Assembly (NCBI GenBank): GCA_944325865.1
Contig: CALVBS010000006.1
Span: 62,001-126,000 of the forward strand
Source of the DNA: Candidatus Gastranaerophilales bacterium
GTDB lineage: Bacteria; Cyanobacteriota; Vampirovibrionia; Gastranaerophilales; Gastranaerophilaceae
Length of the DNA stretch: 64,000 nt
Reading direction: 5' to 3'
Made by a program: the position numbers and the translations under genes. A model generated the notes under the pieces. The model worked only from the letters and a program-made list of their open reading frames with translations, made no database searches and was not told the DNA's origin. Shown here piece after piece: positions 1 to 64,000 of this stretch (positions are counted from its first letter, which is position 1; each line of letters starts with the position of its first letter).

Positions 1-448
1 TTAAAATGGATGTTCCGTCTTTGACATTTTCAACTATTTTTTTGTATTTGTCGTCAGGAATTTCCTGAATATCAGATTTGTTAACGACAACCATATAAGG
101 GATTTGAAGCTCTTCAAATTTTTTTATAAGGTTCATCTCGTAATCGTCAATTCCGTTATAGTCACAGATTATAACAGCGACATCGGTACGGTTTATTACT
201 TTCATAGTTTTTTCAATACGTTCTCCGGCAAGTTCTGTTGAGTCATTTATGCCGGCAGTGTCAAGGAATACAACCGGTCCGACAGGTAAAAGTTCCATTG
301 ACTTTTCAACAACATCCGTGGTTGTGCCAGCTATATCAGAAACAATAGAAACATCCTGATTTGTAATCCTGTTTAAAAATGCGGATTTACCGGCATTTGT
401 TTTCCCGAAAATTCCTATATGCAGACGCATTGATTTTAAAGCTTTCAT
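1..448 (-). CDS. hydF: [FeFe]-hydrogenase maturation GTPase HydF (3' end outside window)
   Basis: About 149 residues of the N-terminal GTPase domain are visible; the gene runs off the left edge. My translation gives a P-loop GIFGKTNAGKS (residues about 12-22), a switch region with AGTTTD, the G3 motif DTAG and the G4 motif NKSD. The wording around the P-loop (LHIGIFG, QDVSIVSD, GTTTDVVEKSMEL, PVGPVVFLDTAG) matches HydF rather than Era or TrmE. HydF is the scaffold that delivers the 2Fe subcluster to [FeFe]-hydrogenase, working with HydE and HydG, so H2 metabolism is implied. The ATG at 448 follows a GGGGAG ribosome-binding site by 5 nt. It lies downstream of rpsO on the same strand, beyond a terminator. 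The C-terminal cluster domain cannot be checked. Confidence 0.85.
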   Translation of the reverse strand, partial: MKALKSMRLHIGIFGKTNAGKSAFLNRITNQDVSIVSDIAGTTTDVVEKSMELLPVGPVVFLDTAGINDSTELAGERIEKTMKVINRTDVAVIICDYNGIDDYEMNLIKKFEELQIPYMVVVNKSDIQEIPDDKYKKIVENVKDGTSIL

Positions 449-470
449 TCATTCTCCCCTTATAAATGTA

Positions 471-508
471 AAAACGGCATCCCTTTTGAAAGAGGATGCC
501 GAATTTTT
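471..508 (-). terminator. Rho-independent terminator after rpsO
   Basis: An 8-bp stem CGGCATCC/GGATGCCG is followed on the minus strand by a run of five T. It lies 13 nt past the rpsO stop and before hydF, so it should end most rpsO transcripts. Confidence 0.8.
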
Positions 509-520
509 AGAATTTGAAAA

Positions 521-787
521 TTAGCCTCTGATACCGAGCTTTTTGATTAATTCTCTGTAACCGTCAAGGTTTCTGTCCTTGAGGTAAGAAAGTAATCTTT
601 TTCTTCTTCCGACCATCATCAAAAGACCTCTTTTTGTAGCGAAATCTTTTTGATTAGATTTTAAGTGTTCCGTTAATTCAGAGATTTTTTGGCTTAATAA
701 AGCAATTTGAACTTCTACGGAACCGGTATCTTTTTCGTTAGCACCATATTCTTTAATGATGTCCTGTTTGTTTTTTAAGTTTGGCAT
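521..787 (-). CDS. rpsO: 30S ribosomal protein S15
   Basis: This 88-residue protein has the normal S15 length and the family signatures [12 protein letters not shown], a central LTEHL, and a C-terminal [11 protein letters not shown]15 binds 16S rRNA (helices 20-22) early in assembly of the 30S platform. An upstream in-frame ATG would add 14 residues, but the start at 787 ([10 protein letters not shown]) carries an AAGGAAA ribosome-binding site at proper spacing and matches family length. It is followed by a strong terminator. Confidence 0.96.
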
Positions 788-912
788 TTTAATTTCCTTT
801 ATATTGTGAGTGACTATTGGCGTAAGCACTCTACACAGCTCATAATAATATATAAAAGAAAAAAATCAACAGTTCTGTTAAAAAGCCTTTACATAGTCTG
901 TCAAAAAACGGA

Positions 913-1437
913 TTAACCTCTCAAATTCAATCCGGCCCCGTACATCAACCCGTGGCGTTGTTCGTTGACGGCGTTTCTGCGGGCATCAAGTGCAAGCATT
1001 ACTGCTGAGTCGGCTGCTTTGGTATTTTTTATTAAATCTGTTGTATATTTTGATTCGTTTCTGAATTCTTTATCTTTTGTACTGCTTATTTGAGTATCTT
1101 CACCATTGTCGGCTACATAGTTTTTAACGAGTGTATCATATTTTGCTTTTGCAGTATCCTGTTGAGATTTTAAGTCCTGATAAATGGCTTCTGCTTCATT
1201 GTATCTGCCAAGAGCTTCGGCATAATCGGCTTTGCCTTTATAATAGAGGTTCCATGCTGAATCTGTATTAAGATTAATATTATGGCTTTTGCAGAATTGT
1301 TCCGCAAAGTCATATGACATAATGCTTAAACTTGAAAGTCCGCCAAAGCCTGTTTCTTTTTGAAAGTTAGCTTTACCTTCGCTGTCAAGTGAATTATAGT
1401 AATTTTTTACTGCATCTATTGCATTAATGTCCGGCAT
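913..1437 (-). CDS. Hypothetical protein, 174 aa, helical
   Basis: I do not recognise this protein. It has no signal peptide or membrane segment. It is polar and probably mostly helical, with a coiled-coil-prone stretch around residues 75-105 (ADYAEALGRYNEAEAIYQ onward). The C-terminus contains ARRNAVNEQRHGLMYGAG and ends LNLRG. The ATG at 1437 follows GAGGG by a suitable gap. It sits upstream of rpsO on the same strand but separated by about 125 nt. Its style (short, helical, soluble, lineage-specific) resembles other unknowns in the window, but I see no clear homology to them. Confidence 0.7.
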   Translation of the reverse strand: MPDINAIDAVKNYYNSLDSEGKANFQKETGFGGLSSLSIMSYDFAEQFCKSHNINLNTDSAWNLYYKGKADYAEALGRYNEAEAIYQDLKSQQDTAKAKYDTLVKNYVADNGEDTQISSTKDKEFRNESKYTTDLIKNTKAADSAVMLALDARRNAVNEQRHGLMYGAGLNLRG

Positions 1438-1540
1438 GATAATCCCTCTTTTTCCTATTATTATTTATATAAAGTATTTTTTTTGCGGGAAATTGCTTAA
1501 ATTTTAGAGTTTATTAAGAAATATTACAACATTTAGTGTA

Positions 1541-1569
1541 TTGTTTATAATAATATAAGTTTTTATAAT
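1541..1569 (+). promoter_or_regulatory. Sigma70-type promoter giving a near-leaderless GT2 transcript
   Basis: TTGTTT (1541-1546), a 17-bp spacer and a perfect TATAAT (1564-1569) lie only 6 bp before the ATG at 1576. Transcription would begin at or next to the start codon. No ribosome-binding site is visible. Confidence 0.6.
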
Positions 1570-1575
1570 TTAGCT

Positions 1576-2382
1576 ATGTTTATTTCCCTGATTGTTACAA
1601 GTTATAATTATGAAAAATATATAAAGGAAACGATTGAATCTGTTAAGAACCAAACATTTTATGATTGGGAGCTGATAGTAGTTGACGATGCCTCAGAAGA
1701 TATGTCTGTTGAGATTATTACAAAATCAACGGATTCGGATAATCGTGTCAGAACTGTTGTGAATGATATGAATATGGGGCTTGAAGCAACATTGGAAAAA
1801 GCTTTAAAGTATGCAAGCGGTAAATGGATTGCTATCTTGGAAAGTGATGATACTCTGACTCCTGATTATTTAGCCGAAAAATTTAAGATTATTTTGAAAT
1901 ATCCTGATGCCGCCGTTATTTTTAACGATGTTGAGCTTATCGGTAATGCAGGAAAAATGAAAGGTGTTGTTGAGGAAAACAGAAGATTTTTACGCAGTAA
2001 GAAATATCCGAGAAATATGTTTTGGGATATGAATTTGCAGAATCGTATAATGACATTTTCATCGGTTATGATAAGAAGAGATTTATTTGATCAGGTTAAC
2101 TGGAATACTCCGTCTGACAGATTGCTTGATTGGTGGCTGTATATACAGATGGCTTACGGAAATAAATTCTATTATCTGGATAAAAAGCTTACAAATTGGC
2201 GTATTCATTCTGACAGCTATATAAATCAACGCAGTTCCTCAAACTGCATTATGACAAATGTGCTTGCAATGATTGAGGTATTCAGGAAGAAACCTTCGTT
2301 CGGGTTATTGTTATTTATTTTATACACAATTCCTGCCTTTATTTTTGTGAAACTTATGAAAAAATTATTTTCAAGGCCTTAA
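1576..2382 (+). CDS. Family 2 glycosyltransferase
   Basis: A GT-A fold glycosyltransferase of 268 residues. The N-terminus LIVTSYNYEKYI is typical of GT2, followed by VVDDASED, and the D-x-D-type metal site is seen in ESDDTLTPDY (about residue 94). An acidic/tryptophan segment RLLDWWLYIQMA lies in the acceptor half. A hydrophobic segment near residues 243-260 may anchor it to the membrane. It should add a sugar from a nucleotide donor to a surface polysaccharide or lipid carrier; donor and acceptor cannot be told. It ends by overlapping, tail to tail, the RgpF-like gene by 29 bp. No Shine-Dalgarno is visible; see the promoter directly upstream. Confidence 0.88.
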   Translation: MFISLIVTSYNYEKYIKETIESVKNQTFYDWELIVVDDASEDMSVEIITKSTDSDNRVRTVVNDMNMGLEATLEKALKYASGKWIAILESDDTLTPDYLAEKFKIILKYPDAAVIFNDVELIGNAGKMKGVVEENRRFLRSKKYPRNMFWDMNLQNRIMTFSSVMIRRDLFDQVNWNTPSDRLLDWWLYIQMAYGNKFYYLDKKLTNWRIHSDSYINQRSSSNCIMTNVLAMIEVFRKKPSFGLLLFILYTIPAFIFVKLMKKLFSRP

Positions 2383-3247
2383 CTGCCTGACGTCTGATAA
2401 ATTCAGGAGTATTGACTAATATATAACCGAATATAAATTCTTTAATAGAGACTGGTGCTTTAAATTCTTTGTTATTTGTATTGCGGGTTCTTGCAAGATT
2501 GTTTTCTATTAATTCAACAGGATAGTCTGTTGTTCTTACAACTTCCTGCCAGTTATCAACGGTTGTGTAATTTATACATTCCAATCTTAAAATATTACAT
2601 TTCAACAAAGGCATTTTATATTTCAATATAAGGGGTTTCCATCTTTTAATTACCGGATTTGAAATATGTTTATAGGTGTCTATATATACGGCATCCTTGA
2701 ATCCATTACGGTAAAGCAGTTGTGACAGACCTATTTCATAGTTTTTGATGATAGTGTTTTTGCCGTTTTCATTTTTTATATTACTGATAAAATTCAAAAA
2801 TTCACCTGACATAAAAGTTTTTTTCCTGAGAACAATAAAATAACTTTGAATATGAGGTGTTTTTGAACCTATTCCAAAATAGTTTTTGGTCAATCCCCAG
2901 AAATCACAGTCTTTTTCTTCCATTGTTTCCAGAACTGTTTCAAAAGAAAAAAGCGGACCATAGCAGGAATCGTTTGCAAAAATAATTTCTTCATAATTGC
3001 TCAACCCTTCCTCTTTTATAATTTCAAATCCGCGTTTGTATGATCCAAAATCGTATTCTTTGTGTTCTTCTGAAATTATATAATCTGCGATATTTATAAG
3101 CTTATCTTTTTCAGTTTTGGGTAAATTATTGCAGGAAACAAATATAACTTTTTCAATACAGTTTTTTAGTGCTTTTAGATAATAAACTACATAGTCATCA
3201 ATGATTGAATCCTTATCATAATGTGCAAAAATAACTGCCCGTTTCAT
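2354..3247 (-). CDS. Rhamnan synthesis F (RgpF)-family protein
   Basis: This is a 297-residue protein. Its opening MKRAVIFAHYDKDS and the segments EHKEYDFGSYKRG and ANDSCYGPLF are hallmarks of the RgpF family, which is linked to rhamnose-glucose polysaccharide synthesis. It has no signal peptide; a glycosyltransferase-like role at the cytoplasmic face is expected. An upstream TTG would add 12 residues, but the ATG at 3247 has AAGGAGA at good spacing, and the TTG region is the promoter (an extended -10 on this strand at 3272-3283). dTDP-L-rhamnose could come from rfbCBDA at 24-27 kb. The link to rhamnose is inferred from the family. Confidence 0.85.
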   Translation of the reverse strand: MKRAVIFAHYDKDSIIDDYVVYYLKALKNCIEKVIFVSCNNLPKTEKDKLINIADYIISEEHKEYDFGSYKRGFEIIKEEGLSNYEEIIFANDSCYGPLFSFETVLETMEEKDCDFWGLTKNYFGIGSKTPHIQSYFIVLRKKTFMSGEFLNFISNIKNENGKNTIIKNYEIGLSQLLYRNGFKDAVYIDTYKHISNPVIKRWKPLILKYKMPLLKCNILRLECINYTTVDNWQEVVRTTDYPVELIENNLARTRNTNNKEFKAPVSIKEFIFGYILVNTPEFIRRQAVKALKIIFS

Positions 3248-3297
3248 ATATCTCCTTGTGTTTTCAGATATATTATAACACAATCTTTCTTATATTT

Positions 3298-3325
3298 TTG
3301 CAGGAATTTGTTTTCGTGTTATAAT
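3298..3325 (+). promoter_or_regulatory. Extended -10 promoter for uppS-rdgB
   Basis: TTGCAG (3298-3303), a 16-bp spacer, then TGTTATAAT (3317-3325), a perfect extended -10. The same TGTGTTATAAT wording stands upstream of rgpF on the other strand and of the TPR gene at 60933. Confidence 0.6.
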
Positions 3326-3354
3326 TCATTTGCACAATTTTTAAAGGAATTAAA

Positions 3355-4095
3355 ATGATAACTGTGGATAAAGAGCAGGAAATTGTTGATATAGTAAAGA
3401 ATACTAATTTGCAGCATATTGCGATTATCATGGACGGAAACAGACGCTGGGCTAAGGAAAAAAATCTTCCGTCGGCATTCGGGCATAAAAAAGGTGTTGA
3501 TGCTCTCAAAGCTGCAATGCGTGCGTGTGATGATTTCGGCGTCAAATATTTGACGGTTTATGCATTTTCAACAGAGAACTGGAATCGTAAAAAAGAAGAA
3601 GTTGATTTTCTGATGAATTTACTTGCCGAAACCATTAAAAATGAACTTCAGGAAATGCATGAAAATGGTGTTGTTATTAATTTTATAGGGGATTTAACTA
3701 AATTAAGCCCTAAATTGCAGCAAATTCTTGCAAATGCTGTAGATGTAACTAAAAATAATAATGGTGTCCGGCTTCAAATAGCATTCAATTACGGCTCGAG
3801 AGATGAAATGGTTCATGCTTTGAAAAATATCTGTAAAAAAGTTCAGGATGGCGACATAAAAATCGATGATATTACAGAACAAACAATTTCAGAAAATCTT
3901 TATACAAAAAATATTCCTGATCCGGATTTGTTAATCCGAACTGGCGGAGAAATGAGAGTTTCAAACTATTTATTGTGGCAGATTGCCTATTCAGAGTTTA
4001 TAGTTACCAAAAGATACTGGCCTGAATTTGACAAAAAAGCTCTTGCCGAGGCAATTACAGAGTTTAACAATCGTCAAAGAAGATACGGCAAGTAA
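3355..4095 (+). CDS. uppS: Isoprenyl (undecaprenyl) diphosphate synthase
   Basis: A cis-prenyltransferase of 246 residues, the usual length. The catalytic aspartate lies in MDGNRRWAK (residues 26-34). AFSTENW and the C-terminal RTGGEMRVSNYLLWQ with AYSEF complete the family pattern. It condenses isopentenyl diphosphate onto farnesyl diphosphate to give the C55 carrier used for peptidoglycan and surface glycans. The first about 18 residues are an extension before the conserved core; the ATG at 3355 has AAAGGA at good spacing. rdgB follows after 18 bp, probably in the same transcript. Confidence 0.95.
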   Translation: MITVDKEQEIVDIVKNTNLQHIAIIMDGNRRWAKEKNLPSAFGHKKGVDALKAAMRACDDFGVKYLTVYAFSTENWNRKKEEVDFLMNLLAETIKNELQEMHENGVVINFIGDLTKLSPKLQQILANAVDVTKNNNGVRLQIAFNYGSRDEMVHALKNICKKVQDGDIKIDDITEQTISENLYTKNIPDPDLLIRTGGEMRVSNYLLWQIAYSEFIVTKRYWPEFDKKALAEAITEFNNRQRRYGK

Positions 4096-4113
4096 AATGT
4101 TAAAGGTATTTTT

Positions 4114-4680
4114 ATGAAGATAGTTTTTGCAACCGGTAACCCTCATAAATTAAAAGAAATCAAAGAAATAGCAGGAGATTCCGATATAGAATTTATTCTT
4201 CCTCCGGACGGATTTAATCCTGTAGAAAACGGAGCTACTTTTGAAGAGAATTCATTTATAAAAGCAAAAGAAGCCGCAAGAGTTTCAAAAATGATGTCGC
4301 TTGCGGATGATTCAGGTTTGTGTGTAGAAGCATTAGACGGCGGCCCCGGCATTTATTCTGCCAGATATGCAGATACTCCGCAAAAAAGAATTGATAAATT
4401 ATTACAAGCACTTGCTCCTTTTGAGAATAGAAATGCAAAATTTGTATGTGCAATGACTCTTGTTGATGCTGATGGTCATAAAGTATTTTCGACAGTTGGT
4501 GAATGTTGTGGAAAAATAGCAACAAAACAGGCCGGTTCGGGTGGTTTTGGCTATGATCCGATATTTCTTGTAGAAAATTCTGATAAAACTATGGCTGAAT
4601 TATCAGAGGAAGAAAAAAATTTAATATCTCACAGGGGTAGAGCTTTAAGAACCGTAATTCGTTATTTATCAAGCTTATAG
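4114..4680 (+). CDS. rdgB: XTP/dITP diphosphatase (RdgB/HAM1)
   Basis: A non-canonical purine NTP pyrophosphatase, 188 residues. It hydrolyses dITP, XTP and similar nucleotides to monophosphates and keeps them out of DNA and RNA. The family motifs are all present: ATGNPHKLKE at the N-terminus, LADDSGLCVEALDGGPGIYSARY (metal and substrate site, written here as overlapping pieces ADDSGL and GPGIYSARY), GGFGYDPIF and SHRGRAL near the end. The start has AAAGG upstream. It is the second gene of a short operon with uppS. Confidence 0.95.
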   Translation: MKIVFATGNPHKLKEIKEIAGDSDIEFILPPDGFNPVENGATFEENSFIKAKEAARVSKMMSLADDSGLCVEALDGGPGIYSARYADTPQKRIDKLLQALAPFENRNAKFVCAMTLVDADGHKVFSTVGECCGKIATKQAGSGGFGYDPIFLVENSDKTMAELSEEEKNLISHRGRALRTVIRYLSSL

Positions 4681-4685
4681 GCCTA

Positions 4686-4714
4686 TTGACATAACAAAAT
4701 GCTTATAATAATAT
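4686..4714 (+). promoter_or_regulatory. Consensus promoter of the RND efflux operon
   Basis: A perfect TTGACA (4686-4691), 17-bp spacer, and TAATAT (4709-4714). The -10 overlaps the palindrome at 4711-4738, and the start codon of the adaptor gene is 115 bp downstream. Confidence 0.65.
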
Positions 4715-4738
4715 TGTGTTGCAAAAACAACACAATAT
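4711..4738. promoter_or_regulatory. Perfect 11-bp palindrome, probable repressor operator
   Basis: ATATTGTGTTG is repeated in inverse orientation after a 6-nt gap. It covers the end of the -10 and the predicted transcription start of the efflux operon, the usual place for a TetR- or MarR-type operator. No T-run follows, so it is not a terminator. No regulator gene is next to it. That it is an operator is inference. Confidence 0.55.
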
Positions 4739-4829
4739 AATATGTCAGATTTTTGATTTTTTGCTAAAATAAATATATATACTAATTTACATATAAATAT
4801 ACAAAATACCGGTAAACAGGGGAGCAAAA

Positions 4830-5963
4830 ATGAAGAAAAATATAATAATTATAATTGCAATAATTATAGCTGCAGTTATATTCCGATATGGATTTAATGT
4901 ATATGACAACATACGTCAGGGACGGATGTCTAAAAATAAAAAAGCACCTGAAGTAACTGTTGCACAAATTAAAGAAAATGAAATAATACGAAGTTTTGAG
5001 GCTCCGGGGCGTGTGGTATCAAAGTATCAGGTTAATGTTCTTGCACGTATTTCGGGTTATTTGCAGAAAAGCTATTTTAAAGAAGGTGATTTTGTAAAGG
5101 CCGGTCAAACACTGTTTTTGATTGAACCTCAGGAATTTTCAAATGCTGCGGATGTTGCAAAAGCTGATGTTGAAAATACCAGAGCTCAGCTTGTATATGC
5201 TGAAAAACAGTTAGCCCGTGCAAAGGAACTTGTTGCTAAAGATTATATAGCTAAATCCCAGTATGATAATCTTCTGGCACAAAGGGATTCATTGAAAGCA
5301 CAGCTTGCATCTGCAGAGGCAAGATATAATGATACAAACAGAAGTCTGGGTTATACTCATGTAAAAGCTCCTGTGGACGGGAGAATAGGTATAATTACCG
5401 TAACTCTGGGAAACTATGTTACACCGAGTTCAGGTCCGCTTACAACAATTAACAGTACGGATCCGATATATGTAACATTCCCGCTTGACAGTACAGATTT
5501 TAATGCTCTTTCTGCTGCTGACGGGGCAGATCATAAAAATCGAAAAACCGAAATATATTTTTCAAACGGACAGAAGTATCCTCTTATAGGTACTCAGGAT
5601 TTTCACGATAACAAAATTGATCAGTCAACCGGTACCGTTACAATGAGAGCTACTTTCCAAAACCCTAATAATCAGCTTTTACACGGTGAATTTGTTACTG
5701 TGAAGTTATATTCAAATAATCCTGTGAAAACCCCTGTAGTTCCACAGACCGCGGTACAGGAAAATCAAGCGGGTAAATATGTGTATAAACTTGACGAAAA
5801 TGACTTGCCCCAGCTTGTTTACATAAAAATCGGAGAACAACAGGGAACAAATTGGATTGTTAATGAGGGATTGAAAGCCGGTGACAGAATTGTTATAGAC
5901 GGTTTGCAAAAAGTCGTTCCGGGGCAGCCTGTTACCGTTGTAACCGAACAAAATAAAGATTAG
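4830..5963 (+). CDS. RND efflux periplasmic adaptor (membrane fusion protein)
   Basis: 377 residues. An N-terminal hydrophobic segment (residues 4-19, very isoleucine-rich) anchors or exports it. The biotinyl-lipoyl-like half motif GYLQKSYFKEGDFVKAGQ (about 75-92), a helical hairpin (about 105-170) and the second half motif VKAPVDGRIG follow in the AcrA/MexA order, with beta-barrel and membrane-proximal domains at the C-terminus. It joins the inner-membrane pump to the TolC-type channel. There is no lipobox cysteine, unlike AcrA. It is the first gene of a three-gene operon, 23 bp ahead of the pump gene. A GGGGAG ribosome-binding site precedes the ATG. Confidence 0.93.
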   Translation: MKKNIIIIIAIIIAAVIFRYGFNVYDNIRQGRMSKNKKAPEVTVAQIKENEIIRSFEAPGRVVSKYQVNVLARISGYLQKSYFKEGDFVKAGQTLFLIEPQEFSNAADVAKADVENTRAQLVYAEKQLARAKELVAKDYIAKSQYDNLLAQRDSLKAQLASAEARYNDTNRSLGYTHVKAPVDGRIGIITVTLGNYVTPSSGPLTTINSTDPIYVTFPLDSTDFNALSAADGADHKNRKTEIYFSNGQKYPLIGTQDFHDNKIDQSTGTVTMRATFQNPNNQLLHGEFVTVKLYSNNPVKTPVVPQTAVQENQAGKYVYKLDENDLPQLVYIKIGEQQGTNWIVNEGLKAGDRIVIDGLQKVVPGQPVTVVTEQNKD

Positions 5964-5986
5964 TCTTTAATTAAGGAAATTTAATA

Positions 5987-8900
5987 ATGGATGAAAAATC
6001 AGGAAATATATTTATAAAACGTCCTAAGCTTGCGATAGTTATATCTCTTGTAATTATGCTTGCCGGAATGTTAATGATAACAAACTTACCTCTTGAAGAA
6101 TATCCGTCGATTACACCTCCGCAGGTTGTTGTAAGTGCGACTTATTCCGGTGCGAGTTCGGATGTAATTGAATCAACAATAGCGGCTCCTGTTGAAGCTC
6201 AGCTGAACGGTGTTGAAGATATGATTTATATGTCTTCTACTTCAAGAAACGGTTCTTATGAACTGACTCTGTTTTTTGAAATCGGTTCCGACCCTGATAT
6301 GGCGGTTGTAAACGTACAAAATAACCTTCAGCTTGTTACTCCGAGATTGCCTGAAGAAGTTAAACGATATGGTTTGACTGTTAGAAAAACCACGGGCGGT
6401 CCCGGGTTGATGATGATTGCGATTAACTCTCCGAGCGGAACTTACGATTCTTTATACGTTGCAAACTACGCCTCAATTTATATCAAAGATGAACTTGCAC
6501 GTATCAAAGGGGTAGGTAAAGTCGCTGTATTTGGCTCTGCCGATTATTCAATGAGGATATGGCTTGATGCCACGAAAATGGCGAATTTAGGGGTTTCGGT
6601 GAGCGAAGTTAATGCTGCAATTCAGGCCCAAAATATTCAGGCTCCTGCCGGAGACCTTGGTGTTGAACCTATGGTTAACAAACAGCTTATTAAATTAACT
6701 ATGAGAACAAAAGGACGTCTTCAAACTCCTGAAGAGTTTGAAAATATTGTTGTACGTTCAAAACCAGACGGTTCGCAGGTCAAAATTAAAGATATCGGAA
6801 GAGTTGAACTCGGTGCGGAAAGTTATTCTTATTTCTCACGTATAGGCGGAAGACAGTCTGCAATTATTTCTGTAAGTCAGCTGCCTGAAGCTAATGCCGT
6901 TGATCTTTCAAATAAAATAAGAAAAAAAATGGAAGAATTGAGTAAAAGTTTCCCGCAGGGTATTGAGTATAAAATTCAGCGTGATGAAACAGAGTTTGTA
7001 AGAGAATCTATCAACGAGGTTATTCATGCAATAGGTCTGGCAGTAATACTGGTAGGTATCGTTACTTATCTGTTTCTTGGAAGCGGAAGGGCCGCACTTA
7101 TACCTTTCTGTGCAATTCCTGTTTCATTAATCGGTGTATTTATATTTATGAATTTGCTCGGGTTTTCAATAAACCTATTGATATTATTTGCACTTGTGCT
7201 TGCTGTAGGTCTGGTAGTTGACGATGCTATTGTTGTACTTGAAAACACACAGCGTCATATTCAGGAAGGTAAAAATCCTAAAGATGCTACGGAAATTACA
7301 ATGAAAGAAGTATTCGGTGCGGTTCTTGCAACGTCTCTGGTATTGATGGCAGTATTTGTTCCGGTTTCATTTATGACCGGTATTACCGGACAGATGTTCA
7401 GACAGTTTGCTCTGTGTATTGCGTCATCTATCGGTTTGTCAACAGTTGTTGCTCTAACTCTTGCTCCGGCACTTTGTTCAATGATTCTTAAATCAGGTGA
7501 AGAACATAGTGATTTTAAGTTTATTCAGGATTTTGACAACTGGTTTAACAAAGTTAGAGACAAATATCTTGAGGGGGCTAAAGTCTTTATAGATTCTCCT
7601 AAATTAACTATCGTAACCTTTTTGATAATAATGGTTTCGATAGTAGGATTATTTAAAATTATACCTACGGGATTTCTTCCTACTGAAGATAAGGGGGCTA
7701 TATTTACGCAAATTCAGCTTCCTGACGGATCTTCCGCATCAAGAACCGATGAAGTAACAAAAGAAATCGAGCAGGAACTTTTGAAAATCCCGGGGGTAAG
7801 GAGTACGATTACTCTTGTAGGTTTTTCAGGTGAAAATACCTCTCTGATAGTATCAGAACTGGAGAACTGGTCAAAACGTAAATCTAAGGACCTTCAAATG
7901 CAGACAATTTTGAGTAAGGTTCAAAAACAATTTGCCAATTACCCTTCTGCAACTATTGCTTCATTCTCTCCGCCAGCAATTTCAGGTTTGGGTATGTTTG
8001 GCGGATTTGAGTTTCAGCTTCTTGACAAAGGTGACAGAACTCCGCAGGAATTTTATGATGAAGCCGTTAAACTTATGCAGATTGCAAACAAAGATCCGCA
8101 TTTTTCAATGGTATATTCATCATATACAGCTAATCTGCCTCAGTTATTACTTGATGTTGATGTTCCGAAAGCAATGGCACAGGGTGTTGAAGTTACAGAA
8201 ATTTATAATGCACTCGCATCTTATTTCGGCAAATCATATGTAAATGACTTTAATAAATTCGGGCGTGTTTACCGTGTATATTTGCAGGCAGACGCTCCGT
8301 TCCGTGAAAAACAGGCGGATTTGGATAAAATCTTTGTAAAAAATAATCAGGGAACAATGGTTCCGTTATCAGCGGTTGTAAAGATTAAAAATATTGTAGG
8401 ACCATACAGTCAGGCAAGATTTAATATGTATCCGTCAATAGCCATAAACGGTATGGCCAGATCGGGCGTAAGTTCCGGACAGGCAATGAATACTATGGCT
8501 GAAATTGCCGATAAAAATTTGCCGAAAGACATGGGGTATGCTTGGTCCGGAAGTTCTTTGCAGGAACACGAATCCAGCGGTCAAATCGGGCCAATTCTTG
8601 CAATGTCACTGGTATTCATTTACCTTTTCCTTGTAGGACTTTATGAAAGCTGGATGCTTCCGGTAGCAGTAATGCTTATATCTCCGGTTGCATTAATCGG
8701 GGCGTTGTTCTTCCAGTATGTCGCAGGGTATTCGCTTGATATTTATGCACAAATCGGTCTTGTTATGTTAATCGGTTTGAGTACAAAACAGGCAATTTTG
8801 ATTATTGAATTTGCAAAGGACGCTCACGAAGCAGGCATGAGTATTAAAGATGCGGCAATGCAGGCGGCAAAATTGAGGTTCAGAGCTGTTATGATGACAA

Positions 8901-9115
8901 ATATTGCGTTCATCCTCGGACTTTTGCCTCTTGTATTCGCGGCCGGTGCCGGTGCAGCAAGCCGTCATTCGGTCGGTATGACGGTATTCGGCGGTATGAT
9001 GGCCGTTGCCTTTATAGGTACTTTCCTTGTCCCTGCATTTTATGTAATGATTGAACAGTTCAAAATCAATGTGGCAAAATTTATAAAAGAAAAAAGGAAT
9101 AAAAATAATGTATAA
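5987..9115 (+). CDS. RND multidrug efflux permease (HAE-1 family)
   Basis: 1042 residues, the normal AcrB/MexB length with twelve expected membrane helices and two large periplasmic loops. The N-terminus IFIKRPKLAIVISLVIML and the proton-relay motif VVDDAIVVLEN in TM4 (about residues 405-415) are diagnostic of the hydrophobe/amphiphile exporters. Near the C-terminus GLSTKQAILIIEFA supplies the conserved lysine of TM10. It uses the proton gradient to export substrates through the partner channel. The substrate cannot be read from the sequence. Its 3' end overlaps the TolC-like gene by 8 bp, so the two are translationally coupled. Confidence 0.96.
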   Translation: MDEKSGNIFIKRPKLAIVISLVIMLAGMLMITNLPLEEYPSITPPQVVVSATYSGASSDVIESTIAAPVEAQLNGVEDMIYMSSTSRNGSYELTLFFEIGSDPDMAVVNVQNNLQLVTPRLPEEVKRYGLTVRKTTGGPGLMMIAINSPSGTYDSLYVANYASIYIKDELARIKGVGKVAVFGSADYSMRIWLDATKMANLGVSVSEVNAAIQAQNIQAPAGDLGVEPMVNKQLIKLTMRTKGRLQTPEEFENIVVRSKPDGSQVKIKDIGRVELGAESYSYFSRIGGRQSAIISVSQLPEANAVDLSNKIRKKMEELSKSFPQGIEYKIQRDETEFVRESINEVIHAIGLAVILVGIVTYLFLGSGRAALIPFCAIPVSLIGVFIFMNLLGFSINLLILFALVLAVGLVVDDAIVVLENTQRHIQEGKNPKDATEITMKEVFGAVLATSLVLMAVFVPVSFMTGITGQMFRQFALCIASSIGLSTVVALTLAPALCSMILKSGEEHSDFKFIQDFDNWFNKVRDKYLEGAKVFIDSPKLTIVTFLIIMVSIVGLFKIIPTGFLPTEDKGAIFTQIQLPDGSSASRTDEVTKEIEQELLKIPGVRSTITLVGFSGENTSLIVSELENWSKRKSKDLQMQTILSKVQKQFANYPSATIASFSPPAISGLGMFGGFEFQLLDKGDRTPQEFYDEAVKLMQIANKDPHFSMVYSSYTANLPQLLLDVDVPKAMAQGVEVTEIYNALASYFGKSYVNDFNKFGRVYRVYLQADAPFREKQADLDKIFVKNNQGTMVPLSAVVKIKNIVGPYSQARFNMYPSIAINGMARSGVSSGQAMNTMAEIADKNLPKDMGYAWSGSSLQEHESSGQIGPILAMSLVFIYLFLVGLYESWMLPVAVMLISPVALIGALFFQYVAGYSLDIYAQIGLVMLIGLSTKQAILIIEFAKDAHEAGMSIKDAAMQAAKLRFRAVMMTNIAFILGLLPLVFAAGAGAASRHSVGMTVFGGMMAVAFIGTFLVPAFYVMIEQFKINVAKFIKEKRNKNNV

Positions 9116-10553
9116 AAAACTGACAGCATTAATTTTGTTATTCGGTTGCTTGCAAACTTATACATTTGCAAGTGACATAGGCAATAAAATTAATACCAAG
9201 GAATATCCTGATTCCAATGCGGTTTTGCCGAAAGAGAAAGACGGAAATCTTGTGATACAGGGTTCTGTTGAGAAAAATATGGAATTGAATCTTGATCGCT
9301 GTTTGGAGATTGCTCTTGGTAATAATCCTCAAATTAATGCGGCTTTTCAGGATATTCTTGCATCTGATGCCAGAATTAAGCAGGTTTGGTCTAACTATTT
9401 TCCGCAACTCAGCTGGCAGACAGGTTATACAAGAATAAGACAATTACAGTTGTCAGATGTCTTTGGCAGAAACCTTACTTTTAATTACTACGTTCTGGGG
9501 CAGGTAACTCTCCAACAGATGCTCTATGACTTTGGAGTTACTCAAAATCAGGCTACAATCAGACGTTTGGATTATGAAAATTATAAACAAACTCTAACAA
9601 GCGTCATAAATGATGTTATTTTTCAAACTAAAGATGCTTACTATAATTTGCTCTATGCTATGGAAAATAAAAGGGTTGCTGAAGATACCGTTAAAAAGTT
9701 TGAAATGTTTTATGAGCAGGCAAAAGCATTTTATCAAATAGGTATGAATCCAAAAGTTGATGTAACTATTGCACAGGCAAATTTAAGTAATTCAAAATTA
9801 CAGCTTATTCAGGCTGATAATGCTGTGAATCTTGCAGTTGCAAGATTAAATAATGTTATGGGTGTTCCTTTTATTGACAAATATAATATTCAGGAACGTC
9901 TTGACTATGTACCTGTTAATATTACTCTTGAAGAATCTGTTGATATTGCAAGAGATGCTCGTCCGGAATTGAAACAGGCTGAATTAAAAGTTGAATCTGC
10001 AAAACAAACGCTTAAACTTGTTAAAAAATCTTATTTCCCTACGCTTTCCATTGAAGGGCAATACCAGCGAGGCGGTAAAAGCTGGAACAGCAATTACGGT
10101 TATAATATAGGCGGCTATTTAAATTTTCCGACTGTTAACGGTATGCTGATAAGAAATGAAATTAAAGAAGCAAGATACCTTTATGATAAAGAGCTTGCAA
10201 ATGCAGCCAATACCCAAAATGCTATTTATCTTGAAATTCAAAATGCCTTTTTGACTTTAACTGAAAAGAAAAATCAAATTCCTGTTGCACTATTACAGGT
10301 TAAACAGGCAAAAGAGAATTACGAGCTTTCTTATGGCAGGTACCGTGTCGGAGAAGCAAGCCCGACTGAATTAAAAGATGCCCAAATTCTTTATCAGCAG
10401 GCACAATTAAGTTACTATAACACTTTGTACCAGTATAATTCAGCAAAAGCATCCCTTGAAAAAGCTATAGGTAAAAATCTTGTTGCCGAGGATGCTATTG
10501 ATCTTAAAAAAGCCGGTGATAATGATAAAGAAGATAATGTTAATAAATCTTAA
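9108..10553 (+). CDS. TolC-family outer-membrane efflux protein
   Basis: 481 residues with a signal peptide (YKKLTALILLFGCLQTYTFA) and two OEP repeats: the first begins at LNLDRCLEIALGNNPQI, the second at ITLEESVDIARDARPEL. These form the outer-membrane barrel and periplasmic alpha-tunnel of the tripartite pump. It overlaps the permease gene by 8 bp, confirming a complete adaptor-pump-channel operon. The tail is charged and asparagine/lysine-rich. Its presence supports a double-membrane cell envelope. Confidence 0.93.
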   Translation: MYKKLTALILLFGCLQTYTFASDIGNKINTKEYPDSNAVLPKEKDGNLVIQGSVEKNMELNLDRCLEIALGNNPQINAAFQDILASDARIKQVWSNYFPQLSWQTGYTRIRQLQLSDVFGRNLTFNYYVLGQVTLQQMLYDFGVTQNQATIRRLDYENYKQTLTSVINDVIFQTKDAYYNLLYAMENKRVAEDTVKKFEMFYEQAKAFYQIGMNPKVDVTIAQANLSNSKLQLIQADNAVNLAVARLNNVMGVPFIDKYNIQERLDYVPVNITLEESVDIARDARPELKQAELKVESAKQTLKLVKKSYFPTLSIEGQYQRGGKSWNSNYGYNIGGYLNFPTVNGMLIRNEIKEARYLYDKELANAANTQNAIYLEIQNAFLTLTEKKNQIPVALLQVKQAKENYELSYGRYRVGEASPTELKDAQILYQQAQLSYYNTLYQYNSAKASLEKAIGKNLVAEDAIDLKKAGDNDKEDNVNKS

Positions 10554-10638
10554 TAATAATTAATCTAAAAAAGCAATTTTTCTTCGTGTATTTACTTTAT
10601 ATATATGTAAGATATAAGAGAGAAGAAAGAGAGCAAAT

Positions 10639-10920
10639 ATGTTACAAGCAACAGCAGATTCACATAATAACACCGCAGGCAACGGGCAGTTTGGTGCATT
10701 AACAAGAAAACGCAGAAGAAGATCTGCAAAAGGTTTTTCTATAGAAGATTTCGATTATCTTGCTCAAACCGACAGAAGAATGCGTTTCAGCAATTCAAAA
10801 GATCCGATTTATTTCGTATTTGATTGTCTTGAAAACAGACCAATTTCAACTTTAGCAAAAGAATTTGTTAAAGATTCATTTAAAGATATTGCTAATTTTG
10901 TATCAAGAGTCGTTGCTTAA
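10639..10920 (+). CDS. Hypothetical basic protein, 93 aa
   Basis: I do not recognise it. It begins with a polar stretch, then a strongly basic run RKRRRR (residues 23-28), followed by GFSIEDFDYLAQTDRRMRF and a moderately hydrophobic C-terminal half (DPIYFVFDCLENRPI, DIANFVSRVVA). A nucleic-acid or acidic-membrane contact is possible from the basic patch, but this is only inference. The upstream purine-rich stretch gives a weak ribosome-binding site. It is followed by a purine-rich spacer and a strong bidirectional terminator. Confidence 0.7.
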   Translation: MLQATADSHNNTAGNGQFGALTRKRRRRSAKGFSIEDFDYLAQTDRRMRFSNSKDPIYFVFDCLENRPISTLAKEFVKDSFKDIANFVSRVVA

Positions 10921-11000
10921 TTAATCGGAAAAGAATTAAAAACGGAAAAGAGTCGTCAGGAAAATAAAAGGATTTACAAAAAGGAAAATAGGAAAAGGAC

Positions 11001-11034
11001 AAAAAAAGAGGACTTTTAAAAGTCCTCTTTTTTA
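11001..11034. terminator. Bidirectional terminator
   Basis: A perfect 20-bp palindrome centred near 11017 (GAGGACTTTT and its complement) is flanked by seven A on the left and six or more T on the right. It serves the 93-aa gene on the plus strand and the 136-aa gene on the minus strand. Confidence 0.9.
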
Positions 11035-11048
11035 TTTTATAATTTATT

Positions 11049-11459
11049 CTATGCTTGTACATCCATATTTTTGAATGCATTTATGGCATCAAGTCTCATT
11101 TTTTTCAATTCAGCCTTACGGGCAGCTTTCTGAGCATCAATAGTTTCGTTGCTGAACATATTGAGAATTTCATTCTTAATTAATTTTTTTGTATCTTTAC
11201 TGTAGCCCGGAGTATCATCAAAGATTGTTGCAGGTTTAGCTTTTTTAGAGAAAATATTTTTAACTTTTTTAAAACCTGTTGTTAGAAAATCCATAATATT
11301 TTTGCGGTAAACAACACCGGCTGTAACTGCTGCCGCTGTTCCAACTACTGCTGCTGCAATTTTTAAGTTACGGCTTTTGTTTGATTTTCCTTCGGCATTA
11401 TCTGTTTGAGGATTTCTTCTGCCAAAATTTACTGCCGGATTAATTGCTAAATTGTTCAT
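11049..11459 (-). CDS. Hypothetical single-pass membrane protein, 136 aa
   Basis: Unknown function. The short N-terminal stretch includes PAVNFGRR, then a polar segment, one membrane helix (residues about 33-51, IAAAVVGTAAAVTAGVVY) and a lysine-rich helical C-terminal domain. It may be an inner-membrane protein with the bulk of the protein on one side; topology by the positive-inside rule is ambiguous because both flanks are basic. GAGGTG precedes the ATG at 11459. An N-terminal F-G/F-S-G type motif recurs in other unknown proteins of this window (see findings). Confidence 0.7.
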   Translation of the reverse strand: MNNLAINPAVNFGRRNPQTDNAEGKSNKSRNLKIAAAVVGTAAAVTAGVVYRKNIMDFLTTGFKKVKNIFSKKAKPATIFDDTPGYSKDTKKLIKNEILNMFSNETIDAQKAARKAELKKMRLDAINAFKNMDVQA

Positions 11460-11561
11460 GACTACACCTCATTTTTTTACTTATTTGTTGTATATAATAT
11501 AAACCGTAAAAACTAATTATTGCTAAATTTTCATGAATTATTCACAAATATTTACAATTAT

Positions 11562-11597
11562 AATAAATTAAAAGCGGGGATAAAAATACCCCCGCTT
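11562..11597 (-). terminator. Terminator after nrdJ
   Basis: An 8-bp GC-rich stem (AAGCGGGG/CCCCGCTT) with a 10-nt AT loop, followed on the minus strand by TTTTAATTT. Confidence 0.8.
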
Positions 11598-11621
11598 AAA
11601 TCAGACTTTTCAGTATTGAAT

Positions 11622-13604
11622 TTATGAACAACCGGAATATCCGCAATTAAGGCATATGAAACATCCTTCTGCCATTTCGATTGTGTTTCCGCATTCAGGG
11701 CAGGTTACTTTTTTAATTTCACCTGTCGGATTGTATTCTTCAGTTTCAGCTTTGATTTCTTCAGCCTTTGGTTCTTCCGATTTATCTTCTGATTTTTTCT
11801 TATCATCAAGATTCATCGGCTGGAACTGACGTGAGTTGTTTCTGTAAACAGTAATACCTTTGAGGTTGTTTTCATAAGCAAGAACATATGCCTCTTCGAT
11901 GTCTTTTCTTGTAGCGTGTTCCTCAAAGTTAACTGTTTTTGATACGGCATTATCCGTATGAAGCTGGAATGCAGCCTGCATTTTTACGTGCCAGTAAGGT
12001 GAAACATCATGTGCGGTTACGAAGATTTTCTTAACTTCTTCAGATACACCGGCAACATGTGCAACAGAACCTGTTTTTGCAATTTCTTTCATTAAACCTT
12101 CGGAATAAAATCCATGTTTTACGGCATAATCTTTGAAGATTGGGTTAATTTCAAGCATTTCGGTTCCATCCATAATCAATCTTGAGAATACAAGACCGAA
12201 TAAAGGTTCAACACCGCCTGATGCACCGGCAATCATTGAAATTGTACCTGTCGGAGCGATACATGTTGTTGTTGCATTTCTGATACCGTATTTTTCAATT
12301 TGAGAATCAAGTTCTTTCCATTGTTCATCGGAGATGATACCTGCGGATTTTCCTTTATATTTGTTATAGAGGAAATTTTTACCGTCATATACACTGCCTT
12401 TGAAGTTGTTAAATCTTCCGCGTTCTTTTGAAAGTTCGATTGATTCGCATTTTGATTCGTAATCAATAAATTCCATAACCTGAGCGGCAAGTTTTGTTCC
12501 TTCTGCCGAAGCATAAGAAATACCCATTTCCATTAGCATATCTGCCCATCCCATAACGCCCAGACCGATTTTTCTGTTGTTTTGAACCATTTCAGAAATC
12601 TGCGGAAGCGGATAGTTATTAACAGCAATTACGTTATCAAGGAATCTGATAGCTGTTCTTGTTGTTTTAGCTAATAATTCCCAGTCAACTTTGCCATCTT
12701 TAACCATTTTGCCAAGGTTAATTGAACCGAGGTTACAAGCTTCATATGCAAGGAGCGGAACTTCACCGCAAGGGTTTGTTGATTCAATTTCACCAACAAG
12801 CGGAGTCGGGTTATCAGAATTCATTTTGTCGATAAAGATAATACCCGGTTCCCCGTTTCTCCAGGCTCCGTCAACAATCATATCAAATACTTTTTTTGCA
12901 CTTAATTTACCTGTAACAGTTCCGTTTTGCGGATTGATAAGTTCGTAATCGGTTCCGTTTTTGTAGGCTTCCATAAACTTATCGGTAATTGCAACCGAGA
13001 TATTAAAGTTGTTTAATTTATTATTATCTGATTTACAGTTAATAAAGTCTAAAATATCCGGATGGTCAACTCTTAAAATACCCATATTGGCACCGCGTCT
13101 TGTTCCGCCCTGTTTAACGGCTTCGGTTGCGGCGTTAAACACTTCCATAAAAGAAACAGGGCCTGAAGATACGCCCATTGTAGAGCGGACAACACTGTTT
13201 TTCGGTCTTAATCTTGAGAAAGAAAAACCTGTTCCGCCGCCTGATTTATGGATTAAAGCGGTATTTTTAACTGTTTCAAAAATACCTTCCAGAGAATCTT
13301 CCACCGGAAGGACAAAGCAAGCTGCAAGCTGCCCGAGTTCTCTGCCGGCATTCATTAATGTCGGTGAATTCGGCATAAAATAGCAATTTGTAATTGCTTC
13401 GTAAAATCTTTCTGTCAATTTATCGACATCTGCCTGAGATTTATTAAATTTTAAATCTCCTTCCGCAATGGTTTTTGCAACACGTCTGAACATATCAGCC
13501 GGTGTTTCAGTACATTTTCCGTCTTTATCGCGTTTCAGGTATCTTTTTTCAAGAACTTTAATTGCGTTTTCGGATAAGTTTAATTTGTCTTCCACTAAGT
13601 TCAC
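11622..13604 (-). CDS. nrdJ: Adenosylcobalamin-dependent (class II) ribonucleoside-diphosphate reductase
   Basis: Reduces ribonucleotides to deoxyribonucleotides with an AdoCbl-generated thiyl radical; it does not need oxygen. Visible motifs are GGGTGFSFSRLRP, STNPCGEVPLLAYEACNLGS (active-site Cys), NRKIGLGVMGWADML, APTGTISMIAGASGGVEPLF and a C-terminal zinc-ribbon with CPECG and CLNCGYSGC, where the last cysteines are the likely thioredoxin-reduced pair. The open frame extends to an ATG at 13697 (691 aa), but that start has no ribosome-binding site, whereas a GTG at 13604 has GGAGG 5 nt upstream. I therefore prefer 660 aa. The pairing with B12-riboswitch-controlled nrdD at 45.6 kb is notable. 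Confidence 0.94.
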   Translation of the reverse strand: MNLVEDKLNLSENAIKVLEKRYLKRDKDGKCTETPADMFRRVAKTIAEGDLKFNKSQADVDKLTERFYEAITNCYFMPNSPTLMNAGRELGQLAACFVLPVEDSLEGIFETVKNTALIHKSGGGTGFSFSRLRPKNSVVRSTMGVSSGPVSFMEVFNAATEAVKQGGTRRGANMGILRVDHPDILDFINCKSDNNKLNNFNISVAITDKFMEAYKNGTDYELINPQNGTVTGKLSAKKVFDMIVDGAWRNGEPGIIFIDKMNSDNPTPLVGEIESTNPCGEVPLLAYEACNLGSINLGKMVKDGKVDWELLAKTTRTAIRFLDNVIAVNNYPLPQISEMVQNNRKIGLGVMGWADMLMEMGISYASAEGTKLAAQVMEFIDYESKCESIELSKERGRFNNFKGSVYDGKNFLYNKYKGKSAGIISDEQWKELDSQIEKYGIRNATTTCIAPTGTISMIAGASGGVEPLFGLVFSRLIMDGTEMLEINPIFKDYAVKHGFYSEGLMKEIAKTGSVAHVAGVSEEVKKIFVTAHDVSPYWHVKMQAAFQLHTDNAVSKTVNFEEHATRKDIEEAYVLAYENNLKGITVYRNNSRQFQPMNLDDKKKSEDKSEEPKAEEIKAETEEYNPTGEIKKVTCPECGNTIEMAEGCFICLNCGYSGCS

Positions 13605-13869
13605 ACTAACCTCCGTATATCCCTTTTCATCACTTAAACTTAGAAAATCATGTCCCCAATTAAGAAAAATCGGCATGTCTGATTGTTCTACTATCATACA
13701 ACAAGCTTAAATGTCATGGCAATGCTATTATTACGAATTGTAATTATTTTATTGAATTTCAACCATTCATCTTTTTAGTGGTTTAGCCAATTTTAATTTT
13801 TATTAAAATACGAGCTTCTCATTATTAATTACAATATTTTTAATATATAATATTCTTGAGGTACCGATA

Positions 13870-15204
13870 TTGAAACATTCAAGATTAACAGCCCTAATAT
13901 TTATAGCACTGTTTTTAGGTGTCATTACGGGACATTTTTTTCCTGCTTTTGCGGTAAAAATGCATCCGTTTGCTGAGATATTTTTGCGAATGGTAAAAAT
14001 GATTATAGCTCCTTTGCTGTTTGCGACTCTTGTTGTTGGAATTGCGGGACATGATGATGCAAAAAGTCTCGGTAAAATCGGGCTTAAAACAATAATATAT
14101 TTTGAAATAGTTACGACACTTGCTTTAATTATAGGTTTAACTATGGCAAACATCTTTAAACCGGGTGTCGGATTTGTTACGGGAACTTCTCCGGATGCTT
14201 TACAAATGCAGCAGGCAGGGCTTATGGCCGCAACCCATGCACATACTTCTGTAAGTGAGATGGTTACGAGTATATTCCCGACAAGCATAGTTGATGCAAT
14301 GGCTCAGGGAAATTTATTGCAGATTGTGGTATTTTCAATATTCTTTGCACTTGCGATTTGTGCGGTAGGCAAGGCTGCCGAGCCTGTTTTAAATTTATTA
14401 AATTCCGTTTCGCAGATAATGTTTAAGTTTACGGAATATGTTATGTATTTTGCACCTCTGGGAATTTTTGGTGCAATAGCTTCGACTGTAGGGGCAAACG
14501 GGTTATCTGTATTAAAGAGTTATTTTAAAATAATCGGAGCTTTATATCTTGCACTTGCGGTTTTTGTTCTGCTGGTTCTGATAATTGCATGTAAAATTGT
14601 AAGAATTTCTTTTCGGAATCTTTTAAGGGCTTTGCAGGAACCTGCACTGCTGGCATTTACTACTGCCAGTTCCGAGGCTGCATTCCCTAAGGCTATGGAT
14701 ATAATGGAGCGTTTCGGAGTTCCTAAAAAAATTGTCGGCTTTGTAATGCCTACCGGATATACGTTTAATCTTGACGGCAGTACTTTATACCTTGCTATGG
14801 CAGTAATTTTTTCATCACAGATTGTCGGGATAAATCTTGATTTGAACCAGCAGCTTGTAATAATGCTGGCTTTAATGTTGACAAGTAAAGGGGTTGCCGG
14901 TGTGCCTAGAGTTTCTCTTATAGTTCTTGCTGGAACTCTTGCAAGCTTTAATATCCCGATTCTCGGGGTTGCCATACTGCTTGGCATTGATCAGATTCTT
15001 GATATGGGACGTACAACGGTAAACCTTATCGGAAACTGTGTTGCTACTGTTGTTATTGCAAGATGGGAACGTGTTTTCGATTACGATAAGATGAAAGAAT
15101 TTGTTCGTATTTCAAAGGAAGAAAGCATCGGACATGATATACAAAAATTTAGAGAAGAACACAGTCATAATAAAAAATTGACGGAAGAAATAAAAGAAGG
15201 ATAA
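13870..15204 (+). CDS. Dicarboxylate/amino acid:cation symporter (SDF/DAACS family)
   Basis: 444 residues with repeated hydrophobic helices from the N-terminus (LTALIFIALFLGVITGHFF). The substrate and cation-binding region of the family is clear: TASSEAAFPKAMD (the serine-rich hairpin loop), GYTFNLDGSTLYLAMAVIF and the C-terminal DQILDMGRTTVNLIGNC. These proteins import glutamate, aspartate or C4-dicarboxylates with Na+ or H+. Specificity cannot be settled here. The start is a TTG at 13870 with GAGG 8 nt upstream. ileS follows after 5 bp, so the two are probably cotranscribed. Confidence 0.93.
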   Translation: MKHSRLTALIFIALFLGVITGHFFPAFAVKMHPFAEIFLRMVKMIIAPLLFATLVVGIAGHDDAKSLGKIGLKTIIYFEIVTTLALIIGLTMANIFKPGVGFVTGTSPDALQMQQAGLMAATHAHTSVSEMVTSIFPTSIVDAMAQGNLLQIVVFSIFFALAICAVGKAAEPVLNLLNSVSQIMFKFTEYVMYFAPLGIFGAIASTVGANGLSVLKSYFKIIGALYLALAVFVLLVLIIACKIVRISFRNLLRALQEPALLAFTTASSEAAFPKAMDIMERFGVPKKIVGFVMPTGYTFNLDGSTLYLAMAVIFSSQIVGINLDLNQQLVIMLALMLTSKGVAGVPRVSLIVLAGTLASFNIPILGVAILLGIDQILDMGRTTVNLIGNCVATVVIARWERVFDYDKMKEFVRISKEESIGHDIQKFREEHSHNKKLTEEIKEG

Positions 15205-15209
15205 AGAAG

Positions 15210-18020
15210 ATGAGTAATGAAACAAAAGTGGAATTAAAGGACACTTTAAATTTGCCTCAAACCACACTGGCAATGAGAGCGAATGCTACGGTCAGAGAAC
15301 TTGAAATTCAAAAGTTCTGGGAAGAACATGATATTTATAACAAAATTATTAACAATCGTGATAAGGCAAATAAATTCATTTTACATGACGGCCCTCCTTA
15401 TTTGAGTTCCGAAAAAATTCATGTAGGAACGGCTTTAAACAAAATTCTTAAAGATATTTTATTAAAGTATAAGGCACAATCCGGTTTTTATACACCGTAT
15501 GTTCCGGGTTACGACGGTCATGGTCTGCCTATTGAAAATGCTGTTGTAAAAAATATTAAAGGCGGACGAAATGCCCTTACTCCAGTGGAACTTCGTGCAA
15601 AATGCCGTGAATTTGCTCATAAAAATCTGAAGGGTCAGGAGAGTGAATTTAAGCGTCTCGGTGTTCTTGGTGATTGGGCACATCCTTATTTAACTATTAA
15701 TCCTGAATTTGAAGCAGAGCAGATAAGAGTTTTCGGCGAGATGTATAAAAAGGGTTATATTGAAAAGGGTATGAAACCTGTTTACTGGTGTGCATCCTGT
15801 GAAACAGCTCTTGCTGAAGCAGAAGTTGAATATGCTGATCATACTTCAACATCAATTTATGTCCGCTTTAAATTTGATGAAGAATCAACTGAAAAAATCA
15901 ATAAATTGATTGCGGGTACGGCGGATAAAGACATATACTCAGTAATCTGGACGACGACCCCGTGGACAATTCCTTCAAATATGGCAATCAGTATGCACCC
16001 GAAATTTGAATATACTTTCTTTGAATATAAGGGTGATATTTATGTTACGGCTCAGGAACTTTTGGCAAGTTTCCTGAAAGATGTTGAATGGGATGAATCT
16101 GACATTAAGGTTATCGGAACTTGCAGAGGGCAGGATTTGGAACTTTTGAATACAAAACATCCGCTTTTTGACAGAAAATCTCCGATAATTTTAGGCGAAC
16201 ATGTTACTCTGGATGCAGGTACCGGTTCTGTACACACGGCTCCGGGACACGGTCTTGAGGACTATGAGGTCGGATGCAGATACGGTATTGAAGTATTTTC
16301 TCCGTTAGACAGCAGAGGTGTTTGGACAGAAGCCGTCAACGATAAAGATTTGGAAGGTGTTCCTTATTACAAAGGCAACTCAGTCGTTATTGAAAAACTT
16401 AAAAATTGCGGGGCATTGCTTTCACAGGCTGATATCAATCACAGTTATCCTCATTGCTGGAGATGTAAGAATCCTGTAATCTACAGGGCAACTCCGCAAT
16501 GGTTTGTTAAAGTTGATAAGTTCAGAGAACAAACACTTGAGGCAATTAAGGGTGTTAAATGGATACCGGCAAGCGGTGAAGCCAGAATTTCTAACATGGT
16601 TGCAGGACGTACAGACTGGTGTATTTCACGTCAGCGTGCATGGGGTGTTCCTATTCCTGTATTCTATTGTGAAGATTGCGGTGAAGTTATCGTAACAGAT
16701 GAAACAATAGAAAATGTTGCAAAAATATTTGAAAAAGAAAGTTCTGATGCGTGGGTTAAATATCCGGCAGAAGATTTATTACCGAAAGGTTTCAAATGTC
16801 CGAAATGCGGAAAAACTCACTTTAAAAAAGAAAACGATATTATGGATGTCTGGTTTGATTCGGGTATTACATGGCGTGCCGTTGTAAACAAGCGTTCTGC
16901 CGAACTGGGCACCACTCCGGTTGAGATGTATCTGGAAGGTTCAGATCAGCATAGAGGCTGGTTCCAATCATCGCTTTTGACCTCGGTGGCAACTCAGGGT
17001 ATTGCTCCTTATAAATCTGTGCTTACCCATGGGTTTGTTTTCGGCGAAGACGGAAGAAAAATGTCCAAGTCTCTCGGGAATTATATCAGACCTGATGAAA
17101 TTATTAATACATACGGGGCAGATATTCTAAGACTATGGGCTGCATCAGTTGACTACAGAAATGATACAAAAATCGGTAACAATATTATCAAACAGCTTGC
17201 GGAAATCTTTAAGAAAACGCGAAACACTTCAAGATTTTTGGTCGGAAACTTGTTTGACTTTGATCCTGCGGTTGACTATGTAAAATATGAAGATTTGAAA
17301 GAACTTGATAAATTTGCACTTCATAAATTGAATCAGCTTATTGAAAATGTTACGGAAGCCTTTGACAATTATGAGTTCTACAAGTATTTCCAACAGCTTC
17401 AAAATTTTGCGGCAGTTGACTTAAGTTCATTCTATCTTGATATTGTAAAAGACAGACTATACACGGCCGGTAAAAAATCACTTTCCCGTCGTGCTTGTCA
17501 GACTGTTTTGTATGAAGTATTGCAGACCCTTGTAAGAATACTGGTTCCTGTAATGCCTCATCAGGCAGAAGATATCTGGATGAGTGTTCCTGAATGTCAA
17601 AAAGACGGACTGGAAAGTATTCTTCTTTCAAATTGGCCAAAAGCTAAGGCTGAATGGAACAACCCGAAACTGGAAGAAGATTTTGTAAAAATTCTCAAGG
17701 CCAGAGAAGTTGTTACCCGTGCAATCGAGCCTTTAAGAGCAGATAAAAAAGTAGGAAGTTCTTTAGAAGTGGCGGTTTATGTCAGTGTTAAAGATAATTC
17801 TGTGCTTAAAGCCGACGAAGATGAATTATGTAATATCTTTATTACATCACAGGCTTATGTGACGGATGAAAAACCTTCCGGTGTGCTTAATGAATATAAA
17901 GAAGATGATTACACCGTCTGGGTAACTAAAGCAGAAGGTGAAAAATGTGCAAGATGCTGGAAATACAGAAAGCTTAATTCTGACGGTATCTGTGAAGAAT
18001 GCATTGATGCAATTAAATAA
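15210..18020 (+). CDS. ileS: Isoleucyl-tRNA synthetase
   Basis: 936 residues, class I synthetase. Order: catalytic core with LHDGPPY, editing CP1 domain with TTTPWTIPSN and GTGSVHTAPGHG, catalytic KMSKS (GRKMSKSLGNY), anticodon-binding helical domain, and a C-terminal zinc module with CARCW and CEEC. The signature HIGH appears as HVGT (residues about 71-74) within SSEKIHVGTALNKILKD, and the usual YANG before it is replaced by YLSS. This altered active-site motif is noted as a finding. There is no second ileS in the window. Otherwise length and domain order are normal, and the downstream terminator marks the operon end. Confidence 0.96.
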   Translation: MSNETKVELKDTLNLPQTTLAMRANATVRELEIQKFWEEHDIYNKIINNRDKANKFILHDGPPYLSSEKIHVGTALNKILKDILLKYKAQSGFYTPYVPGYDGHGLPIENAVVKNIKGGRNALTPVELRAKCREFAHKNLKGQESEFKRLGVLGDWAHPYLTINPEFEAEQIRVFGEMYKKGYIEKGMKPVYWCASCETALAEAEVEYADHTSTSIYVRFKFDEESTEKINKLIAGTADKDIYSVIWTTTPWTIPSNMAISMHPKFEYTFFEYKGDIYVTAQELLASFLKDVEWDESDIKVIGTCRGQDLELLNTKHPLFDRKSPIILGEHVTLDAGTGSVHTAPGHGLEDYEVGCRYGIEVFSPLDSRGVWTEAVNDKDLEGVPYYKGNSVVIEKLKNCGALLSQADINHSYPHCWRCKNPVIYRATPQWFVKVDKFREQTLEAIKGVKWIPASGEARISNMVAGRTDWCISRQRAWGVPIPVFYCEDCGEVIVTDETIENVAKIFEKESSDAWVKYPAEDLLPKGFKCPKCGKTHFKKENDIMDVWFDSGITWRAVVNKRSAELGTTPVEMYLEGSDQHRGWFQSSLLTSVATQGIAPYKSVLTHGFVFGEDGRKMSKSLGNYIRPDEIINTYGADILRLWAASVDYRNDTKIGNNIIKQLAEIFKKTRNTSRFLVGNLFDFDPAVDYVKYEDLKELDKFALHKLNQLIENVTEAFDNYEFYKYFQQLQNFAAVDLSSFYLDIVKDRLYTAGKKSLSRRACQTVLYEVLQTLVRILVPVMPHQAEDIWMSVPECQKDGLESILLSNWPKAKAEWNNPKLEEDFVKILKAREVVTRAIEPLRADKKVGSSLEVAVYVSVKDNSVLKADEDELCNIFITSQAYVTDEKPSGVLNEYKEDDYTVWVTKAEGEKCARCWKYRKLNSDGICEECIDAIK

Positions 18021-18029
18021 ATGAAGAAA

Positions 18030-18058
18030 AGGGGGATGTTCAAACATCCTCCTTTTTT
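18030..18058 (+). terminator. Terminator after ileS
   Basis: Stem GGGGGATGTT/ACATCCTCC with a tight CAA loop followed by TTTTTT, 10 nt past the ileS stop. Confidence 0.9.
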
Positions 18059-18062
18059 GTAT

Positions 18063-18145
18063 AAAACCCACCGCCGCTATGCGGCACCTCCCTTACGAAG
18101 GGAGGCTGATAAGTTGCCCCTTTTTTAAAGTGGGTAGGTGGGATT
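18063..18145. repeat. Palindromic MITE-like repeat, copy 1
   Basis: Begins AAAACCCACCGCCGC and ends GTGGGTAGGTGGGATT, so the ends are imperfect inverted repeats. Inside are small hairpins (GCCGCTATGCGGC, CTCCCTTACGAAGGGAG). The pattern resembles the widespread non-coding ACCCC...GGGGT palindromic repeats of many bacterial genomes. No transposase is present. Confidence 0.6.
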
Positions 18146-18159
18146 CTTCTGCAATACCT

Positions 18160-18244
18160 AAAACCCACTGCCGCTATGTGATGCTTCCCTTACGAGTGGA
18201 GGCTGGTAAGTTGCCCCCTTTTTTAAAGGGGGGTAGGGGGGATT
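18160..18244. repeat. Palindromic MITE-like repeat, copy 2
   Basis: Aligns along its length with copy 1 (AAAACCCACTGCCGCTATG, then CTTCCCTTACGAG, GGAGGCTGGTAAGTTGCCCC) in the same orientation, ending in GGGGGGTAGGGGGGATTT. It is diverged, so the duplication is not recent. Confidence 0.6.
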
Positions 18245-18312
18245 TTGTTTGGCGTATGCCGTATCACGATAGCGAGGCTGAATTGTGAAAGACAAAATTA
18301 AGACTTTTTATT

Positions 18313-18358
18313 GTCTATTTCTTTTCTTTTGTTGCGATGCAAAATAAAAGAAATAGAC
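18313..18358. repeat. 13-bp inverted repeat
   Basis: GTCTATTTCTTTT (18313-18325) and its exact complement (18346-18358) flank a 20-nt loop containing GTTGCGATGC. It sits in the gene-free block between ileS and the XRE gene. It could be part of a repeat element. It is not a typical terminator because no T-run follows. Confidence 0.45.
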
Positions 18359-18426
18359 GAAAGAAAAGAAAACACGCAACGGAAAGAAACGAGGGAGCAG
18401 AAACTATGTTTCCGCACCTTCCGGTT

Positions 18427-18474
18427 TAAAACCCTCCGCCACTTACGTGTCACTTTCCTTATGTCTGGAGGCTA
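18427..18474. repeat. Palindromic MITE-like repeat, partial copy 3
   Basis: AAAACCCTCCGCCACTTACG through CTGGAGGCTAAT matches the left half of copies 1 and 2. It is truncated next to the 3' end of the XRE gene. Together with the other copies it fills the 18021-18475 gap, in which I see no gene. Confidence 0.5.
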
Positions 18475-18475
18475 A

Positions 18476-18703
18476 TTAATCCTCAAATACAAATAATTTG
18501 TACAAGTCTATTCCGAGAGCATCCGCAATACGCCCGAGTGTATATACAGTCGGTGACTTTTCACCGCGTTCGATAGCTCCTATGGTATCTCTGCTAAGGT
18601 TTGCTTTTTCTGCAAGTTCTTCTTGTTTTAAGCATGCTTTTGTTCTTGCAAGTTTAATATTCATGCCGACTTTATTCGTATATTTGTCCACTTTAGTTCT
18701 CAT
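18476..18703 (-). CDS. XRE-family HTH transcriptional regulator, 75 aa
   Basis: A Cro/CI-type helix-turn-helix fills almost the whole protein: NIKLARTKACLKQEELAEKA (helices 1-2), NLSRDTIGAIERGEKSPTV (recognition helix) and LGRIADALGIDLYKLF. It ends with FVFED and has no ligand domain, as in small repressors controlling their own promoter region. It is divergent from the 63-aa gene at 18803, and the shared 99-bp region contains CTATAG repeats overlapping a strong promoter. A shorter start at 18664 is possible; neither start has a clear ribosome-binding site. Confidence 0.85.
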   Translation of the reverse strand: MRTKVDKYTNKVGMNIKLARTKACLKQEELAEKANLSRDTIGAIERGEKSPTVYTLGRIADALGIDLYKLFVFED

Positions 18704-18724
18704 TATGAAAACTATAGTATATTA

Positions 18725-18753
18725 TTGACAAATATTTTTCTATAGTCTATTAT
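18725..18753 (+). promoter_or_regulatory. Consensus promoter with XRE operator-like repeats
   Basis: TTGACA (18725-18730), 17-bp spacer, TATTAT (18748-18753), reading toward the 63-aa gene. CTATAG occurs at 18712-18717 and 18740-18745, the second inside the spacer, and is a candidate operator half-site. An ATCATCTTTAAGATGAT palindrome (18752-18768) covers the transcription start. Confidence 0.6.
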
Positions 18754-18802
18754 CATCTTTAAGATGATTATAGTTATCATGGTGCCGACAGGAGATAATA
18801 TA

Positions 18803-18994
18803 ATGAAAAATAAGATTTGTGATTTTGGTAATGAATTTTTTGAACTTAAATGCCTGATTGTGACATTACATAATGTGTTGACTTATTGTGCAAATGAGTT
18901 GCCTGAGTGCTACTATATTGATTCTCTTTCTAAGATAATTGTCGAAAAAGCCGATAAACTTTATGATGCTATAGACGCGATTCAGTCCGATTAA
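18803..18994 (+). CDS. Small hypothetical protein, 63 aa
   Basis: Unknown acidic helical protein (MKNKICDFGNEFFELKCLIV at the start, EKADKLYDAIDAIQSD at the end). The frame opens at 18764, but the ATG at 18803 has AGGAG 8 nt upstream and is preferred. It is transcribed divergently from the XRE regulator. Such pairs can be a repressor with its target or an addiction-type module, but I see no toxin family signature here. Confidence 0.65.
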   Translation: MKNKICDFGNEFFELKCLIVTLHNVLTYCANELPECYYIDSLSKIIVEKADKLYDAIDAIQSD

Positions 18995-19157
18995 ATCTAT
19001 GCCTGTGTTAAATTTTGTAAAATCCTTATAAGTCTGTACTTTTGGACTTTTTATTGTGTATAAATTGAGTTTTATGCAGGTTTAATAGCAATTTTTTTTG
19101 TTTCGATGTTTTAATTAAAATATAGGGTTAGTTTTAAAATTTGTAGAAAGGCGAAAA

Positions 19158-20726
19158 ATGTCAGATTCAATACAGGTAAAACCTTTGGCTCCGTTCACTA
19201 CAATTAATTATGTAACCAAGGATGGCGAACATTGTACCGCAACCAAAAATAATGGCGTTGTTACTGTTGTAAGTGATAAAAACGGAGTTAAACAACTTCC
19301 GCTTGATAAATTTATGAAAGAATTTATTGAAGGTTTGCCGAAAAAAGGACTGGAAAATTCTCCTTCGATGGACACGGTTTCTTTCTCCGGTAATGAACAA
19401 GCTGCAGAAACAAAAACTGTCGAGTCAAAACCGGAATCGGAACCGATTCAGAGTGACAACGGAAAAGTTTCAAAAGGTGTAATTGCAACTATTGCAACTG
19501 CAGGTACAGCCTTAATTGGAGCGGGAATTTATCTGTTGACAAAAGGTAAAAATAAAAAAGCGATTCAGGAAGTAACTCAGAATGTTACGGATAAAGTAAG
19601 CTCTCTGACAGATGATATCGCTGAAAAAACAAAAGCAGCAGTTACTGCCGCTGCAGAAAAGGCAAAAGAAGGTACTGTAAAGGTACAGGAGGCTGCTGCG
19701 GAAGTCAAAGAAAAGGCTGCACCGATAGCTATGGATATAAAAGAAAAAACCGTAAAAGCTGCGGAGGAAGTAAAAACAAAAATTCAGGAAACAGCAGCAG
19801 AAGTTAAAGAAAAAGCAGCCCCGAAAGCAGCAGAGGTAAAAGAAAAAGTTTCACAAGCTGCAGAAGATGTAAAAACAAAAGTGCAAGAAGCTTTTGACTC
19901 ATTAAAGCCTGTAAAAGCAGAAGAAACAACAGCAGAAGTTCTTACTCCCGACAAAATCGAAATTCCTGCAAAACCTCCTAAATCAAAAGGTAAGTCTAAA
20001 AAACAAACTCCAAAAACAACTGCTGTTCAAGAAGAAGTAAAGCCTGAAACAGCGAAACCTGCTGCAAAACCGGCAGAAGCACCAAAACAGGATGATGCCG
20101 CAAAGTTAGCGGAATTGCAAAAACAACAGGATGAAATCTTTGAAAAACAGCAAAAAGCACAAAAAGAAGCTATTGAAAAACAAAATCAACAGATTCAGGA
20201 TGATACAAATAACCTAATTGCGGCATCTTTGCTTATGGATGATGCATTTGCCGGCGGCGGTAAAAAAGTAGCCGATGCTGCAAAAGATGTTATTGAAAAT
20301 GCAGCTCAAAAACTTGACGATGGTGTAAATATTGCTGATGACCTGTTTAAAAAAAGTGTTGCCGATGACACCGGTAAATATCCTTTTTTTGAAAAAGTAA
20401 TAAAAAATGAAAAAGATAATGTGAAAGATGTGCCTGGTGTTGAGGATTTATTTTCATCTAAGACAGATGATATATTTGCTAAACATGGTGAAGATATATT
20501 GAATGAGCCTGTGGATTTATTAAATAAAGATGTTGATAGTTTTGGTACTTATAAAAATGATTTTGATGGATTAAGCCATCGGATTGATGATATATTAACT
20601 GAATCTTATGACGGTTTAAAATCGGATTTCTATAGCGGACTGGATGATTTTAACAACCATATTGATGGTCATATAGATGATATCGGCGGCTTAGACGGCG
20701 GTTTTGACGATTTTGGACTTATGTAA
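19158..20726 (+). CDS. Hypothetical membrane-anchored Lys/Ala/Glu-rich helical protein, 522 aa
   Basis: Unknown. N-terminal globular part (residues 1-65), a short motif TVSFSGNE (73-80), a single membrane helix (about 108-127), then a long charged helical region. Residues 180-212 and 213-245 are two near-identical 33-residue units starting AAEVKEKAAP and ending KTKIQET or KTKVQEA, the apolipoprotein/LEA-like 11-mer style. A proline/lysine-rich stretch (about 255-310), a Q/K coiled coil (about 315-350) and an acidic, aspartate/glycine-rich tail complete it. It could be a structural or stress protein or an envelope-spanning rod. The ribosome-binding site is AAAGGCG. A terminator follows. Confidence 0.75.
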   Translation: MSDSIQVKPLAPFTTINYVTKDGEHCTATKNNGVVTVVSDKNGVKQLPLDKFMKEFIEGLPKKGLENSPSMDTVSFSGNEQAAETKTVESKPESEPIQSDNGKVSKGVIATIATAGTALIGAGIYLLTKGKNKKAIQEVTQNVTDKVSSLTDDIAEKTKAAVTAAAEKAKEGTVKVQEAAAEVKEKAAPIAMDIKEKTVKAAEEVKTKIQETAAEVKEKAAPKAAEVKEKVSQAAEDVKTKVQEAFDSLKPVKAEETTAEVLTPDKIEIPAKPPKSKGKSKKQTPKTTAVQEEVKPETAKPAAKPAEAPKQDDAAKLAELQKQQDEIFEKQQKAQKEAIEKQNQQIQDDTNNLIAASLLMDDAFAGGGKKVADAAKDVIENAAQKLDDGVNIADDLFKKSVADDTGKYPFFEKVIKNEKDNVKDVPGVEDLFSSKTDDIFAKHGEDILNEPVDLLNKDVDSFGTYKNDFDGLSHRIDDILTESYDGLKSDFYSGLDDFNNHIDGHIDDIGGLDGGFDDFGLM

Positions 20727-20776
20727 TTATTAAACTTTAAAGAAAGGACAAATGCTGGCATTCTGTCAGTAAAACT

Positions 20777-20808
20777 AAAAGGGATTGAATGAACAATTCA
20801 ATCCTTTT
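20777..20808 (+). terminator. Terminator after the 522-aa gene
   Basis: Stem AAAGGGATTGAAT pairing with ATTCAATCCTTTTT around a short loop, ending in a T-run. Confidence 0.85.
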
Positions 20809-20951
20809 TAAGTAAGGATTTTATATTTAAATTTGTTTCTTTAGAATAAAAAATCCACAAAACTGTTGAATTTATTTATTTTGTTCGTGTTAAAATTTAA
20901 TCAGAGTTAATGAATTTTATGTTTATTATTCTGTAAAAGAAGGAGAAAACT

Positions 20952-23612
20952 ATGACAGAAAAACGTGTATGGTTATTCAGAGAGGGTAACGCTAACATGC
21001 GTAACCTGCTCGGCGGAAAAGGTGCTAACCTTGCCGAAATGACTAACTTAGGTCTTCCGGTTCCTCCGGGATTGACTATTACCACTGAGACATGTATGGA
21101 TTACATCAATCATGGTAACAAAATGCCTGAAGGATTAATGGACGAAGTTAAGGCTGCTTTGAAAGATGTTGAAGCACAAAAAGGCCAGAAATTCGGAGAT
21201 TCCGAAAATCCGTTACTGGTTTCAGTTCGTTCAGGTGCAAGAGTTTCTATGCCTGGTATGATGGAAACAATTTTGAACTTAGGTTTGAACGATGAAACTG
21301 TTGAAGCTATGGTTAAATTAACTAATAACCCTAGATTCTGCTATGATTCTTACAGAAGATTCTTAACAATGTTCGGTTCCGTAGCTTGGGAAATGGACAG
21401 ACAAAAATATTTTGAATCTGAAGTTGAAAAAGTTAAAGAACGTGAAGGCGTTACTTCTGATACCGAAGTTTCGGCAGAAGGCTGGAAATCTTTAATCCCT
21501 ATCTACAAACAAACAATTAAAGAAGTTACCGGTAAAGAATTTCCGCAAGACCCTTATGTACAGCTGCAGGAAGCTATTGAAGCCGTATTCCGTTCATGGA
21601 ATATTCCGCGTGCTGTTGCATATAGAAACATGAACAAAATCGACCACAATTTCGGTACTGCCGTAAACGTTCAGTCTATGGTATTCGGTAATATGGGCGA
21701 TGATTGTGCTACCGGTGTTTCATTTACACGTAACCCTGCTACCGGCGAAAACAAATTCTATGGTGAATATTTGACTAATGCTCAGGGTGAAGACGTTGTT
21801 GCAGGTATCAGAACTCCGAAACCTATCGCTGAACTTGAACATGAAATGCCTGAATTGTACAAACAATATGTTGATATCGCTAAAAAACTTGAACTCGGTT
21901 ACAAAGACGTTCAGGATATGGAATTTACTATTGAAAAAGGTAAATTATACATTCTTCAAACCCGTAACGGTAAAAGAACTGCTGCTGCTGCCGTTAAAAT
22001 TGCCGTTGATATGCATGAAGAGGGTATTATTACAAAAGAAAGAGCTATTCAGCTGGTTGATCCATATACTGTTAACCAGATTTTATTACCTTGTTTTGAT
22101 GCAAAAGCTCTTGAAGAAGCTCACAAGATTTGTCACGGTGTAAATGCATCTCCTGGTGCTGCTGTAGGTAAAATCGTATTCGATACTGAAGAAGCAGCTA
22201 CCCGCGGTGCAGCAGGTGAAAAAGTTATCCTTGTCCGTGTTGAAACTTGTCCGGATGATATTCACGGTATGGCAGTTTCTCAAGGTGTCTTAACACTCAG
22301 AGGAGGTGCTACTTCTCACGCAGCAGTTGTTGCAAAAGGTATGGGTAAACCATGCGTTTCAGGTTGTGAAGACTTGAAAATCGATATGGATAAAGGTATT
22401 TTAATTGGTGCTGACGGTACTGTTTACCACAAAGATGATGTAATTTCTCTTGACGGTGGTAAAGGTCTTGTTATGGAAGGTGCCGTTAAACTTGTTGAAG
22501 CAAGAATTGATGACAACTGGAACAAGTTCTTTACCTGGGTAAACGAAATTAAGCAGTTGAAAGTTGAAGCTAACGCTGATACCCCGAAAGATATCGAAAA
22601 TGCACTGAAATTCGGTGCTGAAGGTGTAGGGCTCTGCCGTACGGAACACATGTTTATGGATCCGGACAGACTCCCTTGGGTACAGAAAATGATTATTGCA
22701 GGTACTCCGGAAGCAAGAAAAGAAGCTCTTGAGCACTTACTTCCTATGCAGTATTCAGATTTCTATGCAATGTTTAAAGCATTGGGCGATAAACCATTGA
22801 CGGTTAGACTTCTTGACCCGCCGCTTCACGAATTTTTGCCTGATAAAGAATCTTTGATTGCAGAAGTTGCAACATTGAAAGCTCAGGGTAAAGATGCTAA
22901 GGAAAAAGAAGAACTTCTTCACGTTGTAGAAAGCCTTTCTGAATCTAACCCTATGATGGGCTTACGTGGATGTCGTCTTGGATTGACTTATCCTGAAATT
23001 AATGAAATGCAGGTTAGAGCAATCTTTGAAGCTTGCTGTGACTTGAAAAAAGAAGGCGTTGCAGTAAAACCTTGGGTAATGGTTCCGTTAATCGGTCACG
23101 TTAACGAACTTAAAACAGCCAGAGAAATTCTTATTCGTGTAGCAAGAGAGGTTATGGTTGAAAAAGGCGTTGAAGTTGATTATAAATTCGGTACCATGAT
23201 AGAAATTCCTCGTGCAGCTTTAACTGCAGATGAAATTGCTGAATATGCAGAATTCTTCTCATTCGGTACAAACGACCTTACTCAGATGACATTCGGCTAC
23301 TCAAGAGACGATGCTGAAGGTAAGTTCCTTAAAAACTATGTGGAACAGAAAATCTTACCGTCCAATCCGTTTGAAACACTTGATACAAAAGGTGTTGGTC
23401 AGTTGATTGAAATGTCAATGGAAAAAGGTAAGAAAGTTAATCCTTCACTTGTCGGCGGTGTTTGTGGCGAACACGGCGGAGATCCTGATTCTGTTAAATT
23501 CGCTCACAAAATCGGTCTGGATTACGTATCATGCTCACCGTTCAGAATTCCGCAGGCAAGACTTGCCGCAGCTCAGGCTGTTGTGGAAAGTCGTGAATTA
23601 GCTAAAGTTTAA
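20952..23612 (+). CDS. ppdK: Pyruvate, phosphate dikinase
   Basis: Interconverts pyruvate + ATP + Pi with PEP + AMP + PPi; in anaerobes it often serves PPi-linked glycolysis. 886 residues, normal length. The N-terminal ATP-grasp-like domain starts RVWLFREGNANMRNLLGGKG. The phosphohistidine domain has TLRGGATSHAAVVAKGMG (catalytic His near residue 454). The C-terminal PEP/pyruvate barrel has GLCRTEHMF, GTNDLTQMTFG and the catalytic Cys in GGVCGEHGGDP (about residue 837). AAGGAG precedes the start, and codon use is of the highly expressed type. Single-gene unit bounded by a terminator. Confidence 0.97.
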   Translation: MTEKRVWLFREGNANMRNLLGGKGANLAEMTNLGLPVPPGLTITTETCMDYINHGNKMPEGLMDEVKAALKDVEAQKGQKFGDSENPLLVSVRSGARVSMPGMMETILNLGLNDETVEAMVKLTNNPRFCYDSYRRFLTMFGSVAWEMDRQKYFESEVEKVKEREGVTSDTEVSAEGWKSLIPIYKQTIKEVTGKEFPQDPYVQLQEAIEAVFRSWNIPRAVAYRNMNKIDHNFGTAVNVQSMVFGNMGDDCATGVSFTRNPATGENKFYGEYLTNAQGEDVVAGIRTPKPIAELEHEMPELYKQYVDIAKKLELGYKDVQDMEFTIEKGKLYILQTRNGKRTAAAAVKIAVDMHEEGIITKERAIQLVDPYTVNQILLPCFDAKALEEAHKICHGVNASPGAAVGKIVFDTEEAATRGAAGEKVILVRVETCPDDIHGMAVSQGVLTLRGGATSHAAVVAKGMGKPCVSGCEDLKIDMDKGILIGADGTVYHKDDVISLDGGKGLVMEGAVKLVEARIDDNWNKFFTWVNEIKQLKVEANADTPKDIENALKFGAEGVGLCRTEHMFMDPDRLPWVQKMIIAGTPEARKEALEHLLPMQYSDFYAMFKALGDKPLTVRLLDPPLHEFLPDKESLIAEVATLKAQGKDAKEKEELLHVVESLSESNPMMGLRGCRLGLTYPEINEMQVRAIFEACCDLKKEGVAVKPWVMVPLIGHVNELKTAREILIRVAREVMVEKGVEVDYKFGTMIEIPRAALTADEIAEYAEFFSFGTNDLTQMTFGYSRDDAEGKFLKNYVEQKILPSNPFETLDTKGVGQLIEMSMEKGKKVNPSLVGGVCGEHGGDPDSVKFAHKIGLDYVSCSPFRIPQARLAAAQAVVESRELAKV

Positions 23613-23636
23613 TTTGCGGTGTAAGTAAATATATTA

Positions 23637-23670
23637 AAGAGGTTCGCTTATATTAAGCGTGCCTCTTTTT
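23637..23670 (+). terminator. Terminator after ppdK
   Basis: AAAGAGG and CGCTTA pair with TAAGCG and CCTCTTTTT as an imperfect stem 25 nt past the stop, with a terminal T-run. Confidence 0.85.
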
Positions 23671-23766
23671 AATTTAAAAAATAATAAAATAAAGCTAATT
23701 ATAATTAGCAATCGTCATTGCATTTACAATACCGGGTTTTATACAAAAAATTCTGGCAGGCAACTT

Positions 23767-24183
23767 TTATACCAGTGATTTAATGCTCACAATTAATAGC
23801 CAGCCGTAAAATGAAAAATTCAGCAGTATAAGTAAAAATAACAAAATCGGGCTGACAAATTTTTTAGATTTAATGCATCTTATAATATAGCTTATGTAAG
23901 AGCCAGAAAGCAACAATATTATAAAAGGCGGAATAAATACCCCAGCACAAAATAAAATATCAGAGATATGGTAAGTTTTTAAAGCTTTTAATACAGCAGC
24001 AGCATTTGGCACCATGCTTATCATGCCAAATAATAAAAATAAAAGACAGAAATTAATAACAGGTAAAATTGTTAAAAGCAGATTTAGTTTAATATAATCC
24101 CACTGGTCTCCTGCTGCAATTTCACTATCTGTATCAAAATAATTTTTAAACTGATATCTAAATTGTTCAATAAAATTTCTCAT
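23767..24183 (-). CDS. Small integral membrane protein, 138 aa
   Basis: Unknown. A polar N-terminus (residues 1-30) precedes three or four hydrophobic helices: about 32-55 (NLLLTILPVINFCLLFLLFG), 75-97, and 112-135 (ILLFLLILLNFSFYGWLL). A basic loop RCIKSKKF lies between the last two. No catalytic motif or transporter signature is visible. It stands alone, convergent with ppdK and divergent from rfbC. Confidence 0.65.
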   Translation of the reverse strand: MRNFIEQFRYQFKNYFDTDSEIAAGDQWDYIKLNLLLTILPVINFCLLFLLFGMISMVPNAAAVLKALKTYHISDILFCAGVFIPPFIILLLSGSYISYIIRCIKSKKFVSPILLFLLILLNFSFYGWLLIVSIKSLV

Positions 24184-24298
24184 AGCCTATTTATAACATA
24201 TTAAAATAAATCTGTAAAGTTGCTTATAGCTGGTAAAATTATAAGTTGTGATTTTATTTATATATGATATATTACAAATTATGAAAAAGCTTTAATTA

Positions 24299-24307
24299 TG
24301 CTATAAT
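24299..24307 (+). promoter_or_regulatory. Extended -10 of the rfbCBDA operon
   Basis: TGCTATAAT, a perfect extended -10, 25 bp before the rfbC start. No good -35 is evident, as expected for extended -10 promoters. Confidence 0.5.
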
Positions 24308-24332
24308 CAAAATCAGCAGGGAAAGTGAAAAT

Positions 24333-24890
24333 ATGCCGTTTGAATTTGAAAGACAAAATATTAAAGATGTAATTCTTATAAAACCGCAGGTTTTTGGTGA
24401 CAACAGAGGTTTTTTTATGGAAACTTACAAAAAATCAGAGTTTGTCGCAAACGGAATTACGGAAGACTTTAATCAGGATAATTATTCGAAATCTTCCGCG
24501 GGCGTTTTGAGAGGATTGCATTATCAGGCAAAACCTTACGGACAGGCAAAGATTGTAAGGTGTGTCAGTGGACGTGTTTACGATGTTGCTGTTGATATAA
24601 GACCTGATTCTCAAACATTCGGTCAGTATGTAAAAGTGGAACTTTCGGAAGAAAACAAAAATATGCTTTATATTCCGGAAGGTTTTGCACATGGATTTGT
24701 CGTACTTTCTGAAGAGGCCGAACTTTGTTATAAAGCCAGCGGAGAATATAATCCACAGGCTGACAGAGGGCTTCTCTGGTGTGATAGAGATATTAATATA
24801 AACTGGGAAATAGATTTTGAACCGATTTTATCAGAAAAAGACAAAGTGCAGCCAAATTTGAAAAGTATAAATAAAGAGGAGTTAATATGA
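24333..24890 (+). CDS. rfbC: dTDP-4-dehydrorhamnose 3,5-epimerase
   Basis: Third step of dTDP-L-rhamnose synthesis. 185-residue cupin-fold protein, normal length. Signatures: KPQVFGDNRGFFMETY, FNQDNYSKSSAGVLRGLHYQ (the catalytic His lies in GLHYQ), the YDVAVDIRPDSQTFG strand and IPEGFAHGFVVLSE. It is the first gene of rfbCBDA; its stop overlaps the rfbB start in ATGA, indicating coupling. Confidence 0.96.
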   Translation: MPFEFERQNIKDVILIKPQVFGDNRGFFMETYKKSEFVANGITEDFNQDNYSKSSAGVLRGLHYQAKPYGQAKIVRCVSGRVYDVAVDIRPDSQTFGQYVKVELSEENKNMLYIPEGFAHGFVVLSEEAELCYKASGEYNPQADRGLLWCDRDININWEIDFEPILSEKDKVQPNLKSINKEELI

Positions 24891-25867
24891 AAATTTTAGT
24901 AACCGGCGGAGCAGGATTTATCGGGAACTGTTTTATAAGACATATGCTGAATAGTCATCCTGATTATAAGATAGTTAACCTTGATGCTTTGACTTATGCA
25001 GGGAATCTAGAAAATCTCTATGATGTGAAAGATAATCCTAATTATGAATTTGTAAACGGTGATATCTGTGACAAACCTCTTGTCAGACAGCTTGCTGCAG
25101 GAGTTGATGTGATAGTGAACTTTGCAGCGGAAAGTCATGTTGACCGTTCTATTACGGGACCTGAAATTTTTATTGAAACAAATATAAAAGGAACTTTAAA
25201 CCTTTTGCAGGCGGCTAAAGAATTTAATATAGAAAGATATTTGCAGGTTTCAACTGATGAAGTTTACGGTTCACTCGGAAAGACCGGTTATTTTACAGAA
25301 GAAACTCCTCTTGCACCTAACAGTCCTTATTCTGCTTCAAAAGCAGGTGCGGATATGCTTGTGAGGGCATATTATGAAACTTATAAGCTTCCTGTTTTAA
25401 CAACGAGATGTTCAAATAATTACGGACCTTACCAGTATCCTGAAAAACTTATTCCTTTCTTTATTTCAAAACTTTTGAAGGGAGAAAAAGTACCTGTTTA
25501 CGGTGACGGAATGAATGTAAGAGACTGGTTATACGTATATGATCACTGTTCTGCTATTGACACTGTTCTGCATAAAGGAAGAGTCGGGGAAGTTTATAAT
25601 ATTGGCGGTCATAATGAAAAGACTAATCTGGAAATTACTCATCTGATTCTGGATGCAATGAACAAGGATGAAAGCTGTATTGAGTTTGTTCAAGACAGGC
25701 TCGGCCATGACAGACGCTATGCAATAAGTAATGAGAAAATTAAATCGGAACTTGGCTGGGAGCCTTCAGTAACATTCGAAGAGGGTATTTTGCTTACTAT
25801 AGACTGGTATTTGAATAATCAGGCATGGATAAAGTCTATAGAGATGAAAAAAGGGAGTCTTATATAA
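24887..25867 (+). CDS. rfbB: dTDP-glucose 4,6-dehydratase
   Basis: Second step of the pathway, an NAD-dependent short-chain dehydrogenase-type enzyme of 326 residues. The Rossmann motif TGGAGFIGNCFIRHM, AAESHVDRSI, STDEVYGSLG and the catalytic YSASKAGADML (YxxxK) are present, as is NNYGPYQYPEKLIP for the sugar nucleotide. GAGGAG lies upstream within rfbC. Stop-to-start contact with rfbD. Confidence 0.96.
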   Translation: MKILVTGGAGFIGNCFIRHMLNSHPDYKIVNLDALTYAGNLENLYDVKDNPNYEFVNGDICDKPLVRQLAAGVDVIVNFAAESHVDRSITGPEIFIETNIKGTLNLLQAAKEFNIERYLQVSTDEVYGSLGKTGYFTEETPLAPNSPYSASKAGADMLVRAYYETYKLPVLTTRCSNNYGPYQYPEKLIPFFISKLLKGEKVPVYGDGMNVRDWLYVYDHCSAIDTVLHKGRVGEVYNIGGHNEKTNLEITHLILDAMNKDESCIEFVQDRLGHDRRYAISNEKIKSELGWEPSVTFEEGILLTIDWYLNNQAWIKSIEMKKGSLI

Positions 25868-26695
25868 ATGCAAAAAGTTCTTGTGACAGGTGCAAACGGC
25901 ATGCTCGGGCAGGATTTATGTCCGATACTTGAAGATAACGGCTATATTGTAACTGAAACTGATATAGATACACTTGATTTGACAAAAGGTAATGACGTTG
26001 AGAATTTTGTAAATGATTTAAAGCCCGATATAGTTATTCATTGTGCGGCATATACGGCAGTGGACAAGGCTGAAGAAGAATCGGACAGGGCTGAATTAAT
26101 AAATGTCAAGGGTACTGAAAATATTGCAAAAATTTCCGGAGAGCTTGATATTCCGATAGTTTATATTTCAACCGACTACGTATTTGACGGAACAAAACCG
26201 ACACCTTATGAGCCTGATGATATAACTAATCCGCAGACCGTTTACGGGAAAACAAAGCTTTTGGGCGAAAATGCTGTGAAAAGTTATTGTAAAAAATATT
26301 ATATAGCAAGGACAAGCTGGCTCTACGGGCATTATGGCAAAAACTTTGTTGAAACAATGATTTCTTTAGCTGAAAAAGGTGATGAAATTAAAGTGGTTGA
26401 TGATCAGATAGGATGCCCTACATGGACAGTTGAACTTTCTAACGGAATTTTAAAACTGTTTTCAAAACCATACGGAATTTATCATGTTTGTGGTTCTGGA
26501 GCAACAAGCTGGTATGGATTTGCTAAGGAAATTTTATCACAGGCAGGTATTGACGGGGTTAAACTTTCTCCATGTACTACTGAAGAATTCCCCCGTCCGG
26601 CAAAACGCCCGAAATACAGTGTTATGGATAATCAGAAAATCTGCAGAAATTGGAAAGCCGCTTTGCATGATTATCTGCAATTAAGGAATTTTTAA
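25868..26695 (+). CDS. rfbD: dTDP-4-dehydrorhamnose reductase
   Basis: Final step: NAD(P)H reduction to dTDP-L-rhamnose. 275 residues. NADPH-binding [32 protein letters not shown] and the catalytic YGKTKLLGE (YxxxK), then [16 protein letters not shown]. It follows rfbB with no gap, and GGGAG lies before the ATG. rfbA follows after 19 bp. Confidence 0.96.
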
Positions 26696-26714
26696 GTTTA
26701 AGAAGGAGGATTTT

Positions 26715-27590
26715 ATGAAAGGAATAGTATTGGCCGGCGGTGCAGGAACAAGATTGTATCCGAGTACTATTTCGGTCTCCAAACAACTAATCCCGATTTA
26801 TGATAAACCTATGATTTATCATCCGATTTCAGTGTTGATGCTTGCGGGAATCCATGAAATTCTTATTATATCCACTCCTCAGGATTTACCAAACTTTGAA
26901 AGACTCCTCGGAGACGGCTCTCAATTCGGGGTGAAATTTTCTTATAAAGAACAGCCGAGTCCTGACGGTCTTGCTCAGGCATTTATTATTGGGGAAGACT
27001 TTATCGGCAGTGATGATGTTGCACTGGTTCTGGGTGATAATATTTTCTATGGCGGCGGTTTTTCAGGAAAATTGAACAAAGTTGTATCTAATATAAAACA
27101 AAACGGCGGAGCTACGGTTTTTGGTTATCCGGTTAAGGATGCATGCCGATTCGGCGTTGTTGAATTTGACGAAGATGGGAGAGTTCTTTCTATAGAAGAA
27201 AAACCGGAAAATCCGAAATCACATTATGCTGTTACTGGACTCTATTTTTACGATAACAGAGTCATTGAATATGCAACACAGCTTAATCCTTCTGCCCGTG
27301 GAGAACTTGAAATTACAGATTTGAATAATATCTATTTGAAAGAAAATAAATTGAATGTTGAAATTTTTGGCAGAGGTTTTGCATGGCTTGATACAGGTAC
27401 ACATAATTCATTATTGCAGGCATCTCAGTTTGTACATACTGTTGAAGAGAATCAGGGAATTAAGATTGCATGTCTTGAAGAAATTGCATACCGTATGGGG
27501 TTTGTATCAAAAGAAAACTTAAAAAAACATATTTCTCAATATAAAAATAATGAATATTATGAATATGTTGCTAAGATTCTTGAAAATTGA
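26715..27590 (+). CDS. rfbA: Glucose-1-phosphate thymidylyltransferase
   Basis: First step: glucose-1-P + dTTP to dTDP-glucose. 291 residues. The N-terminal [20 protein letters not shown] (signature with the catalytic Arg and Lys), [17 protein letters not shown] and [20 protein letters not shown] are all present, pointing to the RmlA short form. Strong AAGGAGG. Although it is the first reaction, it is the last gene of the operon; the four genes make the pathway complete. Confidence 0.97.
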
Positions 27591-27650
27591 ATTGAAAAAT
27601 AATTGAAATTTTGGTAGCATATTTAGTGTGGAAAAAGGGGATTGTGTTAT

Positions 27651-29198
27651 ATGAAAGGTATGAAAAAATTTATTGCTCTCGGCATAATTTTAACGCTTAC
27701 AGCTGTTCCGTCCTTTGCAAAAGAACAGTGGATTAATAATTTGCGTGATGATTTTTTGAAAAATTCGGCAATTATTTATACAATAAATCTTAGAACTTTT
27801 AATGCTCAGGATTTGAATGAAAACGGAATTATAGATTTTGATGAAGGAGAAGAGAGCGGTAATTTCTTAAACGCAATCGCAAGACTTGATGAATTAAAAG
27901 CAAATGGGATTAATGCAGTTCATATTTTGCCTATCACCCCTGTAGGTAAAATTAAAGCACTGGGAACTGCAGGTTCATTATATGCCATATCTTCTTTTGA
28001 TACGCTTAACCCTCAGTTGAAAAATGAAAATACTATTCTTACGGAAAAAGAACAGGCTGCAAAATTTATTTCGGAAGCTCATGAAAGAGGAATTGCAGTT
28101 ATTGTGGATGTTCCGGCATGCGGTTCTTATGATTTGTATCTGCAAAGGCCTGAACTTTTTGTAAAAGATAAGGACGGACAGCCGGTTGTACCTGCCGACT
28201 GGACTGATGTAAGATTGCTTAATGCCGGCAGCGAAGTTAAAATTAATCAGGATGTGTTTAATGCATACAAAACTTTTGTTGATATGGCCCTGGAATTAGG
28301 TGTTGACGGAATAAGAGTTGATGTCGCTCACAGCAAGCCTGCGAATTTCTGGAAAGCTTTAATTGATTATTCAAGAAAACGTGATCCTCAGCTGTTATGG
28401 CTGGCTGAATCTTCGGATTCTTGGAAAGATGCAGTCTCGCCATATACGGTCTATACACCGTATGATAAATTGCTTGCTGCCGGATTTGACGGCTATTACA
28501 GCAGTTATTTTAATTTGAAAAATTGGAAAGAAGGCAAAGAATTAACATCTCAGGTTGAACATGATTTGAATCTTGCTAAAAATATAGGAGCCCCTAAAAG
28601 TGCAATAGGAAGTTTTACAACACATGATGAACTTAGTCCTGTTGTGGTTAACGGTAGAGAATACAGCAAAATGATTATGTGGCTTAACGCTACACTTCCT
28701 GTAAATTCATATTTTGTTGACGGGTTTGATACGGGTGACAGATATATTTATCCATGGGCTAATAAAAAAGCTGTAAAAACCTATACAGATGATGAATATT
28801 ATTTTGCTCACCGCGGTAAGATTGATATATTTAATTTTTCAAGAAAACCGGGCGGAAAAGATTTATTGCTGCAGGAAGAATTTAAGAGAGCAAATCAGTT
28901 TAAAGAATATATGGTCTCTATGTATGACGGCGGAAAATTTCATCCGTTGAGAGTTTCCGACCCATCAGTCTTTGCCTATCTGGTTTCTAAAAATGGAAAT
29001 TCTGTTCTGGTTATCGGTAATTTAAATTTTAAAAATATAGTTAATTCTGAAGTTCATCTGCCCAAATTTAATGAAGAAAAGGATGTAATCAGCGTAGAAT
29101 TTGAAAATCCTCCGAAAGCAGGAAGAGGCAAAATGGAAGTAAACCTTGATCCAGGTGAGATACAGGTTTATGTAATAAATAATTACGAATTAAATTAG
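27651..29198 (+). CDS. Secreted GH13 alpha-amylase-family protein
   Basis: 515 residues with a signal peptide (KFIALGIILTLTAVPSFA, cleavage before KEQW). The TIM-barrel motifs of GH13 can be followed: a region I-like VIVDVPACGS (lacking the usual NH of DxxxNH), GVDGIRVDVAHSK with the nucleophile Asp, WLAESSDS with the acid/base Glu, and FTTHDE (HD). An EF-hand-like calcium loop DLNENGIIDFDEGEE lies near residue 48. A beta-sandwich C-terminus ends the protein. It should cleave or transfer alpha-glucans in the periplasm or outside. The ATG at 27651 is preferred over the TTG at 27642 because AAGGGG lies 10 nt upstream of the ATG. Unrelated in function to the rfb genes before it. Confidence 0.85.
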   Translation: MKGMKKFIALGIILTLTAVPSFAKEQWINNLRDDFLKNSAIIYTINLRTFNAQDLNENGIIDFDEGEESGNFLNAIARLDELKANGINAVHILPITPVGKIKALGTAGSLYAISSFDTLNPQLKNENTILTEKEQAAKFISEAHERGIAVIVDVPACGSYDLYLQRPELFVKDKDGQPVVPADWTDVRLLNAGSEVKINQDVFNAYKTFVDMALELGVDGIRVDVAHSKPANFWKALIDYSRKRDPQLLWLAESSDSWKDAVSPYTVYTPYDKLLAAGFDGYYSSYFNLKNWKEGKELTSQVEHDLNLAKNIGAPKSAIGSFTTHDELSPVVVNGREYSKMIMWLNATLPVNSYFVDGFDTGDRYIYPWANKKAVKTYTDDEYYFAHRGKIDIFNFSRKPGGKDLLLQEEFKRANQFKEYMVSMYDGGKFHPLRVSDPSVFAYLVSKNGNSVLVIGNLNFKNIVNSEVHLPKFNEEKDVISVEFENPPKAGRGKMEVNLDPGEIQVYVINNYELN

Positions 29199-29250
29199 CA
29201 AAAAAATTTTTGTTTGGTTTTTTATATAAACGCACAAAAAAGAGGTTAAA

Positions 29251-30258
29251 ATGTCGCACTTATTGTTGGATACCGTAAGTCACAACAAGAACCCGTATTC
29301 TTATTTTATGACTGTAAAGTCTTCAACTGCTGAATCTGCAAATAAATCCGAATCTGTTAATGAACAAAAGGAGAAAGTCGGTGGCGGTAGTAATTTGCTT
29401 ACTGCGGGCATGTGCGGTCTTGGTGTTATTGGCATGTCTCTTCTTGCTTATACAGGCGGAAAGCTATATAAAAAACAAAAAATTAATGCCGAAATTAAAA
29501 ATTTAAAAAGAGAGATAAAAGATTCGTATAATATTGCCAAATCTGCGATGTTACAGGAACTTGTAAATGAAGGCCTTCCAAAATCTTTTACTTCCGGGAA
29601 GTTTTATAATTACAAAATTAAATCTTCAAATGATATAAAAGCTGTTGGCGAATATTACAAAGGTGTATATGATACTTTGGAGCAGGTTCAGGTTGAATCC
29701 TCCAATACAATAAGAGAAAGCATAAAAAAAGTCGCTTCTGATGCAGAATGGCAGGAATTGCACAAATACAGAAAGCAGCTTTTAAAACAGGTTAACGGAG
29801 ATGATATTAATAAGCATGATATAGCTTTGAAAAAAATAAGCCTTATAAATGATATGCTTGTCTATAAACTTCATCCTGAAGAAGAAGAGGTTTTTAAATC
29901 AAGAAATCTTATATCTGTTGATGATGCAAGGATGATGATAAAAAGAGATTTTGCAAATAAAGAAGAATATGATGAGGAATATCAAAAGTTTATTAAATAT
30001 ACATTCAATTACAGTCCGATGACAAAGTTTTTTGTAAATAACGGCGAGCTCTCTCTCCTTGATTTGTTCAAATCCGAAATTATTGCCCATAAAGTTGCAG
30101 GTGATAAAAAACTTCTTGCAAAACTTATACTTGATGAAGATGTTCCGGAAGTTCAAAGACGATATATCCAAAAATTAATATCTCTTGCAAATGAGTTCTC
30201 AAAAGACGAAAAAGTATTACGGCTGAAAAGTTTGACTTCCTCTAAAGCATTATCATGA
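29251..30258 (+). CDS. Hypothetical single-pass membrane protein, 335 aa
   Basis: Unknown. A polar N-terminus (1-45), one membrane helix (about 48-69, LLTAGMCGLGVIGMSLLAYT) and a basic stop KLYKKQK, then a long soluble, lysine/glutamate-rich helical domain. The layout (short N-tail, one helix, large helical domain) is like the 136-aa protein at 11049 and the 487-aa protein at 53046, though I cannot align them. AGAGG precedes the ATG. The gene ends 72 bp before the Fe-S scaffold gene, which has its own promoter. Confidence 0.7.
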   Translation: MSHLLLDTVSHNKNPYSYFMTVKSSTAESANKSESVNEQKEKVGGGSNLLTAGMCGLGVIGMSLLAYTGGKLYKKQKINAEIKNLKREIKDSYNIAKSAMLQELVNEGLPKSFTSGKFYNYKIKSSNDIKAVGEYYKGVYDTLEQVQVESSNTIRESIKKVASDAEWQELHKYRKQLLKQVNGDDINKHDIALKKISLINDMLVYKLHPEEEEVFKSRNLISVDDARMMIKRDFANKEEYDEEYQKFIKYTFNYSPMTKFFVNNGELSLLDLFKSEIIAHKVAGDKKLLAKLILDEDVPEVQRRYIQKLISLANEFSKDEKVLRLKSLTSSKALS

Positions 30259-30269
30259 CTGATTTTATA

Positions 30270-30298
30270 TTGACATGAGCGTTTCAGCATTTTAAAAT
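30270..30298 (+). promoter_or_regulatory. Promoter of the Fe-S scaffold/GGGtGRT pair
   Basis: Perfect TTGACA (30270-30275), 17-bp spacer, TAAAAT (30293-30298), 33 bp before the ATG at 30331. Confidence 0.65.
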
Positions 30299-30330
30299 TT
30301 ACTTGTATATAACCGAAGGGAGTATAGAAA

Positions 30331-31035
30331 ATGTTGGATCGTATACAAATTACAAAAGAAGTAGAAGAAATGTGCTGCGTAAAACGCGGTGTAAAAGGTG
30401 AACCTGCTCCTATCCCTCAAGAAGGCGAATGGACAAAATGTAAAGAAATTAAAGACATTTCAGGTTTAACTCACGGCTGCGGCTGCTGTGCTCCGCAGCA
30501 AGGTACTTGTAAATTAACTCTTAATGTTAAAAACGGTATTATTCAGGAAGCACTTGTTGAAACTCTCGGATGTTCAGGTATGACACACTCTGCAGCTATG
30601 GCAGCAGAAATCCTTCCGGGTAAAACAATTCTTGAAGCCTTGAATACTGACCTCGTTTGTGACGCAATCAATGTTGCAATGAGAGAATTATTCCTGCAGA
30701 TTGTTTACGGACGTACTCAAACTGCATTCTCGGAAGGCGGACTTCCTGTTGGTGCAGGATTGGAAGATTTGGGTAAAGGTCTCCGTTCTCAAACCGGAAC
30801 AATCTTCTCAACAAAACAAAAAGGTCCTAGATACCTTGAAGTTGCTGAAGGTTATGTTCTTGAACTCGGACTTGACAAAAATGATGAAATTATCGGGTAT
30901 AAGTTTGTTCACTTAGGCAAATTTATGGAAGCCGTTAAAAAAGGTGTTGATCCGAAAGAAGCTCTGGAAAAATTCACCGGAACTTACGGAAGATTTGATG
31001 AAGCCGTTAAGAAAATTGACCCGAGAAAAGAATAA
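30331..31035 (+). CDS. Iron-sulfur cluster assembly scaffold-like protein (IscU/NifU-N type)
   Basis: 234 residues. A cysteine-rich N-terminal extension (EMCCVKRG, THGCGCCAPQQGTC) precedes an IscU-like region with VETLGCSGMTHSAAMAAEIL and KTILEALNTDLVCDAI, then a C-terminal extension. The family is annotated as a scaffold protein and commonly stands next to a GGGtGRT gene, as here. The many cysteines suit transient Fe-S binding, but no biochemistry can be read from the sequence. AAGGGAG precedes the start. Confidence 0.8.
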   Translation: MLDRIQITKEVEEMCCVKRGVKGEPAPIPQEGEWTKCKEIKDISGLTHGCGCCAPQQGTCKLTLNVKNGIIQEALVETLGCSGMTHSAAMAAEILPGKTILEALNTDLVCDAINVAMRELFLQIVYGRTQTAFSEGGLPVGAGLEDLGKGLRSQTGTIFSTKQKGPRYLEVAEGYVLELGLDKNDEIIGYKFVHLGKFMEAVKKGVDPKEALEKFTGTYGRFDEAVKKIDPRKE

Positions 31036-31063
31036 TAAAATGATTCTGAAATAAATTCGGTAT

Positions 31064-31097
31064 GACATGTCATTCTGAACTTGATTTAGAATCTCAG
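31064..31097. repeat. Short dispersed intergenic repeat (CATTCTGAACTTGATTTAGAATCTC type)
   Basis: ATGACATGTCATTCTGAACT followed by TGATTTAGAATCTCAG is of the widespread GTCATTCTGAACTTGATTCAGAATCTC class seen between genes in many bacteria, with a partial ATTCTGAA before it. It contains an imperfect inverted repeat (ATTCTGAA/TTTAGAAT). It separates two cotranscribed genes. Confidence 0.45.
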
Positions 31098-31129
31098 TAA
31101 AAATTATAAAAAATTAAGAGGAAAATAAA

Positions 31130-32134
31130 ATGACAGTAAAATTTGAAGGACAAGACAGACGTCAGGCTAAATTAAACAAAATTTTGCCTGAGTACGGTTT
31201 TAAGTCTTTGGAAGATGCAAAAGCTTTATGTGATTCCAAAGGTATTAACGTAGAAGAAATCGTTAAAGGTATTCAGCCTATCGCATTTGATAATGCTGTT
31301 TGGGCTTATACTTTAGGTGCTGCTATTGCTATTAAAAAAGAAGCTAAAGACGCTGCAGAAGCTGCAAGTTTAATCGGAGAAGGTTTACAGGCTTTCTGTG
31401 TACCGGGTTCTGTTGGTGACACAAGAAAAGTAGGCTTGGGCCATGGTAACCTTGCCGCTATGTTATTGAGAGAAGAAACAAAATGTTTTTGTTTCTTAGC
31501 AGGCCACGAATCTTTTGCGGCTGCTGAAGGTGCTATCGGTATTGCAAGAAATGCTAACAAAGTAAGAAAAGAACCTTTAAGAGTTATCTTAAACGGTCTT
31601 GGTAAAGATGCTGCTTACATCATTTCAAGAATTAACGGTTTTACATCTGTTGAAACTAAGTATGATTACAAAACAGGCGAATTAAAAATTGTTAAAGAAC
31701 AGCCATTCTCTGACGGAGAAAGAGCAAAAGTTAAATGCTACGGTGCTGATGATGTATCTGAAGGTGTTGCAATCATGATTCACGAAGGTGTTGATGTTTC
31801 TATTACCGGTAACTCAACTAACCCTACACGTTTCCAACACCCTGTTGCAGGTACTTACAAAAAATGGTGCTATGAAAACGGAAGAAAATACTTCTCAGTT
31901 GCATCAGGCGGAGGTACAGGCAGAACTCTTCACCCTGATAACGTAGCTGCTGGTCCGGCTTCTTACGGTATGACTGATACTATGGGAAGAATGCATGGTG
32001 ATGCTCAGTTTGCTGGTTCTTCATCAGTTCCTGCTCACGTAGAAATGATGGGTATCATTGGTATGGGTAACAACCCGATGGTTGGTGCAAGTGTTGCAGT
32101 TGCAGTTGCGGTTGCAGGTGCTCTTGCTAAATAA
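31130..32134 (+). CDS. GGGtGRT protein
   Basis: 334 residues. The name-giving motif SGGGTGRTLHPDNVA is at about residues 255-269. Other conserved-looking stretches are GHGNLAAMLLREETKCFCFLAGHES and GNSTNPTRFQHPVAGTYKKW. The family is widespread in anaerobes, and its role is not settled; neighbourhood with a scaffold-like Fe-S protein suggests metal-centre chemistry. Highly expressed codon use and AGAGGA ribosome-binding site. A strong terminator follows. Confidence 0.9.
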   Translation: MTVKFEGQDRRQAKLNKILPEYGFKSLEDAKALCDSKGINVEEIVKGIQPIAFDNAVWAYTLGAAIAIKKEAKDAAEAASLIGEGLQAFCVPGSVGDTRKVGLGHGNLAAMLLREETKCFCFLAGHESFAAAEGAIGIARNANKVRKEPLRVILNGLGKDAAYIISRINGFTSVETKYDYKTGELKIVKEQPFSDGERAKVKCYGADDVSEGVAIMIHEGVDVSITGNSTNPTRFQHPVAGTYKKWCYENGRKYFSVASGGGTGRTLHPDNVAAGPASYGMTDTMGRMHGDAQFAGSSSVPAHVEMMGIIGMGNNPMVGASVAVAVAVAGALAK

Positions 32135-32152
32135 CCGGTCAATAAATATAAT

Positions 32153-32187
32153 AAAAAAAGAACCGGAGTTATTTCGGTTCTTTTTTT
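32153..32187. terminator. Bidirectional terminator
   Basis: AAAAAAAGAACCG pairs with CGGTTCTTTTTTT around a 9-nt loop. It ends both the GGGtGRT transcript and the convergent pseudopilin transcript. Confidence 0.9.
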
Positions 32188-32200
32188 ATTTGACAATAAA

Positions 32201-32902
32201 TTAATTTAGATTTTTCCAATAACTTTTATCAGTCAAAGCTTTATAGGCACATCCGGCACCGTTAGAGGAGGAAGTGCTTGTTGCAGAACAATATTCAGTA
32301 GCACTGTAGGTAGTTCCTTCTGCTCCCATTGGTAAGAGTTTGCCCGATTCCATAAGCTGAAAAGTAAATAAATCATGTCCCCATCTATTCGGTCTTTTCT
32401 TTACCCCGTTAACATCTACGGTTATATATACCGGTAAATTGCCGTTGCCCATAGAATTTTCTATTAAAAAGAGCGTTCCGTCTGCAGTTATAAATTGTCC
32501 GTCATCCATTATATAAGTATTGACCTCTGTTTTGTTATTAAAAGTCTTATAAATTTTTTTTGCATTTTCATTCTCAGTAATATTTGAATTCTCTAAACAG
32601 GCACCCTCTTCGGTTCCTCCTCCGCAATCTATTGCTTTTACAATATATTTCATAAGCAGTTCTTTTATCGGCGGGTTTGTGCCTCCGATAGTATTTTGGT
32701 AATTTGAAGGCTTTATTACTTCTCCCGTATCAAGTTGAGCTCTTTGCAGTGCCTGCTGTAATATAGAGTAATTTTTTTGCAGCCCGGTTTCCATTTCTTT
32801 ATAGGTTACCCTGTTAATAAGTGCAGGAAGAGTCATCGCTGCTACTACTCCTATTATCCCCAGAGTTATTAAAACTTCTGCAAGTGTGAATCCTTTTATC
32901 AT
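32201..32902 (-). CDS. Type IV pilin-like (pseudopilin) protein
   Basis: 233 residues. A very short leader MIKG^FTLAEVLITLG is cut by prepilin peptidase after Gly4, and Glu at +5 is present. The hydrophobic helix runs to about residue 28. The C-terminal globular domain has paired cysteines (CGGGTEEGAC, and YCSATS with GAGC). Such proteins build type IV pili, type II secretion pseudopili or competence pili. The divergent XRE gene 149 bp away and the same arrangement at 41 kb suggest local control. The start has GGAGGAT upstream. Confidence 0.88.
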   Translation of the reverse strand: MIKGFTLAEVLITLGIIGVVAAMTLPALINRVTYKEMETGLQKNYSILQQALQRAQLDTGEVIKPSNYQNTIGGTNPPIKELLMKYIVKAIDCGGGTEEGACLENSNITENENAKKIYKTFNNKTEVNTYIMDDGQFITADGTLFLIENSMGNGNLPVYITVDVNGVKKRPNRWGHDLFTFQLMESGKLLPMGAEGTTYSATEYCSATSTSSSNGAGCAYKALTDKSYWKNLN

Positions 32903-32947
32903 TCATCCTCCATGATATTATAATTTGAAATTATCATCTATATTTAG

Positions 32948-32976
32948 ATTTTATCATGTAAAATGATATTTTTCAA
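32948..32976 (-). promoter_or_regulatory. Promoter of the 32.9-kb pseudopilin gene
   Basis: On the minus strand TTGAAA (32976-32971), 17-bp spacer, TAAAAT (32953-32948) preceded by TG. ATGATA/TATCAT sequences surround it several times and may be operator half-sites. Confidence 0.5.
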
Positions 32977-32986
32977 TCAATTATCA

Positions 32987-33042
32987 TTAATACTTTATTA
33001 TTTTTAGGAGGTTTAAATTTTAATATCATATTAAAGTATTAA
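32987..33042. promoter_or_regulatory. 11-bp inverted repeat before the XRE gene
   Basis: TTAATACTTTA (32987-32997) and its complement TAAAGTATTAA (33032-33042) flank 34 bp in the XRE/pseudopilin divergent region. The right arm lies 9 bp before the XRE start codon, suiting autoregulation. Confidence 0.45.
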
Positions 33043-33051
33043 AGAGGTCAT

Positions 33052-33366
33052 ATGGAACTGAAGAAAAATATCGGCAAACGTATAAAAGAAATTAGAAAAA
33101 AAAGAGGTTTATCGCAAGAAAAACTATCCGAACTTGTCGATATTGAACAAAATACACTCAGTTACATTGAGACAGGCAATAACTTTTGTACCGCGGAGAC
33201 TCTTGAAAAAATTATTACCGCACTTGGAATTGAACCAAAAGAACTATTTGATTTCGGACATTATAAAGATAATGATACCCTTATGGCAGAAATTAACTGG
33301 ATGCTGAAAAATACGCCGGAGAAGATTCCTGAAGTGTATAAAATTGTTAAAGCAATAATTAATTGA
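33052..33366 (+). CDS. XRE-family regulator paired with pseudopilin, 104 aa
   Basis: HTH at residues about 7-62: IGKRIKEIRKKRGLSQEKLS, QNTLSYIETG (recognition helix) and LEKIITALGIEPKELFDFG. A short C-terminal helical tail (NWMLKNTPEKIPEVYKIVKA) may dimerise. It is clearly a paralogue of the 103-aa regulator at 41012: both have KEIRKKRGL[ST]QE and end the HTH in LFDF. It is divergent from the pseudopilin gene and likely controls it. AGAGG is close to the start codon. Confidence 0.9.
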   Translation: MELKKNIGKRIKEIRKKRGLSQEKLSELVDIEQNTLSYIETGNNFCTAETLEKIITALGIEPKELFDFGHYKDNDTLMAEINWMLKNTPEKIPEVYKIVKAIIN

Positions 33367-33471
33367 GAAAAATGTAAATAAATGTAACGAATTTATGACT
33401 TTGTGAAATTGAGAATTTTTAAAATACTTTATATGAGTAAGAGAGCAAAGTATAAAATAAGGAGAGATAAG

Positions 33472-33804
33472 ATGACTTTCTTAGCAGTAGATTCTCAAAA
33501 GAGTTTATTCACAATTCAAAAGAGCCAGCTGCAATTTGAGCAGACGCTTGTTATGAATCAAGCTAACTGGGTTACAAAAGAAATGGCATACATTTCTCAG
33601 CAGTATTCGGATTCAGGTGATGATACAAACGTTGATGATGATCCGTATTACATCACTCTGCAACAGCAGGAAGAATACCTGACAACACGACAAAAAGCGT
33701 TGGATACTCAGATTTCATTGATTGATAATGAGATTAACTCAATGAAGACAATGGTTACCAACAACATCAAGAGCAGTTGTACTCTTAACCTTATCGGCGG
33801 TTAA
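33472..33804 (+). CDS. Small coiled-coil protein sharing the SASQAR-family C-terminus, 110 aa
   Basis: Unknown. The start at 33472 (MTFLAVDSQKSLF) has AAGGAGA and is preferred over the frame's upstream opening at 33403. It is glutamine-rich with a coiled coil in the second half (QQQEEYLTTRQKALDTQ). Its end, LDTQISLIDNEINSMKTMVT then NNIKSS, matches in pattern the C-termini of the proteins at 37301 and 55161 (LDTEIS...TKNIEKSF; LDTEQD...EKNVESTF). It may be a short partner of that family. Confidence 0.7.
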   Translation: MTFLAVDSQKSLFTIQKSQLQFEQTLVMNQANWVTKEMAYISQQYSDSGDDTNVDDDPYYITLQQQEEYLTTRQKALDTQISLIDNEINSMKTMVTNNIKSSCTLNLIGG

Positions 33805-33873
33805 TAAAAGACTGCAAAAAACAAAGATTAAAATACAAAATAAAAAGAAGTTTGTGGTGAAGTGCTTGAAGAG

Positions 33874-34731
33874 CTATGTGCCCGAACTTCTTTTGTTTTG
33901 TAACTCAAACAACTCAAATGTATTAATCATTAATGAGGCGATGGTCATAGGCCCTACTCCTCCGGGAACAGGCGAGATATATGATGTCACTTTGGAAATT
34001 TCATCAAAATTAACGTCTCCGCGGGTCTTGCCGTTCTCATCCTTAAAAATTCCCACATCAACCATAATACTATCAACTTTCATCATACTACTATCTTCTA
34101 TTACTTTTTCACCGACTGCAGAAATTAAAATATCTGCAGTTTTTGTTATTTCAGCAAGATTTTTTGTCTTACTGTGGCAGACTGTGACGGTAGCATTTCT
34201 GTTAAGCATCATAACTGCAAGAGGTTTCCCTACAATATTTGAACGTCCTATAACAACAACATGTTTGCCTTCGGGATTTATTCCGTACTCATCAAGCAAT
34301 AATAGGATACCTTTCGGTGTACAAGGATATGCATATGGTTTTTGCCCCGAGAAAAGTTTGCCGGAATTTTCAGAGGTAAATCCGTCAACATCTTTAAGCG
34401 GCGAAATTGCATTAATTATTTTAAATTTATCAATATGTTTTGGCAGCGGAAGCTGTACAAGTATTGCATTTACTGAATCATCAGCGTTAAGTTCTTCTAT
34501 TTTTTCCAGCAGTTTATCTTCTTTAATATCTGACGGATAATTAATTATTTGCGAGTTAATGCCGATTTTTTCAGCCATTTTTTTCTTGTTGTTTACGTAA
34601 ATTTTGCTTGCTGCATCTTCGCCGACAAGTATAACGGCAAGAGACGGTTTTTTGTCAAGTTTGTCTATTTTTAGTTTTAAACCGTCCAACAATTTATCTC
34701 TTAATTTTTTCCCGTCAAGAATTATTGTCAT
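33874..34731 (-). CDS. folD: Bifunctional methylenetetrahydrofolate dehydrogenase/cyclohydrolase
   Basis: Oxidises 5,10-methylene-THF to methenyl-THF and hydrolyses it to 10-formyl-THF. 285 residues, normal length. Motifs: AVILVGEDAASKIYVNNKKK (catalytic Tyr and Lys), ILVQLPLPKHID, the NADP-loop VVIGRSNIVGKPLA and PVPGGVGPMTIASL near the end. Last gene of rplI-UroD-like-CooC-like-folD; it starts 9 bp after the CooC-like gene with AAAGGAGC. The company suggests C1 or methyl-transfer chemistry. Confidence 0.96.
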   Translation of the reverse strand: MTIILDGKKLRDKLLDGLKLKIDKLDKKPSLAVILVGEDAASKIYVNNKKKMAEKIGINSQIINYPSDIKEDKLLEKIEELNADDSVNAILVQLPLPKHIDKFKIINAISPLKDVDGFTSENSGKLFSGQKPYAYPCTPKGILLLLDEYGINPEGKHVVVIGRSNIVGKPLAVMMLNRNATVTVCHSKTKNLAEITKTADILISAVGEKVIEDSSMMKVDSIMVDVGIFKDENGKTRGDVNFDEISKVTSYISPVPGGVGPMTIASLMINTFELFELQNKRSSGT

Positions 34732-34740
34732 AAAGCTCCT

Positions 34741-35493
34741 TTACGATTTTGTCTGAGGAAGATTTAATCTGAAATAAAACTGTTTAATTGCATCCTGAAC
34801 CACTTTGGAGTCTTTTTCCATAGAATGTTGTATCAGATCTTCATCAAAAGGAATTACACCGAGAACCTCTAAATCATATTTTTTAAGAAGTTCATAAACG
34901 GCATTGATATTATTATTTTCAACTTTGTTAATTACAACACCCAGCTGGTCGCCTGCCGCATATTTTGCACTGAACTCTTCAATACGTTTTGCCAGATGTG
35001 CAGATTCTTCCGAAGGATTTGCAACAATAAGAGTTGTATCTATTTCTGTATCAACAAGCTGGTTTAAATATTTCAAATCAAATTCGCAGTCAAAAATTAC
35101 GATATCATATCTTGATATAAGTTTTAAAACAGCATCGCTGATTTGTCCGGTAATAGGGCAGCGACAATCTTTTGAGCCTACAAACCATGATACAATCAAG
35201 TCAACATTATCTGCAATTTCAACAACAATGTCTTCCATTGCCCATTCAACAAATTCCTGTTTTGACATACCTTCCGGAATCCCAGTTTTATATTCATGTT
35301 TTCCGCTTCTTATTCCGTAAATGGTATTCCTGACATCCAGTCCGAAACTGTGCCCGAGTTCCCCTGACAAATCATTATCAAAAAGCAGAATTGATTTATC
35401 CGGAAAAGATTCCTGAAAAATTCTCAAAAATGCCTTTGTAATTGTTGTTTTTCCGCTGCCGCTTTTCCCTGTTATAGCAAGTTTGAATGTCAA
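34741..35493 (-). CDS. CooC/AcsF-like P-loop ATPase
   Basis: 250 residues. Deviant Walker A KSGSGKTTITKAFLR at the N-terminus, a DNDLSGELGHSFG segment (DxD-type switch), CRCPITGQISDAVL with a CxC pair, DIVIFDCE and VINKVE for nucleotide recognition. CooC-type ATPases insert nickel into CO dehydrogenase/acetyl-CoA synthase; no such enzyme is in the window, so the target is unknown. The likely start is a TTG at 35493, one base after the preceding stop, with AAAGGAG 10 nt upstream. Sits between a methyltransferase-like gene and folD. Confidence 0.8.
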   Translation of the reverse strand: MTFKLAITGKSGSGKTTITKAFLRIFQESFPDKSILLFDNDLSGELGHSFGLDVRNTIYGIRSGKHEYKTGIPEGMSKQEFVEWAMEDIVVEIADNVDLIVSWFVGSKDCRCPITGQISDAVLKLISRYDIVIFDCEFDLKYLNQLVDTEIDTTLIVANPSEESAHLAKRIEEFSAKYAAGDQLGVVINKVENNNINAVYELLKKYDLEVLGVIPFDEDLIQHSMEKDSKVVQDAIKQFYFRLNLPQTKS

Positions 35494-35494
35494 A

Positions 35495-36562
35495 TTAATA
35501 TTTCTCCTTTAACATATCAGATAAATTTTTGGTTAATTTCATGGCTTTTTCTGCCAAAGTTTCACTTAAAGAGCCTGCACCGCAGGAAGGTGAAATAATG
35601 GAATTTTCTATAATAAGTTTCTCATCTATTCCTTTTTTAGTCAAATAACTGATTGCCTGTTTGAATTTATTCTCCAATTCCGCTAAATCAGTGTGTTCCA
35701 GGGCTTCTTTATCCAGTGTCGGAACAACTCCCCAGGCAATTTTTCCGCCATTATTAAGAAAGTCGTTGACAGTTTTATTGAATAAACTCAAATTCTGAGC
35801 AAAAGAATATGCATCCAGATTAATTATATCAACTCCGCTTGAAATAGGAACCGACCAATCGCATTTTCCGCAGCAGTGTATTGCACTTAATGCCCCGTTT
35901 GCGTGCAAAATGTCCGTAATTTCTTTGAACATTTCAATAACTTCATTTTGTGAAATCGTTACGAATGCGGATGTCCCTAGTTGTGAGATTGAAGGTTCAT
36001 CAATGAAAATTATCGGAGTTGCTGCAGGATTGGCGTTTTTAATCTGTTTAATCTGCCATAATGCTTTTATCGTGAGCGTTTTTATTATTATTTCTTTTAG
36101 TGTTTCATCATAAATTGCACATTTGCCGTCTTTATCAACCAGAGTTGTTGCAAGTGTGAAAGGCCCTACAATCTGTCCTTTTGCAAAATGTGGTTTATAT
36201 TCTTTTATTAATTCGATAAATTTTGGAAAGGATGAAGAAAATTCAGCACTCACTGCATATTTATCCAGAATATCGGAATTTATGTCGGAAACAATTTCTT
36301 CATAGTCCATAAAGAATTGTTCCAAATCTTCAAAAAATTCATCATATTCCGTGTCAAGATAATCTTTTCCTAAAAAAAATGAAGGCATTTTCTCCAGAAA
36401 CTGGATAATCATGTCTTCATTTTTACTTATTTTTGTAAGCTGCGGCCAGAAAGGAATTGTTTTAAAATATTTTTCTACAACCGCCATTGCTTCATCAAGG
36501 TTTTTATGAGGCAGAGAGCCTATAGCCAGACAATTAAGTTTTAATTCCGACAACTCTCCCAT
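35495..36562 (-). CDS. UROD/MetE-like (cobalamin-independent methyltransferase superfamily) protein
   Basis: 355 residues, TIM-barrel family. CLAIGSLPHKNLDEAM at the N-terminus is typical of methionine-synthase-like UROD/MetE proteins. IFIDEPSISQLG, HCCGKCDW and ISPSCGAGSL supply the Glu/His/Cys residues expected at a zinc thiol-methyltransfer site. It lacks the length of true MetE. It might move methyl groups between a corrinoid or folate and a thiol. It is the second gene of the operon, 13 bp after rplI. Confidence 0.75.
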   Translation of the reverse strand: MGELSELKLNCLAIGSLPHKNLDEAMAVVEKYFKTIPFWPQLTKISKNEDMIIQFLEKMPSFFLGKDYLDTEYDEFFEDLEQFFMDYEEIVSDINSDILDKYAVSAEFSSSFPKFIELIKEYKPHFAKGQIVGPFTLATTLVDKDGKCAIYDETLKEIIIKTLTIKALWQIKQIKNANPAATPIIFIDEPSISQLGTSAFVTISQNEVIEMFKEITDILHANGALSAIHCCGKCDWSVPISSGVDIINLDAYSFAQNLSLFNKTVNDFLNNGGKIAWGVVPTLDKEALEHTDLAELENKFKQAISYLTKKGIDEKLIIENSIISPSCGAGSLSETLAEKAMKLTKNLSDMLKEKY

Positions 36563-36575
36563 TCGCCTTTATTAC

Positions 36576-37073
36576 CTATGCTTCAGTAGATTCTGTTTCT
36601 TCTTCGATTGCTTCTTTTACAACTTCAGAGGCTGTTACAGTTACTTTTAATTCTGTTTTAACTTTAGATGTTAATTTAATAAGCATTGTGTATTCACCGA
36701 TTTTGTTGATAGGAGCGTTCAAAGAAACATTTTTTCTGTCAACTTCAATGCCTGATTGAGCTTTTAATTCTTCAGCTAATTTTTTAGTAGTGATTGTACC
36801 GAATAATTTACCTGATTCACCGGCTTTTGCACTTAATTTTAATTCAGCAAATTTTTCAATTTTTTCAGCAAGTTCAAGAGCTTCTTTGTGTAATTTTTCC
36901 TGTTTAGCTTTGATTCTTGCAAGGTTTTGTTCACGGTTTTGCAAAGCACCTTCAGTTGCAATTTCTGCAGCATTTTGCGGAATTAAAAAGTTTCTTGCGT
37001 AACCGTCTTTAACGTTTACCAAATCACCTGCTTCACCGAGGTTTTGGACATCTTTTTTTAATATAACCTGCAT
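36576..37073 (-). CDS. rplI: 50S ribosomal protein L9
   Basis: 165 residues. N-terminal MQVILKKDVQNLGEAGDLVNVKDGYARN (quoted as QVILKKDVQNLGEAGD and VKDGYARNFLIP), central helix, C-terminal domain with GKLFGTITTKKLAEEL. L9 binds 23S rRNA at the L1 stalk base. The open frame extends 43 codons upstream, but the ATG at 37073 has AAGGAG and matches the family start. An acidic tail (EEETESTEA) extends beyond the usual end. It leads the operon with the UROD/CooC/folD genes. Confidence 0.96.
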   Translation of the reverse strand: MQVILKKDVQNLGEAGDLVNVKDGYARNFLIPQNAAEIATEGALQNREQNLARIKAKQEKLHKEALELAEKIEKFAELKLSAKAGESGKLFGTITTKKLAEELKAQSGIEVDRKNVSLNAPINKIGEYTMLIKLTSKVKTELKVTVTASEVVKEAIEEETESTEA

Positions 37074-37218
37074 TTTATTTCTCCTTTTTCTATTTATATT
37101 TCTAACATGTAAGCAAATGTTACAATAAACATGCCGATTTGTCGAGATAATTTTAACAAAAGTTATAATAAGGGATAATTTAAATGTTAAATAATGTAAC
37201 AAAAGTCTCCGTTATTTT

Positions 37219-37246
37219 TAAAGTTTTTAAACATTAACGCCGTAAT
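37219..37246 (+). promoter_or_regulatory. Sigma28-like promoter candidate upstream of the 566-aa SASQAR protein
   Basis: TAAAGTTT (37219-37226), 12 bp, GCCGTAAT (37239-37246), compared with the FliA consensus TAAAGTTT-N11-GCCGATAA. The paralogue at 55161 has the same arrangement with ACCGATAA. Placed 55 bp before the start codon. No flagellar gene is seen here. Confidence 0.4.
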
Positions 37247-37300
37247 ACTATATGTACGACCAGGAAAATGTTACTAATTCGAAAGGAATAAGATTCAAAA

Positions 37301-39001
37301 ATGGGTTTATCAGCTTCACAAGCAAGATTATTGACCATAACAGCCAGAAAATCTGACTGTGAATATGAATCTATGCGGTTATCTCACCAGAAAATCGCAT
37401 TATCCCGTGATATGAATATAGTTTCAGAAGAATATCAAAATTCGCTTGATCAGACTAAACTGATGTGGGATTTCTACGGTAATGATTCTCAGGCAAATGA
37501 TTTGAATTATAATCTTTTGATGAGTCCTTCCGCATTGAATAACTTTACTCCTACACCTTTAACGGATACGGCGGGCAGAGTTGTTCTGTCTCCGGAACTT
37601 GCAGCAGCTGCAAGAGCTGCTAACATTCCGCAGGAAGGTATGGATGGACTTCCTTCTTCAAATGTCAGAAATACATTTATAGAAGCACTCGGTAAAAACG
37701 GTGTTATTACCACTACAATGGCTGAAAATATTCAAAGAACCACTTATAACCAGCTTGCTGGTGTTGGTTCGGCTGATCTTGTCAATGTCACTATTGAGCA
37801 GTTGACACTTCCTGATCTGGTATCAAGATATTTTTCTGATGTCGAAATTGATGTTACAGATCTGCTTTTAGACGTAGGCGGTTCAAATTTGGCTTTAATT
37901 ATTCAGGATAAAGACGGTAATCAGTTGGGGCAAATTAACGGTGATGATGAAAATGGCGGAGATGCATCATGTGACTTTGTTATCGATGGTGAAAACATTC
38001 ATATTGATGCTCGTCATTTGACACTTGATCAGTTCTTTAATTCGGATTACAGAATCAGTATTGTTGGTACATGCTGGGATAATGAGGATTTAGAGGGCAA
38101 AAACGGACTTTATGACTGGTCTGTAGTTGATAAAGTTGCAACTTCAACTCTTTGGGATGCTATATTTGAAACTGTAACAAATACATTATCGACAGGTGAT
38201 GAATATACAGATGCGGCTTTGGGTTATGCTCAAAATAAAATTATTGAGATGCTTGAAAGCTTGTCTTACGTTGATCAAGACGGTAATCAAGTTATTGATT
38301 ATTCAAATGCCGCATACAAAAATTCACATAAGAAAGAAAAGAGTGATAAAATAACCAGTTGGCTTAAAAATGAAGTTCATGATTATATAGGATATGTTTT
38401 CGAAGAAAACAGAAAAGGCAAGTATAACTCCGGCTACGGGGTAAACGTATCATATATGTCACAGGCATATTTGACATACTTTGCAATGTATATGGAAGGT
38501 ATTTCTAATTCAAGCTATAATGTTGATAAATTATATGAACAGAGTCACTTGATTGATAATTTCTTTGAATTTGATGTAATCACAGGAGCCGATACTTCAG
38601 GTGATAACATGCAGATTGCAGGCTTCTATGATGCATTGTTTAACCAAATTTGTATCCAGGGCTGGGTTGAAAATGATCAGGTTAATGACCAGGAATATGT
38701 TCAACAAATGATTAAAGACGGTGCAATGTACCTTTCAAGTATTGCGGATGACGGGTTCTATTATCAGGATAATTATTCTACAAATACATACATAAAAGAA
38801 GTAACAGATGAATCAAAGATTGCTCAGGCGGAGGCTAAATATAACAGAGAAAAAGAAAAAATTAACTATAAAGAAAATATTCTGGATATGAAGATGAAAA
38901 ATCTTGATACTGAAATTTCAGCACTGACAACAGAATATGATACGGTTAAATCGGTTATAACCAAGAATATCGAAAAATCATTTAAGCGGTATGATGCATA
39001 A
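37301..39001 (+). CDS. SASQAR-family protein, 566 aa, unknown function
   Basis: Starts MGLSASQARLLTITARKSD, matched closely by the protein at 55161 (MGMSASQARFLGLTARKTN), and shares a coiled-coil N-terminus of about 55 residues. The middle is a large polar, aspartate-rich region (VGGSNLALIIQDKDGNQLG onward) without recognised motif. The end is a coiled coil closing with KNLDTEISALTTEYD and TKNIEKSFKRYDA. No signal peptide. Coiled coils at both ends with a variable middle recall flagellar hook/filament-type or type-III-type secreted proteins, but this is structural analogy only. AAAGGA is unusually far (13 nt) from the ATG, as in the paralogue. Confidence 0.75.
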   Translation: MGLSASQARLLTITARKSDCEYESMRLSHQKIALSRDMNIVSEEYQNSLDQTKLMWDFYGNDSQANDLNYNLLMSPSALNNFTPTPLTDTAGRVVLSPELAAAARAANIPQEGMDGLPSSNVRNTFIEALGKNGVITTTMAENIQRTTYNQLAGVGSADLVNVTIEQLTLPDLVSRYFSDVEIDVTDLLLDVGGSNLALIIQDKDGNQLGQINGDDENGGDASCDFVIDGENIHIDARHLTLDQFFNSDYRISIVGTCWDNEDLEGKNGLYDWSVVDKVATSTLWDAIFETVTNTLSTGDEYTDAALGYAQNKIIEMLESLSYVDQDGNQVIDYSNAAYKNSHKKEKSDKITSWLKNEVHDYIGYVFEENRKGKYNSGYGVNVSYMSQAYLTYFAMYMEGISNSSYNVDKLYEQSHLIDNFFEFDVITGADTSGDNMQIAGFYDALFNQICIQGWVENDQVNDQEYVQQMIKDGAMYLSSIADDGFYYQDNYSTNTYIKEVTDESKIAQAEAKYNREKEKINYKENILDMKMKNLDTEISALTTEYDTVKSVITKNIEKSFKRYDA

Positions 39002-39030
39002 AAGAATACATAATTGTTTATATAAATAAA

Positions 39031-39060
39031 GAAAAAGGCGGATATTATATCCGCCTTGCT
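39031..39060. terminator. Terminator between convergent genes
   Basis: AAGGCGGATAT pairs with ATATCCGCCTT. On the minus strand it is followed by TTTTTC, better for the R3H gene than for the plus-strand gene, which gets only TTGCTT. Confidence 0.7.
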
Positions 39061-39074
39061 TGACATGTAAATTT

Positions 39075-40697
39075 TTAGCCTAATTTTTCTTCAAAGTCTT
39101 TGCCGCCGACTATTTTCAAGTGTCTTTGTGAACCTTCGCCAACACTTTTGCTTGTCAGATTATGCTGTTCGACGAGTTCGTGCTGAAGTTTTCTTATTTG
39201 CTGGTTTTGTGGCTGTAACTCAATGTTTTCTGCACCGGCAAGAATTTTATTGATTGCTGCTTTTGCCTCATCCAGAGCTCTTTCTGCATCATCATAGTAT
39301 CCTTGGAGTGTTTCTGATGTCTCGGATACCTGTAGTGCATCTTTCAGAACTTTCTGAATTTGTGCCATGGAATTTGTTTTAATAAAGAATATTTGCAGTC
39401 TGTAATCATTAGCAGTACTAAGAATTTTTGCTCCGCCTTTTGCAAAATTTTTATGAGCAATTACAATATCAGCATCATCTATATTTCTTGTGATTTCAGC
39501 TTTCAAGTCCAACCTTTCTATAACTTTTTCTACAATGCTTCTTGAAACAGCATAAAGATAAATTTTCTTTAAATCCTTAACCTCATCAACATATTTTTGC
39601 CTTGAAAAGTTGAATTTAAGACTGTCTGAAGGCTGAATTTTCTGTTCAAGTTTATTGATTTGTTCAGTTATTGAAGGTTCTGCTTTATGTTCCTGTTTGG
39701 GTTCCTGTGGTGTTTCGTAAGTTTTGTCAACTTTTCGAATTTCAGGCCGGATAGGCCAGCCTCTTAGAATGTAATCCACTGCTTCTGCTGTATCTTTATA
39801 GACAGCAAGCGTATTTCTGTCAAGAATTTCTATTACAATATCAAATGTCGGTTGTTTTTCTCTTTCAAGAACAGTTTTTTGAGATGCTCTGCGTCTTGCT
39901 TCATCGTCGCCGAGTGTAACTGACTGAATTCCACCGACCAGATCTGATAATGTCGGGTTTTTAATAAGGCTTTCAAGAGAATTTCCGTGGGCGGTTGCAA
40001 TCAGCATCACACCTCTTTCCGCAATGGTTCTTGCTGCCTGTGCTTCTTCTTCAGTACCGATTTCATCGACAACAATAACCTCAGGTGTGTGATTTTCAAC
40101 CGCCTCAATCATAATATCTTTCTGATATTGAGGTTGTGTTACCTGCATACGTCTGGCATGTCCGATTGCGGGATGAGGAGTGTCCCCGTCACCTGCGATT
40201 TCGTTTGATGTATCCACAACCACAACACGTTTTCCTAATTCATCGGCTACAAGTCTTGAAATTTCTCTTAATTTAGTAGTTTTGCCAACCCCCGGACGTC
40301 CCAAAAATAAAATACTTTTGTTCATCATACAAATATCTTTTATACAAGCAATGGTCCCCGTAACAACTCTTCCGATTCTGCAGGTAAGACCTATCACTTT
40401 TCCCTGACGGTTTCTTATTGCACTGATTCTGTGAAGTGTTCCGGGGATTCCGGATCGGTTGTCGGAAGTAAATTCCTGTATTCGGCAGGTGATATAATCA
40501 ATATCTTCGGAATTAACGGTATCGTTCCCCAGATATTCTATCTTGCCGTCTGCATGACGAATCTCGGGCGTTCGGCCGATGTCCAGAACTATCTCTATCA
40601 CATCGTCCATACGGTCATAATCTACATATTGTCTTACCTTATCCGGTAAAATCTCCAGTAGTTTGTTCAAATCATTTTGAAATTGCAGGTTACTCAT
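39075..40697 (-). CDS. R3H domain-containing AAA ATPase (Ycf45-like)
   Basis: 540 residues. N-terminal region begins NDLNKLLEILPDKVRQYVD, then an AAA/SpoIIIAA-type ATPase with Walker A LGRPGVGKTTKLRE (about 132-145), VVVVDTSNEIAGDGD, Walker B VIVVDEIGTEEEAQAAR and ATAHGNSLESLIKNP. The C-terminal R3H nucleic-acid-binding motif is at HNLTSKSVGEGSQRHLKIV. This architecture is found in Cyanobacteria (and as plastid Ycf45) and supports the proposed phylogeny. Function is not established; single-stranded nucleic-acid binding is expected. GAAAGGCG precedes the start. Confidence 0.9.
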   Translation of the reverse strand: MSNLQFQNDLNKLLEILPDKVRQYVDYDRMDDVIEIVLDIGRTPEIRHADGKIEYLGNDTVNSEDIDYITCRIQEFTSDNRSGIPGTLHRISAIRNRQGKVIGLTCRIGRVVTGTIACIKDICMMNKSILFLGRPGVGKTTKLREISRLVADELGKRVVVVDTSNEIAGDGDTPHPAIGHARRMQVTQPQYQKDIMIEAVENHTPEVIVVDEIGTEEEAQAARTIAERGVMLIATAHGNSLESLIKNPTLSDLVGGIQSVTLGDDEARRRASQKTVLEREKQPTFDIVIEILDRNTLAVYKDTAEAVDYILRGWPIRPEIRKVDKTYETPQEPKQEHKAEPSITEQINKLEQKIQPSDSLKFNFSRQKYVDEVKDLKKIYLYAVSRSIVEKVIERLDLKAEITRNIDDADIVIAHKNFAKGGAKILSTANDYRLQIFFIKTNSMAQIQKVLKDALQVSETSETLQGYYDDAERALDEAKAAINKILAGAENIELQPQNQQIRKLQHELVEQHNLTSKSVGEGSQRHLKIVGGKDFEEKLG

Positions 40698-41011
40698 TTT
40701 CTTTTTCGCCTTTCTATTTTGGATATTATATATACAAAATATGATTATTGGCTATGTAGATTATATATTTTTCTCTCCACTTATATTATATCATTTTTTG
40801 GAGTGTTTTTCTTTAAAAATAATACTATAGATGTAGTAAATTTTACAAAACTTAACACTTAAAATAGAGTAAAAGTGTTGATATTACACGCTTTTGGGGT
40901 TTGAGTTTTATAAAAATGACAAAAGTTTCGATATTTTTTTGATTAATTTTATACGGTACACTTTTTTAATATTTCTTAAGAAAGCTATGTTCAATAAATG
41001 AGAAATTTTAA
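40698..41011. other. Intergenic region, 314 bp
   Basis: Very AT-rich. It should hold the promoter of the R3H gene (minus strand). AACACTT (40852-40858) and AAGTGTT, 14 bases on, form a weak hairpin that could end the XRE transcript (minus strand), but the T-run is poor. I see no gene here. Confidence 0.4.
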
Positions 41012-41323
41012 TTATAGTTCACAGGCCATTTTATATAAATAATTTAATTTTTTATTATCCAGAGTTTCAATGATTGCAGAAATGTTTTTTATAATTTCTT
41101 CTCTTGGCAGTTCATTCTTAAAATCGAACAAATCCGAATATGTAATATTAAGGGTCAAGCATAATCTTTCAATTAGATCGGACGAAGGAAAACTTCTTGC
41201 GGTTTCAATAAAAGAGATATGACGCGGTGCTACGTCAACAAGTTCAGCAAGCTGTTCCTGTGTCAGGCCTCGTTTTTTACGGATTTCTTTAAGTTTGGAC
41301 GCAAAAGCTTTTTTTAGACTCAT
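41012..41323 (-). CDS. XRE-family regulator paired with pseudopilin, 103 aa
   Basis: HTH: ASKLKEIRKKRGLTQEQLAE, APRHISFIETARSFPSSDLI and LCLTLNITYSDLFDFK, followed by a short helical tail. It aligns along its length with the regulator at 33052, including the LFDF end of the HTH. It is divergent from the pseudopilin gene at 41456; the 132-bp region between contains two perfect 14-bp direct repeats around a consensus promoter, the likely operators. AAGAGGA precedes the start. Confidence 0.9.
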   Translation of the reverse strand: MSLKKAFASKLKEIRKKRGLTQEQLAELVDVAPRHISFIETARSFPSSDLIERLCLTLNITYSDLFDFKNELPREEIIKNISAIIETLDNKKLNYLYKMACEL

Positions 41324-41374
41324 ATTATCCTCTTTGTCTTAATATTAAGTACAATTTTGATATCTTAACAGGAC

Positions 41375-41441
41375 ATTAAAGGTAATAAATTATTGACAAT
41401 AATAGAAATATAATCTATATTTTCTATATTAAAGGTAATAA
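41375..41441. promoter_or_regulatory. Two perfect 14-bp direct repeats, candidate XRE operators
   Basis: ATTAAAGGTAATAA at 41375-41388 and again at 41428-41441, 53 bp apart centre to centre (about five helical turns), one just upstream of the -35 and one just past the -10. Confidence 0.6.
41393..41421 (+). promoter_or_regulatory. Consensus promoter of the 41.5-kb pseudopilin gene
   Basis: TTGACA (41393-41398), 17-bp spacer, TATATT (41416-41421). It lies between the two 14-bp direct repeats. Confidence 0.65.
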
Positions 41442-41455
41442 TAGGAGGCTAATTT

Positions 41456-42229
41456 ATGAAAAAGAACATAGAATTTATACTGACAGAGTTTTTACCACAC
41501 TCTGCAGTTAGCTGCAGGTCTGCATTCACATTGGCTGAAGTTCTGATAACTCTTGGTATAATTGGTGTTGTGGCAGCAATGACACTTCCTTCGGTGATTA
41601 ATGACTATAGACATAAAGAATTTGTTGTAAGAGCAAAAAAATCTGCATCAATTTTAACTAATGCACTTATGGCTGTTCAGGCAGAATATGGTGAGACTGA
41701 TTATTCAAACATTTTTGAATCTAAAAATGGTGAGGAAACCACGGATATTCTGGCAAAACATTTGAAAGTTATAAAAAGATGCAGGGCAGGAGAAAAAGGC
41801 TGCCATGATTCTCCAATAAAGTATGCATCGCCGCGTGATAATGATGGCAGTGGTACCGCAGGATATTGGAGCAAAAACGGTTTATCAAACAACTGGCAGC
41901 TGGTGTTGACGGATGGCAGTATTATTCAAATTACTAAATATTCAACCTGCAAAAGAACTTTTATATATAATGTTACCGATGAAAACGGTAATGTTGTAAC
42001 CGATGAAGAAGGTAATATAATGCAAGCCGAAGGGGTCGGGCATTCCTGTTTTGATTTGACGGTTGACACAAACGGTAACAAAGGGCCTAATCAAATTGGA
42101 ATGGATGTGTTCGGAATTTTTGTTGATCCGGACGGACCGGAAAAGGGAACACGCGGAGATTTGTGGAATATTTTGTCAGATGAAGAAATTAATGTTGTTC
42201 AATATACTCCCGGAACACCTGTTAAATAA
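41456..42229 (+). CDS. Type IV pilin-like (pseudopilin) protein, long leader
   Basis: 257 residues. The leader of 23 residues ends CRSA, then FTLAEVLITLGIIGVVAAMT; cleavage would be after Ala rather than Gly, which prepilin peptidase tolerates in some pseudopilins. Glu at +5 is kept. The globular part is glycine- and asparagine-rich with several cysteines (KRCRAGEKGCHD). It is homologous to the protein at 32201 in the first about 50 mature residues. AGGAGG precedes the ATG. pheT follows after 89 bp without a clear terminator. Confidence 0.85.
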   Translation: MKKNIEFILTEFLPHSAVSCRSAFTLAEVLITLGIIGVVAAMTLPSVINDYRHKEFVVRAKKSASILTNALMAVQAEYGETDYSNIFESKNGEETTDILAKHLKVIKRCRAGEKGCHDSPIKYASPRDNDGSGTAGYWSKNGLSNNWQLVLTDGSIIQITKYSTCKRTFIYNVTDENGNVVTDEEGNIMQAEGVGHSCFDLTVDTNGNKGPNQIGMDVFGIFVDPDGPEKGTRGDLWNILSDEEINVVQYTPGTPVK

Positions 42230-42318
42230 TTGCACAATGTAAATTTGCATTTTACAACTGATTTATTTTGTTATATCATCAGCGTATAAGTATAATAATT
42301 ATTAAGAGGGAAGTATAA

Positions 42319-44799
42319 ATGCAAGTATCAATTAACTGGTTAAATGAATTCGTAGATTTATCAAATATAGAAGATGAACAAATTGCTCATGAACTTACAA
42401 TGAGTGGTTTGGAGGTTGAGGCTGTCGAAGAAGTAAAACCTCGATTTACGAATATAAAAACAGTTAAGATTGAGAAAATTGATAATCACCCGAATTCCGA
42501 TCATTTACATCTTGTAACGGTTAATACAGGTTCAGGGCTTAAGACTGTTGTTTGCGGTGCTCAAAATATTAAAGAAGGTCAGATTGTTCCTTATGCATCA
42601 GTAGGCAGTCAGGTTCTTGACAGAAAAACCGGTGAAATGTTTACACTTACTCCTGCTGTTATCAGAGGGGTTGAGTCTCAGGGAATGCTTTGCTCTGCGG
42701 ATGAATTAGGCGTTGCAGAACGTAATTATCAGGAAGAAGACGGAATTTTGATTTTGAACAGAATTTTCCCTGATGTGAAAATTGGTGAGAATGTTGAAGA
42801 TGTCCTCGGATTTGAAAAAGATACGGTAATTGATGTTGCTCCTACTGCTAACAGAGGAGATCAAATGTCTGTTATAGGGGTTGCAAGAGAGTTAAGCTCT
42901 TTATTTAATACTCCTTTAAAGTTTTCTCCGCTTGAATCAACCAGAGATTTGTCAACCGATAAGTTTAAGGTTGAAATTATTGATAAAGATGTTTGCAAAT
43001 ATTATTCAATCGGAGTTTTAAAAGATATCAAAATTAAGCCGTCTCCTGATTGGATGCAGAAAAGACTTCTTTCTTCAGGTATTCGTGCAATTAACAATGT
43101 GGTTGATATTACGAACTATGTTCTTCTTGAATACGGAACACCTCTGCATGCATTTGATTTGGACAAATTAAACGGTTATTTATGCGTAAGACGTGCAAAA
43201 GAAGGTGAAAAGCTGGTTACACTTGACGGAGTTGAGAGAACTCTCACCACTGACAGCGTTTTAATTGCTACAAAAGAAGAAGGTGTTTGTCTTGGCGGTG
43301 TATTTGGCGGTGCTAATTCCGAAATTGACGATAATACAACATCAATCGCATTAGAAGCAGCATACTTTACACCTGCAAGCAACAGAAAATCTTCAAGAAG
43401 TGCGGGATACAGAAGTGAAGCGTCTGCAAGATTTGAACGCGGTATTGACATAGAAGCCGTAAAACCTGCTCTTATGCGTGCAATGCAGCTTATGGTTGAG
43501 CTTGCAGATGCAAAAATTGAGGGTGTTGTAGAAGCAGGAAACAATAAACTGGAACCTATTGAAATTACATTGAGATATCCTCAGGTTAAAAGAATTTTAG
43601 GTGTTGAAATTGCTCCGGAAAGGTGTGATTCAATCCTTGAAAAACTCGGTTTTGAAAAACTCGGCGGAAATACTGCGGCAGCAAAGTTTCTTGTACCTTC
43701 ATTCAGAGCATATGATGTCACCCGCGAAATTGATTTAATTGAAGAAATTGCACGTATTAACGGATACGATAAAATAACTCCGACTCTTCCGAACAAAATG
43801 CAGACTCCTGTTGTTACTCTGGAAGAAAAAGTCGCTAAAAAGGTACATGAATTAATGCTTTCTTCCGGTTTGAATGAAATTGTTACAACTTCGTTAATCG
43901 GAAAACCTTTACTTGATAAGTTTATGATTCCCTATGATGATGCAAAAGCTGTTAAAGTATTGAATCCGATTAGTGAAGAATCGGCAATGCTGCGTGAAAC
44001 TCTTGCCGTAAGTATTCTTAACTGTATGAAATATAACTACGATAACGGACAGAAAACTTTCTGGGCATACGAAATAGGTAAAACTTACAGTATTGAAGGT
44101 TTATCGGATGAGAAAAACACCGGTGTTAAAGAAACAAAAGTTCTCGCTGGCGTTTTAACGGGAGATGTTGAAAATTCAAAATGGCAGGTCAAAACTTCTC
44201 CTGATTTTTATACAGTTAAAGGCCTTCTGGAAAAACTATTTGCAGAACTGGGCGTTGAAAAACGTATTAAACTTACGCCGTTTGACAAGTCCCCGCTTGC
44301 ACAGACTCATGCGATTATGCACCCTTACAGAAGTGCTGCGGTGAATATTCTTGGCAAAAATCTTCAAACTATCGGATATTTCGGTCAAATTCATCCGATA
44401 TTGAAAGATAAGATGAAGTTTAATCAGGATGCATTTATTTTCAAAATTGATTTGGATGCACTGATTGCAATAGTGAAAGAAACTACTCCGAGGTTTAAGC
44501 ATCTTCCTCAATATCCGGAAGTTCGACGTGATCTGGCATTTGTTATTAACGAAGATGTTTCTTATGATGATATTCAACGTGTGATAAAAGGCGGAGTTCA
44601 GCAGAATATATTCAAAGGCAGTGAAGTTTTTGATGTATATCACGGCGAAAATATAGAAAAGGGTTACAAGAGTCTTGCATTCAGAATTTATATGCAGGAT
44701 GAAAATGCAACGCTGACAGACGAAGTTATAGATCGTCAGATGCAAAATGTCAGAGAAAAGCTTCAAAAAGCTTATGCTGACATAAGTTTTAGGGAGTAA
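42319..44799 (+). CDS. pheT: Phenylalanyl-tRNA synthetase beta subunit
   Basis: 826 residues. Order: N-terminal ISINWLNEFVDLS-type start (VSINWLNEFVDL here), EMAP-II-like tRNA-binding domain (about 40-150, HPNSDHLHLVTVNTG, VVCGAQNI), B3/B4 editing domain (about 205-390), B5 domain, core, and the FDX-ACB anticodon-binding domain at the end (FKHLPQYPEVRRDLAFVINE). The alpha subunit gene pheS is not next to it, unlike in many bacteria. AGAGGGA precedes the start. A small secreted protein gene follows 3 bp later. Confidence 0.97.
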   Translation: MQVSINWLNEFVDLSNIEDEQIAHELTMSGLEVEAVEEVKPRFTNIKTVKIEKIDNHPNSDHLHLVTVNTGSGLKTVVCGAQNIKEGQIVPYASVGSQVLDRKTGEMFTLTPAVIRGVESQGMLCSADELGVAERNYQEEDGILILNRIFPDVKIGENVEDVLGFEKDTVIDVAPTANRGDQMSVIGVARELSSLFNTPLKFSPLESTRDLSTDKFKVEIIDKDVCKYYSIGVLKDIKIKPSPDWMQKRLLSSGIRAINNVVDITNYVLLEYGTPLHAFDLDKLNGYLCVRRAKEGEKLVTLDGVERTLTTDSVLIATKEEGVCLGGVFGGANSEIDDNTTSIALEAAYFTPASNRKSSRSAGYRSEASARFERGIDIEAVKPALMRAMQLMVELADAKIEGVVEAGNNKLEPIEITLRYPQVKRILGVEIAPERCDSILEKLGFEKLGGNTAAAKFLVPSFRAYDVTREIDLIEEIARINGYDKITPTLPNKMQTPVVTLEEKVAKKVHELMLSSGLNEIVTTSLIGKPLLDKFMIPYDDAKAVKVLNPISEESAMLRETLAVSILNCMKYNYDNGQKTFWAYEIGKTYSIEGLSDEKNTGVKETKVLAGVLTGDVENSKWQVKTSPDFYTVKGLLEKLFAELGVEKRIKLTPFDKSPLAQTHAIMHPYRSAAVNILGKNLQTIGYFGQIHPILKDKMKFNQDAFIFKIDLDALIAIVKETTPRFKHLPQYPEVRRDLAFVINEDVSYDDIQRVIKGGVQQNIFKGSEVFDVYHGENIEKGYKSLAFRIYMQDENATLTDEVIDRQMQNVREKLQKAYADISFRE

Positions 44800-44802
44800 T
44801 CT

Positions 44803-45447
44803 ATGAAAAAAATAATAGTTTTAATTTTTGTGTTTTTTGCGATGGCATTACAGAGTCTTGCTGTTGACGTGTTACCGGATACAGTAAGTTTTATCAGGAC
44901 AAACACTCTGGGAGTGTATCAGGTTTCAAGTCCTATTACTCTGTATTCACAGCCTGATGTAAATTCCGAAATTAAAACTGTTATTAAATATACCAAGGAT
45001 GTACTTGAACCTGTAAATTTGGTTTTTCAGGATGTGTTTATTGTATTTAAGGGGGATAAAGAGCTTGCCCTTATGGCAGTTACCGATGAAACAGAAGATT
45101 GGGTTGAAGTTATATATGATAACAAACTGGGTTTAACCGGCTGGATAAAAAAAGATGATCCTTATAAATTTGCGACCTGGGTCAATTTTTATAATATGTA
45201 CGGTAAAAAATACGGGCTGAAATTTTTAAACGGAACCCCTGAACAGATAAAAAATATACATGGTTCGCCTGATGAAACTTCAAAAGTTATAACCACAATA
45301 AACTATCCGAGAAATATTAATCTAAGTATTATCCGCGGGAACTGGATGCTTGTAACCGTTCTTGATGTTGATAAAACACCTAAAACAGGTTTTATCAGAT
45401 GGCGTGGTGAAGACGGCGTTAAGTATCTTTTTCCTGCAATAAGATAG
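44803..45447 (+). CDS. Secreted SH3-like protein, 214 aa
   Basis: A signal peptide (MKKIIVLIFVFFAMALQSLA, cleavage before VDV) is followed by a region resembling bacterial SH3 domains: GVYQVSSPITLYSQPDVNSE, then DWVEVIYDNKLGLTGWIKKD, typical of cell-wall-facing SH3b modules. A second similar unit is suggested later (ITTINYPRNINLSIIRGNWM, TGFIRWRG). Likely periplasmic; ligand unknown. Starts 3 bp after pheT with GGGAG, so it is cotranscribed. Confidence 0.7.
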   Translation: MKKIIVLIFVFFAMALQSLAVDVLPDTVSFIRTNTLGVYQVSSPITLYSQPDVNSEIKTVIKYTKDVLEPVNLVFQDVFIVFKGDKELALMAVTDETEDWVEVIYDNKLGLTGWIKKDDPYKFATWVNFYNMYGKKYGLKFLNGTPEQIKNIHGSPDETSKVITTINYPRNINLSIIRGNWMLVTVLDVDKTPKTGFIRWRGEDGVKYLFPAIR

Positions 45448-45463
45448 TTTTACTTATATTCTG

Positions 45464-45492
45464 TTGACAAATTTTAAACAAAGTTTTAAAAT
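45464..45492 (+). promoter_or_regulatory. Consensus promoter of nrdDG
   Basis: TTGACA (45464-45469), 17-bp spacer, TAAAAT (45487-45492). Transcription should begin near 45499, just before the riboswitch core. Confidence 0.7.
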
Positions 45493-45506
45493 AGATTTAC
45501 TATTTT

Positions 45507-45604
45507 GAGGAAAGCATGGGTGAAAATCCCTCACTGGACCGCAGCCGTTACAGTCGGAATGCTCATTATAGTTGATGTTACCACGGAAATCTGGGAGATT
45601 TTTT
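45507..45604 (+). promoter_or_regulatory. Cobalamin riboswitch controlling nrdD
   Basis: The conserved boxes occur in order: GAGGAAA (45507-45513), a GGG-TGAAAAT-CCC hairpin (45518-45530), CACTGGACCGCAGCCGTTA (45532-45550), CAGTCGGAATGCTC (45551-45564). GAG and GCAT of the first box can pair with ATGCTC at the end, closing the core. A small hairpin AAATCT-GGG-AGATTT(TTT) at 45587-45602 holds the GGGAG ribosome-binding site in its loop and arm and ends in T, a plausible off-switch. It resembles the short AdoCbl-riboswitch variants lacking the outer P1/P2 stems. Ligand binding should repress the B12-independent enzyme. It was identified by eye. Confidence 0.8.
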
Positions 45605-47461
45605 ATGAACAATACTATTTTGAAAAACGGCACAAATGTTGTGTCTCTGGAAACTGCAAAAAAAGCTTACGTATCTAATCCTTCAAGCGAAAAAAAAGAA
45701 GACAACATTACTCTTGTTGAAGGTTATTTGAAGCAGCTTGACTGGAAAGTCAATGAAAATTCAAACATGTCCTATTCAATTCAGGGGCTCAACAATTATA
45801 TTGCTTCGGAAGTAAGCAAAAATTACTGGTTAAACAAAATTTATAACGAAAAAATCAGAAATGCTCACATTAGCGGAGATATTCACATCCACGATTTGAA
45901 TATTATATCTGTGTATTGTGTGGGCTGGGATTTGAAAGACTTACTAATGGAAGGTTTTAAAGGCGTCAAGGGTAAAATTGAAAGCAAGCCTCCGAAACAT
46001 TTCAGAACCGCCTTAGGACAAATTGTTAATTTTATGTACACAATGCAGGGCGAAGCTGCAGGGGCTCAGGCATTTTCAAATTTTGATACTCTTCTGGCAC
46101 CTTTCATAAGATATGATAACCTTTCTTTTGAACAGGTAAAACAGGCCATGCAGGAATTTGTATTTAATATGAATGTTCCGACCCGTGTTGGATTTCAAAC
46201 TCCGTTTACTAATATTACAATGGATTTAACTGTCCCTTCGTATTATGCCGAACAACCGGTTATAATCGGCGGTGAACTTATGGAAGATACATATAAAGAA
46301 TTTCAGCCTGAAATGGATTTGTTAAACAAGGCATTCTTTGAGGTTATGATGGAAGGAGATGCTTCTGGCAGGGTCTTTACCTTCCCTATTCCGACATACA
46401 ATATTACAAAGGATTTTGACTGGAATAACGAAAAGCTTAACGGATTATGGGAAATGACTGCAAAATACGGTATCCCTTATTTTTCAAACTTTATAAATTC
46501 TGATATGTCACCTGAAGATGCACGTTCAATGTGCTGCAGATTAAGAATAGATAACCGTGAACTTGAATACAGAGGCGGCGGCTTGTTCGGTTCAAATCCT
46601 CTCACGGGTTCAGTCGGGGTTGTAACTATTAACCTGCCTAAAATTGCTGATAACGTTAAAAATAAAGGCGAATTTTTTGAAAAACTTTCACAACACATGG
46701 AGATAGCTAAAGAAAGCCTTGAAATAAAAAGAAAATTACTTGAAGATTTAACTGATAAAAACCTTTATCCATACACAAAATTTTATTTAAGAGATATAAA
46801 AGCACGTTTCGGTGTTTATTGGAAAAACCATTTTTCAACAATAGGTTTAATAGGTATGAACGAGGCTTGTTTAAATCTTCTCGGTTCGGATATCGGGAGT
46901 TTCAGAGGTAAACAATTTGCACTTGACGTAATGGACTTTATGAGAGCAAAAATTGTTGAATTTCAGAAACAAACAGGTAACAACTACAACCTTGAAGCAA
47001 CTCCCGGGGAAGGAACTTCTTACAGGCTTGCAAAACTTGACAGAAACCATAAATATAAATATTTTACAAATTCAACCCAGCTGCCGGTAAATTATTCCGA
47101 TGATATCTTTGAGGTTCTTGACCATCAGGATGATTTGCAGACAAAATATACCGGCGGAACCGTTGTACATATTTTTGCGGGAGAAAGAATTTCAAATATT
47201 GAAACAATGAAAAATCTTGTTAAAAAAGTCTGCAATAATTACAAACTTCCATATTTCACATTTTCTCCGACCTTTAGTACATGTCCTAATCATGGCTATG
47301 TCGCAGGTGAACATTTTAAATGTCCTGACTGCGGTGCTGATTGTGAAGTTTATTCAAGAATCGTAGGCTACATAAGACCAATTAGTCAGTGGAATAAAGG
47401 TAAACAAATGGAATTTCATAATAGAACACCTTTTGATGTTGAAGCATGCGGATGTAATTAA
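45605..47461 (+). CDS. nrdD: Anaerobic (class III) ribonucleoside-triphosphate reductase
   Basis: Makes dNTPs with a glycyl radical under strict anoxia, without cobalamin. 618 residues. NAHISGDIHIHDLN near residue 82, VGFQTPFTNITMDL, FPIPTYNITKDFDW, and SMCCRLRID (active-site Cys region) are present. The zinc site near the C-terminus has CPNHG and CPDCGADC, followed by the glycyl-radical loop SRIVGYIRPISQWNKGK. The frame opens at 45572, inside the riboswitch, but the ATG at 45605 with GGGAG fits. Controlled by the leader before it; nrdG follows. Confidence 0.96.
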   Translation: MNNTILKNGTNVVSLETAKKAYVSNPSSEKKEDNITLVEGYLKQLDWKVNENSNMSYSIQGLNNYIASEVSKNYWLNKIYNEKIRNAHISGDIHIHDLNIISVYCVGWDLKDLLMEGFKGVKGKIESKPPKHFRTALGQIVNFMYTMQGEAAGAQAFSNFDTLLAPFIRYDNLSFEQVKQAMQEFVFNMNVPTRVGFQTPFTNITMDLTVPSYYAEQPVIIGGELMEDTYKEFQPEMDLLNKAFFEVMMEGDASGRVFTFPIPTYNITKDFDWNNEKLNGLWEMTAKYGIPYFSNFINSDMSPEDARSMCCRLRIDNRELEYRGGGLFGSNPLTGSVGVVTINLPKIADNVKNKGEFFEKLSQHMEIAKESLEIKRKLLEDLTDKNLYPYTKFYLRDIKARFGVYWKNHFSTIGLIGMNEACLNLLGSDIGSFRGKQFALDVMDFMRAKIVEFQKQTGNNYNLEATPGEGTSYRLAKLDRNHKYKYFTNSTQLPVNYSDDIFEVLDHQDDLQTKYTGGTVVHIFAGERISNIETMKNLVKKVCNNYKLPYFTFSPTFSTCPNHGYVAGEHFKCPDCGADCEVYSRIVGYIRPISQWNKGKQMEFHNRTPFDVEACGCN

Positions 47462-47493
47462 AAATATGGAGTGTAAAAAGGATAAGAAGTTTA

Positions 47494-47528
47494 GGAGGCT
47501 GAGGAGAATTGTTATTCTCCGTGCCTCC
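47494..47528 (+). other. Intercistronic hairpin between nrdD and nrdG
   Basis: GGAGGC (47494-47499) and GGAGAAT (47503-47509) pair with ATTCTCC (47514-47520) and GCCTCC (47523-47528), loop TGTT. No T-run follows, so it is more likely an mRNA-stabilising or attenuating structure than a terminator. Confidence 0.65.
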
Positions 47529-47550
47529 GCTCTTCACCTTTAAATAAATT

Positions 47551-48219
47551 ATGTTGATAGGCGGATTACAAAAAACTTCATTACTGGATTTTCCGGGGAA
47601 AATAAGTGCGATAGTATTCACAGCAGGGTGTAATTTCCGATGCGGTTATTGTCACAATCCCGAATTAATTCATCCGGTTACTACAGTGAAAGATATTTTT
47701 GAATTTTTAAATACCAGAAGAGGTAAACTTGACGGTGTGGTAATTACCGGCGGGGAGCCCTGTTTACAGAAAGATTTGCCGGAATTTATAAAAAAAATTA
47801 AATTTATGGATTTTGCTGTAAAACTTGATACAAACGGGAGTTTTCCACAGATGCTTGACGCGGTTTTGCCTTATTTGGATTATGTTGCAATGGATATAAA
47901 AGCCCCTCTGTCCAAGTATTCAAGCATTGTTAATACTGAAATTGATACGAATAAAATTTTAAAAAGTATCAATATTCTTAAAAACAGTCATTTAGATTAT
48001 GAATTTCGTACAACAGTTTTGAGGTCTCAGCTTTCATATAAAGATTTTGAAGAAATAGGCAGGCTTATACAAAATGCACCGCGATATTTTTTGCAAAAAT
48101 TTGTATCCTCAAAGATTTTGGATACATCTTTGCAAAACGAAAAAACATATTCCGATTCAGAGTTTGAAGAGATAAAAAAAATCTTAACACCTTATATCTC
48201 TGAAATATATATAAGATAA
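47551..48219 (+). CDS. nrdG: Anaerobic ribonucleotide reductase activating protein (radical SAM)
   Basis: Generates the glycyl radical on NrdD using SAM and a 4Fe-4S cluster. 222 residues, radical SAM with the cluster motif CNFRCGYC (CxxxCxxC, about residues 28-35), preceded by LDFPGKISAIVFTAG, and the SAM-binding VVITGGEPCLQKDL. This longer form is the NrdG2 type. The ATG has no obvious ribosome-binding site, and 90 bp with a strong hairpin separate it from nrdD, so expression may be set lower than NrdD. Confidence 0.92.
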   Translation: MLIGGLQKTSLLDFPGKISAIVFTAGCNFRCGYCHNPELIHPVTTVKDIFEFLNTRRGKLDGVVITGGEPCLQKDLPEFIKKIKFMDFAVKLDTNGSFPQMLDAVLPYLDYVAMDIKAPLSKYSSIVNTEIDTNKILKSINILKNSHLDYEFRTTVLRSQLSYKDFEEIGRLIQNAPRYFLQKFVSSKILDTSLQNEKTYSDSEFEEIKKILTPYISEIYIR

Positions 48220-48270
48220 TGATTAAGATTTCTTAAAATTCAGATTGCGGGTATTCACTATTTAAAATGT

Positions 48271-49116
48271 ATGAAGTACAATAGATATATCATGAGTGTT
48301 GTTGAAGAAAAATTATATTCTGACATCCCGCCGACAAAGTTGAGGAATAAAGAGGAGAAATTTAAACCGGCTAAAACAAGCAAATTTTGGCTCTGGGTTG
48401 CAAGTATGTTTTTCTTTAACATGCTTCAGAACAGATTTTATGCTTTCCGTTATAAGGGTGCTGAAAATGTAATAGAAAAAGGCGTTCCTACAATTCTGTT
48501 TGCACCGCATTGCAACTGGTGGGACGGAATTGTTATGTATAATGTTACTCACAGAATTTTTCATAAAGAAATTCGTTTGATGATAGAAGAACTTAACAGA
48601 TTTCCTCTCTTAAGACGGGGCGGAGGGTATTCTGTATGTAAAAAATCCCCTCAATCAGCAATGAAAGCTCTTCAATATTCTGTTGATGTAGTGGGTGATT
48701 TGAAGAATATTTTGTGTATTTTTCCTCAAGGAATAATTAGACCTCCGCATTACAGACCAATGGTATTTCAGACGGGATTGGCATATATTGCACAAAATGC
48801 CGTTAAAAGATACGGTAAAGTAAATCTTGTTCCAATGGCTGTTGATTATACTTTTTTAAGAGATAATCGTCCGGAAGTTATTGTCGAATTTGGAGAAAAA
48901 CTTACTTTTACAAAAGATAACATTATATCGGACAGAAAACAGCTTACTCATATATTGGAAAGAAGTTTGGAACAAACTTGTGATAAACAAATGCATACTA
49001 TTGCTGAAGGTGATTTAGATAACCATAAAATATTATTTAAGCAGCATTTAAAGTGGTACAGAAGAATAGAACAACGATTAAAACGTATTGATATTCCGCC
49101 TGTTGCTGATGTTTAA
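48271..49116 (+). CDS. 1-acyl-glycerol-3-phosphate acyltransferase-like (PlsC family) protein
   Basis: 281 residues. The HxxxxD acyltransferase motif is HCNWWD (about residue 86), and the glycerol-phosphate site is seen in CIFPQGIIRPPH. A hydrophobic segment (FWLWVASMFFFNMLQ, about 38-52) likely attaches it to the membrane. It should acylate a lysophospholipid or another hydroxyl-bearing lipid, such as a carotenoid glycoside; the acceptor is unclear. Neither the ATG at 48271 nor the one at 48292 has a ribosome-binding site; TTCACT-N17-TACAAT ends 9 bp before the second, so a leaderless start at 48292 is possible. Confidence 0.85.
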   Translation: MKYNRYIMSVVEEKLYSDIPPTKLRNKEEKFKPAKTSKFWLWVASMFFFNMLQNRFYAFRYKGAENVIEKGVPTILFAPHCNWWDGIVMYNVTHRIFHKEIRLMIEELNRFPLLRRGGGYSVCKKSPQSAMKALQYSVDVVGDLKNILCIFPQGIIRPPHYRPMVFQTGLAYIAQNAVKRYGKVNLVPMAVDYTFLRDNRPEVIVEFGEKLTFTKDNIISDRKQLTHILERSLEQTCDKQMHTIAEGDLDNHKILFKQHLKWYRRIEQRLKRIDIPPVADV

Positions 49117-49131
49117 TTAAAATAAAACAAG

Positions 49132-49160
49132 AAAAAGACCGAAGGAATTCGGTCTTTTTA
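49132..49160. terminator. Bidirectional terminator
   Basis: AAAAAGACCGAA pairs with TTCGGTCTTTTT around GGAA, between the convergent acyltransferase and LysM genes. Confidence 0.9.
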
Positions 49161-49196
49161 TGAAATATGGCTGACTAATATTTTATGATTTCGGGA

Positions 49197-50402
49197 TTAA
49201 GAGAGAACTGCTTCGGCTGTTTTTTCACCTGCGAACCAACCGCCGATACTGCCAATGATACCTCCGACTAATGCACCTGCGGCTGTTCCGACTACAGGTA
49301 CTGCGGAACCGATTGCGGCACCGGCCATAGCACCGAGCTTGGCACCTGCCCATGCTCCACCGACTGCTGAAGCCGTTGTAGCTCCTTTCTTAACAGCGGC
49401 TTTTGTTCCGCCTTTTTCATATGCATCTGCAATTTCTACTGCGGCGTATGCTACTGCTAAAGGTTTTGCTACTTTGCCTGCAGCTTTCATAATAGTAGGA
49501 GCAGCCTTGCCTGTCGCTGTCAGTGCAGCTTTACCGCCTTTTGCGGCAGCCTTACCGGTAGCCTTTGCAGCTGATTTAGTTGCTGCTGCTGCAGATTTTG
49601 CTGCAGATTTTGTTTTAGAAACAATTTTATTAGCTGCAGCTTTTACGCTGTTACCTGCTGATTTTGCGGCATTGGCACCTTTTTCCAATACAACTTTTTC
49701 AGCTTTTAATGCATCAATTTTGGCTGCACTTGCTTTACCTTTAAGTTTTTCTCCGGCTGCAACGATTTTTGCTTTTCCTGATTTTAAAGCATCTTTAGTA
49801 GCTGCGGATAGTTTTTGTACCTGTTGTTTAGTTGCATCCGTTACCTTGCTAACTCCATTTTTAGTTGCTTGAGCTGCGTGTACCAATCCGTCTTTTGCTG
49901 CGACTGCTGCTTTTTTAGTTGCTGCTGCAGTTGCTTTTGCCGCTGTTTTTGTTTTCTGGGCAGCTACAACGGCACCTTTTTTAACGTAAGGAGCAGTTTT
50001 TTCTGCCAATCTCATACCTATAACACCTGCTGCTGCACCTCCTGCTGCATAAAGAAACGGATTGCCTGTCAAGGAAGCTTGTTGTTGAGTTTCCTGTTGA
50101 GGTGTTTGAATTTCTTCAGCAGTTGTTGCCGGAGTTGCTTCTCCATGAGGAAGAGCTGCCGGATTTTCCTGAGCTTGTTCCTGCGGGATGTGTGCAGTAG
50201 GTTCATTACCTTGTTGTTCCTGCGGAACTTCTCTGGTAAATGTGTCCATTTTTGCTTCCGGTAATTTAATAGTGTCATTTGCAAAAATTAAATTCTGGTT
50301 TTTAATTTGCGGATTTAATTTCATTAAAGTTTTTACATCTGTACAATGTGTTCTTGCGATACGTGACAAGTTGTCACCATGTTGAATAACATAGTCTGCC
50401 AT
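49197..50402 (-). CDS. LysM protein with histone H1-like Lys/Ala region and glycine-zipper C-terminus
   Basis: 401 residues. An N-terminal LysM domain (about 3-49: YVIQHGDNLSRIARTHC, LMKLNPQIKNQNLIFANDTI) binds N-acetylglucosamine glycans. A Q/P/T-rich linker (52-110) and a hydrophobic glycine/alanine patch (about 114-132) follow. About 180 residues are of Lys/Ala-rich helix (TKTAAKATAAATKKAAVAA style) like eukaryotic H1 tails or bacterial H1-like proteins. It ends in a glycine-zipper segment (VGGAWAGAKLGAMAGAAIGS, GTAAGALVGGIIGSIGG). There is no signal peptide, so how LysM reaches peptidoglycan is unclear. The combination recalls tail/effector proteins or membrane-inserting factors, without proof. 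AAGGAG precedes the start. Confidence 0.75.
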   Translation of the reverse strand: MADYVIQHGDNLSRIARTHCTDVKTLMKLNPQIKNQNLIFANDTIKLPEAKMDTFTREVPQEQQGNEPTAHIPQEQAQENPAALPHGEATPATTAEEIQTPQQETQQQASLTGNPFLYAAGGAAAGVIGMRLAEKTAPYVKKGAVVAAQKTKTAAKATAAATKKAAVAAKDGLVHAAQATKNGVSKVTDATKQQVQKLSAATKDALKSGKAKIVAAGEKLKGKASAAKIDALKAEKVVLEKGANAAKSAGNSVKAAANKIVSKTKSAAKSAAAATKSAAKATGKAAAKGGKAALTATGKAAPTIMKAAGKVAKPLAVAYAAVEIADAYEKGGTKAAVKKGATTASAVGGAWAGAKLGAMAGAAIGSAVPVVGTAAGALVGGIIGSIGGWFAGEKTAEAVLS

Positions 50403-50687
50403 AATAAATAATCTCCTTTTTCCCTTAAAATATTCCCCGATGTATCTTTTAGATACCTCTTATACTCATGTAAAGGATTATATTTAAAAAAAATTGCCTT
50501 ATACGGGATACATAAATTTTATATAAAATCTGAAAATGGGTTAAAATAAGGTCTATTTGCCATTTTTATGAGATTTACATTTCTTAATATTTTGTGTTTA
50601 AAGCTTAAATATTTAAATATAGGATTTTATGAATTTAACAAATCTCAACTAATTAGCAAAAAAAATTTTTAGAAGTTTTGTAAAAGT

Positions 50688-52160
50688 ATGCTTTTAAATT
50701 TATTTACCCTGAATAATTATAATAATCAGCCGGTATTCGGTTACAGGCTGCCAAAACGCTCATTTAATGACATTCGGGATATACCGGGATTGACCTGTGC
50801 TAAGTGCGGGGAAAAAATGTTTAGCCTTATAGAACGTGATGAGTTTATTAATAAATTACTTGCAGGTTCAAAAACTTGTTTGAAAAACCATGAATTTGAT
50901 GAATTTAGAAATTCCAACAGATTTCGTTTTCTGCAAAACTTGGCAAACAGACATCCAAGAACTCCACTGGCAGTAATTGTTGAAGATAAGACTATTAAAT
51001 ATAAAATATCAAAATTTGGCGGATTTGGTCAGAGAGAAGTTTCTGAAATTGTTGATATTTCAAAAAATATTACAAAAAATGCCCCGCAGGTTATAAAAAA
51101 ATTAATGCCTCTTAAAGAGAGGATGCCTGATGCTTACAAAGAACTTCTGGATTATATGGAGGTTTATGCTATAAAATACCCTGATAACTCATTTTCAGAA
51201 ATTTTTAAAAAGAAAGATGTCTTTGATTATCATAATAAAATTCGTTTATTCAGAAAAGAACAATTTTCGCTGCTGAAAAATAAAGCTTTAACAAAGCTCA
51301 ATAAAACAGCAGAACTTCTTCCGCAAGAGGAAAAAGCAAAGATGATTAAATTGAACTCGGAGCTTTTGAATATCATCTCGCCGACATATTATCCGGATTC
51401 TACAAAACATATTATGCTTGAACTTTTATATGGGGACTTTATTTCGGCTCTTGATGATAAAAAACTTGCTGCTAACATCAAAAAACAACTCAAGAATATA
51501 CCGCTTAATGAAGTTCATGCCGATAATTTGATAGTAGGATATTCAAAATTAAACGACAGAGAAATTATTAAAGAGATTTTGGAAAATGTAAGTGCAACTT
51601 TTGAACATATAATTCCAGGCTCAAAAGACGGTCCTGATTCCAAGCATAACGGTATTTGTCTATGTAAAAGATGCAATCAGGAGCGTGCAACCATTGCTTA
51701 TTCAGTTATGATGGAAAAATTCCCTGAATTTTCACAAAATATACAGAAACAACTTAATAAAGTAATGGCATTTATTAAAAATAAAAAACTTACAGGATAT
51801 GAATTGTATCCGCAAAAAGTTAAGAAGACATTATTGGATGTTACAGACCAAAAATTAAGAATTAATATAAAGAAATTTTTGAAATTTAAAGAAAAAGAAG
51901 CAGAGATAAAACTTGAGCATGCAAAAGCAAGTTATATTCAAAACAAAACCCGTTTACAGGAAACAAATTTGGAAATAAGTGAATATAATAAGAAAATAGA
52001 TGAGTTAAAACAGGAATTGAAAAGGTTACAGGACGAAAAAAACATCCTTCATCATAAAAAAGAAATACGTAAAGCAAAGGTTAATAATTCAACGCGGATA
52101 CTGGCTAATGCCAAAAGTAATTTAAAAAGTGCAAGAAAGACATTAAATAATGATAAATAA
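50688..52160 (+). CDS. HNH-nuclease-like protein with a split zinc motif, 490 aa
   Basis: The N-terminus has QPVFGYRLPKR, then a CAKCGEKMF pair (residues about 37-45). About 280 helical residues later come FEHIIPGS and SKHNGICLCKRCNQERAT, which together look like an HNH endonuclease beta-beta-alpha-metal core (EH, HN, CxxC). The C-terminal 80 residues are a lysine/glutamate coiled coil. If the pairs form one zinc site, the core is interrupted by a large insert. It could act on DNA or RNA; no phage or restriction partner is next to it. No ribosome-binding site is visible at the ATG. Confidence 0.65.
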   Translation: MLLNLFTLNNYNNQPVFGYRLPKRSFNDIRDIPGLTCAKCGEKMFSLIERDEFINKLLAGSKTCLKNHEFDEFRNSNRFRFLQNLANRHPRTPLAVIVEDKTIKYKISKFGGFGQREVSEIVDISKNITKNAPQVIKKLMPLKERMPDAYKELLDYMEVYAIKYPDNSFSEIFKKKDVFDYHNKIRLFRKEQFSLLKNKALTKLNKTAELLPQEEKAKMIKLNSELLNIISPTYYPDSTKHIMLELLYGDFISALDDKKLAANIKKQLKNIPLNEVHADNLIVGYSKLNDREIIKEILENVSATFEHIIPGSKDGPDSKHNGICLCKRCNQERATIAYSVMMEKFPEFSQNIQKQLNKVMAFIKNKKLTGYELYPQKVKKTLLDVTDQKLRINIKKFLKFKEKEAEIKLEHAKASYIQNKTRLQETNLEISEYNKKIDELKQELKRLQDEKNILHHKKEIRKAKVNNSTRILANAKSNLKSARKTLNNDK

Positions 52161-52172
52161 ATTAACATAGGT

Positions 52173-52201
52173 TTGACATGTGTTTACGGTTATTTTAGGA
52201 T
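52173..52201 (+). promoter_or_regulatory. Promoter of the 52-55 kb operon
   Basis: TTGACA (52173-52178), 17-bp spacer, TAGGAT (52196-52201). Placed directly ahead of the riboswitch-like leader, as at nrdD. Confidence 0.65.
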
Positions 52202-52210
52202 TTTTTATAA

Positions 52211-52354
52211 GAGGAAATTGATGTGTAAATCATTAGCTGTGCCGCAACCGTAATAGCCGGAACACTCAGAAAAACTTATCTGCCGCGAGCATCGGCAATA
52301 AGAAAAGTTTTCAAAGTTGTCCTCTGAGAGTTAAGAACAGCAGAGGATTTTTTA
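52211..52354 (+). promoter_or_regulatory. Cobalamin-riboswitch-like leader of an unknown operon
   Basis: Same box order as the nrdD leader: GAGGAAA (52211-52217), a TGAT-GTGTAA-ATCA hairpin, AGCTGTGCCGCAACCGTAAT (52235-52254), AGCCGGAACACTC (52255-52267), with GAG/CTC closing the core. A hairpin at 52275-52302 (CTTAT, TGCCG / CGGCA, ATAAG; loop CGAGCAT) stands where the L13 kissing-loop arm is expected. TCCTCTG (52320-52326) pairs with CAGAGGA (52341-52347), followed by six T; this hairpin covers the ribosome-binding site AGAGGA and ends at the start codon, a clear expression platform. Identification is by eye. Confidence 0.75.
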
Positions 52355-53056
52355 ATGGCATATGGAGCCGTACATGCAAATAATGCAAGAATAGGAACCT
52401 GTCCGCATGGACTTCCGCAGGGAGCATGCCCTATTTGTAGCGGAATGGGCGGCGGAGGCGGTATGAGAAAAGCCGATTTTTCCGCAAAACCGGGTGAAAT
52501 GAGCTGGAATGAGTGTGCTGCCATAGGAGCATTCCTAAAAGCACAACAGAATGCAAAACTTCAGCGTCAGCAGGATGCACAGAATTTTGCACAGCAGGCT
52601 GTGGCGTTTCAAAATGCCATGGATAACGCTTCACAAAAAGCTGCCGCACTTGCACAGTTTTTCAGTGCAAACACTCCCGCTATAATTGCAAAACCAGTAA
52701 ATTTTGTTCTGAATACCGTAATCGGCGGTACTTTGAATGCTATAAAAAGTTTTCCGCAAACCGTTCAAAACGCATTACAAACAGTTGGACAAAAATTAGC
52801 GGACATTTCTGATAAGCTTGCAGCAGTTTACGGTGAAGTTAAAACAGCAATAGCCAAAAAACTCTCAGAAACTTTAAATGAATTTAAAAAGAAAGTGAAA
52901 TCATTGTTTTCTATCTTTAATCCGCAGGATGCAGATAACGATGACAAACAGGTTGATGAAACCAAAAAAGCTTTTAAACTGAAAACATTTATACATGATT
53001 TATATAAGAAATTAAAAAAGGAAGACGAAAAGGATTTAGAAGAAAATGAACGTTAA
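52355..53056 (+). CDS. Hypothetical protein with CPHG/CPIC cysteine-histidine cluster, 233 aa
   Basis: Unknown. The N-terminus has C16-P-H18-G, then C25-P-I-C28 followed by a glycine run, a possible metal-binding knuckle. Then a glutamine/alanine-rich helix (about 60-105, LQRQQDAQNFAQQAVAF), a hydrophobic or amphipathic central part (110-160) and a lysine-rich coiled-coil tail. There is no signal peptide. The AGAGGA ribosome-binding site lies inside the riboswitch hairpin. It is the first gene of an operon; the next gene overlaps by 11 bp. Control by a cobalamin leader suggests a link to B12 or cobalt, but nothing in the protein proves this. Confidence 0.7.
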   Translation: MAYGAVHANNARIGTCPHGLPQGACPICSGMGGGGGMRKADFSAKPGEMSWNECAAIGAFLKAQQNAKLQRQQDAQNFAQQAVAFQNAMDNASQKAAALAQFFSANTPAIIAKPVNFVLNTVIGGTLNAIKSFPQTVQNALQTVGQKLADISDKLAAVYGEVKTAIAKKLSETLNEFKKKVKSLFSIFNPQDADNDDKQVDETKKAFKLKTFIHDLYKKLKKEDEKDLEENER

Positions 53057-54509
53057 TCAGTTCCATGACGGTGAAACGTTAAGACAGCAGCGAAATCTTA
53101 CCGCACCGCAGAAAAGAACAAATGCATATACAAAAGAAGGCGTTGTTGTAAATAATTTCATAAAGGACGGAAAAAACAGCGTTAATATGGATGAAATGTA
53201 TGATACGCTTGTTATTTCCGATAATGTTAAAATGCCTTCTTATCTTAATGAAAATATAAGTTCAAAAGAAAAAAGTCTGATACCGATAAGCGGAGTTGCT
53301 GTTGGTGTAATGGGAGCGGTAGGATTGCTGACTGCTTTTATCCGGAAAAATGCCGGTGTTAATATGGAAATTGAACGCAAACATCTTGAAAAACTGCCTT
53401 CAACTACAAGAAATGTTGCGATTAATCAGGAAACCCATCAGGCAATTTACAGAATGATAAGAAACCCTACCCGAAAAACAATTCTTGCCGGAAGCGGTGT
53501 ACTAGCCCTTACTTCTATGGCGTTTATGGGAAAAACTTTTTTTGACGGGTTTAAAGAAGTCTGGGTAAAGAAAAAAGAAGCCGATATTCAAAAAAATCTT
53601 CAGGAAAATCTGATTGATATTGAAACACGCTCGTTCAGCGGAAAAATTCAGATTATAAGGAGTATGCTATCCCAAAGAGCAAAAGAGTTTGAAAAATATG
53701 TTTCCGGCAGCAATAATATCAAAACCTTTGCCGGTATATCCTTTGGTGAAGGGAAATTTTCTAAAGATAAAAAAGACGGTTCTTTGAAATATTTCCTTCT
53801 CGGTGCAGGAACTGTTGCATCAATTATCGGACTCGGGTTCTGGTCTATGAAAAACCTGAACGCCGGCAAAAAATATCTTGATCAGAGTATTAAAAATAAA
53901 AAGAATATTATAAATGAAATTATAAAGACTTCAAAAGATTCTTCAAAAGATGCTGACAAAATGACTCTGAAAACTCTGTTTAACGAAATTGATGCCTCAA
54001 AAGAATATATACAGGATTCTTTGCAGAAGCTCAACTGGAAACATGAAGAAATAGAAGATTTTACAAAAGAAGTCTTTAAAGCAACCGCAAAAGTCAATGA
54101 AGCAATGGGCGGCGACGGCTCTGACAAAACGACTTTCTATTCACATGTTGATGATTACAGGGCTCACCTTTTTAATTATCTGCTTAATACGGATAACAAA
54201 CAGTTCAAGCAGTTGTTTTTCGGTATAACAGGGCTTACTGCAATAAGTTACGGAGGTAAGCTTGCAGGAGAGGCAATTAAAGAAGTTCAGGTTAAGAAAA
54301 TTAATGCAGAAACTGAGATTAACCTGCAAAATCGCCTTGTTTCAACAGAGCTCAGAAACTTCAAATCGAAAAAAGATGCTGCTATTCAACCTCTTGTTGA
54401 AGAATTTTACCGTCAGGCTGCAAACGGAAAACCTAAAGAAGAATTGAAGGTTATGGCAGATAATATATTATTTGAAATTAAAAACGGTCCTCCGTTTGTT
54501 TATTCATAA
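53046..54509 (+). CDS. Multi-pass membrane protein with internal duplication, 487 aa
   Basis: Unknown. Hydrophobic segments lie at about 78-98, 145-162, 245-268 and 385-405. Residues 162-200 and 404-442 are repeats: both have KEV-x-VKK, an A-[DE] pair, N-L-Q, and E-x-R-[SN]-F-x-x-K. Each repeat follows a membrane segment, so the protein looks like two copies of a helix-plus-charged-arm unit separated by a soluble middle (270-370) with lysine-rich coiled coil. It overlaps the gene before it by 11 bp, and the next gene starts 19 bp later. Not recognisable as a known transporter. Confidence 0.7.
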   Translation: MNVNQFHDGETLRQQRNLTAPQKRTNAYTKEGVVVNNFIKDGKNSVNMDEMYDTLVISDNVKMPSYLNENISSKEKSLIPISGVAVGVMGAVGLLTAFIRKNAGVNMEIERKHLEKLPSTTRNVAINQETHQAIYRMIRNPTRKTILAGSGVLALTSMAFMGKTFFDGFKEVWVKKKEADIQKNLQENLIDIETRSFSGKIQIIRSMLSQRAKEFEKYVSGSNNIKTFAGISFGEGKFSKDKKDGSLKYFLLGAGTVASIIGLGFWSMKNLNAGKKYLDQSIKNKKNIINEIIKTSKDSSKDADKMTLKTLFNEIDASKEYIQDSLQKLNWKHEEIEDFTKEVFKATAKVNEAMGGDGSDKTTFYSHVDDYRAHLFNYLLNTDNKQFKQLFFGITGLTAISYGGKLAGEAIKEVQVKKINAETEINLQNRLVSTELRNFKSKKDAAIQPLVEEFYRQAANGKPKEELKVMADNILFEIKNGPPFVYS

Positions 54510-54528
54510 AGGTATGGAGGAGGAATAT

Positions 54529-55044
54529 ATGCCGATTAATCTTATGTTACAGCCTCTGGTGCAGTTAAATAGCCAGCCATCTCAACTTAATTCAAATCTT
54601 CAGCCGATTAACGGTATGAATGTAAATTGTGTGGCTATGCCGGTTTCGCAAAGAAACTACTGCCTTTTTAATCAAACTAAGGTAGATTTTTTTGTAAAAC
54701 AGAAAGAGGCCGGGCTTCCATATCTTAAGGAGGTTCTCAAACATTCAAATAATGAGGCTCAAATAACCGAAACTTTATATATATTAAACAGAATGCAGGA
54801 TAGCGGAACTAAAGGTATAGACAAAATGTACCCATTACTGTCACGTTTTAACGGTACAAATTCTCCGAATATACAGACATTTTTGGCAGGAATATACAGG
54901 AAAATACAGGTTCCTGATGCCTTTGGCCCGCTTGTTGCCATGTTAATCCGAAATTCTATAAAACCGCCGCAGGCATGTTTTGATCCGAATGAAGAAGTTG
55001 GAGGAGCAATACTTGCTTACCTTTCAGACCGTTTTAGAAATTAG
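54529..55044 (+). CDS. Hypothetical helical-repeat protein, 171 aa
   Basis: Unknown. A low-complexity Q/N/L N-terminus (about 1-35) is followed by paired helices that read like HEAT-type repeats (VDFFVKQKEAGLPYLKEVLK, QITETLYILNRMQDSG, NIQTFLAGIYRKIQ, AFGPLVAMLIRNS). The open frame extends upstream into the preceding gene, but the ATG at 54529 has GGAGGAGG at the right distance. Third gene of the cobalamin-leader operon, 19 bp after the second; probably a soluble partner. Confidence 0.7.
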   Translation: MPINLMLQPLVQLNSQPSQLNSNLQPINGMNVNCVAMPVSQRNYCLFNQTKVDFFVKQKEAGLPYLKEVLKHSNNEAQITETLYILNRMQDSGTKGIDKMYPLLSRFNGTNSPNIQTFLAGIYRKIQVPDAFGPLVAMLIRNSIKPPQACFDPNEEVGGAILAYLSDRFRN

Positions 55045-55092
55045 TTTAATTTATTAAATGTTACAAAAACTTTACATAACTACTCAAAAATT

Positions 55093-55120
55093 TAAAGTTT
55101 AAATCCCATAATACCGATAA
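55093..55120 (+). promoter_or_regulatory. Sigma28-like promoter candidate upstream of the 335-aa SASQAR protein
   Basis: TAAAGTTT (55093-55100), 12 bp, ACCGATAA (55113-55120); only one base differs from GCCGATAA. Compare 37219-37246. Confidence 0.45.
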
Positions 55121-55160
55121 CATGCATGTAAGCACAAAGTAAGAAAGGAACTAGGCAAAG

Positions 55161-56168
55161 ATGGGAATGTCCGCTTCACAAGCTAGATTTTTGGGTCTGA
55201 CGGCTCGAAAAACTAACGTTGAATATGAAGGACAGCAGGTTAACCAGCAGCGTACCTCGTTAGCTAATGAATCTGCCAACTTCTACAACGACCTTCTCGG
55301 CATGACCGTTCCGGTTCCTCCGTCAGTTGATGATTATACCAAAACAGTTTATACGTTTGAAGATGGTGCTTTGACTAATGAAATTACTTCATTAATTGCA
55401 CAGGCAGACGGTTTCTACACTGTAAGTTATCTGTCAAAATGGCAGGAAGATTTTACGCCTGTTGCAGCTGCATCTACAATTATTACAGAAATTAATAATG
55501 GTGCAAGTTATGCTGTTGGTACCCATGAGTTAAGAGTATTGGGTTCACTGGATCCTTCAATAGAAGATCCTGAAGACCAGCAGAAAAAACAGGTTGAAGA
55601 GCTTGCTTGGAAGGCACTTCTTGAAGAAAAATATAATAACGGTGAAGAATGTGACTGGTTTGTAAGATACGTTACGAATACAGAAACCGGTAAGGAAACA
55701 CCTTTCTTCTACAAGGTTACTGATGTTCAAAATGCTGAATATGATGATAAAACAGGTCAGTCCTTGTCAAATATTAACGGCTACAGTATCGGTAGTGCCC
55801 AGAGAGTAGAAGAGTTTAAAGCAATTCAGGGCTGCAAAGTTGAGAAAGATACATCCGGCAGATTTATTTCAATCAGTATTCCTGATGCAAACGGCGTTAT
55901 GATTGAGTATCCTTTGACAACAAATACAGAAACCGATCAGGAAGCTTATCAGGATGCTATGAACGAATATGAACACGAAAAATATCTTTACGATCAGGCA
56001 ATTCAGGATATTAACGCAAAAATTGAAATCGTTCAGGCAGAAGATAAAAACCTTGAATTACGTTTGAAACAGTTAGATACAGAACAGGATGCAATTCAAA
56101 CAGAAATGGATGCGGTACAAAAAGTTATTGAAAAGAACGTAGAATCAACATTTAAAACTTTCGGATAA
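55161..56168 (+). CDS. SASQAR-family protein, 335 aa, unknown function
   Basis: Starts MGMSASQARFLGLTARKTN, continuing VEYEGQQVNQQRTSLANES, a coiled-coil-prone N-terminus. A variable middle (80-250) carries no known motif. The C-terminal coiled coil (EKYLYDQAIQDINAKIEIVQ) ends LDTEQDAIQTEMD then EKNVESTFKTFG. It is a paralogue of the 566-aa protein at 37301 at both ends. No signal peptide; the terminal coiled coils suggest a polymerising or bundle-forming structural protein. A terminator follows 118 bp later. Confidence 0.75.
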   Translation: MGMSASQARFLGLTARKTNVEYEGQQVNQQRTSLANESANFYNDLLGMTVPVPPSVDDYTKTVYTFEDGALTNEITSLIAQADGFYTVSYLSKWQEDFTPVAAASTIITEINNGASYAVGTHELRVLGSLDPSIEDPEDQQKKQVEELAWKALLEEKYNNGEECDWFVRYVTNTETGKETPFFYKVTDVQNAEYDDKTGQSLSNINGYSIGSAQRVEEFKAIQGCKVEKDTSGRFISISIPDANGVMIEYPLTTNTETDQEAYQDAMNEYEHEKYLYDQAIQDINAKIEIVQAEDKNLELRLKQLDTEQDAIQTEMDAVQKVIEKNVESTFKTFG

Positions 56169-56286
56169 TAAGTACATTCGAAACATATATAAAGAAAAAC
56201 TGAATATACATAAAATAGTTTTGCGATTATGTATATTCAAAAGAAAAGATTTTCCTTTCCTTTTTCCTTTTTCCTATTAATTTTCC

Positions 56287-56318
56287 AACGACGAACTGAA
56301 AAGTGAGTCGTTTTTTTT
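56287..56318 (+). terminator. Terminator after the SASQAR gene
   Basis: AACGAC/GTCGTT stem with an inner ACT/AGT pairing and a run of eight T. Confidence 0.85.
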
Positions 56319-56377
56319 ATCTTAAATACGAAAAAAAATCAAACCGGTAAGCGTTTTCCCTTTAATATTTACTTTTG

Positions 56378-56386
56378 TGCTATTAT
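56378..56386 (+). promoter_or_regulatory. Extended -10 placed for a leaderless transcript (polyprenyl synthase)
   Basis: TGCTATTAT ends 6 bp before the ATG at 56393, the same geometry as at 1564 and 60921. No ribosome-binding site is visible. Confidence 0.55.
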
Positions 56387-56392
56387 AAAATT

Positions 56393-57262
56393 ATGTTTAA
56401 TGCGGAAAGCTATAAAAAAATTTCCGATATTGTAAGAGGAGATGTTGAAACTACAGAAAAACTTATAGGTAAGACTGTTCCGGAAGGAAATAGTCTTTAT
56501 GAAAGTTTGTTTGACTTTGTAATGGCACCGTCGAAAAGAATTCGTTCTGTCTTGACATTTTTATATCTCAGAGCGAGAGGTTTTGAGATTAACAGAGATG
56601 TATATGAAATATTGGCACTTGTAGAACTTATTCATAATGCATCGCTTATCCATGATGATGTTATAGATAATGATGCTGTCAGAAGAAATACGCAATCAAT
56701 CAATGCGAAATTTAATAACAAAATAGCGGTTATTTCCGGAGATTATTTATTAGCAATGGTGATGAAAAAATTAACGGATATAGGAAAGATTGAGTTATTT
56801 AAAATTTTTTCGAAAACGATTCGCTGCATGTGTGAAGGCGAGCTTAACCAGTATATAAATTTAAACAGAATTACTTCTCTTGATAATTATATTGAAAAAA
56901 CATATAAGAAAACGGGTTCTCTGTTTGAGGCGGCCGTTACTTCTGCCGTTTTTACCGTAAACGGAAAAATGGATGAAGCTTCTGGTGAGTTTGGCAGGAA
57001 TTTCGGTATTGCATTTCAGATTAATGATGATTTGGAAAATGTTATTAATGATTCCAGGGATATAGCTGACGGAATTTATAATGCACCGGTTATCTTTTCC
57101 GGAGATAAAAACATTACGGAAACAGGTATTGAAAAAACAAAGATTTTATTGAATAATTATTTAGACAATACCCGCAGGTGTATCGAATATTTAGACGATA
57201 GTGTGTATAAGTCAATGATTTTGGAGCTTTTAGATTTATTCAATGGACACAGAATTAATTAA
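56393..57262 (+). CDS. Polyprenyl (trans-isoprenyl) diphosphate synthase
   Basis: 289 residues. The first aspartate-rich motif is HDDVIDND (about residue 88) and the second is FQINDDLEN (about 212), where the usual final Asp of DDxxD is Asn. GDYLLA, KTGSLFEAA and the SKRIRSVL start segment fit the family. It chains isopentenyl diphosphates for quinones, carotenoids or a carrier; length cannot be predicted. An upstream TTG would add six residues but is part of the promoter. It overlaps lepB by 20 bp. Confidence 0.9.
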   Translation: MFNAESYKKISDIVRGDVETTEKLIGKTVPEGNSLYESLFDFVMAPSKRIRSVLTFLYLRARGFEINRDVYEILALVELIHNASLIHDDVIDNDAVRRNTQSINAKFNNKIAVISGDYLLAMVMKKLTDIGKIELFKIFSKTIRCMCEGELNQYINLNRITSLDNYIEKTYKKTGSLFEAAVTSAVFTVNGKMDEASGEFGRNFGIAFQINDDLENVINDSRDIADGIYNAPVIFSGDKNITETGIEKTKILLNNYLDNTRRCIEYLDDSVYKSMILELLDLFNGHRIN

Positions 57263-57911
57263 AAATAAATTTTTGCATTGGTACGAAAAAAATCGTCCTG
57301 CAATAAAAGAAACAGTAGAAACCGTAGTATTTGTCGTTGTTATGGTAATTATAATAAGGTTTTTTGTAGGAGAAATCAGATGGATTCCGTCGGGTTCAAT
57401 GCGGCCTACCTTAATGGAAGGTGACAGAATTTTTGTTGAAAGATTTTCACGATTTTATGCAGAACCTAAACGCGGAGATATTATGGTCTTTTATCCGCCT
57501 TTTGAACAACTGAAAAATTCTCCCGGAAAAGTTTTTGCCCGTCTGACAGGCTTTTTCTGTAAAGATATAGCCTATATAAAAAGAGTTGTCGGGCTGCCGG
57601 GTGAAAAATACGAAGTTAAGGCGGATGAATACGGTAAATATACGGTTTATATTAATGATAAACCGCTTAATGAACCTTATATAAAAAGTCCTTACGACTA
57701 TACTCCATGTACCGAGGCAATGAACTGCGGGCCTGCAGTTATTCCGGAGGGACATTATCTTATGCTCGGTGATAACAGAGGAAATTCTCAAGACGGGCGA
57801 TACTGGGGGCTTTTGCCGAAAGACAGGTTTATAGGTAAGGCTGTTTTTGTTTTCTGGCCTTTTACAAGAGCAAAATCTCTTACGAATCAGTCTGCTAATT
57901 ATAAAGAATAG
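57243..57911 (+). CDS. lepB: Signal peptidase I
   Basis: Cleaves signal peptides at the outer face of the inner membrane. 222 residues: one membrane helix (about 24-42), catalytic Ser in IPSGSMRPTL (Ser52), catalytic Lys in AYIKRVVGLPGE (about Lys113) and the box E region MLGDNRGNSQDGRYWG. An insert with FFCKDI and CTEAMNC cysteines precedes or follows the Lys box. It overlaps the polyprenyl synthase gene by 20 bp, so translation is coupled. Confidence 0.95.
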   Translation: MDTELIKNKFLHWYEKNRPAIKETVETVVFVVVMVIIIRFFVGEIRWIPSGSMRPTLMEGDRIFVERFSRFYAEPKRGDIMVFYPPFEQLKNSPGKVFARLTGFFCKDIAYIKRVVGLPGEKYEVKADEYGKYTVYINDKPLNEPYIKSPYDYTPCTEAMNCGPAVIPEGHYLMLGDNRGNSQDGRYWGLLPKDRFIGKAVFVFWPFTRAKSLTNQSANYKE

Positions 57912-58067
57912 TTGCGGGATAGTAATATATAAATTATGCGGTTTTTCTGCAAAATAATAATTTCATATATTTATACTAGCAATATTCTGAAAAATGTTAT
58001 ATAATAGGAATATAATATTTGATTAAAATGAAAAAATCATTAAGCTAGAGAGAAAAGGATGTTGAAA

Positions 58068-58871
58068 ATGAATAAGAAATTAGTTTTGTTATTAGCGGCT
58101 ATTTTCCTAACGGGTGCTGTAGGTGTTGATATTCCGGCAATGGCTGTATCGGGACCTTTCGGCTACGATCTTCAGAAAGATATTCACAGAAACAAGATTA
58201 AAGAAAAAGAACAAAAGAAAAAAGCCGAGCAAAATACCGGAAGTGAACAAGCTGCAGAACCAGTAAACGTAAATGTTACCGATGATGATATTTTTGTTTC
58301 TTCAATAGATTTTAACAAAGTTTATTATCCTAATGCATCTATGAAAAGTGCTGTTACAAAGTATAAAAAAGGTAACTACACCGGCTGTCTTCAGGAACTA
58401 TATACTTTAGTAAAGAAAAATCCTAATAATGCTCTGGCTTATTATTACGTTGGTATGGCTTATACAAAAGTTGGTGCTGTGGAACCGGCTAAAGCTGCGT
58501 ATCAAAAAGTTATCAATCTGAATACAAATGATGTTCTTGTTGACTATGCAAAACGCGGAAGAAACTGCCTTACAGACGGAGTATCCTGTGCTGCAGGCGG
58601 AATCCAGATTGGTGCAGATGATGGTACAATGGATGATTTGGATAAATTCATTGCCGCACCTTACGGAAACGGTATGTCTCCTGAAATGACTGAACAATAC
58701 AGACAGCAACAGCTTGATGCTATTCAAAACAAAATTAATAACGGTAAAACTTTAAGTCCGGAAGATGTACAAAGATTAAAAGAACTTCAGAATAAGTCAG
58801 AAGTATTGACTGGCAACCTTATTGCCATGTCTGACGGGGAAAAAAAAAGCCTTCAGATAAAGAAGTATTAG
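58068..58871 (+). CDS. Secreted TPR protein, 5' part (frame broken at an A9 tract)
   Basis: A signal peptide (NKKLVLLLAAIFLTGAVGVDI, up to PAMA) is followed by a charged linker and a tetratricopeptide pair: YKKGNYTGCLQELYTLVKKN and ALAYYYVGMAYTKVGAVEPA. Then comes a polar region with coiled coil (QLDAIQNKINNGKTLSPED). The ATG at 58068 has AAAGG 9 nt away; the one at 58059 is too close. The frame ends in a short out-of-context tail (KKSLQIKKY) just past nine A (58840-58848), while the next frame continues sensibly. Probably one gene with the following fragment. Confidence 0.75.
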   Translation: MNKKLVLLLAAIFLTGAVGVDIPAMAVSGPFGYDLQKDIHRNKIKEKEQKKKAEQNTGSEQAAEPVNVNVTDDDIFVSSIDFNKVYYPNASMKSAVTKYKKGNYTGCLQELYTLVKKNPNNALAYYYVGMAYTKVGAVEPAKAAYQKVINLNTNDVLVDYAKRGRNCLTDGVSCAAGGIQIGADDGTMDDLDKFIAAPYGNGMSPEMTEQYRQQQLDAIQNKINNGKTLSPEDVQRLKELQNKSEVLTGNLIAMSDGEKKSLQIKKY

Positions 58872-59179
58872 AGGCTATAGATGTTTTGAAGAGAGCGGGA
58901 GTGAATATTTCTGCTGAAACTTCAACTCAGGATACACAGCCTGATCAAGTTTCAACGGCACCGCAGATGACTTATACTCCCGATCCTCAAATACAGCAGA
59001 TGACAATGATGCTTAACGGCGGCAATAACGGATATAACGATCCTATGATGAATATGCTGCCTTATATGATGAAGGACGAGGGCAAAAATATTGATCCTCA
59101 GGTTATGCAGGCAATCATGACAAATTCCATGATGAACAGCATTAACGGAATGAATAATTTTAATAATAATAACTATTAA
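58850..59179 (+). CDS. 3' part of the TPR protein, in the shifted frame
   Basis: Open through the A9 tract, this frame reads PSDKEVLEAIDVLKRAGVNI and continues for about 90 residues of Q/P/M/N-rich sequence (DPQIQQMTMMLNGG, ending NNFNNNNY). It has no start codon with a ribosome-binding site; a TTG at 58886 is the only candidate. Deleting one A in the tract would join it to the 58068 frame as SDGEKKPSDKEVL. It is either an assembly error, a natural slippage site, or a mutation. Confidence 0.6.
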   Translation, partial: PSDKEVLEAIDVLKRAGVNISAETSTQDTQPDQVSTAPQMTYTPDPQIQQMTMMLNGGNNGYNDPMMNMLPYMMKDEGKNIDPQVMQAIMTNSMMNSINGMNNFNNNNY

Positions 59180-59183
59180 TCTT

Positions 59184-59780
59184 ATGATTATGAACTATAA
59201 AAATGCAAAAGATAAACTGTTGGCATCCGATATATCTGGATGCCTGCAGTTTTTTAAATCTAACGGATATATTCTTGAAGCTGCATATTGTGAACTCTTA
59301 AATGATAATCTTGATGAGGCACTTATTCTTTTTGAATCCATAAGTGATTTTGATACCAGAGCCGGCTGGGGTGTATTTATCTGTAAATTAATATCCGGTA
59401 ATGCTGATAAATATCCGACATATCTTCAGCTGCGTAATTTTTTAGAAATAGATTTGGATATTTTGATTAAACATTTTAAGGGTGATTATGTACAGACTAT
59501 TTTAAAATACGCAGATTGGATGTGTAGAATTAATCCCGAAGTGCATAAGTTTATAGGCAGAGTACTCATAAATAACGGTATAGAAGAGTATGGCAGAATG
59601 TATTTAATGGCAGCTAAGGAGTATTTTTTTCATGATCCTGAACTTCATTATATGCTTGCGGTTGAGTTTTTAAAGCAGAAAGATGTGAAATCTGCTATAG
59701 ATTCACTCCATACATGTCTGAAAGTTTTGCCGGGATATTTTCCTGCTATTAATATGCTAAGAAATTTAAACTTGAATTGA
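59184..59780 (+). CDS. TPR-like protein, 198 aa
   Basis: Helical repeats without a signal peptide: LASDISGCLQFFKSNGYILE, LEAAYCELLNDNLDEALILF, YILAV-type pairs and a C-terminal TPR (HYMLAVEFLKQKDVKSAIDS, CLKVLPGYFPAINML). It begins 4 bp after the preceding stop without a ribosome-binding site, so it is translationally coupled. It may act with the secreted TPR protein, but cytoplasmic placement is expected. Starts at 59184 or 59190 are both possible. Confidence 0.7.
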   Translation: MIMNYKNAKDKLLASDISGCLQFFKSNGYILEAAYCELLNDNLDEALILFESISDFDTRAGWGVFICKLISGNADKYPTYLQLRNFLEIDLDILIKHFKGDYVQTILKYADWMCRINPEVHKFIGRVLINNGIEEYGRMYLMAAKEYFFHDPELHYMLAVEFLKQKDVKSAIDSLHTCLKVLPGYFPAINMLRNLNLN

Positions 59781-59846
59781 TAATATAAATTGTTTATGTT
59801 ACACTTGTAACGGATTTACCCGACAGAAGGCTAAGGAGAATGATTG

Positions 59847-60896
59847 ATGATTATAATAATGGAGCGTAATGCCACAAAGGTTCAAAAGCTGCGTGTAATT
59901 GATTTATTAAAGGATAACGGATTTGAGGTGAGATGCAATGAAGGAGATGTGCATACCGTTATTGATGCTCTTGGTGATAAAACATCGTTGACACCCGGCA
60001 GACTTGCGGCATTGGAAGGCGTAAAAGAAGTAAAAGTTATAAGAGAACCTTTCCGGTTAGCTTCAAGAGACAGAAAAGAAGAAGATACTGTTATTGAATT
60101 TCATAACGGAGTTAAAATAGGCGGCGATAACAAACCTGTTTTTATGGTCGGACCGTGTTCTGTAGAAGATGATTACAACGGGCTTTTGAAGGTGGCGAAA
60201 GCTGCAAAAGAAATGGGATGTGAATTTTTACGCGGCGGTGCATTCAAACCGAGAACTTCTCCTTACGATTTTCAAGGATATGGAGAAAAGGCTTTGCAGT
60301 TCTTAAGAAAGGCTGCTGATGCTACAGGATTATTGACGGTTTCTGAAATTATGGATGCTTCAGATTTGGATATGATGTGCAAGTATGTTGATGTTCTGCA
60401 AATCGGAGCAAGAAATGTACAGAATTTCAAATTACTGCATGCTGTCGGAAAATGCAATAAGCCGGTGATTCTTAAACGCGGTTTATCCAGCACGATAAGA
60501 GAGTTCCTGCTTGCTGCGGAACACATTTTATACTATGGAAACCAGAATGTAATCTTGTGTGAACGCGGGATAAGAAGTTTTGACAGTGCTTTTACACGTA
60601 ATGTTATGGACATTGCGTCGATTCCGGTTATAAAAAAATATTCACACCTTCCTATTATAGTTGATCCGAGTCATGGCACTGGTCAGAGATATTTAATTGA
60701 ACCCATGGCTAAGGCTGGATTGGTTGTCGGGGCTGACGGTGTGATGATAGAAGTTCACCACGATCCGGAATATGCATTATCAGATGGTAAACAAAGCCTT
60801 TCTATTCCTATGTTTAAAGATATAATGAAAAGACTTAACTCATTTAATAACAGGCTTCACTATGAGAAGACCTGTCTGTCAGCTAATGTAAAATAG
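59847..60896 (+). CDS. aroF: 3-deoxy-7-phosphoheptulonate (DAHP) synthase
   Basis: First step of the shikimate pathway: PEP + erythrose-4-P to DAHP. 349 residues. An N-terminal ferredoxin-like regulatory domain (about 1-70) is followed by the barrel with FMVGPCSVE, LRGGAFKPRTSPYDFQGYG, LQIGARNVQNF, VILKRGLSSTIREFLLAAE, ILCERGIRSF and VDPSHGTGQR, the type I-beta form. The TTG at 59844 is less likely than the ATG at 59847, which has AAGGAGA 7 nt away. A GTTACACTTGTAAC palindrome lies about 50 bp upstream. Confidence 0.96.
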   Translation: MIIIMERNATKVQKLRVIDLLKDNGFEVRCNEGDVHTVIDALGDKTSLTPGRLAALEGVKEVKVIREPFRLASRDRKEEDTVIEFHNGVKIGGDNKPVFMVGPCSVEDDYNGLLKVAKAAKEMGCEFLRGGAFKPRTSPYDFQGYGEKALQFLRKAADATGLLTVSEIMDASDLDMMCKYVDVLQIGARNVQNFKLLHAVGKCNKPVILKRGLSSTIREFLLAAEHILYYGNQNVILCERGIRSFDSAFTRNVMDIASIPVIKKYSHLPIIVDPSHGTGQRYLIEPMAKAGLVVGADGVMIEVHHDPEYALSDGKQSLSIPMFKDIMKRLNSFNNRLHYEKTCLSANVK

Positions 60897-60917
60897 GGAT
60901 GTGATTAGCACAATTTG

Positions 60918-60926
60918 TGTTATAAT
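60918..60926 (+). promoter_or_regulatory. Extended -10 placed for a leaderless transcript (TPR gene)
   Basis: TGTTATAAT ends 6 bp before the ATG at 60933, in the wider TTTGTGTTATAAT wording. No ribosome-binding site. Confidence 0.55.
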
Positions 60927-60932
60927 TTTGAT

Positions 60933-61997
60933 ATGAAAAAATTGCTGTTATACGGTTTAATTTTCGGATTGACCTGCTTACCGGCAGTGTCAAACGAGAT
61001 TACGGAAGATTACATGGATATTGCGAAAAATTACTGTGTAATCGGCGATTATCCGAATGCAATTAAGTATTTTAACAGCATACTTGCAATCGAACCTAAT
61101 AATGCTAATGTTCGCGAAATTATTGCCATGTTGAATCGATTTACTTCGCAGGATAGAAAAGCCTATGCAACAAGAGCAAACAGTTCAATTTATAACGCGA
61201 TGGTTGCAAAATATAACGGTGATAGTACTCTCGCACTTGAATATTTGAAAAAAGCTGCAAATGCAAATAGTTTTCTTTTTTATAATTTTTTGGGAGAGTA
61301 TTATAAAGAGCTCGGAAATTATAATATGGCTGTTGCGGCATTTAATTCCGCACTTGAGTATAATCCTGATTTTGTTCAGGCATATCTTGCGATTGCACTG
61401 TGCAGATATGAAATGGGTGATTATGAAGGTGTTATTCCGCCGATAACAAAATTTTTATACTTTAATCAACAGGAATCATTTGCTTATCTTGTGAGGGCAA
61501 AGGCTTATATGATGATGGGCAGAAATAATGATGCGGAGACCGAGATTGTGACTGCACTGGCATTAAATGATGATATTATGTACAGATTTATTCACGGAAT
61601 AATCCTTTGTCGGAAAGGGCAATACGCTCAGGCAAAAAATATTCTTGAACCTTTGACTGATACGATAAGTAATGCTGATATTTATAAATATTTGGGAATT
61701 GCATACTTAGGTTTGAATGATTACAACGACGCGGTTTTGAATTTAGATAAAGCAATCGTCCTGTCTGATGATGATAAGGAACTGGAAGCAAAGTATAATG
61801 AAGCAAAAGCAGCACTTAAATCATCGGCAGCCAATCCGCCTGCTCAAACAACAAGCGAGCCTCCGCAGCAACCATCGCCGCAGGAATCTGTTCAGCCGCA
61901 GCAATATGAAGAATCCCCTGTAGATGATTATATAAATGACAGTTACGATAGTGAAGAATACGATAGCGGAATTGATTATGAAGAACAGAAAAAATAA
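60933..61997 (+). CDS. Secreted TPR-repeat protein, 354 aa
   Basis: A signal peptide (KKLLLYGLIFGLTCLPAVS) is followed by about seven tetratricopeptide units from residue 30 to about 290, for example YCVIGDYPNAIKYFNSILAI, LGEYYKELGNYNMAVAAFNS, IALCRYEMGDYEGVIP and LGIAYLGLNDYNDAVLNLDK. The tail is Pro/Gln-rich and then acidic (DSEEYDSGIDYEEQKK). Likely a periplasmic or lipoprotein-type scaffold without a lipobox. It overlaps the next gene by 20 bp. Confidence 0.85.
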   Translation: MKKLLLYGLIFGLTCLPAVSNEITEDYMDIAKNYCVIGDYPNAIKYFNSILAIEPNNANVREIIAMLNRFTSQDRKAYATRANSSIYNAMVAKYNGDSTLALEYLKKAANANSFLFYNFLGEYYKELGNYNMAVAAFNSALEYNPDFVQAYLAIALCRYEMGDYEGVIPPITKFLYFNQQESFAYLVRAKAYMMMGRNNDAETEIVTALALNDDIMYRFIHGIILCRKGQYAQAKNILEPLTDTISNADIYKYLGIAYLGLNDYNDAVLNLDKAIVLSDDDKELEAKYNEAKAALKSSAANPPAQTTSEPPQQPSPQESVQPQQYEESPVDDYINDSYDSEEYDSGIDYEEQKK

Positions 61998-62946
61998 AGA
62001 ATCTTTTATATCTAAAGTAATGAACGGAATTGTAACGCTTGCTCTTGCCGGAGTAATGTTATTCGGACTGCAGTGCTATAGTGCATCAAGTCTTAAGTTT
62101 GTGCAGTTAAGCGATGTTCATTATTCTACAAGCGGACAGAACACAACTTTTAAAATGACAGGCGAATCCGGAAAATTACTGGAAGATGCCGTGGCACAGG
62201 TTAATGAGATGACAGGTGTTAATTTTGTAATGTTTACCGGTGATCAAATTAACGTTCCTTATGAAAAAGAACTTCAGGCTTTTTTGCCTTATGCTGAGAA
62301 ATTGAATGTTCCATGGTATATAACTTTCGGAAACCATGACAGATGTGTAGGAGGATTTTTGACGAAAGAACTTTATCTGGATATTGTAGGTTCTCATAAC
62401 GAAAATTTCAAATTTACGACTCCGTATTACTCATTTGTTCCGCAAAAAGGGTTTAAAGTTATTGTGCTGGATACCATTCCTGCCGATACGCTGACTTCAA
62501 ACGGACGAATCTCTGACGAGCAACTGATTTGGCTTAATAATGAACTTGAGTCTGCACAGAAAGATACAGTGTTGATATTTATGCATGTGCCTGTAATTGA
62601 ACCGTTTCCGAGTTCCGGACATAAACTGCTTAATGCCGGAGAAGTTCAGGCAATAATCGAAAAATATAAAAATCCGATAGGTGTATTTCAGGGGCATTAT
62701 CATGCCTCAAAGATTACCAGACACGGAAATGTTTTGTATGTAAGTTCTCCTGCTCTGGTTTCATATCCTAACGCATTCAGGGTTGTTACAGTTAGCAACC
62801 AGTGGAGAAAAGTTGTGTTTGATATAAAGACAGTAGAAACTCGCGAAACAGGCATTCAAAAACTTGCAAAGCTTCTTGTGTTCGGTTCAAATATTTATGC
62901 GGGGACCGCACAGGATCAAAACGGAATTTATGAAATTAAGAAATAA
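61978..62946 (+). CDS. Metallophosphoesterase (calcineurin-like)
   Basis: 322 residues. A membrane anchor or signal segment (about 16-33, GIVTLALAGVMLFGLQC) precedes the motifs: FVQLSDVHYS (DxH), MFTGDQIN (GD), TFGNHDRC (GNHD), FMHVPVIEP and FQGHYHAS (GHxH). A two-metal phosphodiesterase facing the periplasm is expected. The ATG at 61978 lies within the TPR gene; the longer open frame from 61936 is shadowed by that gene. Confidence 0.88.
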   Translation: MKNRKNKESFISKVMNGIVTLALAGVMLFGLQCYSASSLKFVQLSDVHYSTSGQNTTFKMTGESGKLLEDAVAQVNEMTGVNFVMFTGDQINVPYEKELQAFLPYAEKLNVPWYITFGNHDRCVGGFLTKELYLDIVGSHNENFKFTTPYYSFVPQKGFKVIVLDTIPADTLTSNGRISDEQLIWLNNELESAQKDTVLIFMHVPVIEPFPSSGHKLLNAGEVQAIIEKYKNPIGVFQGHYHASKITRHGNVLYVSSPALVSYPNAFRVVTVSNQWRKVVFDIKTVETRETGIQKLAKLLVFGSNIYAGTAQDQNGIYEIKK

Positions 62947-62960
62947 ACAGAGGTATAAAA

Positions 62961-63893
62961 ATGGGTGAATTTAAAGTAAAGTTCAGAGGTGTACGCGGCA
63001 GTTATCCGCTGGCGAAAAAAGAGTTTTTAAACTACGGCGGCAACACCTCTTGTGTAGAGGTGCATGTTAACGGTCATTTGATTTTGCTTGATGCCGGAAC
63101 AGGTATGATTGATGCCGGAAATGAATTAATGCAAAAATATATTGAATCAGGAGTTACACCAAAAGAAAGAACTCCTATAAATGCAACTGTTCTTATTTCT
63201 CACATCCATCAGGATCATATTCTGGGATTCACATTTTTTAAACCGCTTCATGTTGCCAGTTCAGTAATAAACGTGTTCGGAAACGTAAATTATAACGAAA
63301 CACTTGCGGATGAACTTGCAACCCTTTTGTTTGGCAAGTCATTTCCGGTTGATCTGGGTAATATTGCAGGGACATTAAACATAAGAGATTTATCCGAAAT
63401 GGAAGGTATTATACTGCGTCATGGCGAACCTCCTATTGTTAAACGGATAGAAAATGAAGATGATGAAAAAGTCTCGGGTGATGATGTTCTTATTACATGT
63501 TATCGTTCTTATGCACATCCGCAGGAAGGTGTAATAATTTATAAAATAGCTTATAAGGATAAAACGCTTGTTTATGCAACGGATAAAGAAAGCTACAAGG
63601 GCGGTGATAAACGTCTTGCAAGATTTGCCAGAAACTGTAGTCTTTTAATTCACGATTCACAATATACAACAGAAGATTATTTGAATTTATATCTTCCAAA
63701 ACAAGGATACGGACATTCAACTTTTGACATGGCACTTGAATGCCAGCAGCAGGTCAATGCGGAAAAACTTGTATTCTTCCATTTTGATCCTTCATATGAT
63801 GACGAAAAACTTGATTTGATAAAAGAACAGTACAAATACACTTCGGATAAAGCAATTCTTGCATATGAAGGTTTGGAAATTAATCTTTTATAA
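62961..63893 (+). CDS. MBL-fold metallo-hydrolase
   Basis: 310 residues. VRGSYPLAKKEFLNYGGNTS, LLDAGTGMID and the metal motif ISHIHQDHILGF (HxHxDH) are followed by later His/Asp ligands (ATDKE, HDSQY, and GHSTFD near the end). The PhnP/RNase-Z-like branch hydrolyses phosphodiesters or cyclic nucleotides. It starts 14 bp after the phosphoesterase with AGAGG, so it is in the same operon. Confidence 0.9.
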   Translation: MGEFKVKFRGVRGSYPLAKKEFLNYGGNTSCVEVHVNGHLILLDAGTGMIDAGNELMQKYIESGVTPKERTPINATVLISHIHQDHILGFTFFKPLHVASSVINVFGNVNYNETLADELATLLFGKSFPVDLGNIAGTLNIRDLSEMEGIILRHGEPPIVKRIENEDDEKVSGDDVLITCYRSYAHPQEGVIIYKIAYKDKTLVYATDKESYKGGDKRLARFARNCSLLIHDSQYTTEDYLNLYLPKQGYGHSTFDMALECQQQVNAEKLVFFHFDPSYDDEKLDLIKEQYKYTSDKAILAYEGLEINLL

Positions 63894-63918
63894 TTATATA
63901 GAATAACGGACGGTTATT

Positions 63919-64000
63919 ATGAAAAAATTTGCAATTATATTAATATTGCTTGGTTCTGTTTTTATGTTTTCGGCTTTTAAGACACCGGAGACATACGAAA
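63919..64000 (+). CDS. Exported protein, cut by the window edge
   Basis: The first 27 residues show a signal peptide: KKFAIILILLGSVFMFSAF, then KTPETYE. Function cannot be told. It follows the MBL gene by 25 bp. A GGACGG sequence is just upstream. Confidence 0.6.
   Translation, partial: MKKFAIILILLGSVFMFSAFKTPETYE

Follow-up and report, generated by a model that had tools for sequence, protein, structure and literature searches.

We report a new target operon of an already known riboswitch class. In the window (the whole 64,000-nucleotide stretch that we analyzed), an AdoCbl-II (class II cobalamin) riboswitch lies ahead of three genes, P1, P2 and P3, that encode orphan proteins. These genes are almost certainly under cobalamin control, and very probably they are part of the cell's management of vitamin B12. 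Cobalamin riboswitches usually mark genes of B12 transport, synthesis or substitution. The features of the leader and the operon are:

52173-52201, plus strand: sigma-70-like promoter, TTGACA-17 nt-TAGGAT (consensus scan, 10/12 matches)
52201-52273, plus strand: AdoCbl-II riboswitch aptamer (RF01689), with its conserved core at 52209-52267
52281-52297, plus strand: L13-type hairpin (covariation in 68 leaders)
52320-52353, plus strand: expression platform with anti-SD TCCTCTG, SD CAGAGGA and T6 (fold and duplex energies)
52355-53056, plus strand: P1, an orphan protein of 233 aa with a CPHG-x5-CPIC motif, then long amphipathic helices
53046-54509, plus strand: P2, an orphan membrane protein of 487 aa with two homologous halves (profile comparison; low-confidence model)
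54529-55044, plus strand: P3, a helical protein of 171 aa with an ARM/HEAT-like pattern, often but not always present

The source genome comprises 2.03 Mb in 14 contigs, and the nearest relatives of the window are MAGs of the Gastranaerophilales type, from Candidatus Scatousia and its allies, which are non-photosynthetic relatives of cyanobacteria. In the set of papers that we searched, none mentions Gastranaerophilales together with a riboswitch. The first melainabacterial genome paper lists pathways for vitamins B2, B3, B5, B7, B9 and K, and the words B12 and cobalamin are absent from its main text (PMC3787301).

The sequence-only reading of this DNA had described the leader as resembling a cobalamin riboswitch, with a consensus promoter just ahead of it and a hairpin plus T6 covering the ribosome-binding site, and all three descriptions hold. 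RF01689 matches 52201-52273 (+) with 49.4 bits (E 5.7e-9), which is above the gathering score of 36.5 bits, and this is the single over-threshold match in an Rfam scan of the whole window. Covariation in P4 is seen across 60 distinct aptamer cores (T-A/C-G, A-T/G-C/G-T and A-T/T-A/G-C are examples), and a further pair between core columns 28 and 50 also covaries (G-C/A-T/G-T). None of 2000 shuffles reaches the 28-50 pair or three of the five P4 pairs, and a fourth P4 pair lies above all but 2. The loop of the L13-type hairpin (GCAT, 52289-52292) pairs with GTGC at 52239-52242 to form a kissing loop. We parsed 75 operon leaders, 74 of them from GTDB contigs and one from the window itself. The kissing loop has two variable bases, and across 68 leaders these are paired in 124 of 136 cells, versus a mean of 69 for shuffles that ignore kinship, and 0 of 5000 shuffles reach the observed value. 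The leader thus shares with the RF01689 class its core sequence, P3, P4 and P6, an L5-L13-type kissing loop, and an SD-sequestering OFF platform. It differs in its target, as the main target of the class in the order Gastranaerophilales is a set of orphan genes. The ligand of 52201-52273 would be AdoCbl or a related corrinoid.

Downstream of the aptamer, TCCTCTG (52320-52326) and CAGAGGA (52341-52347) form a hairpin that is followed by T6-A-ATG. The Shine-Dalgarno sequence AGAGGA is buried inside this hairpin, 7 nt 5' of the ATG of P1 at 52355, and in 69 of 72 relatives the local fold leaves none of its bases unpaired, as expected of the expression platform of a riboswitch. The anti-SD can alternatively pair with the 5' strand of the aptamer (AAGAGGA, 52209-52215), with a median energy of -9.0 kcal/mol as compared to -1.2 in control windows. 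A terminator scan of the window left the hairpin unlisted; its loop exceeds the length that the scan permits. Some relatives keep the SD and anti-SD hairpin without a T run, so translational control is the common denominator, and it is better supported than a transcription terminator.

We propose the following mechanism. AdoCbl (or a related corrinoid) would fold the aptamer and tie up AAGAGGA; with this strand occupied, the anti-SD TCCTCT would be free to pair with the SD of P1, and P1-P2-P3 would be off. Without the ligand, the anti-SD would sit on the 5' strand of the aptamer, which would leave the SD open and the operon on. The pairings of this OFF switch are backed by sequence complementarity and by covariation, and we infer ligand binding and switching from them.

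To describe how widespread the operon is, we use a first panel of 59 genomes and a second set of 209 members of the order, each at least 95% complete. P2 is present in 48 of the 59 panel genomes and in 195 of the 209 near-complete genomes. The pairing of leader and operon recurs in these relatives: a cobalamin riboswitch lies ahead of 47 of the 48 panel operons. (Covariance models place 44 of these directly upstream, one is split over two contigs in G055, and two were recognized by eye. The latter are aptamers with an internal insertion, in the P6 loop in G004, which has a weak match of 24.7 bits, and in the P4 loop in G040.) Only the operon of G053 (1 of 48) has no recognisable cobalamin leader. 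With the Rfam match, the strong covariation and this single exception, neither of the outcomes that would have refuted the sequence-only reading came about. We discarded the idea that the leader is missing in G004, G037, G040, G043 and G056, where a second search gave class I riboswitches or aptamers with insertions. Insertions are located at L124 and L125 (just 5' of P1), L064 (7570-7660) and L165 (5' of 4406). In this group the insertion is in the P6 loop (about 50 nt), the P4 loop (about 30 nt), or the gap between the anti-SD and the SD (about 110 nt), and insertions inside the aptamer mask or lower the match to the Rfam model. At four loci with other taxonomic labels (L149, L161, L169 and L184; labels Fusobacterium, Alphaproteobacteria and Heliobacteriaceae), the operon is 55-61% identical to the window's, and these are probably mislabelled or misbinned MAGs.

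In one family (G037, G043, G047, G052, G056 and G057), the operon is under a class I cobalamin riboswitch instead (RF00174, 39.5-51.6 bits). Class I riboswitches (RF00174) lie ahead of the operon at these positions:

L065, 11108-11279
L066, 8913-9083
L067, 11213-11372
L073, 7715-7872
L074, 11489-11630
L076, 5694-5829

Thus, six genomes of a sister family have this operon under RF00174, which is absent from the window and whose aptamer architecture differs from that of AdoCbl-II. The presence of two structurally different cobalamin aptamers on the same operon argues for cobalamin itself as the relevant signal: what is conserved across the change of riboswitch class is the ligand, not the RNA.

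These comparisons also bear on whether the leader is no riboswitch at all, or lies ahead of the operon by accident. The single-sequence fold of the window's leader is unremarkable (z -0.5), as it would be under a chance resemblance. We read this value as the customary limit of single-sequence folds for a pseudoknotted aptamer, and our case rests on comparison. The E-value of the RF01689 match, the covariation, the position kept in 47 of 48 operons and the change of class all speak against chance, to which we give almost no credence.

The operon is not kept whole everywhere. Among the 12 P2-negative genomes of the same family in the set of 209, nine are without a riboswitch and without a full NrdJ (the AdoCbl-dependent class II ribonucleotide reductase), and all nine are without BtuC. 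G115 and G197 have the riboswitch, NrdJ, P1 and two P3-like genes, and P2 is missing. G120 has NrdJ only; neither P2 nor a riboswitch was detected. P3 is absent from several lineages. Because G115 and G197 keep the riboswitch and P1 without P2, and because P3 is sometimes lost, we view P1 as the constant target of the riboswitch, and P2 and P3 as its variable partners. At L205 and L206, the riboswitch operon consists of P1 and two P3-like genes without P2, and the second P3-like proteins have N-terminal extensions.

What are these proteins? The sequence-only reading saw a C/H cluster in the first protein, an internally duplicated multi-pass membrane protein and a helical protein, none of them a known B12 transporter, biosynthesis enzyme or isozyme. 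We agree on each point. No match of P1, P2 or P3 to Pfam, NCBIfam, PHROGs or the PDB sequences was accepted; weak database matches, mostly to coiled coils, were dismissed as family assignments. Structure prediction gave poor models. In particular, P1-P3 have no Pfam match to the parts of a BtuBCDF-type importer (TonB receptor, FecCD permease, ABC ATPase or periplasmic binding protein), and no enzyme family of Pfam or NCBIfam is over the cut-off, although a B12-independent isozyme would be expected to belong to one with a B12-dependent counterpart.

P1 has a CPHG...CP-x-C motif (zinc-ribbon-like C-x-H...C-x-x-C ligands), which is kept in 28 of 28 panel homologues and in 77 of 78 homologues from GTDB; the sole exception is truncated. 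P1 also has a glycine-rich linker and the long amphipathic helices, and Cys54 is not kept in the most distant family. The AlphaFold model of P1 (mean pLDDT 50.4) is too poor for use. Two members matched Cob_adeno_trans at 0.018, which we dismissed as a chance match between helical proteins. We rejected a phage origin: tblastn against phage records gave no match to P1 or to P2, and no P1 was found in viral contigs.

The two halves of P2 match each other in a profile-profile comparison (probability 97.2, E 3.8e-11; reversed control 3.9). We read each half as a TM hairpin that continues as a long helix, and hydropathy by itself backs three of the four TM segments. The protein ends in EIKNGPPFVYS. 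Its AlphaFold model (mean pLDDT 59.6) is also too poor for use, and a Foldseek search with this low-confidence model gave nothing under E 0.2. The best-ranked structures are helical pore formers, which we regard as generic long-helix matches. P3 looks helical with an ARM-like pattern of low certainty: its profile matches designed armadillo repeats over the whole sequence (2.8e-7), but no individual segment passes by itself, and the Pfam repeat families all stay below the cut-off.

Other orphan proteins are found nearby. The window encodes one at 55161-56168 (MGMSASQARFLGLTARK...), whose family is often located after the operon with a gap, and a similar N-terminus is seen in proteins encoded at other places in related genomes. 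A short N-terminal motif of the type PVFGYR / PAFSGK / FAFKSA, possibly a targeting signal, recurs in otherwise unrelated orphan proteins:

window, 50688-52160
L203, 801-1163
L206, 1-576

The company that the operon keeps is that of B12 metabolism. In the order, the other targets of RF01689 are nrdDG, metE, CobT, class I RNR, and OprB plus CbiM, as well as an operon of TonB receptor, FecCD, ABC and periplasmic binding protein (btuB-btuCDF) in several relatives. An unusual target is found in G155 (L209, 7803-9280), where an AdoCbl-II riboswitch precedes a B12-binding radical SAM protein. The window itself contains three further features that are related to B12:

45494-45572, plus strand: second AdoCbl-II riboswitch, ahead of nrdDG (31.8 bits, below the gathering score; E 1.3e-5 in a local search)
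45605-47461, plus strand: NrdD, the B12-independent anaerobic ribonucleotide reductase (TIGR02487, E 9e-175)
11817-13562, minus strand: NrdJ, the AdoCbl-dependent class II ribonucleotide reductase (TIGR02504, E 6.6e-225; also Pfam)

Together, the riboswitch at 45494-45572 and NrdJ likely allow B12 to govern the choice between class II and class III ribonucleotide reductases. There is an alternative explanation for P1-P3: they might do a job that is done better by a cobalamin-dependent process, and be repressed in the presence of AdoCbl, like nrdDG and metE. The B12-independent NrdDG and MetE are indeed under the same riboswitch family in these genomes. However, P1-P3 show no enzymatic family or catalytic signature, and no candidate for the B12-dependent partner was found. 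The behavior of the two riboswitches also argues against it. A riboswitch was found in all 41 P2-positive genomes that we sampled. In the 15 that lack a full NrdJ there is exactly one, located ahead of P1 wherever coordinates are listed; of the 26 with NrdJ, 15 have at least two (Fisher p 1.4e-4; this per-genome scan used stricter filters and lost some weak sites). When NrdJ is lost, the second riboswitch is no longer found, as the isozyme logic predicts for nrdD, and the riboswitch of the P1 operon stays, so control of the operon is independent of the isozyme swap. Overall, we consider a B12-sparing role unlikely.

The sequence-only reading had left open corrinoid uptake, cobalt handling and B12 sparing. 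The link to B12 is upheld by the regulon and by the change of riboswitch class, and our data lean towards uptake or handling. Judging solely from regulation and distribution, we see an even chance that the operon is a feedback-repressed system for the acquisition or handling of corrinoids. The product would be a membrane-associated system that acquires, retains or traffics corrinoids and is made when cellular AdoCbl is low. P1 could be a metal- or corrinoid-handling adaptor, P2 the membrane component, and P3 an ARM-like partner.

We favor corrinoid acquisition or handling because of the company in the regulon, the lack of BtuC despite NrdJ and BtuR, and the joint absence of the operon with NrdJ. 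FecCD (the family of the BtuC permease) is present in 15 of the 209 genomes and absent from 194, including the window's. Most genomes of the order, again including the window's, contain NrdJ, and the adenosyltransferase BtuR/CobA is widespread, usually in two copies; no PduO-type adenosyltransferase is over the cut-off. (The survey covered FecCD, NrdJ, BtuR/CobA and PduO.) As BtuC is mostly absent while NrdJ and BtuR/CobA are widespread, corrinoids would enter these cells without the usual permease.

Several relatives have the BtuB-BtuCDF import operon under the same riboswitch, and we propose corrinoid acquisition as the common theme, but none of P1-P3 is a TonB receptor, a permease, an ATPase or a binding protein. 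In Bacteroides, BtuG and BtuH are described as lineage-specific B12-uptake proteins, once of unknown function, that capture or bind B12 (PMC6143338, PMC8941943). BtuG is described there as a surface lipoprotein that partners BtuB, whereas no relationship of P1-P3 to known families could be detected. The case for acquisition is weakened because the proteins do not look like transporters: there is no ATPase, no receptor and no confident fold. Also counting against acquisition are G115 and G197, which do without P2; the losses of P3; and G120, which has NrdJ without P2 or the riboswitch. ECF transporters or de novo synthesis might supply the cells instead, which weakens the case further. Finally, all 13 genomes with a strong FecCD match in the set of 209 retain P2, which means that BtuBCDF and the operon do not simply replace each other, and mutual exclusion with BtuC is ruled out as proof of uptake.

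The operon is near-universal (195/209) even where NrdJ and BtuR are missing, and this would also fit a role in which AdoCbl is an environmental or physiological cue. The operon would then build a scaffold, or a structure of the envelope, that has nothing to do with the chemistry of B12 and be off when corrinoids are plentiful. P1 and P2 do resemble long-helix, membrane-associated structural proteins more than enzymes. There is a precedent in Mycobacterium tuberculosis, whose ppe2, a gene without a certain function, lies behind a translational OFF switch that responds to B12, although the ppe2 operon also carries cobQ and cobU and its protein family differs from those of P1-P3 (PMC11260477). 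But every other annotated target in the order belongs to B12 metabolism, and cobalamin control of the operon survived a change of riboswitch class, so we think that a role as a mere cue is improbable.

The putative C-x-H...C-x-x-C site of P1 suggests yet another function, the handling of a metal (cobalt or zinc). The motif, with its four ligands, does not vary within the order, and one relative has the cobalt transporter CbiM under the same riboswitch. The motif is also typical of structural zinc sites, however, and the operon is present in genomes without BtuR or NrdJ, where a demand of cobalt for B12 is doubtful. We consider metal handling centred on P1 to be very unlikely.

Returning to corrinoid acquisition or handling, we tentatively suggest a stronger version, which is possible but on balance doubtful: P1-P2-P3 may be an unrecognised system for the acquisition or intracellular handling of corrinoids, and the principal one in this order, most members of which have no BtuC; P1 would then be the founder of a new family of corrinoid- or metal-handling proteins. 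What we have is a near-universal operon of three orphan families, marked by a cobalamin riboswitch, in a gut order that uses NrdJ mostly without the standard permease. The change of riboswitch class on this operon is a useful natural experiment in riboswitch replacement, and the operon makes the question of how Gastranaerophilales are supplied with B12 and how they handle it directly testable.
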